From positions 1 to 40,643 of the IMG/VR virus record IMGVR_UViG_3300044632_000033: a DNA stretch of 40,643 nt. The stretch is one strand, 5' to 3'. The number at the start of each line of letters is the position of its first letter. Positions within the stretch are counted from its first letter, which is position 1. This stretch comes from a virus. This document shows positions 1 to 40,643 of this stretch, piece after piece. The notes beneath the pieces were generated by a model. That model searched no databases and was not told the origin of the DNA. It saw only the letters and a program-made list of their open reading frames with translations. A program made the position numbers and the translations under genes.

Positions 1-67
1 CAACTTTGGAGAAGATTGGTTATACCCCAAACTCAAAGCGGCCCCACCGAAAGAAAAGGCGGCTTAA
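1..67 (+). CDS. C-terminal end of an upstream gene (partial)
   Basis: An open frame enters from the left edge (codons from base 2) and ends at TAA 65-67, giving 21 C-terminal residues ending in LKAAPPKEKAA. The stop directly abuts the ATG of the next gene at 68, as expected inside a phage late operon. The tail is basic and Ala/Pro-rich; too little is present to name the protein. By position it would be a head or head-tail gene, which is inference only. Confidence 0.6.
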   Translation, partial: NFGEDWLYPKLKAAPPKEKAA

Positions 68-322
68 ATGGCTAAGACTCCTGCGTGGCAACGCAAAGAA
101 GGTAAGAACCCAAAAGGTGGGCTAAACGCCAAGGGAAGGGCATCGTACAACGCTGCTAACCCCGGTAAGCCCGGTTTGAAGGCTCCGCAACCCGAAGGTG
201 GTTCGCGCAAGAAGTCATTCTGTGCTCGGATGACAGGCATGAAAAAGAAGTTAACTAGTGCCAAAACCGCTAATGATCCAAACAGCCGTATCAACAAAAG
301 CCTACGGGCGTGGAAGTGCTGA
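68..322 (+). CDS. Small basic conserved phage protein (DUF6321-like)
   Basis: 84 residues, strongly basic. The N-terminus MAKTPAWQRKEGKNPKGGLN followed by an AKGRASYN motif matches, from memory, a small phage protein family annotated DUF6321 whose members share the 'KxGKNPxGGLNxxGRxSYN' pattern. The middle has PGLKAPQPEGG and a SFCARM segment. No catalytic motif or membrane segment is visible. It follows the preceding stop without a gap. Its role is unknown; it belongs to a run of very basic small proteins in this region, so a nucleic-acid or capsid-associated role is possible but unproven. Confidence 0.75.
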   Translation: MAKTPAWQRKEGKNPKGGLNAKGRASYNAANPGKPGLKAPQPEGGSRKKSFCARMTGMKKKLTSAKTANDPNSRINKSLRAWKC

Positions 323-323
323 T

Positions 324-566
324 ATGGAGCAGATGATTTTATTTTCTTGGTCTGGTGTGTTGTCTGCCTTGGTGGGTGTGGCAGGGTTTGTTGCTTGGGA
401 AAAGAACAACAAACTAAATACGCTGGAAAAGATGTTAAATGATACTAAATTGGAGGTGGCTCGTGAAAACGCTACTAAAACAGAAATTGAAAAACTTGAG
501 CGCTATATTGATGAACGCTTTAACAAGTTTGAAGAAAAAATTGACCGACTTATTCAAGCGAGGTAA
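324..566 (+). CDS. Small membrane-anchored coiled-coil protein
   Basis: I start at ATG 324, just after the upstream TGA (320-322), rather than at the in-frame GTG 258, which would overlap the previous gene by 65 bases. The product is 80 residues: one N-terminal membrane helix (about residues 4-25, ILFSWSGVLSALVGVAGFVA) followed by a charged heptad-like helix to the end (LEKMLNDTKLEVARE...). This topology resembles small phage lysis accessory proteins (i-spanin or antiholin types), but it sits far from the lysis genes at 17 kb. It could also be a virion membrane-interacting peptide. Function not recognised. Confidence 0.7.
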   Translation: MEQMILFSWSGVLSALVGVAGFVAWEKNNKLNTLEKMLNDTKLEVARENATKTEIEKLERYIDERFNKFEEKIDRLIQAR

Positions 567-569
567 ATA

Positions 570-740
570 ATGGATAATCTAAAACCTGTTAATGCAGAAC
601 AAAACCCCGGTCTTTCAAAATTACCTACCGAAGTACGAAACAAAATGGGGTATATGAAAAAAGGCGGGAAAGTATCATCTGCGTCTAAACGTGCTGATGG
701 TTGTGCTCAACGTGGTAAGACCCGTGGGAAGATGGTCTGA
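570..740 (+). CDS. Tiny basic protein with RGKTRG tail
   Basis: 56 residues starting at ATG 570, four bases after the upstream gene, and ending at TGA 738-740, which overlaps the next ATG (740). The sequence contains MGYMKKGGKVSSASKRADG followed by CAQRGKTRGKMV at the C-terminus. The 'KRADG-x-AQRGKTRG' tail recurs in the neighbouring protein (KQADGVAKKGKTRG) and is a pattern I know from many small proteins of aquatic phages. No enzyme motif is present. Tight overlaps with both neighbours support expression. Function unknown. Confidence 0.7.
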   Translation: MDNLKPVNAEQNPGLSKLPTEVRNKMGYMKKGGKVSSASKRADGCAQRGKTRGKMV

Positions 741-1081
741 TGCCAACCGTATCAGCCAAGCAGGAAAGGTTTATGCAAGCGGTGGCTAATAACCCAAAGT
801 TTGCAAAAAAGGTGGGCGTACCAACGTCCGTAGGCAAAGAGTTTACTAAAAAGGAAGGTGGAGTCATGAAAGAGTCAAAGGCAATGATGAAGAAGGAAGT
901 GTCCTTTATGAAGAAAAAGGGCGCCCCCAAGTCCATGCTCAAGCATGAGATGAAAGAAGCCGGAATGAAGAAGATGAAGTCTGGCGGTTTGGCTGCTGGT
1001 CACAAACAAGCCGATGGTGTTGCTAAAAAAGGCAAAACTCGCGGTATGCAAGTTCGCATGATGGGCGGCGGAAAGTGCTAA
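740..1081 (+). CDS. Lys/Met-rich small phage protein with KGKTRG tail
   Basis: 113 residues; TGATG overlap with the upstream stop. The N-terminal block SAKQERFMQAVANNPKFAKK followed by VGVPTSVGKEF is a recurrent phage motif ('KQxxFMxAVAxNPxFAKKVGVPxSVGxEF'). The rest is rich in Lys and Met (MMKKEVSFMKKKGAPKSM) and ends KQADGVAKKGKTRG plus MQVRMMGGGKC. It looks like a nucleic-acid-compatible, largely disordered or helical protein. The family is conserved in phage structural regions but I know of no assigned function. Confidence 0.8.
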   Translation: MPTVSAKQERFMQAVANNPKFAKKVGVPTSVGKEFTKKEGGVMKESKAMMKKEVSFMKKKGAPKSMLKHEMKEAGMKKMKSGGLAAGHKQADGVAKKGKTRGMQVRMMGGGKC

Positions 1082-1375
1082 ATGCGTGCATCCCGGGGTA
1101 TGGGCGCAGTAAACCCTAAAAAACTGCCAAAGGCTATGAAGCCAGCCAAAACCGTCAAGAAAAAAGACGGGGATTTGTCTGTTGCTATTTATTCCCAAGG
1201 CGGTAAGTCTCGTGTAAATGAGGCAGGTAACTACACCAAACCCGGACTACGCAAATCCATATTTGAGCGTATTAAGGCCGGTGGTAAGGGGGGTGCTCCG
1301 GGTCAGTGGAGTGCCCGTAAGGCTCAAATGATGGCACTTCAGTACAAAAAGGCTGGCGGTGGGTACAGGGATTAG
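1082..1375 (+). CDS. Small conserved phage protein, YTKPGLRK...SARKAQM motif (possibly DUF5872-like)
   Basis: 97 residues starting immediately after the previous TAA. The C-terminal half, YTKPGLRKSIFERIKAGGKG then GAPGQWSARKAQMMALQYKK and AGGGYRD, is a well-conserved module found in many phage and some bacterial small proteins; I tentatively associate it with the DUF5872-type pattern. The N-terminus MRASRGMGAVNP is also typical of aquatic phage small proteins. Its 3' end overlaps the start of a GTG-initiated ORF by 17 bases. Role unknown. Confidence 0.8.
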   Translation: MRASRGMGAVNPKKLPKAMKPAKTVKKKDGDLSVAIYSQGGKSRVNEAGNYTKPGLRKSIFERIKAGGKGGAPGQWSARKAQMMALQYKKAGGGYRD

Positions 1376-1532
1376 GTTTCCAGTTTACGACGTTAAAGAA
1401 GGCAACGTGTTTCACTGGATTTTAGAAGCGTCTGAAGACTTCAGGAAGATTAGGCAAAGAGAACGATATGTCGAACTTGAAAAAGCCGCAGCAGAGTCTG
1501 AAGGCGTGGACAGATCAAAAGTGGAGAACTAA
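1359..1532 (+). CDS. Small charged protein with GTG start
   Basis: A 57-residue open frame from GTG 1359 to TAA 1530-1532 fills the stretch otherwise empty between 1375 and 1468. The product begins GTGIRFPVYDVKEGNVFHWI and continues into a charged helix ending AESEGVDRSKVEN. Composition (balanced charges, aromatic cluster near the start) looks like a genuine small protein. The start overlaps the preceding gene by 17 bases and the end overlaps the next by 65. The ribosome binding site is weak, so translation may be coupled. No family recognised. Confidence 0.5.
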   Translation: MGTGIRFPVYDVKEGNVFHWILEASEDFRKIRQRERYVELEKAAAESEGVDRSKVEN

Positions 1533-1731
1533 AAGTGGCAAACCATCTACGCAGGGACCGAAGGCTACAGGGGAAAGATACCTCCCAAGCAGCGCCATCA
1601 AAGCGCTCTCCCCGCAAGAGTACGCCGCGACCACCCGAGCCAAGCGAGCAGGAAAAGCCGCAGGAAAGCAGTTCGTCGCCCAGCCTAAAGGGGTGGCTAA
1701 AAAAGTTGCTCCGTATAGGAAAGTAAGATGA
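1468..1731 (+). CDS. Small basic phage protein, WRTKSGKPSTQG family
   Basis: 87 residues. Contains SLKAWTDQKWRTKSGKPSTQ, ATGERYLPSSAIKALS and EYAATTRAKRAGKAAGKQFV, a conserved set I recognise from small proteins of T4-like, T7-like and uncultured aquatic phages. The basic C-terminus is AQPKGVAKKVAPYRKVR. It overlaps the preceding GTG-start ORF and its stop overlaps the next start by four bases. A second open frame (1535-1726) lies entirely inside it. Virion association is plausible from position; function unknown. Confidence 0.8.
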   Translation: MSNLKKPQQSLKAWTDQKWRTKSGKPSTQGPKATGERYLPSSAIKALSPQEYAATTRAKRAGKAAGKQFVAQPKGVAKKVAPYRKVR

Positions 1732-2666
1732 CAACCTCCGGAACAACAGAATTTAACCTCGAACTTCGGGACATCATAGAAGAAGCGTTTGAGAGGTGCG
1801 GTGCCGAACTGCGGACCGGTTACGACCTTAAAACAGCGCGTCGAAGTCTCAATTTGTTGACTATTGAATGGTCAAACAGGGGTATCAATCTCTGGACCAT
1901 TGAAGAGGGTGCAATTACCTTGCAAACTGGACAAGCGACGTACCCGCTTCCAGTTGATACTATTGACTTGTTAGAGCATGTAATTCGCCAAAATGCGGGT
2001 AGTACAGCAACTCAATCTGATATCACGATTAGTCGTATTAGTGTTTCTACCTATGCGTCTATCCCCAATAAAACTGCTCAAGGTTTACCAATTCAAATTT
2101 GGGTAAATCGACAGTCCGGCACTACTGCCGTTACTTCTTTGACATTAAATGGTGGTATTTCTTCTTCGGATACCACGATTACTTTATCTTCTACAGACGG
2201 TCTTTCTTCTACCGGGTATGTTCAGATAGGTTCAGAAATAATTAACTACACCGGGAAAACCCCTACTCAGATACAAAACTGTATTCGTGGGCAAGCGGGA
2301 ACCACTGCTGCAGCGCATCTAACAGGAGCGGCGATATCTGTTCCTTACTTACCAAACGTCAATATTTGGCCTACCCCCAACTCACCGGGAACTCAATATC
2401 AACTTGTATATTGGCGGCTAAAGAGAATCCAAGATGCGGGTGACGGTGGAGTACGAACCCAAGATATACCGTTTCGGTTGCTCCCCTGCCTTGTGGCAGG
2501 GCTGGCGTACCACTTATCAATGAAGATCCCCGGTGCAGAGCAACGGGCAGAAATACTAAAATTGGCATATGAAGAACAGTGGAATCTGGCTGCTGGCGAA
2601 GACCGTGAAAAGGCTTCGATCCGGTTCGTCCCGCGTGATTTCTTCATTGGTGGCGGTGGGTACTAA
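1728..2666 (+). CDS. Head-tail connector / tail accessory factor, P22 gp4-like
   Basis: 312 residues. The N-terminal helices (IEEAFERCGAELRTGYDLKT, ARRSLNLLTIEWSNRGINLW) and the following ITLQTGQATYPLP strand are characteristic of P22 gp4-like tail accessory factors, which bind below the portal and stabilise packaged DNA. A beta-rich insertion of about 70 residues (roughly 137-205, with TLNGGISSSDTTITLSS and GYVQIGSEIINYTG) looks like a small virion decoration domain found inserted in many phage structural proteins. The C-terminal helical part (PGAEQRAEILKLAYEEQWN) resumes the connector fold. The start overlaps the previous gene's stop; a second connector-like gene lies at 3466. Confidence 0.75.
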   Translation: MTTSGTTEFNLELRDIIEEAFERCGAELRTGYDLKTARRSLNLLTIEWSNRGINLWTIEEGAITLQTGQATYPLPVDTIDLLEHVIRQNAGSTATQSDITISRISVSTYASIPNKTAQGLPIQIWVNRQSGTTAVTSLTLNGGISSSDTTITLSSTDGLSSTGYVQIGSEIINYTGKTPTQIQNCIRGQAGTTAAAHLTGAAISVPYLPNVNIWPTPNSPGTQYQLVYWRLKRIQDAGDGGVRTQDIPFRLLPCLVAGLAYHLSMKIPGAEQRAEILKLAYEEQWNLAAGEDREKASIRFVPRDFFIGGGGY

Positions 2667-3088
2667 TGACTTCAAAATTTACTCTTGGTCGCATTGCGAT
2701 TGCGATGTGCGACAGGTGTGGGTTTCAATTTCAACTCCATGAACTTCGTACAGAGATTGTAAAGACTAAAAATGTCAACCTTAAAGTTTGCCCCGAATGC
2801 TGGGACCCAGATCAACCCCAGTTGTCGCTTGGTTTATACCCAATTGACGACCCCCAAGCCGTCAGAAATCCTAGACGCGACACGTCTTACTTGGCAAGCG
2901 GCGTTACTGGGTTACAGTTATTGGCTACGAATAGCACTTCTGTTGATGGCTTTGGGACACCCGCAGGCGGGAGTAGGCAGATCCAGTGGGGGTGGAACCC
3001 AGTAGGTTTAGGTAACGATGGTGGTTTGACCCCCAATAATTTAGTTGGAAAAGGGCAAACTGGAACGGTAACAATTCAGATCACTTAG
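2666..3088 (+). CDS. Zinc-binding small structural protein
   Basis: 140 residues, TAATG overlap with the connector gene. Two CxxC knuckles (C15-x-x-C18 and C42-x-x-C45) form a probable zinc ribbon in the first 50 residues, followed by RNPRRDTSYLASGVTG and a Gly/Thr/Asn-rich tail containing RQIQWGWNPVG. The family recurs next to the connector in related environmental phages, suggesting a minor virion or assembly protein. No enzyme motif is visible. Confidence 0.7.
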   Translation: MTSKFTLGRIAIAMCDRCGFQFQLHELRTEIVKTKNVNLKVCPECWDPDQPQLSLGLYPIDDPQAVRNPRRDTSYLASGVTGLQLLATNSTSVDGFGTPAGGSRQIQWGWNPVGLGNDGGLTPNNLVGKGQTGTVTIQIT

Positions 3089-3097
3089 GAGATATAA

Positions 3098-3259
3098 ATG
3101 AATGCAAAGAAAGCAGTACATAAACATGAAAGAACAATGCACCCCGGAAAGCCACTAACTAACTTGGCTAAAGGTGGTAAAACTAACGCAGACATGAAAA
3201 AATATGGGCGTAACATGGCTAAAGTTATGAACCAACGTTCGAGCGGAAGGGGCCGATAA
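3098..3259 (+). CDS. Tiny basic protein with GGK motif
   Basis: 53 residues from ATG 3098 with a good Shine-Dalgarno (AGGAGA about 8 bases upstream) to TAA 3257-3259. Contains HKHERTMHPGKPLTNLAKGG, then KTNADMKKYGRNMAKVMNQR and a SSGRGR tail. Composition matches the other small basic proteins of this region; the 'MKKYGRNMAKVMNQ' helix is a recurrent aquatic-phage motif. TAATG overlap with the next gene supports co-translation. Function unknown. Confidence 0.7.
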   Translation: MNAKKAVHKHERTMHPGKPLTNLAKGGKTNADMKKYGRNMAKVMNQRSSGRGR

Positions 3260-3462
3260 TGAGTAGCGATAAATTTGAATATTTTTCAGCGGATGTTAAA
3301 GATCCGTGCGGAAAATATACGCAGCCTAAAACCTATACCACAGACATGGGTGGGAAAGAAAATGTTGGGTACCCAAATGCGGTGCCAAATACCCAAACTC
3401 AAATGACTCGTGGCGGTAAGGCACAAACTAAAGGTCGTGGGCATACCACTAAAATGGGGTAA
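3259..3462 (+). CDS. Small protein with RGGKAQTKGRGHTTKMG tail
   Basis: 67 residues; the start overlaps the upstream TAA. The N-terminal half is polar and aromatic (DKFEYFSADVKDPCGKY) and the C-terminus is MTRGGKAQTKGRGHTTKMG, another variant of the basic Gly/Lys tail shared by the small proteins at 570, 740 and 3098. It lies between two connector-type genes. No known function. Confidence 0.7.
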   Translation: MSSDKFEYFSADVKDPCGKYTQPKTYTTDMGGKENVGYPNAVPNTQTQMTRGGKAQTKGRGHTTKMG

Positions 3463-3465
3463 TTT

Positions 3466-4146
3466 GTGAACTACGCTACTCTGTTTGAGACGATTAAAGG
3501 GTACGTCGAGAACGACTTTCCAAATACCACTTGGACTGATTCCGCAGGGACAGGAACGGCTACTTTTACAAGTACCGAACAGATAAACACGTTTATTCAA
3601 GAGGCTGAACAGCGCGTATTTAACTCTGTCCAAATCCCTGATCTTCGTAAGAACGTGACAGGTAACGTAACAATAGGCAATAAATACCTAAGTGTTCCAT
3701 CAGACTGGTTAGCTAATTTTTCTTTGGCTAGGATTGATACAAACGGAACCCAAGAATTTTTATTAAATAAGGACGTAGAGTTTATTCGTTCATGTTATCC
3801 GGATCCAAACGATGTTGGACCACCAAAATATTATGCTATTTTTGACCAAAACTCGTACATTCTTGGACCGACTCCGGACCTTGCGTACAACATGGAACTC
3901 CACTATTTTTATTATCCGCAGTCTATTGTTACTGCTGGTACATCTTGGTTGGGGGATAAGTTTGATTCTGTACTGTTGTATGGCTCTTTGTTGGAAGCGT
4001 ATACGTACATGAAGGGTGAAAAAGACGTAATTATGGAATATCAAAGACGATATGATGAGGCTCTTGCCATGTTGAAACAACTTGGTGAAGGCAAGAATCG
4101 TCAGGATATGTATCGTACTCAACAAGCGAGGTACCCAGTTAAATGA
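3466..4146 (+). CDS. Adaptor / tail-tube connector protein (SU10/T7 gp11-type candidate)
   Basis: 226 residues. The first helix NYATLFETIKGYVENDFPNT, the FIQEAEQRVFNSVQIPDLRK helix and the following GNKYLSVPSDWLANFSLARI strand are typical of phage adaptor proteins that form the ring below the portal in short-tailed phages such as SU10 or T7. The C-terminal segment LLYGSLLEAYTYMKGEKDVI plus YQRRYDEALAMLKQLGEGKN is the conserved helical pair. With the gp4-like gene upstream this gives two connector-type proteins, consistent with portal, adaptor and nozzle layers. Named from motif memory, not a search. Confidence 0.7.
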   Translation: MNYATLFETIKGYVENDFPNTTWTDSAGTGTATFTSTEQINTFIQEAEQRVFNSVQIPDLRKNVTGNVTIGNKYLSVPSDWLANFSLARIDTNGTQEFLLNKDVEFIRSCYPDPNDVGPPKYYAIFDQNSYILGPTPDLAYNMELHYFYYPQSIVTAGTSWLGDKFDSVLLYGSLLEAYTYMKGEKDVIMEYQRRYDEALAMLKQLGEGKNRQDMYRTQQARYPVK

Positions 4147-4439
4147 GCAGCATGAGCGAAGTAGCCTTCCTATTAGGGGGCAATCAGGTCAGAGTTCTAA
4201 CTACGCAGGGGCGTGGGTTTACGCCTGAAGAGATGGCGGAGCGGGCTTTGGACAAAATTATCTCTGTTGGCTCTCAGACGCATCCTGCCATTCGGGATCA
4301 AGCCGAAGCATTCCGTAATCAGATCCGGCAAGTTTTAGTGTTTTATATGCAAGAAACCGTCAGAACTCATCATGTGACTCTGGCAAATAAGTTCAGGGCC
4401 GCAGGACATCCTGAGTTAATTAAACTTTTAGACGAGTAA
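4143..4439 (+). CDS. Small helical phage protein of unknown function
   Basis: 98 residues; its ATG overlaps the upstream TGA in an ATGA arrangement. A second in-frame Met lies at codon 4. Recognisable segments are LLGGNQVRVLTTQGRGFTPE, EEMAERALDKIISVG and a long helix with IRQVLVFYMQETVRTHH. Predicted to be a helical soluble protein. It recurs near adaptor genes in environmental phages as I recall, but has no assigned function. Chaperone or minor virion roles are both possible. Confidence 0.65.
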   Translation: MSSMSEVAFLLGGNQVRVLTTQGRGFTPEEMAERALDKIISVGSQTHPAIRDQAEAFRNQIRQVLVFYMQETVRTHHVTLANKFRAAGHPELIKLLDE

Positions 4440-4450
4440 AGGAGCCTTTC

Positions 4451-4933
4451 ATGGCAATTACCCAAGCAATGACCACATCATTTAAAGCAGAACTTCTGCT
4501 TGGTGTGCATGATTTCCGTCCGTCGGCACAAACCGGCGCAGACGTTTTTAAACTAGCGTTGTATACGTCGTCCGCTTCTTTGGATGCTAATACCACAGCC
4601 TATACAACTTCTAACGAAGTTACTGGAACTAACTACACGGCTGGCGGTCTTGCACTTACCAATACCGGCGTAACGGCAACCAACATCAACGCCAATACCG
4701 GTACAGGCTTTTGTGACTTTTCCGACCTAACCTTCCCTAACGTAACGGTTACGGCTCGTGGCGCGGTTATTTATAACACCACACCTTCGGCAAACAGCAA
4801 CGCTAATACGACTCTGACCAACGCATCGGTCTGCGTTCTGGACTTTGGTTCTGATAAGACATCTACGGATGGCGATTTCACAATCATCTTCCCGACTAAC
4901 GATGCTTCTAACGCCATTATCCGTATCGCATAA
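4451..4933 (+). CDS. Conserved phage virion protein (fibre/baseplate-associated, MAITQAM family)
   Basis: 160 residues with a strong AAAGGAG site before ATG 4451. Begins MAITQAMTTSFKAELLLGVH, then FKLALYTSSASLDANTTAY, TSNEVTGTNYTAGGLALTN, and ends with VLDFGSDKTSTDGDFTIIFP. This beta-rich family is present in many cyanophage, T4-like and podovirus genomes in tail-fibre neighbourhoods and is usually annotated hypothetical or structural. It opens the run of fibre-like genes here. The precise role is not known. Confidence 0.7.
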   Translation: MAITQAMTTSFKAELLLGVHDFRPSAQTGADVFKLALYTSSASLDANTTAYTTSNEVTGTNYTAGGLALTNTGVTATNINANTGTGFCDFSDLTFPNVTVTARGAVIYNTTPSANSNANTTLTNASVCVLDFGSDKTSTDGDFTIIFPTNDASNAIIRIA

Positions 4934-4935
4934 CT

Positions 4936-5421
4936 ATGTCATTCGTACTTGCTGATCGAGTTAAAGAGACAAGCACAAGCACCGGTGTAGGGGATATGAC
5001 TCTAGCCGGTGCTGAGACTGGCTATCAATCTTTTGCTGTCATTGGCGACGGCAACTCAACCTATTACACAATCGCTCTCCAAGGTGGTAATGAGTGGGAA
5101 GTAGGTATTGGCACGTATGAGACGACAGGCCCGGATCTTCAGCGGGATGTGGTGCTGTCTAATTCTTTGGGTACTACGGCAAAGATTAACTTCTCAGCCG
5201 GAACCAAGGACGTATTTGTAACCTACCCTTCGGAGCGGTCAGTGTTTGCTTTGGGTAGCGGAGTAACTGCCGATACTGGGTCTATCTACATCAACAAGAC
5301 GACTGTAACCAAAGACACCACATTAAATGACGGTGAAAACGGTATATCGGTAGGGACTATGACTGTAGGCACAGGCGTAAATGTGACCATTGATACTGGT
5401 CAAAGGTGGTTAATCGTATGA
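4936..5421 (+). CDS. Phage structural protein, VLADRVKETSTSTG family
   Basis: 161 residues. The first 90 residues (FVLADRVKETSTSTGVGDMT, GYQSFAVIGDGNSTYYTIAL, GNEWEVGIGTYE) form a domain seen repeatedly in phage and prophage tail-fibre regions. The C-terminal 45 residues (GENGISVGTMTVGTGVNVTI then DTGQRWLIV) match the tip domain at the end of the 9204-9638 product, a short beta-structure common at fibre C-termini. Its TGA overlaps the next ATG (5418). Probable virion fibre component. Confidence 0.7.
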   Translation: MSFVLADRVKETSTSTGVGDMTLAGAETGYQSFAVIGDGNSTYYTIALQGGNEWEVGIGTYETTGPDLQRDVVLSNSLGTTAKINFSAGTKDVFVTYPSERSVFALGSGVTADTGSIYINKTTVTKDTTLNDGENGISVGTMTVGTGVNVTIDTGQRWLIV

Positions 5422-6632
5422 GTAAGATTCAGATTGTTGGCCCTTCAACTGGTACAGGGACGCTTACACTTACCTCAGATGTAGTTAATACAGATCAGAC
5501 TATTACGTTTCCTAATAGCACGGCGACAATAGTTGCGGTTACTCCGGGAACTTCTGGCAATCTTATTACTTCAAATGGTACGGCTTGGCTTTCTCAGGCC
5601 CCTGCCGTTGTATCTGTAACTCCCACTGCTGTATCTGATCAAAACAATACCAGCACCGGATATTTTGATTTACCATCTGGAACCACGGCTCAACGCCCGG
5701 GGTCGCCCGTTGTTGGAATGATTCGCTATAACACGACTGAATCCCAATACGAAGTCTACATAGGCACTGAGTGGAAATATTTAGACCTTATTAAATACCC
5801 TACTCCTGTAGATTTTGTTGTAGTTGCCGGAGGTGGTGGAGGGGGAGGCGCTGGAGAGACCAGTGCAAGTGGGTATCCTCCCGGTAGTGGTGGAGGCGCA
5901 GGTGGTTATCGGGAAGGTTCAGGAACGGTTTCGGTTGTTTTGGGAACAAATTACACAGTAACAGTTGGCGCCGGTGGTGGTGGCGGGTCATCGAACAGTT
6001 CAGCCGCTTCAAATGGTTCAAATTCAGTCTTTAGCACAATTACAGCAACAGGCGGCGGTGCGGGCGGTAGGTGGGGGTTCAACGGCGCTACCGGTGGTTC
6101 TGGTGGCGGTGGCTCTACTGGTGGCGCTGGTAATACTCCAAGCACATCACCATCACAAGGTAATAATGGTGGATCAACTGCAACAAACGGCTCTGCCGGT
6201 GGGGGTGGTGCAAGTGCCGCTGGTTCAAATACAACCACCGATGCGGGATCAAATGGTGGTGCTGGAACAGCATCCTCAATTACGGGATCTTCCGTAACCA
6301 GAGCAGGGGGCGGCGGGGGCGGTGCATACAATAATCCAACTGGTGGAACCGGTGGTGCAGGAGGTGGTGGCGCTGGTGGAGGAAACTTAGTTAACGGAAC
6401 TTCTGGTACCACAAATACCGGTGGTGGTGGCGGATCATCTGGCGGTACTGCGGGTAGCGCAACCACACGAAGCGGTGGTAGCGGAGGTTCTGGCGTAGTT
6501 ATTATTAAATATCCAGACACGTTAACTATTTCCAACCCGGGTGGTGGACTTACCTTTTCAACTGCTGGCCCATCTGGTGGATTTAAAGTTACTACATTTA
6601 CAGCCGGTACAGGCAACGTTTCTTGGAGTTAA
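5418..6632 (+). CDS. Gly-rich tail fibre / adhesin, copy 1
   Basis: I start at ATG 5418 (ATGA overlap with the upstream stop) rather than GTG 5406; 404 residues. An N-terminal beta segment (TGTGTLTLTSDVVNTDQTIT) is followed by a fibre linker (TTAQRPGSPVVGMIRYNTTE...TEWKYL, about 96-130), then about 230 residues dominated by Gly with Ser/Ala/Asn, and a C-terminal VVIIKYPDTLTI...GGLTFSTAG...TTFTAGTGNVSWS. The 'RPxxPxxGxxxxNTTxxxxExYxxxxW' linker is typical of phage fibres. Long Gly runs recall polyglycine-II helical tips such as the T4-like S16 gp38 adhesin; that structural analogy is inference. Likely receptor-binding. Confidence 0.75.
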   Translation: MSKIQIVGPSTGTGTLTLTSDVVNTDQTITFPNSTATIVAVTPGTSGNLITSNGTAWLSQAPAVVSVTPTAVSDQNNTSTGYFDLPSGTTAQRPGSPVVGMIRYNTTESQYEVYIGTEWKYLDLIKYPTPVDFVVVAGGGGGGGAGETSASGYPPGSGGGAGGYREGSGTVSVVLGTNYTVTVGAGGGGGSSNSSAASNGSNSVFSTITATGGGAGGRWGFNGATGGSGGGGSTGGAGNTPSTSPSQGNNGGSTATNGSAGGGGASAAGSNTTTDAGSNGGAGTASSITGSSVTRAGGGGGGAYNNPTGGTGGAGGGGAGGGNLVNGTSGTTNTGGGGGSSGGTAGSATTRSGGSGGSGVVIIKYPDTLTISNPGGGLTFSTAGPSGGFKVTTFTAGTGNVSWS

Positions 6633-6634
6633 CA

Positions 6635-7000
6635 ATGGCACATTACGCTTTTCTTGATGAAAATAATATTGTTACGGAAGTCATCGTAGGTAAGGACGAA
6701 GGTAACTTTGATTGGGAAGCCCAATATGGGTCTTTCCGTGGTCAGGCTTGCAAACGAACTTCCTACAATACCAGTGGCGGTGTTCATTCTGGCGGTGGGA
6801 CGCCATTTCGTAAGAACTATGCGGGTATCGGCTATACCTATGATGAACAAAGAGATGCATTCATACCTCCCAAACCGTATGAATCATGGGTTCTTAATGA
6901 AGACACTTGTTTGTGGGGTGCTCCCATTCCCGCTCCTAATGATGGTAAACGCTACTCATGGGACGAAGCAACAACTTCATGGATTGAGATAACAGAATGA
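6635..7000 (+). CDS. MAHF/RKNYAGIG-family phage protein, copy 1
   Basis: 121 residues from ATG 6635 (GGAG about 7 bases upstream) rather than the TTG at 6623. Conserved elements: MAHYAFLDENNIVTEVIVG, FRKNYAGIGYTYDEQRDAFI, PPKPYESWVLNEDTCLWGAP and YSWDEATTSWIEI. This compact family is very widespread in cyanophages and pelagiphages, nearly always beside fibre genes; function not established. Candidates are a virion decoration or fibre tip, or a fibre chaperone. This copy lacks the LLDANGVEHE segment present in the second copy (8843), having EGNFDWEAQYGSFRGQ there, and shares 24-base and 17-base identical stretches with it. Confidence 0.75.
   Translation: MAHYAFLDENNIVTEVIVGKDEGNFDWEAQYGSFRGQACKRTSYNTSGGVHSGGGTPFRKNYAGIGYTYDEQRDAFIPPKPYESWVLNEDTCLWGAPIPAPNDGKRYSWDEATTSWIEITE
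6959..6982 (+). repeat. 24-base identical repeat between MAHF paralogs, unit 1
   Basis: The 24 bases here are identical to 9170-9193; both encode the WDEATTSW segment of the two MAHF-family genes. A further 17-base identity links 6806-6822 and 9017-9033 (encoding FRKNYA). The surrounding sequence is diverged, so these are islands of identity between paralogs. Confidence 0.9.
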
Positions 7001-7248
7001 CAGCCTCAGTTATTAACGCTACCGTAAACGGTATAAACGCCACAGGTGGGAATACAGCCGAACTTGAACTTCAGGTAGGTGGCACGACGGCTATTACAGT
7101 CAACTCTGCTGGTTACTGGGTATTGGCTAATGCACTCCCAGTGGCATCCGGTGGTACTGGAGCAAACACGGCGGCTACGGGTCTATCAAATCTTGGTGGC
7201 GTATCAACAGGTAAATCAATTGCGATGGCAATTGTCTTTGGAGGATAG
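6997..7248 (+). CDS. Short fibre-like protein ending in AIAMAIVFGG-type tip
   Basis: 83 residues, ATGA overlap with the previous gene. An N-terminal ASVINATVNGINATGGNTAE segment resembles the start of the 9204 product. The C-terminal half ALPVASGGTGANTAATGLSN followed by LGGVSTGKSIAMAIVFGG is a signature of many phage and prophage tail-fibre ends. Length is far below normal fibres, so it is either a modular tip peptide or a minimal fibre unit. Probable virion protein. Confidence 0.65.
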   Translation: MTASVINATVNGINATGGNTAELELQVGGTTAITVNSAGYWVLANALPVASGGTGANTAATGLSNLGGVSTGKSIAMAIVFGG

Positions 7249-7250
7249 AG

Positions 7251-7634
7251 ATGGCAAACCCCAATATTGTTAGCGTAACGGCAATTTACGGTAACACTTC
7301 GTCTATATTAATTACTGGCACTGCCGATCCATTTGCTACGCCTCTAATTAGCAACGCTGCTTCTAGCGGTAAGGTCTATAAGATCAATTCAATAGTGGTT
7401 GCTAACGTAGACGGAACTTCTGCTGCTGACATCACGATTAAGTTGTTTTCTCAGGCCGCTCTTGCTGGAACTGGGACGGCGCTTATCTCGACGGCTTCTG
7501 TACCTGCTGACTCTACGCTTGTGGTTATGGATAAAAGCACTGGTATCTATTTATTAGAAGATAAGTCGATTGGTGCTACAGCCAGTGCGGCTAATGATTT
7601 GGTAGTAACTTGCTCTTGGGAAGAAATTAACTAA
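7251..7634 (+). CDS. Small phage virion protein (MANPNIV family)
   Basis: 127 residues, preceded by GGAGG about 6 bases before ATG 7251. Core pattern: NIVSVTAIYGNTSSILITGT, GKVYKINSIVVANVDGTSAA, DITIKLFSQ, SVPADSTLVVMDKSTGIYLL and NDLVVTCSWEEIN. This beta-sandwich-like family occurs in many marine and freshwater phages near fibre or neck genes and is annotated as hypothetical virion protein. TAATG overlap with the downstream Gly-rich fibre. No enzymatic motif. Confidence 0.7.
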   Translation: MANPNIVSVTAIYGNTSSILITGTADPFATPLISNAASSGKVYKINSIVVANVDGTSAADITIKLFSQAALAGTGTALISTASVPADSTLVVMDKSTGIYLLEDKSIGATASAANDLVVTCSWEEIN

Positions 7635-8833
7635 TGTCTAATCGTTGGTTCGGCGGCTTAGTAAACCAGACTAGACCTACTACTACAGGTGGTAAGTCAG
7701 GAGCGGCTACTGGCGTTTTTACGAATACACAAGCACTTCAACAAGTATCTGGCGGTAATTTTCCAATACCTAAGACTGTGTCGGGTGCGCCTACTATTGG
7801 GACGGCAACGGCTGGTTTGTCTCAAAATGCAACTATAACTTTTACGGCTCCTGCTGATAATGGGGGGTCAGCCATTACAGGGTATACGGCTACTTCAAAC
7901 CCCGGAGGGATTACGGGAACGAGTGCTTCATCTCCAATTACGGTTACAGGACTAACTGGAGGCACTGCCTATACTTTTACGGTAACTGCTACAAATGGGG
8001 TAGGCACCAGCGCACCGAGTGCGGCAAGTAATTCAATTACCGCTGTATCAACTTATTCTATTGAATATATATTAGTAGCGGGTGGTGGCGGTGGGGGAAA
8101 ACATTGGGCTGGTGGAGGAGGTGCCGGAGGTTTAGTTGCTGGCTCTATAACTGGCACCCCCGGAACAGGGTATTCAATAACAATTGGTGGTGGTGGGTCT
8201 GGTGGAACGCAAGATTTTGATTCTAATACTGCAACAAATGGAACTAACTCCACAGCATTTTCGCAAACCGCAATAGGTGGTGGTAGAGGTGGTTTTAACT
8301 ACGGTGGTGGGGCAAGTGGTGGTTCAGGCGGCGGTGGCGGTTCTGGGTACGGAGCAGGTTCGGGAACTGCTGGACAAGGTAATAATGGAGGAACTGGAGG
8401 TGGTTCTTCTAACTGCGGAGGTGGTGGAGGTGGCGCTGGAGCAGTTGGTAATGCAGTAAGTGGAACAAATGCTGGTTCTGGCGGCGCCGGAAGTTCTTCA
8501 TATTCAACTTGGGCCAGTGCTACATCTTCAGGTTCAAGTGGGGCTTATGCAGGTGGTGGTGGTGGCTCCGCTTTTAACGGTTCTCCCGGTAATGGTGGCA
8601 CTGGTGGTGGGGGACAGGGTGGATTATGGGGAGGTAGAAGCCCTACGGCTGGTGCTGTAAATACTGGTGGTGGAGGTGGAGCAGGCCAATATCAAACTGA
8701 TGGTTCAGGAGGGGGTTCAGGAATTTGTATTCTTAGATATCTTGGATCTCAAAAAGGCAGCGGTGGAACTGTTTATTCTAGTGGTGGTTACACCTATCAT
8801 AAATTTACTGGTAACGGAACATATACGGCATAA
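7634..8833 (+). CDS. Gly-rich tail fibre with fibronectin type III domain, copy 2
   Basis: 399 residues. Residues about 45-138 form a fibronectin type III domain (PTIGTATAGLSQNATITFTA, DNGGSAITGYTATSNPGG, TGLTGGTAYTFTVTATNGVG, TSAPSAASNSITAV). The remainder is a Gly-rich region starting at EYILVAGGGGGG, ending in the recurrent fibre tip GGTVYSSGGYTYHKFTGNGT. The tip is closely similar to that of the 9640 product. FN3 domains in phage virions are associated with carbohydrate or cell-surface contact. Likely adhesin; second of four Gly-rich proteins in the array. Confidence 0.75.
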   Translation: MSNRWFGGLVNQTRPTTTGGKSGAATGVFTNTQALQQVSGGNFPIPKTVSGAPTIGTATAGLSQNATITFTAPADNGGSAITGYTATSNPGGITGTSASSPITVTGLTGGTAYTFTVTATNGVGTSAPSAASNSITAVSTYSIEYILVAGGGGGGKHWAGGGGAGGLVAGSITGTPGTGYSITIGGGGSGGTQDFDSNTATNGTNSTAFSQTAIGGGRGGFNYGGGASGGSGGGGGSGYGAGSGTAGQGNNGGTGGGSSNCGGGGGGAGAVGNAVSGTNAGSGGAGSSSYSTWASATSSGSSGAYAGGGGGSAFNGSPGNGGTGGGGQGGLWGGRSPTAGAVNTGGGGGAGQYQTDGSGGGSGICILRYLGSQKGSGGTVYSSGGYTYHKFTGNGTYTA

Positions 8834-8842
8834 GGCATAATT

Positions 8843-9211
8843 ATGGCTCATTTCGCAAAACTTGACGCAAACAATATAGTTCTTGAAGTCAACGTAGTTG
8901 ATAACGAGCATTTGTTAGATGCTAACGGTGTTGAGCATGAGAATCTGGGGATTGCGTTTTTAGTGCAATGGTCAGGTGGTTATCCATATTGGAAACAAAC
9001 TTCCTATAACGGAAATTTTCGTAAGAACTATGCAGGTATTGGACTTATATACGACGCAGGACGGGATGCTTTTATAGAACCACAGCCATACCCGTCGTGG
9101 GTATTGAATGAAACTACGTGCAGATGGGAGCCTCCTGTACCGTACCCAACAGATGGCAAATACTATGCGTGGGACGAAGCAACAACTTCATGGGTAGAGA
9201 TAAATGGCTAA
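8843..9211 (+). CDS. MAHF/RKNYAGIG-family phage protein, copy 2
   Basis: 122 residues with the canonical family layout: MAHFAKLDANNIVLEVNVVD, NEHLLDANGVEHENLGIAFL, QTSYNGNFRKNYAGIG, PQPYPSWVLNETTCRWEPP and YYAWDEATTSWVEI. It is a paralog of the 6635-7000 product, and again directly follows a Gly-rich fibre gene, so the pair behaves as a duplicated cassette. Its last codons overlap the next ATG (9204) by eight bases. Function unproven; association with fibre maturation or tip decoration is inferred from synteny. Confidence 0.8.
   Translation: MAHFAKLDANNIVLEVNVVDNEHLLDANGVEHENLGIAFLVQWSGGYPYWKQTSYNGNFRKNYAGIGLIYDAGRDAFIEPQPYPSWVLNETTCRWEPPVPYPTDGKYYAWDEATTSWVEING
9170..9193 (+). repeat. 24-base identical repeat between MAHF paralogs, unit 2
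   Basis: Exact match of 6959-6982 in the second MAHF-family gene. Direct repeats in the same orientation 2.2 kb apart could recombine to delete or duplicate the intervening Gly-rich fibre cassette. Confidence 0.9.
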
Positions 9212-9638
9212 CTCAATAATTAACGCAGATACCGACGGTCTAAAGCAGACTGGTGGCGATGCTAATATCCTGAACATTCAGACGAATAGCACTAATGCTA
9301 TTACGATAGATGCTAATCAAAACGCTACATTAAATTCAACTGGGGCCGTAACGGTTCCTGTGGGTACCCTAGCCGAGCGGCCTTCAGCGCCTGCTGCTGG
9401 TATGTTCCGGTTTAACGATGACTCTGACGAGTTTGAGGGCTACGACGGATCGGCATGGGGTGCAATTGGTGGCGGTGGAGGCAATATCACAACATTTGGT
9501 CTTTTTGAGAACGCCAAGTTAATCTCAGCCGACTACACGATTGGCACGAACAACAACGCCATCAGTGGTGGCCCTATTGAGGTTGCAACTGGGGTTAACG
9601 TAACGGTTCCTTCGGGATCAGTCTGGACGGTGGTGTGA
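9204..9638 (+). CDS. Short modular tail-fibre protein
   Basis: 144 residues. N-terminus MANSIINADTDGLKQTGGDA with repeat-like NILNIQTNSTNAITID, then the fibre linker TLAERPSAPAAGMFRFNDDS, EGYDGSAWGAIGGGGG, and a C-terminal tip GGPIEVATGVNVTVPSGSVW ending TVV. The linker and the tip are both well-known phage fibre modules; the tip matches the C-terminus of the 4936 product. Very likely a virion fibre unit; short for a complete receptor-binding fibre. Confidence 0.75.
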   Translation: MANSIINADTDGLKQTGGDANILNIQTNSTNAITIDANQNATLNSTGAVTVPVGTLAERPSAPAAGMFRFNDDSDEFEGYDGSAWGAIGGGGGNITTFGLFENAKLISADYTIGTNNNAISGGPIEVATGVNVTVPSGSVWTVV

Positions 9639-9639
9639 T

Positions 9640-10635
9640 ATGAGTATTGTATTAAATGGTACATCGGGGATTGCAAACGCCACTTGGACAACAGGAACTC
9701 GCCCATCTAGTCCAACAGCGGGTCAGATGGGGTTTAATACTACTACCGGAAACCCTGAGTGGTACGACGCAACCAACTCTGCTTGGGTAAATTTTTCAAA
9801 TACTCCTGCGTATGCGGTTGAGTCTATTATTATTGCTGGTGGCGCCGGTGGTGGAGGAGGTTGGTATGCCGGAGGTGGGGGCGCTGGCGGATTGTTATAT
9901 ACGGCGTCATCACTTGTAAATATTGGAGGCGCATACACAATAACTGTTGGCGCTGGAGGTGCTGGTGCTACGTCTACTAGTGGTACAGGAACAAATGGGG
10001 TGAATTCATCAATATCAGGGTCATTATTTACAACTCTTACTGCTATTGGTGGTGGTGGCGGTGGTGGTCGTGGTGCGGCTCCCGGAGCATCCGGTGGTTC
10101 TGGTGGTGGCTCAGGATATGAAGGAGTTGCGGGCGGTTCTGGAACTTCCGGACAAGGTAATAAAGGCGGAGATGGAGGTTACGGCGCCGGTGGTGGTGGT
10201 GCTGGAGCCGCTGGAGCAAACGCTCCCAATACCAGCCCTTATGGTACTGCCGGAGGTGTTGGTTTAAATACTTATTCGACTTGGGCCACAGCAACATCAA
10301 CAGGAGCATCTGGTTATTACGCTGGCGGAGGAGGTGGTGGTAGTAACTCTGTTCAACGTGCTGGAGGCTTAGGCGGTGGCGGTGCAGGCGCTTCAAATAG
10401 TCCCGGAATCGACAATGTGGCTGGTACTGCAAATACAGGCGGTGGCGGTGGGGGTGGCACCGGAATAGAGGCCCCTGCTAGTGGACTTACTGGAAGAAAT
10501 GCTGGTAAAGCCGGTGGTTCTGGAATTGTGATTATTCGCTATGCAGGCGCACAAAAAGGTACAGGCGGCACTGTTGTAACTACTGGTGGATATACCTACC
10601 ACACATTTACTTCTTCAGGGACATATACAGCATGA
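9640..10635 (+). CDS. Gly-rich tail fibre / adhesin, copy 3
   Basis: 331 residues. A short N-terminal fibre module (SIVLNGTSGIANATWTTGTR then PSSPTAGQMGFNTTTGNPEW and DATNSAWVNFSN) leads into a Gly-rich body from AVESIIIAGGAGGGGG, ending GIVIIRYAGAQKGTGGTVVT and GGYTYHTFTSSGTYTA. The terminal module is the common 'GGYTxHTFTSSGTF' fibre end. It overlaps the next gene by ATGA. Unlike the two earlier Gly-rich genes it is not followed by a MAHF-family gene, so the cassette is incomplete here. Confidence 0.75.
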   Translation: MSIVLNGTSGIANATWTTGTRPSSPTAGQMGFNTTTGNPEWYDATNSAWVNFSNTPAYAVESIIIAGGAGGGGGWYAGGGGAGGLLYTASSLVNIGGAYTITVGAGGAGATSTSGTGTNGVNSSISGSLFTTLTAIGGGGGGGRGAAPGASGGSGGGSGYEGVAGGSGTSGQGNKGGDGGYGAGGGGAGAAGANAPNTSPYGTAGGVGLNTYSTWATATSTGASGYYAGGGGGGSNSVQRAGGLGGGGAGASNSPGIDNVAGTANTGGGGGGGTGIEAPASGLTGRNAGKAGGSGIVIIRYAGAQKGTGGTVVTTGGYTYHTFTSSGTYTA

Positions 10636-11195
10636 GTCTCGTAAAAATATCAGGCAACGCAAGCGGGACGGGAACGCTGACCATAGCGGCGCCCAATACA
10701 AACACGGACTACACGCTGACTTTGCCAACGAATACCGGCACGATTTTGACTACGGCTTCGTCTAATTTGGGCAAAGTGTTGCAGGTATTAAGTACGACCA
10801 AAACAAACGCTTTTACAACTACAAGTACCTCATTTACTGATGTTACTGGGCTGTCAGTTGCAATTACACCGTCTTCCGCAACAAGCAAAATTTTAGTTAC
10901 TGCCGCAGTGCAACATTCAATCTCTGTTACCACTAATAACGTATGGGTTCAGTTGGTTAGGGATTCAACCGCAATAGGTAACGGTACAGATGGATTTGGT
11001 GGGTCAAGGGCGGATACGGTAAATTTAATTTGGTGCTCGACAATTTCGTATTTAGACTCTCCGGCAACTACTTCAAGTACAACCTACAAGATTCAACTTA
11101 AGGCAGGGGCAGGAACGGCGGCGGTCAATACTAGGGCTTCGGATAGCGCTTTCCTTGTTTCTTCACATATTACAGTTATGGAGATTGCGGCATGA
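10632..11195 (+). CDS. Tail-fibre protein with C-terminal beta-sandwich
   Basis: 187 residues. N-terminus GNASGTGTLTIAAPNTNTDY followed by TLTLPTNTGTILTTAS is a common fibre repeat. Residues about 50-185 form a receptor-side domain seen in prophage fibres: VLQVLSTTKTNAFTTTSTSF, LSVAITPSSATSKILVTAAV, QLVRDSTAIGNG, TYKIQLKAG. This resembles a jelly-roll used in many phage tail-fibre ends. ATGA overlaps on both sides place it inside the translationally coupled fibre run. Confidence 0.75.
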   Translation: MSLVKISGNASGTGTLTIAAPNTNTDYTLTLPTNTGTILTTASSNLGKVLQVLSTTKTNAFTTTSTSFTDVTGLSVAITPSSATSKILVTAAVQHSISVTTNNVWVQLVRDSTAIGNGTDGFGGSRADTVNLIWCSTISYLDSPATTSSTTYKIQLKAGAGTAAVNTRASDSAFLVSSHITVMEIAA

Positions 11196-11449
11196 ACCAT
11201 AAAGCAATCTATGCTCTTTATCCTAATGTAGTGTCAGTCGATGACGACGCCGGTGCGTTTGATGCCCAAGGTAATCAGGTGCAGATTGATATGGCATTAG
11301 TTAATGCTTGGGTAGACCCAGAAGCCTACAAAGAATTACGCCGTGCGGAGTACCCATCTTTTGCCGAGCAGTTTGACCTTCTTTACCACGGTGGCCTAGA
11401 GGCATGGAAGACTGCGATTGATGAAGTTAAAACGAGGTTTCCAAAATGA
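11192..11449 (+). CDS. Small XkdW-like tail-region protein
   Basis: 85 residues. The C-terminal motif RRAEYPSFAEQFDLLYHGGL then EAWKTAIDEVKTRFPK is the 'YPSxxEQxDxLxxGG...AIxxVKxxxPK' signature found in small proteins beside tail-fibre genes, and resembles the XkdW-type pattern. The N-terminus has AIYALYPNVVSVDDDAGAFD. Such proteins are common partners of fibres; whether they are chaperones or virion parts is not settled. ATGA overlaps with both neighbours. Confidence 0.75.
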   Translation: MNHKAIYALYPNVVSVDDDAGAFDAQGNQVQIDMALVNAWVDPEAYKELRRAEYPSFAEQFDLLYHGGLEAWKTAIDEVKTRFPK

Positions 11450-12585
11450 GCCAGATAAAGGTCAACGCAGTCACAGACGCTAGTGGTGGCAATACCGCTA
11501 CGATAAACAGCATGACCCCTACTGCGGATAGTCTGCAAGGCTTTCGTAACCGCCTAATTAACGGGAATATGATGATTGACCAGCGTAATGCTGGTGCTAG
11601 CGTTACTCCTACTACTGATGCTACATACACGCTTGATAGGTGGTGTATTCGTTTAACACAAGCAAGTAAAGTTTCGGTTCAACAAAACGCTGGTTCTGTT
11701 GCTTCGCTTGCAACAACAGGATTTAATAATTACTTAGGTGTTACATCTACATCCTCTTTCTCTGCATCTTCAACTGATATTTTTACTTTAGCACAACATA
11801 TTGAAGGTAATAATGTTCAAGATTTAAGATGGGGTACGGCTTCAGCAAAATCGGTAACTCTTAGTTTTTGGATTTACTCAAGTAAAACTGGAACCTTTGG
11901 TGGCTCAGTATTTAACAATGCGGCTAATCGTTCATACCCATTTACTTTTACAATTTCCGCTGCAAACACTTGGGAATACGAAACAGTAACAATTCCGGGA
12001 GATACGAGCGGTAGTTGGACGCAGACCACAGGTGTAGGTATTTATTTAAACTTTGACTTGGGTAGTGGAACAAGTAGAGTTGGAACCGCTGGAGCATGGG
12101 CAGGTGCAACTTATTGGGGTGCTAGCGGGTGTCAGTCTATCGTGGCTACGTCAGGAGCAACCTTCTACATCACAGGCGTACAACTCGAAGTAGGCTCTGT
12201 TGCTACCCCGTTTGAGCGCAGAGACTATGGGCGTGAGTTGATATTGTGTAAACGGTATTTTCAAATGCTAGCAAAAGGTAATAATCAAGGTTTTGGTAAT
12301 GGCGGATTTTATTACACAAGTTCTCAAATTATTATGCAACTTTTTATGCCAGTTGAAATGCGAGGAACGCCAACACTTTTTCAAGGAACTGGAACAGATT
12401 ACTTTGCTATTGAACGGGCTGGTGCCTCTGATGGATTTAATGGATTTGACGGTCTTGGGTCAAACGCTAACACAAGATGTATTGCGGCGTTTAATAATAC
12501 AAACGTCTCTGGGACTGCTGGTGTAATGGGGCAACTCCAACTAAATAATGCCAGCGCTTATGTTGGTCTTTCTGCGGAGTTATAA
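11446..12585 (+). CDS. Receptor-binding tail fibre with carbohydrate-binding-like domain
   Basis: 379 residues. After MSQIKVNAVTDASGGNTATI comes the hallmark FRNRLINGNMMIDQRNAGAS and TYTLDRWCIRLT, the entry to a beta-jelly-roll of about 200 residues (SFWIYSSKTGTFGGSVFNNA, YETVTIPGDTSGSW, YITGVQLEVGSVATPFERRD) that is frequent in phage and prophage tail fibres and resembles carbohydrate-binding modules. The following ELILCKRYFQM segment and C-terminal domain (265-379) complete a typical host-recognition protein. This is the most fibre-like product in the array and a good candidate for primary receptor binding. Confidence 0.8.
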   Translation: MSQIKVNAVTDASGGNTATINSMTPTADSLQGFRNRLINGNMMIDQRNAGASVTPTTDATYTLDRWCIRLTQASKVSVQQNAGSVASLATTGFNNYLGVTSTSSFSASSTDIFTLAQHIEGNNVQDLRWGTASAKSVTLSFWIYSSKTGTFGGSVFNNAANRSYPFTFTISAANTWEYETVTIPGDTSGSWTQTTGVGIYLNFDLGSGTSRVGTAGAWAGATYWGASGCQSIVATSGATFYITGVQLEVGSVATPFERRDYGRELILCKRYFQMLAKGNNQGFGNGGFYYTSSQIIMQLFMPVEMRGTPTLFQGTGTDYFAIERAGASDGFNGFDGLGSNANTRCIAAFNNTNVSGTAGVMGQLQLNNASAYVGLSAEL

Positions 12586-12586
12586 A

Positions 12587-12796
12587 ATGTACGCACTTGT
12601 AACGCCAATGTTTTCTAGTGGGACTATTTCGTGTACAAAACGAATATTCGACAACGCAATCATCCCATTTGCTCCAGATAACACAGACTACCAACATTTC
12701 AAAACCGACATCTTAGAAGGCGCAGAACTACAAGACGCAGATGGTAATGTGATGTCACCCGAAGCCGCACAGGCTTTTATCGCTACGCTACCTTGA
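12587..12796 (+). CDS. Small protein following the receptor-binding fibre
   Basis: I choose ATG 12587, just after the fibre stop (12583-12585), over the longer in-frame start at 12548 that would overlap the fibre. The product is 69 residues, starting MYALVTPMFSSGTISCTKRI with NAIIPFAPDNTDYQHFKTDI, and ending in an acidic helix (SPEAAQAFIATLP). Position and size resemble small fibre partners or chaperones, and 'FxxDIxxGAxLxDADGxxM' is a phage-like pattern. Function not known. Confidence 0.6.
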   Translation: MYALVTPMFSSGTISCTKRIFDNAIIPFAPDNTDYQHFKTDILEGAELQDADGNVMSPEAAQAFIATLP

Positions 12797-12809
12797 AATG
12801 ACCTAAAAA

Positions 12810-13982
12810 ATGTTTGGCCTCTTCCCTTTTGCGGGTGCGCCATTTGCAGATGTCGGCGTAATAAAAATACCCGTTAATGTAAATGTCACTGGGGTTGAGG
12901 CTACCGGTGCTGTTGGCGCTGTAACCGTCACAGGCAAAGCAAATGTCTTTGTAACCGGGGTCGAGGCCGCAGGCCAAGTTGGTACGGCAGATGTATCAGG
13001 CGACATCAATACCACCGTTACCGGGGTTCAGGGCACAGGGCAGACTGGCACCGTTTCGGTTGTAGGTGAGGCTAACGTATACCCAACGGGGGTTGTTGCT
13101 ACTGCCTTTGTAGACGCAGTTGGTGTTTCTGCTGACAAAAACTCAACCCCGGCAGGTGTTCAGGCAGTTATCGAGATTGGGCAAGAATCTGTATCCGCTA
13201 AGGCTAATGTCACAGTTACTGGGGTTCAGGGTCAGGGCCAAGTAGGTATCGTTCGTATTGGCATTAGTGTCAACGTAACGGGCGTTGAAGGTACGGGTGA
13301 GGTAGGGACGACTACCGTTAGGGGTAAGGCTAATGTCTTCCTAACTGGGGTTCAGGCTACAGGCGCCCTTGGCAATACCGACGAACAAGGTGGTGCTGTT
13401 GTAAACCTCATCGGGGTTAGCGGTCTTGGTGTCGTATATACGGGTAATGGCTTCCAAGTCCGTGGGGCGGCTAATGCGCCGGTATTTGGGCTTCAGGGCA
13501 CGGGTCAGGTAGGGACGGTTGTTAGCCGTGCTGGGGTTAACGTATTTGTTACCGGAGTCCAAGGCCAGACCCAACTTGGTCAAGAAGACGTAGCGACAGA
13601 AACTAAGGTATATGTAACCGGGGTACAGGGTTCAGGGCTGCTTAATTCGGTTGGGGTGTCTGGCAAAGGCTGGGTCTACCCGGCTGGGGTTCAGGGCGAT
13701 ACGGCTCTGGGTCAGGAAGAGGCTCAAGCCGATGCCAATGTCGTGGTGTCTGGGGTTATAGCAGTTTGTAATATAGACAACGTAACAGTTATTGCAAGGG
13801 GTACTTGTAAAGTATTCCCAACAGGGGTTTCGGCCCAATGTACCGTCTCTTCAACCCTCGTATGGGGCTTGATAGATGACAATCAGACCCCTAACTGGCA
13901 AAATGTGAACGATTCCCAGACAAGCAACTGGGTGCAGGTAAATGACGGAAATACCGTACTTTGGGTACAAATCCCAACATAA
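12810..13982 (+). CDS. Tandem-repeat beta-rich virion protein (VTGV repeats)
   Basis: 390 residues. Residues about 22-350 consist of roughly fifteen units of about 22 residues built on 'NVxVTGVxxxGxxGxxxVxGxA' (for example NVFVTGVEAAGQVGTADVSG). The regular Gly/Val spacing suggests a beta-solenoid or extended fibre. The C-terminus has three short units DDNQTPNWQNV, DSQTSNWVQV, DGNTVLWVQI, a known phage tail-end repeat. It lies between fibre genes, so a fibre shaft or side fibre is likely. No clear Shine-Dalgarno precedes ATG 12810. Units are diverged, with some degenerate ones near 110-130 and 195-225. Confidence 0.75.
   Translation: MFGLFPFAGAPFADVGVIKIPVNVNVTGVEATGAVGAVTVTGKANVFVTGVEAAGQVGTADVSGDINTTVTGVQGTGQTGTVSVVGEANVYPTGVVATAFVDAVGVSADKNSTPAGVQAVIEIGQESVSAKANVTVTGVQGQGQVGIVRIGISVNVTGVEGTGEVGTTTVRGKANVFLTGVQATGALGNTDEQGGAVVNLIGVSGLGVVYTGNGFQVRGAANAPVFGLQGTGQVGTVVSRAGVNVFVTGVQGQTQLGQEDVATETKVYVTGVQGSGLLNSVGVSGKGWVYPAGVQGDTALGQEEAQADANVVVSGVIAVCNIDNVTVIARGTCKVFPTGVSAQCTVSSTLVWGLIDDNQTPNWQNVNDSQTSNWVQVNDGNTVLWVQIPT
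12873..13857 (+). repeat. About 15 diverged tandem 66-bp coding repeats
   Basis: Inside the 12810-13982 gene, the phrase encoding 'VTGVxxxGxxG' recurs about every 66 bases (such as at GGGGTTGAGGCTACCGG near 12892 and GGGGTCGAGGCCGCAGG near 12957). Units have drifted at the DNA level but keep the protein pattern, indicating old expansion under selection rather than recent slippage. Confidence 0.75.
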
Positions 13983-13991
13983 GGACAAAAC

Positions 13992-14987
13992 ATGGCTAGT
14001 ACATACAGTAATTTAAAAATTCAATTAATGACCACAGGTGAAAACGCCACGACGTGGGGTACGGTCACTAATACTAATTTAGGGACAGCCATAGAAGAGG
14101 CCATTACTGGGTCGGCTGATGTGACCTTTTCTAGTGCCACTGTGACCCTGACTCTTACGAATACGAACTCAAGCCAGACGGCTCGTAACCTCCGTTTAAA
14201 CCTAGTTGGTACTTCCGGTGGCGCTCAAGATCTTGTTGTCCCAGCCATTGAAAAGTTGTACATAGTAAACAACGGTTGCGCCGATACCATCACAATCAAA
14301 GTATCAGGACAAACCGGGGTTGCTGTCCCTGCCGGTAAGACTATGTTTGTGTATAACAATGGCACTGATTGTACGGATGCAATCACTCACTTACGTAATC
14401 TAACCCTTGCTACGGCACTTCCCGTGGCATCTGGTGGAACCGGGAGTAATACTGCATCGGCGGCTCGTACAGCCCTTGGTCTTGAGATTGGGGTAAATGT
14501 ACAGGCTTATAACGCAAATGCAGTATTTACTAACGTAGCCCAAACTTTTACAGAACTTCAGTCCTTTTCTGGTTCGGCTACAACAGCCGCTGTTAAAACC
14601 CAGAATATTAAAGAGAAGGTCACAATATCTGGCACTGCGGCAACCGGTACGGTTAACTTCGACATCCTTACTCAATCCGTCCTGTATTACACATTTAACT
14701 CTACAGGCAACTGGACATTGAACTTCCGGGGTGACGGCTCTACGTCGCTTAACTCAGTTATGAGTACCGGTGAGTCAATGACGGTAGTGTTCTTTGCCAC
14801 CCAAACCACAGTTGCTTACTATAACTCTGCTGTACAGGTTGACGGTAGTTCGGTTACTCCAAAATGGCAGGGTGGGTCTGCACCGACTGCGGGCAATGCC
14901 AGCGGGGTTGATGTCTACAGTTACACAATTGTTAAGACCGCAAATGCAACATTTACTGTTTTTGCGTCCCTGTCTCAGTTTGCGTAA
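13992..14987 (+). CDS. Tail-fibre protein (GENATTWGTVTNTNLG family)
   Basis: 331 residues with AAGGA upstream of ATG 13992. The N-terminal domain SNLKIQLMTTGENATTWGTV, TNTNLGTAIEEAITGSADVT, AGKTMFVYNNGTDCTDAITH is a signature of many phage fibres, followed by the shaft linker TALPVASGGTGSNTASAART near residues 136-157 and a C-terminal beta domain with YYTFNSTGNWTLNFRGDGST and SYTIVKTANATFTVFASLSQ. The combined layout (attachment domain, GGTG shaft, C-terminal jelly-roll-like domain) fits a trimeric tail fibre. High-quality family match by eye. Confidence 0.8.
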   Translation: MASTYSNLKIQLMTTGENATTWGTVTNTNLGTAIEEAITGSADVTFSSATVTLTLTNTNSSQTARNLRLNLVGTSGGAQDLVVPAIEKLYIVNNGCADTITIKVSGQTGVAVPAGKTMFVYNNGTDCTDAITHLRNLTLATALPVASGGTGSNTASAARTALGLEIGVNVQAYNANAVFTNVAQTFTELQSFSGSATTAAVKTQNIKEKVTISGTAATGTVNFDILTQSVLYYTFNSTGNWTLNFRGDGSTSLNSVMSTGESMTVVFFATQTTVAYYNSAVQVDGSSVTPKWQGGSAPTAGNASGVDVYSYTIVKTANATFTVFASLSQFA

Positions 14988-14996
14988 GGATTAAAG

Positions 14997-15779
14997 ATGC
15001 CAGTTCTTAGTACAGTTGGAGCGGCAGCGGCTAGGGGCTTTGGTCTCACGGCTAGGGGTTTCTTTAAATTTACAGCGACTATTTCTTCAAATTATATAAA
15101 TTACAATCTTAGGGCTGAGGCTGTTGCGGCTGGCTGGAATCAAATAACGCCACTCGATGCTTATGTGACTATTAATAATGGGGTTACGGTCTACTCAGCT
15201 TCAACATCGACCCCTGCGTTTACAACGGGAACTTCATACCCTTCAGGTAGCCGCCTTAATCTAACTAACAATGGGATCATCTTAGGCAGGGGCGGTAATG
15301 GTGGTAATGGTGGAAGTCCTTACCCACCCCCGACGGCATCTGTTGCCGGATTTGCAGGAACTGCGGGTGGTAATGCATTAACTACAACAATTACCGTAAA
15401 TCTAACCAATAACAACCGAATCGCTGGTGGTGGTGGCGGTGGTGGCGGTGGTAGTTCATTTGCATACCCCGGTGGCGGAACAGGGGGTGGTGGTGGCGGT
15501 GGTGGTATAGGAAATGGCTCAGGTGGTAATGGAGTATCTGGATTTGGTGGCGGAGGAACAGGTTCACCCGGTACTGCTGGAACTCTTACAACGGCTGGAA
15601 CAGGCGGCGCTATTGGTAGCCCAAGTGCAGGCCCCGGGGGTAATGGTGGTGGATATGGTACAGCAGGTTCGACAGGCGGAGGTGCGGGGGGAGCAGGCGG
15701 TGCAGCCGGTACTTCTATCTCTGGAAATTCTTTGGTTAACTACATCGTGACTGGAACAATTAACGGGCCAACCGTTTAA
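14997..15779 (+). CDS. Gly-rich tail-tip receptor-binding protein, copy 4
   Basis: 260 residues, AAGGA before ATG 14997. Residues 1-95 form a globular domain (NYNLRAEAVAAGWNQITPLD, AYVTINNGVTVYSASTSTPA, YPSGSRLNLTNNGIILGRGG), then a Gly-rich body with stretches of Gly broken by Asn/Ser/Ala. The 'VTINNGVxxxSxSTxxPAxxTGxxYPxGSxLxLxNNGxIxGxGG' pattern is known in phage tip adhesins with glycine-rich motifs. It differs in its N-terminus from the three other Gly-rich proteins. Likely cell-surface binding; receptor unknown. Confidence 0.75.
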   Translation: MPVLSTVGAAAARGFGLTARGFFKFTATISSNYINYNLRAEAVAAGWNQITPLDAYVTINNGVTVYSASTSTPAFTTGTSYPSGSRLNLTNNGIILGRGGNGGNGGSPYPPPTASVAGFAGTAGGNALTTTITVNLTNNNRIAGGGGGGGGGSSFAYPGGGTGGGGGGGGIGNGSGGNGVSGFGGGGTGSPGTAGTLTTAGTGGAIGSPSAGPGGNGGGYGTAGSTGGGAGGAGGAAGTSISGNSLVNYIVTGTINGPTV

Positions 15780-15787
15780 GGATAACT

Positions 15788-16003
15788 ATGAAAAGATTAT
15801 TTGAAGCCCAAAAGATTGATGGCGTTAAGCACCCTCAAACCGAAATCACACAAGTATGCGCCTCTTGTGGATACGACTTAGACGAGCATGAGTTGGAGGC
15901 AGATACCTGCTCTGATTGTGGTGCGCCGCTTCGTTTAAAGCAGTCTGTATCAATCTGGGCAACTTCGGTACCAAAGGCTGGGGCTACGGTCTGGGGAAAA
16001 TAA
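15788..16003 (+). CDS. Small zinc-ribbon protein
   Basis: 71 residues, AAGGA upstream. Two CxxC pairs (C24-x-x-C27, C41-x-x-C44) around an acidic YDLDEHELEADT segment give a compact zinc ribbon. The C-terminus is SIWATSVPKAGATVWGK. It closes the fibre array and its stop is four bases from the next gene. Such ribbons occur in many small phage proteins; binding partner unknown. Confidence 0.7.
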   Translation: MKRLFEAQKIDGVKHPQTEITQVCASCGYDLDEHELEADTCSDCGAPLRLKQSVSIWATSVPKAGATVWGK

Positions 16004-16006
16004 TGT

Positions 16007-16465
16007 ATGTCAGATCTAGATCCGATTATCGGTACCGCCAAGGCGGCAACCCAGAGCATTAAATCTGCTATCCAATCGGGTAAGGAGATAAGTTCAGCCG
16101 TTGAGTCGATTCAGAATTTTGGTATGGCGGAGGTCAAAGCCCGTCATGCTTTTAAGAATGTACGTAAGAATACTGAAGGTGAAATAACAATCATGACCGC
16201 TATGGCGGAATGGCGCAGGCTAGATCAGATACGCCGCATGGAGTTAGAAGTACGAGATTTTCTGGTTCAGCAGTTTGGGCACTTTAAAGGTGAAGAAGAG
16301 TTTGAGAAGGTCAAGAAGATTAAAGAGGACATGATTGCCCGTTATGCCAAAAGTAAAGATGCACTGGGCAGGGATGTAGCGAAGATGCGGGAGTTGCAGA
16401 TTATTTGTGTGATGCTGGCGTTTTTGGTGGTTACAATTTATTACATTATGAAGGGTCATCTGTAA
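16007..16465 (+). CDS. Coiled-coil protein with C-terminal membrane anchor
   Basis: 152 residues. The body is helical and charged (FKNVRKNTEGEITIMTAMAE, WRRLDQIRRMELEVRDFLV, EEFEKVKKIKEDMIARYAKS) and the last 24 residues contain a single hydrophobic helix (LQIICVMLAFLVVTIYYI) followed by a short basic end, MKGHL. A C-tail anchored topology just upstream of the lysis genes suggests a lysis or membrane-related role, though virion proteins of this shape also exist. TAATG overlap with the next gene. ATG 16003 in another frame is ignored. Family not named. Confidence 0.7.
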   Translation: MSDLDPIIGTAKAATQSIKSAIQSGKEISSAVESIQNFGMAEVKARHAFKNVRKNTEGEITIMTAMAEWRRLDQIRRMELEVRDFLVQQFGHFKGEEEFEKVKKIKEDMIARYAKSKDALGRDVAKMRELQIICVMLAFLVVTIYYIMKGHL

Positions 16466-17079
16466 TGGCTGAGAAACTAAACGCTAACGACACGCTGTCT
16501 AAAGTGTTGGCGTATGTTGACTCGCCGTTTAAACTCTTTGCCCTGATTCTCATGGCGGTGCTGGCCTTTGGCGGTTGGATGCTGTACGACAACAAAGACT
16601 TAATCGTAGGCACCTATAAGGAAAGCCAGAAACTCCCCGAGATTGTTGAAGACCGTGTGGATGATGCCGTATCCCACATATTTAAGACCACGAGTGCTAC
16701 TACCGTGGCGATATTTAAGGTCAACCCCCTGCTTGGAACCCGAGTGCAGTATCGGGCATACACCAAAGAAGGTAGGGACAAGACTAACGACGGGTTGGAT
16801 GTAGGACTTTTTACCGCTAACCAATCCAATAATCAGGACGTAGTAGACCTCATGGCAGGCAACGTACCATGCAGTGAATACAAGGCAGCACAGTCAGAGA
16901 TTGGCCTTTGGTATATAGATAAGGGTATGCGGTTTGGGTGTCGAATCAGTATCCCGCCTGAGCCTAGCCGGTTTATAGGACAGATTACGGTGGGATGGGC
17001 AACTCCTCCCGCTGATTTAGATCAAACCCGGGCGATGCTTAATATCGCCGCAACCATGCTTTCAAGGAGTAAGAAATAA
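16465..17079 (+). CDS. Membrane-anchored protein with extracytoplasmic-type domain
   Basis: 204 residues from ATG 16465, which overlaps the upstream TAA (16463-16465); the in-frame start at 16405 is rejected because it overlaps the preceding gene by 60 bases. One N-terminal membrane helix (about 20-41, PFKLFALILMAVLAFGGWML) precedes a mixed alpha/beta soluble domain containing VNPLLGTRVQYRAYTKEGRD, DLMAGNVPCSEYKAAQSEIG and GMRFGCRISIPPEPSRFIGQ. Two cysteines may pair. It sits directly before the holin, so it could belong to the lysis module (pinholin partner or spanin-like). No family recognised with certainty. Confidence 0.7.
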   Translation: MAEKLNANDTLSKVLAYVDSPFKLFALILMAVLAFGGWMLYDNKDLIVGTYKESQKLPEIVEDRVDDAVSHIFKTTSATTVAIFKVNPLLGTRVQYRAYTKEGRDKTNDGLDVGLFTANQSNNQDVVDLMAGNVPCSEYKAAQSEIGLWYIDKGMRFGCRISIPPEPSRFIGQITVGWATPPADLDQTRAMLNIAATMLSRSKK

Positions 17080-17477
17080 TGTTACCTATAGCCGCATTAC
17101 TAAGTATAGGGGAAAAGGTTCTGGACAAGGTTCTGCCTGACCCAGAGGCACGGGCCAAAGCGCAGGCTATGCTTTTAGAGATGCAACAAAAGGGCGAACT
17201 TGCCAAACTCCAAGCCGACATGAATGAGCAGGATAACTTGACCAAACGGGCTGAAGCCGATATGAAGTCGGACTCATGGTTATCTAAGAACATCCGGCCT
17301 ATGACGCTAATCTTTATTTTGCTGACCTACACCGTATTTGGGATGATGTCCGCTTGGGAGATTGAGGTAAACAATAACTATGTAGAACTCTTGGGCCAGT
17401 GGGGGATGTTAATTATGTCGTTCTACTTTGGTGGGCGCACCCTTGAGAAGATCATGGATATGAAGGCCAAGAAATGA
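17079..17477 (+). CDS. Holin (GTA_holin_3TM-like)
   Basis: 132 residues with AAGGAG upstream. The N-terminal amphipathic region (IAALLSIGEKVLDKVLPDPE) and charged helix are followed by SKNIRPMTLIFILLTYTVFG and a second hydrophobic helix LLGQWGMLIMSFYFGGRTLE near the C-terminus. The 'RPxTL...FYFGGRxLEK' pattern is that of the 3TM holin family (PF11351, GTA_holin_3TM). The gene overlaps the endolysin start by four bases, the classic holin-endolysin order. It would open the inner membrane at lysis time. Confidence 0.85.
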   Translation: MLPIAALLSIGEKVLDKVLPDPEARAKAQAMLLEMQQKGELAKLQADMNEQDNLTKRAEADMKSDSWLSKNIRPMTLIFILLTYTVFGMMSAWEIEVNNNYVELLGQWGMLIMSFYFGGRTLEKIMDMKAKK

Positions 17478-17938
17478 ACTTGACCGCTAACTTTTCTCTT
17501 GCCGAGATGGTGAAGTCTGATACTGCACTGCGGCATGATATGGACAACACACCGGGGGAGGCTGAGATTGCTAATCTTAAAACACTCTGCGAAAAGGTAC
17601 TCCAGCCCGTCCGTGACCACTTTCAAACCGGAGTCAAGGTCAACTCAGGGTTCCGACATCCCGAAGTCAACGCAAAGGTGGGAGGCTCCAAAACGTCCGA
17701 CCATTGTAAAGGACAAGCCGCTGACATTGAGATTCCCGGTATTGCCAACGCGGACTTAGCCGTGTGGATTATGGACAACCTTGAGTACACCCAGTTAATC
17801 CTTGAGTTCTACACCCCCGGCGTGCCAGATTCGGGTTGGGTGCATGTTTCCTACGACCCCGCTAATTTAAAGAAGCAGAACTTGACTGCTACTAAGCGGG
17901 ACGGTAAAACGGTATATCTGCCGGGGCTTGTAGCCTAG
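17474..17938 (+). CDS. Endolysin, M15_3 peptidase (D-Ala-D-Ala carboxypeptidase-like)
   Basis: 154 residues. Zinc ligands of the M15_3 family (PF08291) are visible: H77 and D84 in SDHCKGQAADIEI, and H124 in GWVHVSYD. The preceding QPVRDHFQTGVKVNSGFRHP is the conserved N-terminal part. It should cleave peptide bonds in peptidoglycan cross-links. No signal peptide or separate wall-binding domain is present, so export depends on the overlapping upstream holin. Length is normal for a single-domain Gram-negative phage lysin. Confidence 0.9.
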   Translation: MNLTANFSLAEMVKSDTALRHDMDNTPGEAEIANLKTLCEKVLQPVRDHFQTGVKVNSGFRHPEVNAKVGGSKTSDHCKGQAADIEIPGIANADLAVWIMDNLEYTQLILEFYTPGVPDSGWVHVSYDPANLKKQNLTATKRDGKTVYLPGLVA

Positions 17939-17948
17939 AAGGTACGTC

Positions 17949-19862
17949 ATGCCATTTATAAAACTTCAATTTAAACCGGGGATAAACCGGGATCAGACCA
18001 ACTACTCAAACGAGGGTGGCTGGTACGAGTGCGACAAGATTCGGTTTAGGTCTGGCTATCCTGAAAAGGTTGGCGGCTGGTTAAAGGTGGGTCAAAATAC
18101 TTTTCTTGGGGTGTGCCGTCAGATGTTTGGATGGATTACATCCTTTACTGATAATTTCTTAGCCATTGGGACAAATTTAAAAGTTTATATTGAGGCTGGT
18201 GGTAACTTCTATGACATTACCCCAATAAGGGCAACTTTTGCCACTCCTGATACAGATAACTGCATATCTACTACAAATACCTCGCCTGTAGTAATTGTGG
18301 CTATTGATGCTCATGGGGCGGCAGATGGAGACTATGTAACTATTTCTGGAGTAGCAGGTTCAGGATCTCCGGTAAATATAGGGGGTATCCCAGTAACAGA
18401 AATAAATGCCGAACACACAGCCACAGTTATTAATGCCAATGCCTTTAGCGTAACGGTTGCTACGTCGGCTAATGCGACCGTTTCCAGTGCCGGTGGTACA
18501 TCAATAAACGTTACTTTCCAAATTGAACCCGGCAATGCGGCATTAACGGCTGGTTATGGTTGGGGTACAAGTGTCTGGGGTGGAGATCCGCCGTCTCGTG
18601 CTTGGGGCGTTGGTTCTGTAGAGCCTGTATTTTTACCACAACGAGATTGGTGGTTTGATAACTTTGATAACGACTTAGTAATGAACTACCGTGATGGACC
18701 AATTTATTACTGGGAACGTGGTAGTTCGGTAGACCCAAGCACAGCCTTGGCTACACCGGCTTTTCTTTTAGAAGACCTAGCAGGAGCAACTGATGTCCCC
18801 GTCCAAGCCATGCAAATTCTTGTATCACAGAACGATAAACATCTTCTCGCTTTTGGGTGTGTGCCTTATGGTTCTACTAGTGTGGCTGATTTTGATCCCC
18901 TTCTTATTAGGTGGGCTAATCAGGATGATCCGGGCAACTGGACGCCTTCACCTACCAACTCTGCGGGATTTTTAAGAATTTCACGAGGTTCACAAATTAT
19001 TCGTGCTCTTGCTACACGGCAGGAAATTTTAATTTGGACTAACTCAAATCTTTATTCGCTACAGTTTACTGGTACTACAGATGTATTTAGCCTACAAGAA
19101 CTAGCAGATAACATATCAATTATTGGCCCAAGATGTTGTGTAGCCGCAAATAACGTAGTTTATTGGATGGGTCAGGATAAATTCTATGCTTACTCAGGTC
19201 GAGTTGAGACGCTGCCTTGTACATTACGTAACTATGTATTTTTAGATCTAAACTACAACCAAGCGGATCAAATCGTATGTGGAACAAATGAGGGTTATAA
19301 CGAAATCTGGTGGTTCTATCCAAGTGCCCAATCTAACTGGAATGATCGGTATGTGGTTTATAACCATTTAGAAAGAGTCTGGTACTACGGAACTATTGAA
19401 CGCACGGCTTGGTTAGATAGCGCCTTAAGACCATTGCCACAAGCAGTATCGACTGCACAGAACTCAACTACAGGCTATTTATATAACCATGAGTCTGGTG
19501 TTAATGATGATGTTTTGCCAATGAATTCTTATATTCAGTCTTCAGACATTGATCTAGAAGATGGTGAACAGTTTATGTTGACACGACGAATGATTCCAGA
19601 CGTTAACTTTAACGGTTCTACGGCTAATAACGCTGAGGTAACTCTACAGATACGGCCTCGTAATTTTCCGGGTTCTGCATTTACTAGCGATCCTGCTGAT
19701 AGCCAGCCGGTAATTGAAACATCAGTAGGTCAATATACGGATCAGGTATTTGTACGTGCCCGTGCCCGTCAGATGGCGCTCAAAATTCAATCCACAGACT
19801 TAGGTGTTCAATGGCAGTTAGGTAGTCCACGTATTGATGTTCGCCCGGATGGTAAGCGATGA
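17949..19862 (+). CDS. P22 gp10-like tail hub / packaged-DNA stabilisation protein
   Basis: 637 residues. Start MPFIKLQFKPGINRDQTNYS, then GGWYECDKIRFRSGYPEKVG and FLGVCRQMFGWITSFTDNFL, match the Phage_stabilise type (PF11134, P22 gp10 family), which closes the tail tube below gp4. Residues about 95-195 hold a beta-rich insertion (NTSPVVIVAIDAHGAADGDY, INAEHTATVINANAFSVTVA) of a type common in virion proteins. The core (WWFDNFDNDLVMNYRDGPIY, LRISRGSQIIRALATRQEIL) and the C-terminal QMALKIQSTDLGVQWQLGSP continue the family. This call supports a short-tailed phage. Unusually it is separated from the connector genes by the whole fibre array and lysis module. Confidence 0.8.
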   Translation: MPFIKLQFKPGINRDQTNYSNEGGWYECDKIRFRSGYPEKVGGWLKVGQNTFLGVCRQMFGWITSFTDNFLAIGTNLKVYIEAGGNFYDITPIRATFATPDTDNCISTTNTSPVVIVAIDAHGAADGDYVTISGVAGSGSPVNIGGIPVTEINAEHTATVINANAFSVTVATSANATVSSAGGTSINVTFQIEPGNAALTAGYGWGTSVWGGDPPSRAWGVGSVEPVFLPQRDWWFDNFDNDLVMNYRDGPIYYWERGSSVDPSTALATPAFLLEDLAGATDVPVQAMQILVSQNDKHLLAFGCVPYGSTSVADFDPLLIRWANQDDPGNWTPSPTNSAGFLRISRGSQIIRALATRQEILIWTNSNLYSLQFTGTTDVFSLQELADNISIIGPRCCVAANNVVYWMGQDKFYAYSGRVETLPCTLRNYVFLDLNYNQADQIVCGTNEGYNEIWWFYPSAQSNWNDRYVVYNHLERVWYYGTIERTAWLDSALRPLPQAVSTAQNSTTGYLYNHESGVNDDVLPMNSYIQSSDIDLEDGEQFMLTRRMIPDVNFNGSTANNAEVTLQIRPRNFPGSAFTSDPADSQPVIETSVGQYTDQVFVRARARQMALKIQSTDLGVQWQLGSPRIDVRPDGKR

Positions 19863-20539
19863 TTGGTAAGAAGTTCGTAGCCCCCGCGCTACCTGTACCT
19901 CCAATTGAATATGATCAAAAATATGATACGGATTTAATTCGTATTTTGCGTCTTTACTTTAATCTACTAGATAATTACTTCCAAACCACAATTCTTGACG
20001 CTTTAAATGGCGGGGTTGGTGGTAATGGCATCACTTTTCCCCACATAGCCGCATCAGATTCTACAGATCAGTTAGCCACGGCAAGCAATACGGCTACTTT
20101 GGTTAAATGGAATACATTAGATTCTGGTTATCTCTGGACGCTTAATGCGCCCGGGTCGGCTACGGCTGATGTGGCTGGGGTGTATAAAATTACGTATCGC
20201 CTACAACTTGTTAATACTGGTAATGCTGTTCACGATGCGGTAGTTTGGATGAAAGTAAATAACGTAGACGTATCAAATTCAACTACAACATTTTCTGTAC
20301 CAGCCCGTAAAAGTGCAGGTGTTCCTAGTTACCTTTCGGCCTACTCTGAAATTACTTTTGAGGTTGAAGTGGGCGATGAGATAAAACTGTATTGGGCTAC
20401 TGACCAAGCCTACGCCACTTCTCCAGCAACCGATGGGGTCTATATGCTCCATGACCCAGTTCAAACCACTCCCTATGCCCGACCAGCCATACCGTCGGCA
20501 ATTGGCTCTATAACCTATGTTTCCGCAATTAACCCGTAG
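19859..20539 (+). CDS. Structural protein with C1q/TNF-like beta-sandwich
   Basis: 226 residues, ATGA overlap with the hub gene. N-terminal 50 residues (YDQKYDTDLIRILRLYFNLL, DNYFQTTILDALNG) are helical, probably for oligomerisation. The rest (VAGVYKITYRLQLVNTGNAV, HDAVVWMKVNNVDVSNSTTT, YSEITFEVEVGDEIKLYWAT) reads as a jelly-roll like those at the ends of many phage fibres. Likely a tail-tip or fibre component immediately after the hub. No enzymatic motif. Confidence 0.7.
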   Translation: MIGKKFVAPALPVPPIEYDQKYDTDLIRILRLYFNLLDNYFQTTILDALNGGVGGNGITFPHIAASDSTDQLATASNTATLVKWNTLDSGYLWTLNAPGSATADVAGVYKITYRLQLVNTGNAVHDAVVWMKVNNVDVSNSTTTFSVPARKSAGVPSYLSAYSEITFEVEVGDEIKLYWATDQAYATSPATDGVYMLHDPVQTTPYARPAIPSAIGSITYVSAINP

Positions 20540-20571
20540 ACTTGACTTGACAAATTCAGGATAATCTCGAT

Positions 20572-22086
20572 ATGAACTATAAACAGACCGCTCAACAACT
20601 TGCCAGCAAGGGTCGCTATGGCGACACAATGCTGATGCATGTCAGCCCTAAAGAAGTTGCCGGACTTCAGTATCTAGGCGGCAAATACGGGACAAAATTG
20701 ACAGTTAACCCATCTACGGGTTTACCCGAAGCCTTTAGTTTTAGTAGGTTTCTACCCATGATTGCCGGGGCGGCATTGGCTCCTTATACAGGGGGTGCAT
20801 CTGCTGCGCTTATCGTAGGGGGTGTAGAAACCGCCCGTACTGGCAACATAATGAAAGGGCTACAAGCAGGTCTTGGAGCCTATGGTGGGGCTAATATCGC
20901 TTCTGGTCTAGGTACTATGGGGGCTGAACAAGGGGTAGCCAACGCTACTGCCGCTAATTTAAATGCTGCGGGACCAACTGCAGCCATGGGAGATCTAAGT
21001 CAAGGTATTAGTTACCAAGGTGCAGATGTATTGCCTAGCATAGCGCCAACAAACGTAACCGGGTCTCAAATTCTTGCAGCGCAACAACCCGGGCAGTTGG
21101 AATCATTTATTAGCCAACAAGCAGGCGGCGCGGCGCCGGGTACAGAAGCATACAGGCTGGCTGCAGAAAATTATGGGACTTCTGCTTTTAACGCCCAACA
21201 AGCTGCCCCTGCAAATTTAGGAACCCCAGACTTTAGACCTACATATAGCGACATTGGTAAGGGTGTTCAAAGGCTTGGTACTGCTGAAGGCATTTCAAGT
21301 CTTGGTTCTTCCGCTATGGCTGATCCTATGAGCACAGCAAAAATGGCTGGCTCTGTACTACTTGCCTCTCAAGAAGAGGAAGAACCGTATAAAAAACCCG
21401 AAATTGACCACAGCAAGTACCCAAAAGCCGAGGCTTACAAACGGAACTTTAGAGAAAATCCAGATCCATCTGTAGACCGCGAATTTGCATACTACGAGCC
21501 AAACGCTTTATATGTAAAAGACGGTGGGCAGACTAAATACAATGTAGGTGGTTTGTCTGGTGGGTATACCGACTACATGCAGCAACTTCAGCAGATGATT
21601 AATATGAAGGGTGGTGCTAATCCTGCGATGCCTGTTCAGTCTGGAAGCCCTCTTCAGGTGATGGCTGAAATGTCAAAATCTGGACAAATGGGTAAGATGA
21701 AAGCCTATAAGACCGGCGGTCTTGAAGACGGCGGATTTGTTTTACGTGCCTCTACTGTAAACGGCGTAGGCAATGGTAGTTCGGAAGCGGGACTAAAGTA
21801 TTTACAAGAGAAACTTGGTGCGGTGCCTATTAAAGGCAAAGGTGATGGAATGAGCGACTCTATCCCAACTTCTATTGAAGGCCGACGTAAAGCACTTGTG
21901 TCTAATGAAGAAGCCTATGTACCCCGTAACATCGTGGCTCGACTTGGTGATGGAGATATAAACAAAGGCGCTAATAAACTAGATAAGTTTATGAAGCGGG
22001 TAGACAAGGCTAAGACAGGAAAACCAAGGCCACCAAAGCAAATTAATCCGGATAATTATTTGCCAAAGAAAAAGTCCTATGCTTAG
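20572..22086 (+). CDS. Internal-virion / ejection protein candidate A
   Basis: 504 residues. N-terminal module KGRYGDTMLMHVSPKEVAGL, TKLTVNPSTGLPEAFSFSRF, then a Gly/Ala membrane-compatible stretch (LPMIAGAALAPYTGGASAAL). A disordered middle holds GG motifs (KDGGQTKYNVGGLSGG near 316-332, YKTGGLEDGGFVLR near 378-392). The C-terminal module (SDSIPTSIEGRRKALVSNEE, AYVPRNIVARLGDGDINKGA, NKLDKFMKRV) is widespread in phage late proteins. Position after the hub and composition fit proteins ejected with DNA, as in T7 or P22; function is inferred. The 3' end overlaps the GNAT gene by eight bases. Confidence 0.65.
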   Translation: MNYKQTAQQLASKGRYGDTMLMHVSPKEVAGLQYLGGKYGTKLTVNPSTGLPEAFSFSRFLPMIAGAALAPYTGGASAALIVGGVETARTGNIMKGLQAGLGAYGGANIASGLGTMGAEQGVANATAANLNAAGPTAAMGDLSQGISYQGADVLPSIAPTNVTGSQILAAQQPGQLESFISQQAGGAAPGTEAYRLAAENYGTSAFNAQQAAPANLGTPDFRPTYSDIGKGVQRLGTAEGISSLGSSAMADPMSTAKMAGSVLLASQEEEEPYKKPEIDHSKYPKAEAYKRNFRENPDPSVDREFAYYEPNALYVKDGGQTKYNVGGLSGGYTDYMQQLQQMINMKGGANPAMPVQSGSPLQVMAEMSKSGQMGKMKAYKTGGLEDGGFVLRASTVNGVGNGSSEAGLKYLQEKLGAVPIKGKGDGMSDSIPTSIEGRRKALVSNEEAYVPRNIVARLGDGDINKGANKLDKFMKRVDKAKTGKPRPPKQINPDNYLPKKKSYA

Positions 22087-22516
22087 AACTATTCACGGTT
22101 GCGACTTTTCTGATTGGATTCTTGAAAGAATGCCGGTCAAAAATGGCAAACCACGATGGTATTACACAATTGGTATTGGTAACGAAAAGAAGTTATTGGG
22201 TGCTGTAATTTTATTTGATTACGATGGCACCAACGTATATTTTGGTGGTGTAAGTGATGGGGCTAAATATTGGCTAAACAAACGAATCATTGGTGAAATA
22301 GCAGATTTTGTTTTTAACCATTTAGGCTGTGTTCGTGTAACTGCCCGTACTCAACCAGAAAACACGAAAGCCCGTCGGATGCTAGAAAGTATTGGATTTG
22401 TATGTGAAGGCATCATGCGTCAAGGTTACGGCAACAAAGATATGTTGATTTATGGGATTTTACAATCTGAAGCAGAACGTTGGATGAAACGTAAAGAGGT
22501 TGAATATGCGCAATAA
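22079..22516 (+). CDS. GNAT-family N-acetyltransferase
   Basis: 145 residues. The acetyl-CoA binding region appears as QPENTKARRMLESIGFVCEG, with preceding strand/helix IGEIADFVFNHLGCVRVTAR and the final strand NKDMLIYGIL, typical of RimJ/RimL-like GNATs. The substrate is unknown; a target could be a virion protein, host ribosomal protein or antibiotic-like small molecule. It is embedded between internal-virion genes, a placement seen in other podoviruses, and overlaps both neighbours, so it is expressed late. Confidence 0.85.
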   Translation: MLRTIHGCDFSDWILERMPVKNGKPRWYYTIGIGNEKKLLGAVILFDYDGTNVYFGGVSDGAKYWLNKRIIGEIADFVFNHLGCVRVTARTQPENTKARRMLESIGFVCEGIMRQGYGNKDMLIYGILQSEAERWMKRKEVEYAQ

Positions 22517-23498
22517 TTATGCGGCTCTAGAAGCCGGGTGGATACCGGGCAATTTAGACGCCTTTAAACCTAACGCTGTAGGCAAAATTTGCTTATACGA
22601 TAGCGGCGGCGGTGGTGGTGGTCCATCTGAGTCTACGACCTATACAACTAACCTGCCTGAGTATGCTGAACCATATTACACACGGATGGTTGAACGAGGG
22701 GAAGCACTCTCTCAAGAAGCCTACCAACCATATGGTGCCGAACGTATTGCTGGGTTTACTCCCGGTCAGCAAGGAGTTTTTAGCGAAACTATGGGGATGC
22801 AAACCCCAACAGGTTTTGCCCAAGGACAGGCAGGCACTCAAGGAGCACTTGGTCTTGGTATGGGGGCCGCTCAACAAGGTATGGATCCAATGGCATATCA
22901 GCAGTATATGTCTCCATACCAACAGAGTGTTACTGATATAGCTAAACGCAAAGCCGCTGAAGATGCACGCATGATTCAGCAGGCAACTAACTTAGGCTCT
23001 GTTCGCCAAGGTACGTATGGGGGCGCACGACAGTTACTTGCACAAACCGAACGCGAAAGGGCTTTAGGTCAACAATTAACTGATATTCAAACTAAAGGTT
23101 TGCAAGACGCGTATACACAGGCTGTCCAACGTCAACAGCAAGCAGCACAGTTAGGTATTCAGGGTGGTCAGTTTGGTTTACAGGGCGCTGAACAACTGGC
23201 TAAACTTGGTACTCAAGAGCAGGCTGCAGACTTACAACGGCTGCAAGCACAGCAATCGGTTGCTAATGCAGAACAACAAATGGAGCAGCGTAGGCTTGAT
23301 CAATCCTACCAAGACTTTTTGGCACAACGCGAATATCCGTATCGCCAACTTGAGTTTTACAACGCCATGTTGCGTGGACTTCCGGTACAGGCTAATACGA
23401 CTTCTTCACAATACAATGCACAACCTAATATTGCACAACAAGTTTTGGGTTATGGCATTCCTGCGCTGGCTTTATCAAAAGCCTTTGGCGCTTCATAA
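22506..23498 (+). CDS. Internal-virion / ejection protein candidate B (Gln-rich helical)
   Basis: 330 residues from ATG 22506, chosen over TTG 22500 because an AGAGG lies about 8 bases upstream of the ATG. Signature segments are YMSPYQQSVTDIAKRKAAED, GSVRQGTYGGARQLLAQTER, ERALGQQLTDIQTKGLQDAY and RLDQSYQDFLAQREYPYRQL, followed by RGLPV. This family is very widespread in environmental phages near internal-virion genes. It is long-helical and Gln/Ala-rich like T7 gp14-type ejection proteins. The function is inferred from this resemblance and position. Confidence 0.7.
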   Translation: MRNNYAALEAGWIPGNLDAFKPNAVGKICLYDSGGGGGGPSESTTYTTNLPEYAEPYYTRMVERGEALSQEAYQPYGAERIAGFTPGQQGVFSETMGMQTPTGFAQGQAGTQGALGLGMGAAQQGMDPMAYQQYMSPYQQSVTDIAKRKAAEDARMIQQATNLGSVRQGTYGGARQLLAQTERERALGQQLTDIQTKGLQDAYTQAVQRQQQAAQLGIQGGQFGLQGAEQLAKLGTQEQAADLQRLQAQQSVANAEQQMEQRRLDQSYQDFLAQREYPYRQLEFYNAMLRGLPVQANTTSSQYNAQPNIAQQVLGYGIPALALSKAFGAS

Positions 23499-23509
23499 GG
23501 AGTAATATT

Positions 23510-25219
23510 ATGCAACTAGGATTGCCGGGAGGCATTGAAACACGTAAAAAAGCATATCTTGGTGTAGGCATGGACGATTTGCTTGCTAAATATAGTGAGG
23601 CCGAACGCAAACGTGACTTACCCGAAATGCTGGCGTTACTAGATATTATTCGCGCTGCACCTAAATCTGTAGAAGGTCCTAAGACTACTGTTAAAGACGA
23701 TTTAATGGCTGCAGTTCAACCACAGCAACAAGCCATGATGGCGCCACCTGCTGCTGGTGTAGAAGGCGCATTAACTGCAATGGAAAATCAAAACGCTCCA
23801 GTTACAGCAGTTAATGGGGGTATTATGAACTTTGACGATGAAGCTGGACGTGATGGTTTTGCCGAAGGCGGAGTCGCACGGTTTCAGTTTGGGGGTGCAG
23901 GTACAGTTGCTCCGTTTGCTAGTTACGCAGGTCTGTCTTTTGGCGACATTGAGCGTATGGCAATGATGGGCGACCCCGAGGCTCAAAAAGAATTAAGCAA
24001 TCGGATGCGTTCAGGTATTAAACCTGCACCTACACCCGGTCCTGGCATTGGACCTGCTTCACCACAAGTAACTGATAGGTTTGGTTCACCGGGTAAGATT
24101 CCTGCTGGTGTTCCCGGGGCTACTGCTGTACCTACTCCTGCCGCCGCTGGTCCTACTACTCGTCCGGGGCTTGCTTCACTAGCAAGCCGTGTGGCTAAAA
24201 TTCCGGGTATGGGGCTTATTACAAGGCATCCATACGCCACCGCTTTAACTACAACTGCTGCTTTAGGACAACCGCTTGTTGATCGTTTGATGGCTACAGA
24301 TCAGGGTACTCCGTCTGCTGAACTTGATCCTATTGCTGCTATGCAAGGCACACAAGGTGGTATTGATCGTAGTGTTACAGGGGACTCTAGATTCACGACT
24401 CCGTCTCCACGGGATAAAGGCGCTCCTACTCCTTCTCCTGCTGCTGTACCTCCTGCAGGCAGTCCCAGCGGTGTTGCTAAGTCTGGTTTGCCTTCATTAC
24501 CATTTAATTTGGCTGATTTAAAACCCAAGAGTATTGAAGACCTTATAGCCGAACGTAATATGTATGAAGCAAAACTAGATAAACAAGGTCTTAGGTCTCT
24601 TAAAGATGTCCAATCAGATCTTGAAAAGTTTCGTACTGAAGGTAAAGAACGTGCTGAGGCTGATCGTACGGCTGCTAAAGAAGCATTTAAAGAAGAATTA
24701 TTATTAGGAGCGGCTCTTTCCGCCCCACAACTTCTTAAAGGTCGGGGATTAGCGCAGGCTGCAGCCCGTGCAGCCGAAACATTTAGCCCCCTAGCCATGA
24801 AAGCCATGGCAGGTAAATCTTCGGCTATTAAAGAAGCCAACAAAGCAGAACGTGAGTCTGCTGATAAATTTAAACTTGCTCAGTTGGATCTTGATAAGGC
24901 TATTCGTGCCGAAGAACTTGGTAAGTTTGATAAGGCAGCATCTCTTCGGGCTGATAGTATGAAGATTTATACTCAGGCTATGTTAGATAAGTATAAAGCT
25001 GATGTATCCTATGCTGCAACAATGGGTTATGTAGATAGAGTAATGGCTAAAGGTATGGTTGATGCGGCTAAAGAACAAATTGCGGGTTTACAATTAAAGA
25101 AAGAATTTAGGGACCAACCAATTGAAGTTCAGCAACGAATTATTAATTCAATACTTCAGGGTGCTGTTGGGCAAGGTGGACAGCAACGACCTAGGATTAC
25201 TGACGTTCCCGGACAATAA
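23510..25219 (+). CDS. Internal-virion / ejection protein candidate C
   Basis: 569 residues, AAGGAG before ATG 23510. Layout: short helical N-terminus (LLAKYSEAERKRDLPEMLAL), Pro/Ala/Gly-rich disordered region containing GRDGFAEGGVARFQFGGAG (about 114-132), a Pro-rich stretch (180-310), a charged helix (350-400) and a C-terminal helical domain with FKEELLLGAALSAPQLLKGR and AEELGKFDKAASLRADSMKI. The 'FAEGGxARFxxGG' motif is frequent in aquatic phage virion proteins. No catalytic motif. It precedes the giant protein by only three bases. Confidence 0.65.
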   Translation: MQLGLPGGIETRKKAYLGVGMDDLLAKYSEAERKRDLPEMLALLDIIRAAPKSVEGPKTTVKDDLMAAVQPQQQAMMAPPAAGVEGALTAMENQNAPVTAVNGGIMNFDDEAGRDGFAEGGVARFQFGGAGTVAPFASYAGLSFGDIERMAMMGDPEAQKELSNRMRSGIKPAPTPGPGIGPASPQVTDRFGSPGKIPAGVPGATAVPTPAAAGPTTRPGLASLASRVAKIPGMGLITRHPYATALTTTAALGQPLVDRLMATDQGTPSAELDPIAAMQGTQGGIDRSVTGDSRFTTPSPRDKGAPTPSPAAVPPAGSPSGVAKSGLPSLPFNLADLKPKSIEDLIAERNMYEAKLDKQGLRSLKDVQSDLEKFRTEGKERAEADRTAAKEAFKEELLLGAALSAPQLLKGRGLAQAAARAAETFSPLAMKAMAGKSSAIKEANKAERESADKFKLAQLDLDKAIRAEELGKFDKAASLRADSMKIYTQAMLDKYKADVSYAATMGYVDRVMAKGMVDAAKEQIAGLQLKKEFRDQPIEVQQRIINSILQGAVGQGGQQRPRITDVPGQ

Positions 25220-25222
25220 ATT

Positions 25223-28200
25223 ATGCGAATCGTAGAAGATCCAGCACTGGGCAGGCTTACCTATCCAGACGGCACTCCTGATGATGCTATCTATGCCGAC
25301 ATTGACCGGCGTTTGATGGGTCTCCTGACTCCTAAACCTAAAACTTCTGCGTTTGGGCAGTTAAAAGAATTTGGTAAACAGTTGCTCCCCGGTGCTGGGG
25401 GAATGCTAGAGCAGGCTGCTATTGGTGTTGGTGGTACAGCGGCAGACGTTTTACAACAGAAGTTTGGTGTTGGTCCCGGGGCTGAACCTGTTGTAAGTGG
25501 GCTTACCGGCCTTACTCAAAAATACGTAAAAGAACCACTGGCTGAATACTTTAAGCCAACCGAAGGTTACGAAGTTGCTCCTAAATTAGGTCAAGCAGTT
25601 GGCTCTGTACTAGGTCTTGCCGCTACGCGTGGTATTGGTCGCGGTGCTCCTCTGGCTACTGGTATGGGTGCGGGGGCTGGTGAACAAATTGAACGGGCAA
25701 TGGAGGCTGGCGCGGCTCCTGCTACTCGACTTGAGGCTGCTCTTTATGGTGGTGCAACCGGTATTACAGAAGCCATTCCTATTGAGTTAGCGTTTGGTCG
25801 AGCAATGAAATTAATGCCCGGTTCAATTATGAATCAGGGTTTACAGTTAATACGGAACGCCGCAATTACCGGTGGCGTAGAAGGTGCCCAAGAAGTAGCG
25901 CAAGGATTCTTGCAAAACCTTATTTCCAAAAACTTATATAAACCCGACCAACAACTTATTGAAGGTTTAGGGGAGCAAGGCGCTTACGGATTCGGTGCCG
26001 GTGCAATTCTTCAGTCTGCGCTTGATTTAACCATAGGCCGTCGGGCCATGAAAAAACGGGCTGCAGCGGAAAAACCCGAAGAAGCAGCAGAAGAAATCGC
26101 TACTGAGGCCGCTACCCCCGAGTTGACGGAAGAAGAAAAGATTGCTCGTAGACGACAAGAGATTCGTGCCAAGCAATTAGAGCAAGGCATCAATGTTATT
26201 TCTGAAGAAGATTTAGAGACTCTTGGAATCGCTAGGGGTAAGAAGGCTGACAATACATTTTCTAAACTGCTTAATAAAAACCTGTCCGATCCAGATCAGT
26301 TTGGGCAGGCTGAAAAAATACTTGGGGAATACCTATCTGGTAGCCGCCAAAAGTTTAATGACATCTCAACCATTGAGAAGGTACTTGATAAGCAGATTGC
26401 CGGGGAACCGTTAAACCTATTTGAAGAACTTGTTGTACGTAATTACAACGGCGAGGACGTAGACGCCTACTTGATGGGTAAACTACAAGAACTTCGTGCG
26501 CGTGTACCTGTACAACCCCCTGCAGCTCCAAGCACTGCACCCAAGACAATACAACAAATTGCTAAAGAACAGGCTGAGATTGCTAAGAAAGACATAGAAG
26601 CCCGTCAAGGATTGGCAAAACAACAAGCCAAAGAAGGCGAAGCCGCAGAAAAAGCGACCAAGGCAGGGGTAAAAGAACTTAAAGCGTTAGGCGTAACTCC
26701 AACCATACCGCCTAGCCCAGAGACAGGTGCTCAAGTCTTTGCTGAAGCGCAGCCCGATTTGTTCGGGGATATTACTACTCAAGGCCCAGAAGTTACCCGT
26801 GGCTCTAGCCAAGAAGCCGAATTTATCCGGCAAAGGGCTGAGTTTGAAGACGATCTTCGGCAGTTAAATGTAGCCGCTCAAGCCTCTGTGGCTGGGGTGC
26901 CCCAAGCCGATATTGCAGTTCAGGCTACAGCGGCAAAGGTTGCCGACAAACTTAATAAGATTCCGTTCTCTATCGGGGAACTAATTGATATACGTAACCA
27001 AGTCATTCGGCAGGGAACCCAAGTTCCCGGTTCTGAGGTTCTATTAGATGTAGTTAACCAAAAGATTGCCGAGCAAGCAGGTCAAATGCCTGAAGACGAG
27101 GAAGCCGCTCGTCAGATGCAGTTGTTCCCAGAAACACAGACTGAGTTGCCTTTTGCCGAAACCGCTCAAGGCGAGTTGTTTGAGCCTGCTGGTGTAGCAT
27201 CTTTACTGCCTGAAACGCCTGTTCAAGAAGGACTAACCCGAGAAGGTCTGCAATCTATTGGTATTGCAGCCAACAAGATTAAACAATACGAAGGCAAAAA
27301 CCTAACCGATGAAGGAGTTGCCGAAGGCGTTCGGATGGATTTAACCAACCGTGCCATGAACTTTCGTCGTGAGTTAGATAAAGCCCGTCGTGAGTATGCA
27401 GCCATCCTTGGACCTGAAGGTGTAATGCGGGGTAAAAAAGCGCAGGCTGCAGAATTAGAAAAAAGAATAGCAAATCTTGAACAAGCATATAACGCAGCAC
27501 AAGAAAACTTGCGGCTGTTTCCTGCATTGGAGCAGGGTCAACTTGCATTCGACGCACTTCAACCCGTTCAACCTGATATGTTCCCTACTCCTACGGAGCA
27601 GGAAGAAGAAAAGAGATTCAGAAAGATCAAGGCACAAGAGGCTGCTGGTGAGGCTGCACGGGAAGAAGGCGTAGCCACCGAATTAGAAACCCGTTTGCCT
27701 ATGGGTCGCACACTTGAAGATGTGCAAACTCTTATTGACCGGATCCGTCCGTTGCGTGGCAAGATTAACAATGACAAAGCAACACCCAATGAACAAGCAC
27801 AATATGACGAGGACTTGTCAACTTTATTCTCTATGGTCAAAGGTCCGGGTCGCATTCAGCCGCAATTTGAAGCAACTGACCCTGCTGCCCTTGCACTAAA
27901 CCGAGCCTTTGCCCGGGCTGAAGGGTTTTTAAAGAACCTAAGTAGAAAAGAACGTAGTCGTCTTGCTAGTAAATTAGTTGAGATGCGTGGTCGTACTGCG
28001 CAGCGAGAAGTTACAACTAAAGTTCTTAGCAAACAGGCTCGTCGTGAGGCAGAGCAGTTTCCTGAAGATAGCGCCCGAATTGAGGCACGGCAAGAGCGTG
28101 AACGCAAAGCACAAGAAGAAAAGTCTAAGGAGTCTAAGGAACAGGCGGCTAAAGCCGTTGAAGAAGATACTACGCTTAAGACTCGGGCGGCATTTACTGC

Positions 28201-31200
28201 CGTAATGAAAATCAATAGAGATATTGCATCTCAGGATGATATTCGTGAACTACGTCAAAACGTTCGTGACTATACCGATCTTAACGGCAATATAGATTTT
28301 GAAGGGCTTGCCAAACTATACGATATCAGTCCTAAGCAACTTAAAGAATTGTACACAGATGAATTAGTTCGCTTAAGTGGGCAAGATATTGAAAGTAAGA
28401 AAGAAAAAGAAGCCGCTGAACGGGAAGAAGCAGATCAAAAGGCTGCTGAAAAACGTCAAAAAGAAGAAATAGAACGGGTTAAAGAAGAAGAGAAAACTCG
28501 GGTACAGACGTTTGAAGACATCCGTAAAATGGAGCCACAACCGTTGGCTCAACTAATTCAAAGTGTAGCGGATATGAAGGGCGCAGATTTGCAACCTGTC
28601 ATGAAAAATATAGCCCGCACTAGCAAAGTTGCAGAGAACTTACAGCAGAAGATTGATGGGTCGTTTGGTGAAGGCGAAAAACTTAGTCGTAAACTTACTG
28701 CTAAAGAGTTTGAAGAAGCCGAAGGTAAACTGACCAAAAAGATTTCTCGTACTGTAAAAACTAATGATTGGGCACCGTTTGATACGGCGTATCAATACGC
28801 TATTTTGCGTAGTGGTGATAACAAGTTTGCCATTATTGCTCCCGCACGCTACAACATAGATGACTTATTTGGCAGTTTCCGGGTCAAATACCCTGACGCT
28901 AAAGCCTCGTTTGCAGGATCTGGCACTCTGGCTAACGTCAAGTACCTTACGTTTACTGCCGATGTTGAAGCTAAAGGACCAGCCCCTGACTTTGTAATTA
29001 CCCCACAAGCCGGTGCGCAACAGCGTAAAGCCGAAAAGATTGCTGGTACTAAGATTGCTAAAGTAACCGACATTCTTACCGGTTCGACTTACAACGATTT
29101 GAAGAATGGAGTAGCTGTCAAGAAGTCTGTTGATGAGTATGGTTTAGATGCCACCATGCGTGCCCTTGCTGACTTACGCGCCCAACGTGCGGCCCAACGA
29201 AAAGAAGTTGGCAAGTTTGCTATGGATGATCGGGTGCTAGATGAGGCACTTAACTACCTTGACAATACCTATGGCATACAAGTTTATTTTTCTGAACGAG
29301 CACAACGCTTAGAAGATAAGCCAAATGTAGGGTTTGCTAATGCATTTCTAAACAAAGCCCGTGCAGAAAGCACAACTCTAGATACAGACGAGTTACTAAA
29401 ACTAATTGCCAAATATGAAGGTAATTCAGATACAGGTAGGTTGGCAAGAGTCATTTCTACCCAAGCATCTAAATTTGAATTAGATAAAATACCTGTGTTT
29501 TATAATCCTTCAGAAGGAAGTGGTAGTTACTTCTACAATATATTCGACAGTAAAGGCAACCGCGAATCTAGCATCATAATTGGTAAAGATCATGTTTATT
29601 TACCCGATGTTGCTCTGCACGAAATTATTCACTCTTTGACCGTTGGGCAAATACGTAAAATCCAAGACCCCGAGTACAAACGCACAGGTGCTCGTTGGGA
29701 AGATTCTGCACAAGGTTTGATTGATTTGCACAGGTTTATGGAGTTTTACATTAACGACAAGATCTCAAGTAATCAGGGTGATGTAAAACTTTTAAAGAGT
29801 CTTAAGCAACAGTACGGCATGAAAGATTCTTTAGAGTTTGTAGCAGAAGCCCTATCTGATGAAGATTTTAAATCTGCGCTTAAAAAGATATCAACCAAAG
29901 AGTTTACAGATTGGATAAAGCAGTATAAACCCGGTAAGGCTGATGAGCGTCGTCTAAATATGTTTGAGAAGTTAGTTAAAGGTGCTCGCAACGTCTATGA
30001 GTTCTTTACTCGACTGGTTCGTCAGGCACTTAATCTACCCGATTCTTCACAGTCTGTCTTTGATCTTACTGTAAATCAGTTTAGCAAATTAATTCAGCAA
30101 AGCACGCCAACTTCTATAATGAAGGGTAGGCCAAACGAAACTAGTATTTCGGAGTTTACAACCCCAAAAAAGTACGGGCGGGACCCGCTACCCGCTGACA
30201 TCATAAAAATCTTAGATGACATCAAGAACAATCCTGCATTAAATGTTCCGGTCATCAAAAGCAAGGCGGATGCTACTCGTGCAGTAAAGACAGGCATGTT
30301 GCCTCTCCTAGCCATGAATCAAATTCGAGATATTTATGGTTCTGATCCTAGGTTAAAAGAACTAAATGATTACTACAAAGCCACCCAAAAAATGGGTGGG
30401 TATCGTAATGCCCTACGGGAAAAATACGCTGACGTTCTTAATGACTTCTATAAAGTCATTGACGCACATAAGAATCTAAAAGATAAAATCTACGAGGTTA
30501 TCAATGAGGGTTCTCGTCTTGAAGTAGATGTTCTAAAACCTAACTCAGACTACAAAGACCCTGCAATTAAAGCCGACCATAAGCGGTTACAGGATATTTA
30601 CAATGCGTTCCCACAAGACGTTAAAGATTTCTACGCTAAGTACCGCAAGAATAATGACTTTATCCTTGACCAAATAAAAGACTCAATGGTTGCACGGGCT
30701 ACAAGTTATGTAACAGACCCTGCCTCTAAGGCCGAAATCAAGGCCATGATTGATAAAAAGATTGATTCTTTTAAAGATAAAGGCCCCTACGCACCACTAA
30801 TGTTCTTTGGCAATAACTGGGTCAATGTCCAAACAGCAGAAGATCAAGTATTGCCGTATTCGTTTGAGACCAAGGCACAGGCTGATGAGTTTGCTAAACA
30901 GATGAAAGCCAAAGGTTACGGGGTCAAACAGTTTGAATCTATCCAAGAACTCAAAGCCAAAGGCGCCCCTCGTGCAGGATTCTTCAAACAATTAGAGCGA
31001 GTGCTGGATCGTAATAGGGTTAACCCTAAAGCCAAAGACGAGTTATATCAGATGACTCTGATGTACTTGCCTGAAGAGTCATTTATGCGGCAGTTCCAAA
31101 ACCGTAAAGGTGCGCCTACTTACGAGCGTGATGCACTTCGCAACTATGGTGAGTTAGCCGACAGGGTGGTGCATCAACTGCCCAAGGCACGCTATATGTC

Positions 31201-32857
31201 CGAAATGGACAACGCCATTGAAACTATGAAGGCTAAGATTAAACAGGATCCGGATGATGAATTGGGGCGGGTACTTGCTGAAGTAGAAAAGCATTTTGAC
31301 TCTGCTATAAACCCAACCATAAGCCCGTGGGCAACCCGTCTCGGTAATTTAGGATTTGCATGGTACATGGGTGCGAACCCATCAGCCGCTTTGGTGCAGT
31401 TGCTTCAGACTCCCGGCGTAACCCTACCTTATCTAGCACCCAAGTACGGCTTAAATCCGACTATGTCTGAACTTGTTAAGGCGGGTAGAGACTTCTTTGG
31501 CGGAGAAATATCCGGTGGTAAAGGATTCTTTAGTATTAAAACCAACAATAACTTGTCGGCTACTGAAAAGAAAGCCATACAAGAACTATATGACTTAAAC
31601 GTCATACCTCCTGCGGCTACAGAAGTTGGCGATATTGAGACCATGACGGGGTTAAAAAATGCTACGCCGCTAGAGAAAGTGGGTAAGAAGGTTAACTTTG
31701 CTTTAGGTTATATGTTCCAAAATGCAGAACGGTTTAACCGGGAAGTAACTGCGTTGGCTGCATTCCGCTTAGAGTACAATCGTTCCAAGAACTACGATAA
31801 GGCTGTCCAAGCCGCAAACGATGCGGTGGTAGAAACCCAAGGCGACTATTCGGACATGAATGCACCACGGGTGTTTAAACATCCTGCTGCCAAAGTGTTG
31901 CTTATGTTCAAGAAGTTCTTGCAAATGATGCTTTATCTGTACGGACGTAATTTGCAAATTGTTATGAATCGTAACAAGTTTACGCCTGAAGAACGTTCGC
32001 TGGCACAGAACCGATTGGCTGGTTTGCTTGGTACTTCAGCCGCCATGTCAGGGGTAATTGGTATGCCGTTCTACTGGATGGTCGAATCCATAATGAACGC
32101 TATCGGTGATGACGAAGATCCATACTATGACTTTACAACGAAGGTTAGGGAAACCCTCCCAGATTTCTTAGTCTCTGGTATCCCCGGATCTCTCACCGGA
32201 GCAAATATTGCATCTCGTACTGGCTTTAGAGATATGCCGCTACTAGGTTTCTTCCCCGGAATTGGGGCTGGTGCATCTAAGTCTGAGGATTCTGAAGGCG
32301 CAATTATGGATGCCCTAAAAGTAGCAACTGGCCCGGTAGGTGGTATGTTCTTAAACGTAGGGCGTGGAGTCGATCAAATTAATGACGGTAAACTTTACCG
32401 TGGGGTCGAGACCATGCTGCCCTCTGTTCTTAAAAACTTTGCAAAAGCATATCGATTTACGGAAGAGGGCGCACGCACCCTGCGTGGTGATCCGATTGTA
32501 GAAGATGTTTCGGGTTACGATGCTGCGCTTCAAGCCTTTGGATTTGCCCCATTAGAAGTAGCGACTAAGCAAGAAAAGGCTAACGTGGCTATGAAGTTCC
32601 AAACGGATGCCCAGCGTTCCAAGCAAAAGGTTTACGCATTAGCAAACTTGGCGATAGATGTTGGTGATACTGAAGGGTATGACAAGGCATTGGAACTTCT
32701 AGATAAGCACAATGATAAGTACCCCGGTTTTGAAATCAAACCTGCTCAACTTAAACAATCTATCAAAGCCTTCCAAAAGCGTTCTCAAGAAATGCTCGGT
32801 GGGGTGTATCTTGAGAAGGGTCTGCGCCCATATCTTTCAGATATTATTGGGCCGTAA
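25223..32857 (+). CDS. Giant polyvalent internal-virion protein with zincin motif
   Basis: 2544 residues, the largest gene. N-terminus (55-270) has Gly/Ala-rich segments and GVEGAQEVAQGFLQNLISKN (from about 218), typical of large polyvalent phage proteins. Residues about 940-1105 are highly charged coiled coil (EARQERERKAQEEKSKESKE). A zincin motif HEIIH lies at 1466-1470 with a candidate third ligand E1542 in FVAEALSDEDF. Further on come a helical domain (LPLLAMNQIRDIYGSDPRLK) and a C-terminal section with VLLMFKKFLQMMLYLYGRNL (about 2224-2243) and a hydrophobic helix near 2268-2293, recalling PLxRFG-type proteins. Probably ejected into the host; the protease role is inference. I see no polymerase or helicase motif. 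Confidence 0.75.
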   Translation: MRIVEDPALGRLTYPDGTPDDAIYADIDRRLMGLLTPKPKTSAFGQLKEFGKQLLPGAGGMLEQAAIGVGGTAADVLQQKFGVGPGAEPVVSGLTGLTQKYVKEPLAEYFKPTEGYEVAPKLGQAVGSVLGLAATRGIGRGAPLATGMGAGAGEQIERAMEAGAAPATRLEAALYGGATGITEAIPIELAFGRAMKLMPGSIMNQGLQLIRNAAITGGVEGAQEVAQGFLQNLISKNLYKPDQQLIEGLGEQGAYGFGAGAILQSALDLTIGRRAMKKRAAAEKPEEAAEEIATEAATPELTEEEKIARRRQEIRAKQLEQGINVISEEDLETLGIARGKKADNTFSKLLNKNLSDPDQFGQAEKILGEYLSGSRQKFNDISTIEKVLDKQIAGEPLNLFEELVVRNYNGEDVDAYLMGKLQELRARVPVQPPAAPSTAPKTIQQIAKEQAEIAKKDIEARQGLAKQQAKEGEAAEKATKAGVKELKALGVTPTIPPSPETGAQVFAEAQPDLFGDITTQGPEVTRGSSQEAEFIRQRAEFEDDLRQLNVAAQASVAGVPQADIAVQATAAKVADKLNKIPFSIGELIDIRNQVIRQGTQVPGSEVLLDVVNQKIAEQAGQMPEDEEAARQMQLFPETQTELPFAETAQGELFEPAGVASLLPETPVQEGLTREGLQSIGIAANKIKQYEGKNLTDEGVAEGVRMDLTNRAMNFRRELDKARREYAAILGPEGVMRGKKAQAAELEKRIANLEQAYNAAQENLRLFPALEQGQLAFDALQPVQPDMFPTPTEQEEEKRFRKIKAQEAAGEAAREEGVATELETRLPMGRTLEDVQTLIDRIRPLRGKINNDKATPNEQAQYDEDLSTLFSMVKGPGRIQPQFEATDPAALALNRAFARAEGFLKNLSRKERSRLASKLVEMRGRTAQREVTTKVLSKQARREAEQFPEDSARIEARQERERKAQEEKSKESKEQAAKAVEEDTTLKTRAAFTAVMKINRDIASQDDIRELRQNVRDYTDLNGNIDFEGLAKLYDISPKQLKELYTDELVRLSGQDIESKKEKEAAEREEADQKAAEKRQKEEIERVKEEEKTRVQTFEDIRKMEPQPLAQLIQSVADMKGADLQPVMKNIARTSKVAENLQQKIDGSFGEGEKLSRKLTAKEFEEAEGKLTKKISRTVKTNDWAPFDTAYQYAILRSGDNKFAIIAPARYNIDDLFGSFRVKYPDAKASFAGSGTLANVKYLTFTADVEAKGPAPDFVITPQAGAQQRKAEKIAGTKIAKVTDILTGSTYNDLKNGVAVKKSVDEYGLDATMRALADLRAQRAAQRKEVGKFAMDDRVLDEALNYLDNTYGIQVYFSERAQRLEDKPNVGFANAFLNKARAESTTLDTDELLKLIAKYEGNSDTGRLARVISTQASKFELDKIPVFYNPSEGSGSYFYNIFDSKGNRESSIIIGKDHVYLPDVALHEIIHSLTVGQIRKIQDPEYKRTGARWEDSAQGLIDLHRFMEFYINDKISSNQGDVKLLKSLKQQYGMKDSLEFVAEALSDEDFKSALKKISTKEFTDWIKQYKPGKADERRLNMFEKLVKGARNVYEFFTRLVRQALNLPDSSQSVFDLTVNQFSKLIQQSTPTSIMKGRPNETSISEFTTPKKYGRDPLPADIIKILDDIKNNPALNVPVIKSKADATRAVKTGMLPLLAMNQIRDIYGSDPRLKELNDYYKATQKMGGYRNALREKYADVLNDFYKVIDAHKNLKDKIYEVINEGSRLEVDVLKPNSDYKDPAIKADHKRLQDIYNAFPQDVKDFYAKYRKNNDFILDQIKDSMVARATSYVTDPASKAEIKAMIDKKIDSFKDKGPYAPLMFFGNNWVNVQTAEDQVLPYSFETKAQADEFAKQMKAKGYGVKQFESIQELKAKGAPRAGFFKQLERVLDRNRVNPKAKDELYQMTLMYLPEESFMRQFQNRKGAPTYERDALRNYGELADRVVHQLPKARYMSEMDNAIETMKAKIKQDPDDELGRVLAEVEKHFDSAINPTISPWATRLGNLGFAWYMGANPSAALVQLLQTPGVTLPYLAPKYGLNPTMSELVKAGRDFFGGEISGGKGFFSIKTNNNLSATEKKAIQELYDLNVIPPAATEVGDIETMTGLKNATPLEKVGKKVNFALGYMFQNAERFNREVTALAAFRLEYNRSKNYDKAVQAANDAVVETQGDYSDMNAPRVFKHPAAKVLLMFKKFLQMMLYLYGRNLQIVMNRNKFTPEERSLAQNRLAGLLGTSAAMSGVIGMPFYWMVESIMNAIGDDEDPYYDFTTKVRETLPDFLVSGIPGSLTGANIASRTGFRDMPLLGFFPGIGAGASKSEDSEGAIMDALKVATGPVGGMFLNVGRGVDQINDGKLYRGVETMLPSVLKNFAKAYRFTEEGARTLRGDPIVEDVSGYDAALQAFGFAPLEVATKQEKANVAMKFQTDAQRSKQKVYALANLAIDVGDTEGYDKALELLDKHNDKYPGFEIKPAQLKQSIKAFQKRSQEMLGGVYLEKGLRPYLSDIIGP

Positions 32858-32885
32858 AAAAGCCCCCGGTTTTTAAGCCGGGGGT
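32856..32885 (-). terminator. Intrinsic terminator for the leftward operon
   Basis: A perfect 7-bp GC stem (CCCCCGG at 32863-32869, CCGGGGG at 32878-32884) with an 8-base loop. Read on the bottom strand the stem is followed by six T residues (complement of A 32856-32861), the canonical rho-independent form. On the top strand the 3' side is GTCATCC with no T run, so it is efficient only for leftward transcription. It lies at the convergent end of the two gene blocks. Confidence 0.85.
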
Positions 32886-32910
32886 CATCCCATGTGAAGG
32901 AGTAAACACC

Positions 32911-32982
32911 ATGAGCGATGCGAGGAGTGACACCACTCAGGGGCAATCCTACCCCAACGTATTTATAAAGTCCACACTCTAA
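32911..32982 (+). CDS. Tiny ORF with strong Shine-Dalgarno at the convergent junction
   Basis: A 23-codon frame from ATG 32911 to TAA 32980-32982, encoding MSDARSDTTQGQSYPNVFIK plus STL. AAGGAG at 32897-32902 lies 8 bases before the ATG, better than most genes here. It is downstream of the giant gene on the same strand, and its 3' end overlaps the end of the bottom-strand gene by 20 bases. It could be a leader-like or toxin-like small peptide or a chance ORF. No family can be assigned. Confidence 0.35.
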   Translation: MSDARSDTTQGQSYPNVFIKSTL

Positions 32983-33172
32983 TCCCCAGGACGCCGCGTT
33001 CAATCCTCACACGCATATCAAATTGTTGTATCCCGTGATACTTAAACTCAGTCTCCAGAGCGTTTTTAGCAAACTCAGTGTCTAAACAGGGCACAAAAAT
33101 AGATTTCGGAGGTTTCCGCAAAGAGTCCCAATCTAGTTCAAACCTAGCCCCGTCAAGAATTAGTATGTCCAT
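32963..33172 (-). CDS. Small conserved phage protein of unknown function
   Basis: 69 residues; the ATG (33172) directly follows the TAA of the glycosyltransferase gene. Sequence pattern: FELDWDSLRKPPKSIFVPCL, EFAKNALETEFKYHGIQQFD, MRVRIERGVLGIRVWTL. The 'SxFxPCLxT...R.VIExGVxGxRVW' arrangement recurs in many phages as a short hypothetical protein. It is the last gene of the leftward operon before the terminator. No catalytic residue pattern is evident. Confidence 0.7.
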   Translation of the reverse strand: MDILILDGARFELDWDSLRKPPKSIFVPCLDTEFAKNALETEFKYHGIQQFDMRVRIERGVLGIRVWTL

Positions 33173-33934
33173 TTACTTCAGATTACCCCCTGCTCTGAGA
33201 ATATCACCCGTATAAACGTAAGTTCCAACGTGCTCTAGTTTGATGAATGGGTTAGCGTAGATTTTGCCGCCGTTCTTGCGCCACAGTTCGCAGAAGTGAT
33301 AATCCTCAGACAGCAGCGCCCCGGTATGATCGATGCTTGTAGCAAAAAACTCATGAGTCAAGGGCTTGGCGTACTCGCCGGTCTCGGGATCTTTGAATGA
33401 TGAGGTGCGATAGGTTGGCACATGGGGCATCAGGTCAATAAATACCTGCCGCTTGATCAGCATAAATCCTGTACCACCATGACGGATTTCGATGCACCCA
33501 TCTTTATCCGTCTCAACCTTACCTAGTTCTGTAACCATATTAAATACGAATGCGCCGCCATAGTCCTTTAGGTCATCTTTACCTAACTTCGCCGCATCCC
33601 CTACCTTTTTCCAATCAATCTCTTTCTTGGGGTAGACACCACAGATGATGTCACGATCCGCCGCCATCAGAGTAGCCACAGCCTGAGCGTCAAAAGATAT
33701 GTCGGCATCGATGAACATAAGGTTGTCAAAACCTTTTTCAAGGAACAGACGCACTAACTCATTGCGGGCGCGGGTAATCAAACTCTCATTCATGATCTGC
33801 GCCCAGTACACAGGCACGCCTACCTGACGCATTTTATTTAGCGTACCCAACAGACCTGCTACATAGTGCCCCGTACACATCCCACCGTACATTGGGGTTG
33901 CAATCATCAGACTTGGTTTCTTTTCCTCTGTCAT
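33173..33934 (-). CDS. Phage glycosyltransferase (GT-A fold, GT2-like)
   Basis: 253 residues, AAAGGA upstream of the start. The N-terminus SLMIATPMYGGMCTGHYVAG and SLITRARNELVRLFLEKGFD lead to the metal-binding DAD (D76, D78) in NLMFIDADISFDAQAVATLM. Further conserved parts are DIICGVYPKKEIDWKK, IRHGGTGFMLIKRQVFIDLM and SEDYHFCELWRKNGGKIYAN. It should transfer a sugar from a nucleotide donor; acceptors could be phage DNA, virion proteins or host surface glycans. It is directly downstream of a methyltransferase, a pairing common in phage modification cassettes. Confidence 0.85.
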   Translation of the reverse strand: MTEEKKPSLMIATPMYGGMCTGHYVAGLLGTLNKMRQVGVPVYWAQIMNESLITRARNELVRLFLEKGFDNLMFIDADISFDAQAVATLMAADRDIICGVYPKKEIDWKKVGDAAKLGKDDLKDYGGAFVFNMVTELGKVETDKDGCIEIRHGGTGFMLIKRQVFIDLMPHVPTYRTSSFKDPETGEYAKPLTHEFFATSIDHTGALLSEDYHFCELWRKNGGKIYANPFIKLEHVGTYVYTGDILRAGGNLK

Positions 33935-33936
33935 TT

Positions 33937-34545
33937 TTAATCCTTTAGTTTTTGGACAGCCAGTTGATATCCTACGTGAACAACTCGTAGTTTGTCGTGA
34001 TAAGTATTGGTAAACATATCAATCGCAATTTTGGGCTTGTGTAAAATAGGATAGTCAATACCCCACATATAATCATCAAACACAATTACGCCGCCTACTT
34101 TTAGTATCTGCCACGCCATGCACGCATCCGTCAGTACATCAGGTGCTTGGTGAGAGCCATCAATATAAATTAAGTCCATCAGTTCCAGCGGTGAAGGCAT
34201 ATTCCATATTAGATGTGCCAATCCCTTGGTAGATGTTTGCTTATAAACGTTAACTTTCTTAGTTAAGTCTAAGGTTTGTACCTTGCGGATGTTTTCGTGG
34301 AAGCGTTGTTCTACATCCCACATAGTTTTAGAGTCGTGTTCTTCTCCACCCTGCCAAGTATCTATACAAGTAATTATGCCGCCAGAGTCTAATCCATTCT
34401 CAATAAGCCATACTGTACTGCGCCCTTCATAACAACCAATTTCTAAAAAACGACGTTTAGCGGAAATGATGCCAAATACAGCACGGAACAAAGGTGGCCC
34501 CCATTTAAACCAATCTTGCGTAAATTCGTATTCTTTAGGAATCAT
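33937..34545 (-). CDS. Class I SAM-dependent methyltransferase (Methyltransf_24-like)
   Basis: 202 residues. Motif I is FLEIGCYEGRSTVWLIENG (about 33-51), with D62 in ITCIDTWQGG; the post-core motifs are DLIYIDGSHQAPDVLTDACM and VGGVIVFDDYMWGIDYPILH. This layout matches the CmcI/Methyltransf_24 group that methylates sugars or small molecules rather than DNA bases. ATGA overlap with the upstream winged-helix gene and two-base spacing to the glycosyltransferase suggest they work together, perhaps O-methylating a transferred sugar. That link is inference. Confidence 0.85.
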   Translation of the reverse strand: MIPKEYEFTQDWFKWGPPLFRAVFGIISAKRRFLEIGCYEGRSTVWLIENGLDSGGIITCIDTWQGGEEHDSKTMWDVEQRFHENIRKVQTLDLTKKVNVYKQTSTKGLAHLIWNMPSPLELMDLIYIDGSHQAPDVLTDACMAWQILKVGGVIVFDDYMWGIDYPILHKPKIAIDMFTNTYHDKLRVVHVGYQLAVQKLKD

Positions 34546-34745
34546 TCTTTCACCCTATAAAATTTCTTAGATCCTATACGCACTAAGTCCGCAATGTCGT
34601 TCTCAACAAATCGATTCATTGCACGGGCTACTTTGTTGTCACTAATAATCCATAACTTAGCCAAAGTCTTTGCCTGCACCGGAGTCTTGTGGGTGCGTAA
34701 GTAATCCCAAACTTTTTCTTCAAACTCGGTCATTTCAACTGCCAC
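34542..34745 (-). CDS. Small winged-helix protein (GTG start)
   Basis: I place the start at GTG 34745, because AAAGGAG lies 7 bases upstream on the bottom strand; the longer frame from 34796 would overlap the previous gene. The product is 67 residues: AVEMTEFEEKVWDYLRTHKT, KTLAKLWIISDNKVARAMNR, FVENDIADLVRIGSKKFYRV. The helix-turn-helix plus wing pattern resembles small MarR or Lrp-type DNA-binding folds. It may regulate the leftward operon; no operator is identified. Confidence 0.65.
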   Translation of the reverse strand: MAVEMTEFEEKVWDYLRTHKTPVQAKTLAKLWIISDNKVARAMNRFVENDIADLVRIGSKKFYRVKE

Positions 34746-34758
34746 TATTCTTCTCCTT

Positions 34759-35094
34759 TTATAATCGAGTACCATTACCTTTGTTCCGATTAGCACAAGG
34801 CCACACTTGCTTCAATGCATCGGTAACTAATAAGTCTGCAGTCTTATGGCGTATGCCGGGATTGGCTTCGATATAACTTCTAACCACATCCCTGACCTGA
34901 CCATTGGTTACGCCCGACGGGGGGCAACTGAAAACGTGTTGTTGGGCATCGCTCACCCCTGCCACGTACCCAAGAGCAAACATCCTATGAATTACTTCCT
35001 CACTATTCATTCTTGATAACAAATCGTTACCCGAAAGAAACTCAGCACTTGCCATGCACGGGACAAACAATAAACCTGCAATTAGTTTTTTCAT
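34759..35094 (-). CDS. Secreted Rap1a/Tai-like protein
   Basis: 111 residues. A clear signal peptide (MKKLIAGLLFVPCMASA, cleavage before EF) is followed by FLSGNDLLSRMNSEE, ALGYVAGVSDAQQHVFSCPP, SGVTNGQVRDVVRSYIEANP and TADLLVTDALKQVWPC. This is the Rap1a/Tai domain pattern (PF18602), best known from periplasmic type VI secretion immunity proteins of Serratia. C57 and C100 probably form a disulphide. A phage could use it to alter periplasmic or competitor interactions. ATGA overlap with the upstream gene. Confidence 0.75.
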   Translation of the reverse strand: MKKLIAGLLFVPCMASAEFLSGNDLLSRMNSEEVIHRMFALGYVAGVSDAQQHVFSCPPSGVTNGQVRDVVRSYIEANPGIRHKTADLLVTDALKQVWPCANRNKGNGTRL

Positions 35095-35486
35095 GTATTT
35101 TCGTCTTCCATTTTTTCAAGATCTTCTTGATAGGTTTTAGTTAGATCAAGCACGTTTTCTTGTTTTCGCATCCATTGATAGTTGTATCTAAAGTTACGAC
35201 GCCCTATTGGTTCAAACTGCTTAATCTTTCTATTCATATCAAACATTAAATCAAGTAATTTTTTGCGGAAATGTCCGGGGTCTATGTCCAAAAGATTAAG
35301 GTACGTATCTGAAGTGCGGAACAAAAAGTCAATGCCTGAAATGGCTTCATCCGTAGGTATTAATTTTTTATTTGTATAAACTGCGCGAGGTTTCATTTGA
35401 GCATCTTGGATTGCTAAACCTACAACTGCCGCTAATATCCTACGATACGCAGTTCCTTGTGCTTTATAATCCAACTCATATATCAT
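35091..35486 (-). CDS. Conserved phage protein of unknown function
   Basis: 131 residues, ATGA overlaps on both sides. Distinct segments: AYRRILAAVVGLAIQDAQMK, IDFLFRTSDTYLNLLDIDPG, HFRKKLLDLMFDMNRKIKQF, RRNFRYNYQWMRKQ. The 'FLFxxSDTYLxLLDIDPxxFRxxLL' pattern recurs among phage early proteins. The ILAAVVGLAI stretch is short for a membrane helix. No functional motif. Confidence 0.65.
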   Translation of the reverse strand: MIYELDYKAQGTAYRRILAAVVGLAIQDAQMKPRAVYTNKKLIPTDEAISGIDFLFRTSDTYLNLLDIDPGHFRKKLLDLMFDMNRKIKQFEPIGRRNFRYNYQWMRKQENVLDLTKTYQEDLEKMEDENT

Positions 35487-35755
35487 TTTTTATCTTCCCC
35501 CTCAATTTCTTTTACCAAACGATTTAAATACCATTGGGCTTTTTTAAGGTCTTGTACCGGATTGTCTTTATGACCAGTACGGCTAAGGTATTTAATAGCA
35601 GTCAGCCGTAAGTGCCCTCTAAATTCTTCAGGGGTAGACTTGGCTTTCATGTAGTCAATGGTTTCGATTCCACCCACCATATAGTGTGGCGGATGGTTGA
35701 CTACGTCTTTCGGGGTATCAGATTTAGGTTCTTTTTCAGGCGCGGCTTTCCACAT
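35483..35755 (-). CDS. DUF3310 family protein
   Basis: 90 residues with AAAGGAG upstream. NHPPHYMVGGIETIDYMKAK, HLRLTAIKYLSRTGHKDNPV and QDLKKAQWYLNRLV are the diagnostic DUF3310 (PF11753) blocks. The family is very common in early regions of phages and is sometimes annotated as nucleotide kinase without strong proof. Its position next to the primase-helicase is consistent with nucleotide metabolism or replication. Confidence 0.85.
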   Translation of the reverse strand: MWKAAPEKEPKSDTPKDVVNHPPHYMVGGIETIDYMKAKSTPEEFRGHLRLTAIKYLSRTGHKDNPVQDLKKAQWYLNRLVKEIEGEDKK

Positions 35756-35766
35756 GGCGTTCTCCT

Positions 35767-38568
35767 TTAATTTTGATCTTCTTGTGGTGGGGGTGCAGTA
35801 TCTAAAACATCAATAAAATGCCCACGGCTTGCGTCTAATACAATACAGTACGAGGGCGGGGTTGGTATCTCCGTACCTTTTCCAAGTCGTTTCTTTTCTG
35901 CCTTGACATAGATTCCTTTGGCTTTTAGATCAGAGATTAAGTCTTTGTAATACAGTTGCCGTTGAGCACACCAATTACGCAGGTCTTCTACGGGTATATA
36001 GGTATGGTTAGTATCCGGTTCATGGCGAATCTTTAACTCTTTTTGTGGTTCGCGTATGGGGGGTTTAGCCATGCCTAATCGCTTGTCAATACCGTCTTCA
36101 ATAATAAGAATGTTATTAATGTGTCCCCGTATAAAGTCGGCAAGAATCATGTCGTGGTCTAGTTTTAGACTCTCAACATCAGCACGGGAATACATAACCA
36201 TGTCAGCAGCCCACTCGTAGATACGCTTCAAGTTGTAGTCGTGTAACCCTAACTGTTGGGCTATGTGCCCACCCGTAAGAATGCTTGCTACCCCCGATGA
36301 CCAATACCGTTCTTTCGTTGTGGCAGCAATCTCTTTATCAAACTGAATCTGAGTTTTTTGCATAAAGTCTAAGACTGACGACAGGTTAGGTAATAAGTGC
36401 CGTATATAAATTTCCCCCGCCATGCCATAGTTATCAAACATCAAAGAAAACAACTCGTCAGCCTGCCCCTTGTCCATCTTGTGATTGCCAAACACTTTAA
36501 TTTCAAACACCCGCATCAATTCGCCTTCGGGTAACTGCTTGATCTGTTGCATTTTTTCGTAGAAAGACGCGTTGCTACTAGACAGCATGATGGTTGCCCA
36601 TTCAGCAGAATTAAGACGCTCGGCATTAACCTGCGACTGCATCCGATTACGTGGGCGCCCAAGAGTAATAGCGTAGGCTAAATCGGAAAAGTCTTCGGGC
36701 TTCATATTAGTAATCTCGTCAATGGTCACGGGTAGGTGTGCCATGACTCCAAAGCGGTGTAGGCGAGACAGTTTGGTATCTTCTGCGTGAAGCATCAGTT
36801 TGTCGGGGTGTCCATACACACTGTTACACATACGAAGAATGGTTGATTTGCCTGTTCCGGACTCCTTGGACACATAATTAACAAGCAATCCTTTGTGGTT
36901 GGTAAACTTAAATAGTGGCGCACCAAAAGCACATAAAGCGCCGAAAGCGTTGGCTTCCATACCTTCTTCAGCATAGATATTAAATACTTTCTTCCACTGC
37001 TCAAGATCACCCCGTTTGCGTAGCAGGGGTGCAGTATTACGGGTTACAACAGACGGGGGACAAAACATCATAGAACCTGTGATGTCTATTTCTCGCTCAC
37101 CCAATATAAATTTATCGTCATCATCGCTCCACCCAAATCTGACACTAGCGGTTTCTGACGGTTGAGTCATTTGCATCTCCTTAGTTGATCGGGCTATATA
37201 AGCCATAATTGCATCCATTGGCTTGCCAGACAGAGCCACTACGCCTTGTTTTGCCAACGCGTTGCGACAAGCATCTTTAGATAGCGCCTCAGTCAGGGAC
37301 AATGTAAACTCTCGTACCCCGTCTTTTGGTAGATGTAGCCGCATACTTAGTGACTCGCCCTCTTCTCCATCCATGACTCGTTTAACTAAATACAAATCGT
37401 TCTCATATACCATTGAAGGTTCTTCTTCATCACCGAAAGCCTCTCGGTAGATACCCCCGTTCTTGCCTCGGAAGTATGGGAATGGAAGCGACGGAATTTT
37501 GAATGTTATTTCTTCTTGGAAAATTTCACTTTTCTGAACAACTTCGTTATCCCCTTCAGTTGCCCGTGCAATCTCAGCGCCAATTTGTATAGGGGAAGTT
37601 ATGTTACCCCTGTGGATACACCCCTCACACCCACCACTCCTCAACTTGTCAAAGGTTGCGCAGGTATATGGCCCCTTGATGTGTATTACTTTTTGTTCCG
37701 TTGATTCCGGTGTGTACTGTGGATGATCTTTAGATACTTCATGGATAGCGGTTTCTTCGTCGTCACAAAATGTAGCAATAGATAGAATGGCACGCCACAT
37801 AGGTTCTTCTAGCGTTGCTTGATTCTCAATGCAATACTTTATCTGCAAGCACCCTTTATCATCGTCAATCTTTTTCTTGATCGTAGAAAACTTGTTGATG
37901 TAGTTACCCATCAATGCTTTGGTTACAGCATCCATAGGGCGACGTACTTTGGGTGCGAGAGGTATAACTTCTCCTACCCTAGCAATCAGGTCTTCTAGTC
38001 GGCGTGGTTTGCCTTCAAGAATAATATCGACGGGGCGTGGTTCTTCGGTCTTGTGATTAAACGTACCGGGGATTCGTAGAATCCTAGCGGCATCAGCCGT
38101 AACCGCAGGGTCGGCTTTTAGGTCATGCTGTACACACTTGGCTTTTAACGACTCCGCTACACGACTCCATTTGTCGATAGGCACGGCTTCATCTAAAGGC
38201 CAGTACACATGAACCCCGCCACCGGAGTTAACAATAGTTGGTTTTGGCATACCCAACTCTTTGCAGAACCTACCAAGATCTGCAATTGCGTCTTCTCTAG
38301 TTTCGTAGGGCTTCCCCTCGCCACAATCTAAATCTAACCACAAGGCTTTTACTTGAGTAGCATTTGCGCGAGTGCGTTCCTTGGGAGTAGCAAACTTTGC
38401 CAACCCAAAGAAGATATCCCGATTTTTCGATGCTAAGTCTGCGACTGTCGCTTCTACTTCATCAAGTGTCTCGACAAATATCTGCTCACGCAGTTTGCCT
38501 TTGGTCATGCCAACGATAGCGTAATAGCCACCCTCGGCAGTAACAGCCTGTAAGAATTGTCGGTTCAT
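35767..38568 (-). CDS. Primase-helicase: AEP primase N-terminus fused to SF3/DUF927-like ATPase
   Basis: 933 residues. Archaeo-eukaryotic primase motifs are visible: D79-x-D81 in ALWLDLDCG, H120 in NSGGGVHVYWPL, and D159 in DPAVTADAARILRIPGTFNH. A Cys cluster (C303, C314, C317) in YTCATFDKLRSGGCEGCIHR suggests a zinc site. The C-terminal ATPase has Walker A SGTGKST (570-576) and Walker B VTIDEIT (614-620), followed by MQSQVNAERLNSAEWATIML. It should prime and unwind phage DNA. It is the core replication gene in this window; no DNA polymerase is present here. Confidence 0.85.
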   Translation of the reverse strand: MNRQFLQAVTAEGGYYAIVGMTKGKLREQIFVETLDEVEATVADLASKNRDIFFGLAKFATPKERTRANATQVKALWLDLDCGEGKPYETREDAIADLGRFCKELGMPKPTIVNSGGGVHVYWPLDEAVPIDKWSRVAESLKAKCVQHDLKADPAVTADAARILRIPGTFNHKTEEPRPVDIILEGKPRRLEDLIARVGEVIPLAPKVRRPMDAVTKALMGNYINKFSTIKKKIDDDKGCLQIKYCIENQATLEEPMWRAILSIATFCDDEETAIHEVSKDHPQYTPESTEQKVIHIKGPYTCATFDKLRSGGCEGCIHRGNITSPIQIGAEIARATEGDNEVVQKSEIFQEEITFKIPSLPFPYFRGKNGGIYREAFGDEEEPSMVYENDLYLVKRVMDGEEGESLSMRLHLPKDGVREFTLSLTEALSKDACRNALAKQGVVALSGKPMDAIMAYIARSTKEMQMTQPSETASVRFGWSDDDDKFILGEREIDITGSMMFCPPSVVTRNTAPLLRKRGDLEQWKKVFNIYAEEGMEANAFGALCAFGAPLFKFTNHKGLLVNYVSKESGTGKSTILRMCNSVYGHPDKLMLHAEDTKLSRLHRFGVMAHLPVTIDEITNMKPEDFSDLAYAITLGRPRNRMQSQVNAERLNSAEWATIMLSSSNASFYEKMQQIKQLPEGELMRVFEIKVFGNHKMDKGQADELFSLMFDNYGMAGEIYIRHLLPNLSSVLDFMQKTQIQFDKEIAATTKERYWSSGVASILTGGHIAQQLGLHDYNLKRIYEWAADMVMYSRADVESLKLDHDMILADFIRGHINNILIIEDGIDKRLGMAKPPIREPQKELKIRHEPDTNHTYIPVEDLRNWCAQRQLYYKDLISDLKAKGIYVKAEKKRLGKGTEIPTPPSYCIVLDASRGHFIDVLDTAPPPQEDQN

Positions 38569-38578
38569 GTCGCGTCAC

Positions 38579-38869
38579 TTAAAAAGATTTTTTACGAAGT
38601 TTTTCTATGGCTTCTTTAATCTTGTTTAAGTATCGCTCTTGAGGTTTAGTCTCGTTTAAGAACCAATTGTAAACAGTCTGTCGTGTGACTCCAAAAAACT
38701 CCGATACATGGGACACAGGAATTTCGCGCTCTGCGCAAATCAACCCAAGTTGTACCCACGGCAACGAAGTGTCTTGTTCCTTTATGCGGTCAACAAGTCT
38801 CTTTGTATATCCAATATCCATAGCCGTAAGCGGGGGATCACCCCCCGCACCCTTGAGTTGATTAATCAT
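38579..38869 (-). CDS. Helix-turn-helix regulator
   Basis: 96 residues from ATG 38869, eight bases inside the 3' end of the upstream gene; a longer frame starts at GTG 38893 and a shorter one at ATG 38821. SLPWVQLGLICAEREIPVSH and VSEFFGVTRQTVYNWFLNET form an HTH with a clear recognition helix. A GC-rich hairpin (38830-38848) sits within the first codons, nine bases before the alternative ATG. A Cro-like regulator of early genes is plausible. Start choice is uncertain. Confidence 0.7.
   Translation of the reverse strand: MINQLKGAGGDPPLTAMDIGYTKRLVDRIKEQDTSLPWVQLGLICAEREIPVSHVSEFFGVTRQTVYNWFLNETKPQERYLNKIKEAIEKLRKKSF
38830..38848. promoter_or_regulatory. GC-rich inverted repeat in the 5' part of the HTH gene
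   Basis: Perfect 7-bp arms GCGGGGG (38830-38836) and CCCCCGC (38842-38848) with a 5-base loop. No T tract follows on either strand, so it is not a typical terminator. In mRNA it would fold just upstream of the internal ATG 38821 and may modulate translation or mark processing. It could also be coincidence, since it encodes GAGGDPP. Confidence 0.4.
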
Positions 38870-39728
38870 CTGCCCACTGTGCAAGCACGTCACTTAATTC
38901 CTGCTTTTCTTCTACGGCAGGTTTCTTTGACTCCCGTTTTGTTGGTTCAGAAGTAGCCGCACTTGCTTTAGCGGTTTTAACTTCTGCTTTCGGTGCAGGG
39001 GCGGCTTCCTCAACTTTATCCATTTGAGCCACGGTCATGGTAATTGCTTGTAACGAAGCAGGGGACTTGCTCTGCTTAATTGCGTTATCAAGTTCTTCTT
39101 CATTTAGCCAACGAATTGCTTTAAAGGTTAGGCGTGGGGTAGAAGAGTTGATATCAAACTTAGCCTCGGTTACAACAGCAGTAATCGAAGTGCGCTGTGC
39201 TTTCAGATACTTAGCATACGCTTGCATAGGCATACGATCACCTTCAGGCTTACCAAAAATAGACTGCGATGGCAGAGTTAGTTGGTATACATCACCGCTG
39301 ATGTCGTTCTCTAAGACGATAGCGAGTCTTTGTGAGAAACGACACGCACGCGAATCACCTTGACCCGATCCCTTGATATTTTGTGGACAATCCGCGCAAC
39401 TCGCCGCTTGCGGATTCTGAGCATTGCTGGCGGGACTAATACCGTCAGCGCTCCAACAGTCAGGGGGAACGTTCTTTCCTTCTTCATATGTACCCTCATA
39501 AAATGTGCGTGAAACGTGCGGGGCGGCATTTACTACAACCACGTTCATTGCACGGTCTTCGTTAACCGCAATCTGTTGACCACCATCCATCAAACGAAAT
39601 ACTTTTCCACGGATGGAAATACGCTTAGATCCGCCACCACCCGCAAGTGATGCGGTTACGTCGTCGATTTGACGATTACGGATATGGTCAGGGACATTGT
39701 TACCGCTAAATAAAGTGATGTCACTCAT
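38862..39728 (-). CDS. Conserved phage protein, candidate ssDNA-binding protein
   Basis: 288 residues with GAGGAG upstream. Core blocks: SKRISIRGKVFRLMDGGQQI, MNVVVVNAAPHVSRTFYEGT, SGDVYQLTLPSQSIFG and STPRLTFKAIRWLNEEELDN. Four cysteines (C91, C111, C114, C129) in a DCWSADG...SCADCPQNIKG...RACRF setting suggest zinc. The long disordered Lys/Ala linker (about 238-275) and acidic end ELSDVLAQWADD resemble SSB tails. It lies between a helicase-side gene and the primase. An OB-fold ssDNA-binding role is inference. Confidence 0.65.
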   Translation of the reverse strand: MSDITLFSGNNVPDHIRNRQIDDVTASLAGGGGSKRISIRGKVFRLMDGGQQIAVNEDRAMNVVVVNAAPHVSRTFYEGTYEEGKNVPPDCWSADGISPASNAQNPQAASCADCPQNIKGSGQGDSRACRFSQRLAIVLENDISGDVYQLTLPSQSIFGKPEGDRMPMQAYAKYLKAQRTSITAVVTEAKFDINSSTPRLTFKAIRWLNEEELDNAIKQSKSPASLQAITMTVAQMDKVEEAAPAPKAEVKTAKASAATSEPTKRESKKPAVEEKQELSDVLAQWADD

Positions 39729-40153
39729 TTACTTCTCCTCACAGTGATTGAATAAGAATTTACTACGTTCATACCTTTGGGCATCAGCGTGGGATGTTCC
39801 TCTAGCCATGCTTTTAGGTTTGTTTGATTGATTCGCCTGTGCAAAATGTCATGCACTTTATGCTCGTCAATATACTCATATAACGATTCCCAATCGTTAG
39901 TTGAATATTCGGTTTTAACGGAACGAATAATCGTACCGTGTTTTGTTTTTATATTTTTTGCGCCAATCTCTTTACACTTCTCAAGAAAGTGATTCTGAAT
40001 TGTTTCCATTTGAGATATGAATACTTCTTCTTTTGCAGCGAACTCCGACTGCAGTTGCCGTAGATGATCACGAATCTTAATGTAGACTTTGACCATCTGA
40101 TCAATAGACGGATCCTCTGTCACTTTTTCTTTTTCCTCTACTTCGTCGCTCAT
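39725..40153 (-). CDS. Coiled-coil phage protein beside replication genes (Gam-like position)
   Basis: I start at ATG 40153 (AAAGGA 8 bases upstream); the ATG at 40162 overlaps that ribosome site. 142 residues: MSDEVEEKEKVTEDPSIDQM, a coiled-coil (IRDHLRQLQSEFAAKEEVFI), then IKTKHGTIIRSVKTEYSTND, WESLYEYIDEHKVHDILHRR and MNVVNSYSITVRRSK. The C-terminal pattern is very widespread in phages next to SSB and helicase genes. A Gam-like helical end-binding protein is possible, but the function is not established. First gene after the promoter at 40184-40212. Confidence 0.7.
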   Translation of the reverse strand: MSDEVEEKEKVTEDPSIDQMVKVYIKIRDHLRQLQSEFAAKEEVFISQMETIQNHFLEKCKEIGAKNIKTKHGTIIRSVKTEYSTNDWESLYEYIDEHKVHDILHRRINQTNLKAWLEEHPTLMPKGMNVVNSYSITVRRSK

Positions 40154-40183
40154 GGTGTGCATCCTTTCTTTTTATTTTCAACC

Positions 40184-40212
40184 ATATTAAAACCTAAATT
40201 TGACATTGTCAA
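40184..40212 (-). promoter_or_regulatory. Sigma70-type promoter with palindromic -35 region
   Basis: On the bottom strand TTGACA (40207-40212, perfect) is followed after 17 bases by TAATAT (40184-40189, 4 of 6 matches), upstream of the 40153 gene. The -35 is half of a perfect 13-base palindrome TTGACA-T-TGTCAA (40200-40212), which could be an operator. It overlaps the stop codon of the helicase gene. It would drive the leftward operon down to the terminator at 32856. Confidence 0.7.
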
Positions 40213-40643
40213 GTAGTTAGATCCTGATAAAGTGAAATTATTTGGCTATGGATATCTAGTTTCGATTGAAGCATTTTATAGATGCGTTGCTCTGCGGGAG
40301 AACCCTGTAAGTGAATTACCGTAACGGGATTGTGTTGTCCCTGTCGGTGAGCACGCGAGTTTGCTTGTAGATATGTCTCTAAACTTGTTGTAGGACCGAA
40401 CCATATGATGGTGTTGGCTGCAGTCAATGTGACGCCATGTGACGCTGCTTGTGGCTGAATGACTAAAACTTTGGGGGATGCTTCGCTTTGAAACCGCCGA
40501 AAGATATCTGTACGGGCTTTGGCAGAAACTTCTCCGTTGATGATTTCGTTGGAGTAGCCTTTGTCGGTTAAAAAATCTGAAACGACATGGATCGCGTGTT
40601 TAAACGGGACAAATATGAGGACTTTGTCACTGGCTTCAGCAAT
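40209..40643 (-). CDS. SF2/SNF2-type DNA helicase, C-terminal part (partial)
   Basis: The frame is open to the right edge; 144 residues are visible, from KVLIFVPFKHAIHVVSDFLT through SPKVLVIQPQAASHGVTLTA, NTIIWFGPTTSLETYLQANS and RAHRQGQHNPVTVIHL, ending at TGA 40209-40211. The SHGVTLTAANTIIW and QANSRAHRQGQ blocks are motifs V and VI of SF2 helicases of the SNF2-like phage type. The N-terminal ATPase core lies outside the window. Role: DNA remodelling or replication initiation. Confidence 0.85.
   Translation of the reverse strand: MAEASDKVLIFVPFKHAIHVVSDFLTDKGYSNEIINGEVSAKARTDIFRRFQSEASPKVLVIQPQAASHGVTLTAANTIIWFGPTTSLETYLQANSRAHRQGQHNPVTVIHLQGSPAEQRIYKMLQSKLDIHSQIISLYQDLTT

Follow-up and report, generated by a model that had tools for sequence, protein, structure and literature searches.

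What does a phage do with a probably exported protein whose nearest structural relatives are bacterial inhibitors of T6SS amidases? The gene that raises this question lies in a viral stretch of 40,643 nucleotides (IMG/VR record IMGVR_UViG_3300044632_000033; hereafter the window). It is an intact open reading frame of 111 codons from ATG on the minus strand (34759-35094); the plus strand of the same interval has stops throughout. A preliminary description had reported this frame and a conserved pattern in its product (GYVAGVSDA...CPPSGVTNGQVRDVVRSYIEANPGIRH...ALKQVWPC). Both exist, but the minus strand had gone unstated. The frame was also right to be called a real Rap1a/Tai-domain gene: its 111-residue product has the Rap1a fold (see below) and matches Pfam PF18602 (Rap1a) over the full profile (positions 1-90 of 90; E 6.8e-19; 68.6 bits against a cut-off of 27.7). 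It also matches PHROG 3870, a family labelled function unknown, at 6e-21. We conclude that the gene is functional and coding because its dN/dS against close homologues is 0.04-0.14, indicating strong purifying selection. A search against a defence-system library returned nothing for it.

As in the preliminary description, the gene belongs to an early operon; this is the replication operon, encoded on the opposite strand to the structural genes. Structural and lysis genes of the window occupy the plus strand and replication genes the minus strand. The operon is identified as the replication region by an upstream primase/helicase-like protein (35767-38568, minus strand; phrog_8841 E 7.2e-29, DUF927), and it also encodes, on the same strand, a DUF3310 protein (35483-35755; PF11753 E 1.3e-20) and a methyltransferase (33937-34545; PF13578 E 6.4e-21). 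The immediate upstream neighbour is a 131-residue protein (35091-35486, minus strand) that has no family match and ranks among the genes most often found nearby in other carriers; its stop overlaps the start of the Rap1a gene in the tetranucleotide ATGA (35091-35094). On the 3' side of the Rap1a-gene stop is AAGGAGAAG, which resembles a ribosome-binding site, followed by the GTG of a small protein with a weak match to HTH-like transcriptional regulators (34542-34745, minus strand; phrog_2440 E 2.9e-4). The methyltransferase forms a pair with a glycosyltransferase-like gene (33173-34545), and several phages that are otherwise unlike each other (clusters 12 and 23) have this pair close to their Rap1a gene. 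Host prediction yielded no tRNA in the window and no further host evidence.

The product is probably exported to the periplasm, judging from its N-terminus. Codons 1-17 (MKKLIAGLLFVPCMASA; 35044-35094, minus strand) read by eye as a signal peptide of type I: there is an A-x-A site but no lipobox, and cleavage is expected before Glu18-Phe19. A hydrophobic leader precedes the conserved E-F in every homologue read. The signal peptide noted in the preliminary description is thus retained, with export itself a prediction. A first homologue search had suggested that the leader is unusually conserved. We dropped this idea when a second, leader-free search gave varied leaders; the apparent conservation was largely a consequence of the search seeds.

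The mature chain (residues 18-111; 34762-35043, minus strand) is predicted to adopt the Rap1a fold. An AlphaFold2 model built from an alignment of 46 diverse sequences reached a pLDDT of 90.3, superseding a weak first model (pLDDT 74), with the last ~7 residues disordered. Comparison of this predicted model by Foldseek gave a TM of 0.80 and an rmsd of 1.3 Å to Serratia Rap1a (3zfi), so that the structural match anticipated from the sequence pattern was found. All of the first seven PDB matches are inhibitors, Serratia Rap1a or Agrobacterium Tai4 (TM 0.74-0.80). The best matches in the viral library are a pair of Rap1a-domain proteins from uncultured Caudovirales; the N4-like coliphages Bp4 and SP5M are listed too.

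The disulphide cysteines and two dimer residues of Rap1a are retained. Rap1a has a structural disulphide, Cys78-Cys122, and dimerizes through residues that include Tyr64 and Asp70 (PMC3852654). Alignment places Cys57 (34924-34926, minus strand) at Cys78 and Cys100 (34795-34797, minus strand) at Cys122. Both are invariant in our sequence set A3, and the pair joins the alpha2-alpha3 region to the C-terminus. The dimer residues correspond to Tyr43, which is Phe in some members, and to an invariant Asp49.

One answer that such a fold suggests is that the protein is an orphan T6SS immunity protein that neutralizes the Tae4/Ssp1-type amidases injected by neighbours and lets infected cells survive until burst. 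Besides the predicted fold shared with Rap1a and A. tumefaciens Tai4, there is precedent: effector-less Rap1a-type genes occur in Cronobacter, and extra immunity genes have been proposed to protect from foreign effectors (PMC3852654). Moreover, in a Cronobacter phage, ENT47670, a PF18602 gene runs opposite to the structural genes, and T6SS Rap1a genes are known from the phage's host species (PMC3852654). However, the surface with which Rap1a works is mostly gone. Rap1a blocks Ssp1 through twelve residues, with Gln84 bonding the catalytic His (PMC3852654). In the window protein one of the twelve is identical (Ser81, here Ser60), two are similar (Lys58 and Glu90, here Arg37 and Asp69), and the others are replaced, among them Gln84 by Thr63, Arg62 by Leu41, Tyr50 by Met29 and Arg119 by Val97. 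The strongly constrained sequence does not suggest an arms race either, and in the selection comparison with close homologues the effector-facing loop gave no sign of rapid diversification.

Gene context also argues against this answer. Tae4 (PF14113) was found in none of 20 carrier phage records, three of which are complete genomes, and no Tae4 amidase is among the neighbours of the Rap1a gene in the window. The domain is seldom beside Tae4 in bacteria as well. Among 274 bacterial genomes of one class, PF18602 scores above cut-off in 48 (at 66 places) and Tae4 occurs in 10; the two adjoin at only 4 of the 66 places (G022, G043, G150 and G223). A further twenty cellular PF18602 genes lie next to ordinary genes, for transporters, proteases and enzymes among others, judged from the 25 commonest neighbour families, a listing that could conceal a rare T6SS neighbour.

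Sequence points the same way, and phylogeny probably does too. A Gly-x-x-Trp-Cys signature is common to the two immunity proteins of solved structure and the four genes linked to Tae4, and this Trp-Cys is absent from all 41 phage members of A3. In a tree of 87 columns only, these six T6SS-linked members form a clade of their own (100/89) and the phage proteins fall outside it. An AU test that forced the window's group into the Tae4-linked clade was not rejected (p 0.225), and the split between phage and Tae4-linked proteins is therefore likely but not proven. Taken together, the contact residues, the absence of Tae4, the gene context and the probable tree position do not justify filing the phage protein as a T6SS immunity protein, and protection from T6SS amidases, as the preliminary description had put it, is unsupported in that form. 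We consider this reading unlikely, although the protein may still work in a manner like T6SS immunity.

The bacterial survey bears on a second explanation. Most cellular PF18602 members, with their ordinary neighbours, may have a role other than inhibition, possibly one that the phage has borrowed. The phage product could then be a periplasmic chaperone or stress protein resembling the HdeA/Rap1a type, or else a PF18602 housekeeping protein borrowed from the host, and preserve the envelope during infection. In keeping with this, cellular PF18602 genes mostly lack an adjoining Tae4 and lie among varied ordinary genes, and HdeA is the first PDB match after the Rap1a and Tai4 structures (probability 0.66). 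The likeness to HdeA is weak, however (E 0.7, TM 0.46), and in the tree nearly all phage PF18602 proteins belong to phage-only lineages and are not recent host copies. We regard a chaperone or housekeeping role as possible but doubtful. In the same tree, a PF18602 protein carried by four Pseudomonas genomes (L056-L059) falls among the phage proteins, with a long branch; exchange or domestication is possible.

A third explanation looks inside the phage. The protein could time lysis by binding the phage's own M15 endolysin (17474-17938) or a host wall enzyme and delaying lysis, and inhibition of a host or competing endolysin amidase had been suggested for this gene. The window has a holin-M15 cassette, and a clear M15 lysin is present in 10 of the 24 carrier records searched. 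Yet the association, apparent among relatives of the window, looks like a lineage effect: other carriers have different lysins (a GH24 lysozyme in G007, an N-acetylmuramidase in Bp4), and four large carrier records have no detectable M15 (G296, G298, G299 and G305). A close relative that lost the Rap1a gene retains its M15 (G304, the same as L182), and at the loci read the Rap1a gene is never in or beside the lysis cassette. Because other carriers lack M15, inhibition of the phage's own lysin is unlikely, and we think a part in lysis timing altogether improbable.

How the gene is distributed says more about the kind of function it has. One search recovered homologues from 50 IMG/VR stretches and another from 141, and the gene is patchy and present on several phage backbones. 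Among carriers of the window's family it mostly points the same way as the replication genes and small accessory genes around it, whose order varies between phages. Few phages of the window's own backbone have it: 2 of 80 loci by homology scan and 2 of 20 by whole-record search, one of these being additional to the scan. Two relatives have lost it cleanly. L181 and L182 share ~89% identity with the window on the upstream side of the gene and 83-84% on the downstream side, and blastn and the junction sequence show that the segment 34757-35077, and with it the Rap1a gene alone, is absent from both. What is left, at L181 5682-5830 and L182 6347-6495, is a relic in which the start codon and first six codons are fused to the downstream gene's ribosome-binding site. 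The rarity on its own backbone, the precise loss and the shifting neighbours lead us to conclude that the gene is dispensable and exchangeable. Rarity and deletion are as expected of an optional gene for interaction with hosts or competitors.

Relatives reach well beyond this backbone. Phage DSL-LC04 has a 55% identical gene that is already labelled 'type VI amidase / Tai4'. More remote relatives occur in Microcystis phages and in the Cronobacter phage, where the PF18602 gene (L053 6004-6282), opposite to the surrounding structural genes, is unannotated. A much more divergent relative is present in 56 records, mostly N4-like Escherichia phages, a few of them labelled Rap1a or Tai4. Bas96_0068 and Bp4 orf70 are two such homologues. 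These N4-like coliphage versions lie in the early/middle region, near RNA polymerase/decoration genes and an ATPase, and away from holin and endolysin.

We favour, with a probability of only about 0.3, the tentative reading that the product is an early periplasmic inhibitor of Rap1a fold acting on a wall-cutting enzyme, most likely the entry enzyme of a superinfecting phage. This would amount to superinfection exclusion, one of the functions that the preliminary description had proposed. A small Rap1a-fold protein would be made in the early/middle phase of infection and exported to the periplasm, where the Cys57-Cys100 disulphide would form and the protein dimerize. In this compartment of the infected cell the dimer would then sterically block an enzyme that cleaves peptidoglycan. 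We place the entry enzyme of a superinfecting phage first among possible targets by analogy with T4 Spackle, a helical, disulphide-bonded periplasmic protein made early, which inhibits gp5, the entry (tail) lysozyme of superinfecting phages (PMC7677548). This precedent shows that such a role is workable, and it fits an optional early gene of phages without a T6SS link. The entry enzyme is a more likely target than a T6SS amidase, and the T6SS amidases of neighbours are our second choice among targets of an inhibitor. No recognized wall hydrolase was detected in the giant virion protein or in the other tail proteins of the window that were tested. That giant protein (2544 residues; 25223-32857) matches a DarB-like antirestriction family in its C-terminal part (phrog_10089, E 1.5e-83). 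Its N-terminal part matches virion RNA polymerase weakly, and it contains ALHEIIHSL, a motif of HExxH type. It is conceivable, though doubtful, that the same holds widely, and that many phages, from metagenomic ones on several backbones to N4-like coliphages, use an optional exported Rap1a-fold inhibitor to shield the wall from the entry enzymes of competing phages.

Rap1a-domain proteins of phages already go by that name in GenBank and in tables derived from UniProt, and among the papers in the library searched none reports what a phage Rap1a/Tai4 protein does. What is new here is a clean example of gene loss, together with the finding that the 'immunity' label is not carried by the contact residues or the gene context, and probably not by the tree position. 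Rap1a and Tai4 labels on phage genes have spread from the Pfam name, yet most sampled PF18602 genes have no adjoining T6SS amidase. Should the phage proteins turn out to inhibit wall enzymes, they would form a new and widespread class of envelope protection encoded by phages; if they do not, the automatic label 'immunity protein' needs correcting.

How does the window protein compare with known systems? It resembles Serratia marcescens Rap1a (SMA2260; PDB 3zfi/4bi8), a Tai4a-type immunity protein to Ssp1, in fold, putative signal peptide, cysteine pair and two dimer residues. It differs in sequence (~26% identity), in the replacement of most effector contacts, in having no adjoining effector gene and in its place in a phage replication operon. 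With A. tumefaciens Tai4 (PDB 6ije/6ijf) it shares the fold (TM 0.74-0.77) and a cysteine before the third helix, but Tai4 belongs to the Tae4-linked Trp-Cys clade and the phage proteins do not have Trp-Cys. Phage proteins annotated Rap1a/Tai4 include DSL-LC04 WJZ48091, Shigella phage Moonfish gp50 and proteins of Escherichia phages UE-M3/M6 and PBM-3 (PHROG 3870 and 11132). WJZ48091 is a direct homologue, whereas the Moonfish, Bp4 and UE-M3 proteins are remote members of the same fold, likewise from the early/middle region; the N4-like versions are very divergent and on another backbone, and Bp4 orf70 is beyond the reach of the Pfam model. T4 Spackle differs in having a known target, and as it is absent from the best 50 Foldseek matches listed we treat it as an analogue only. 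The comparison is one of how a protein might work: like Spackle, which inhibits a wall enzyme, the window protein would be a small, exported, helical disulphide protein encoded by an early gene. If our reading is right, a fold that bacteria turn on T6SS amidases would do the job of T4 Spackle in phages.
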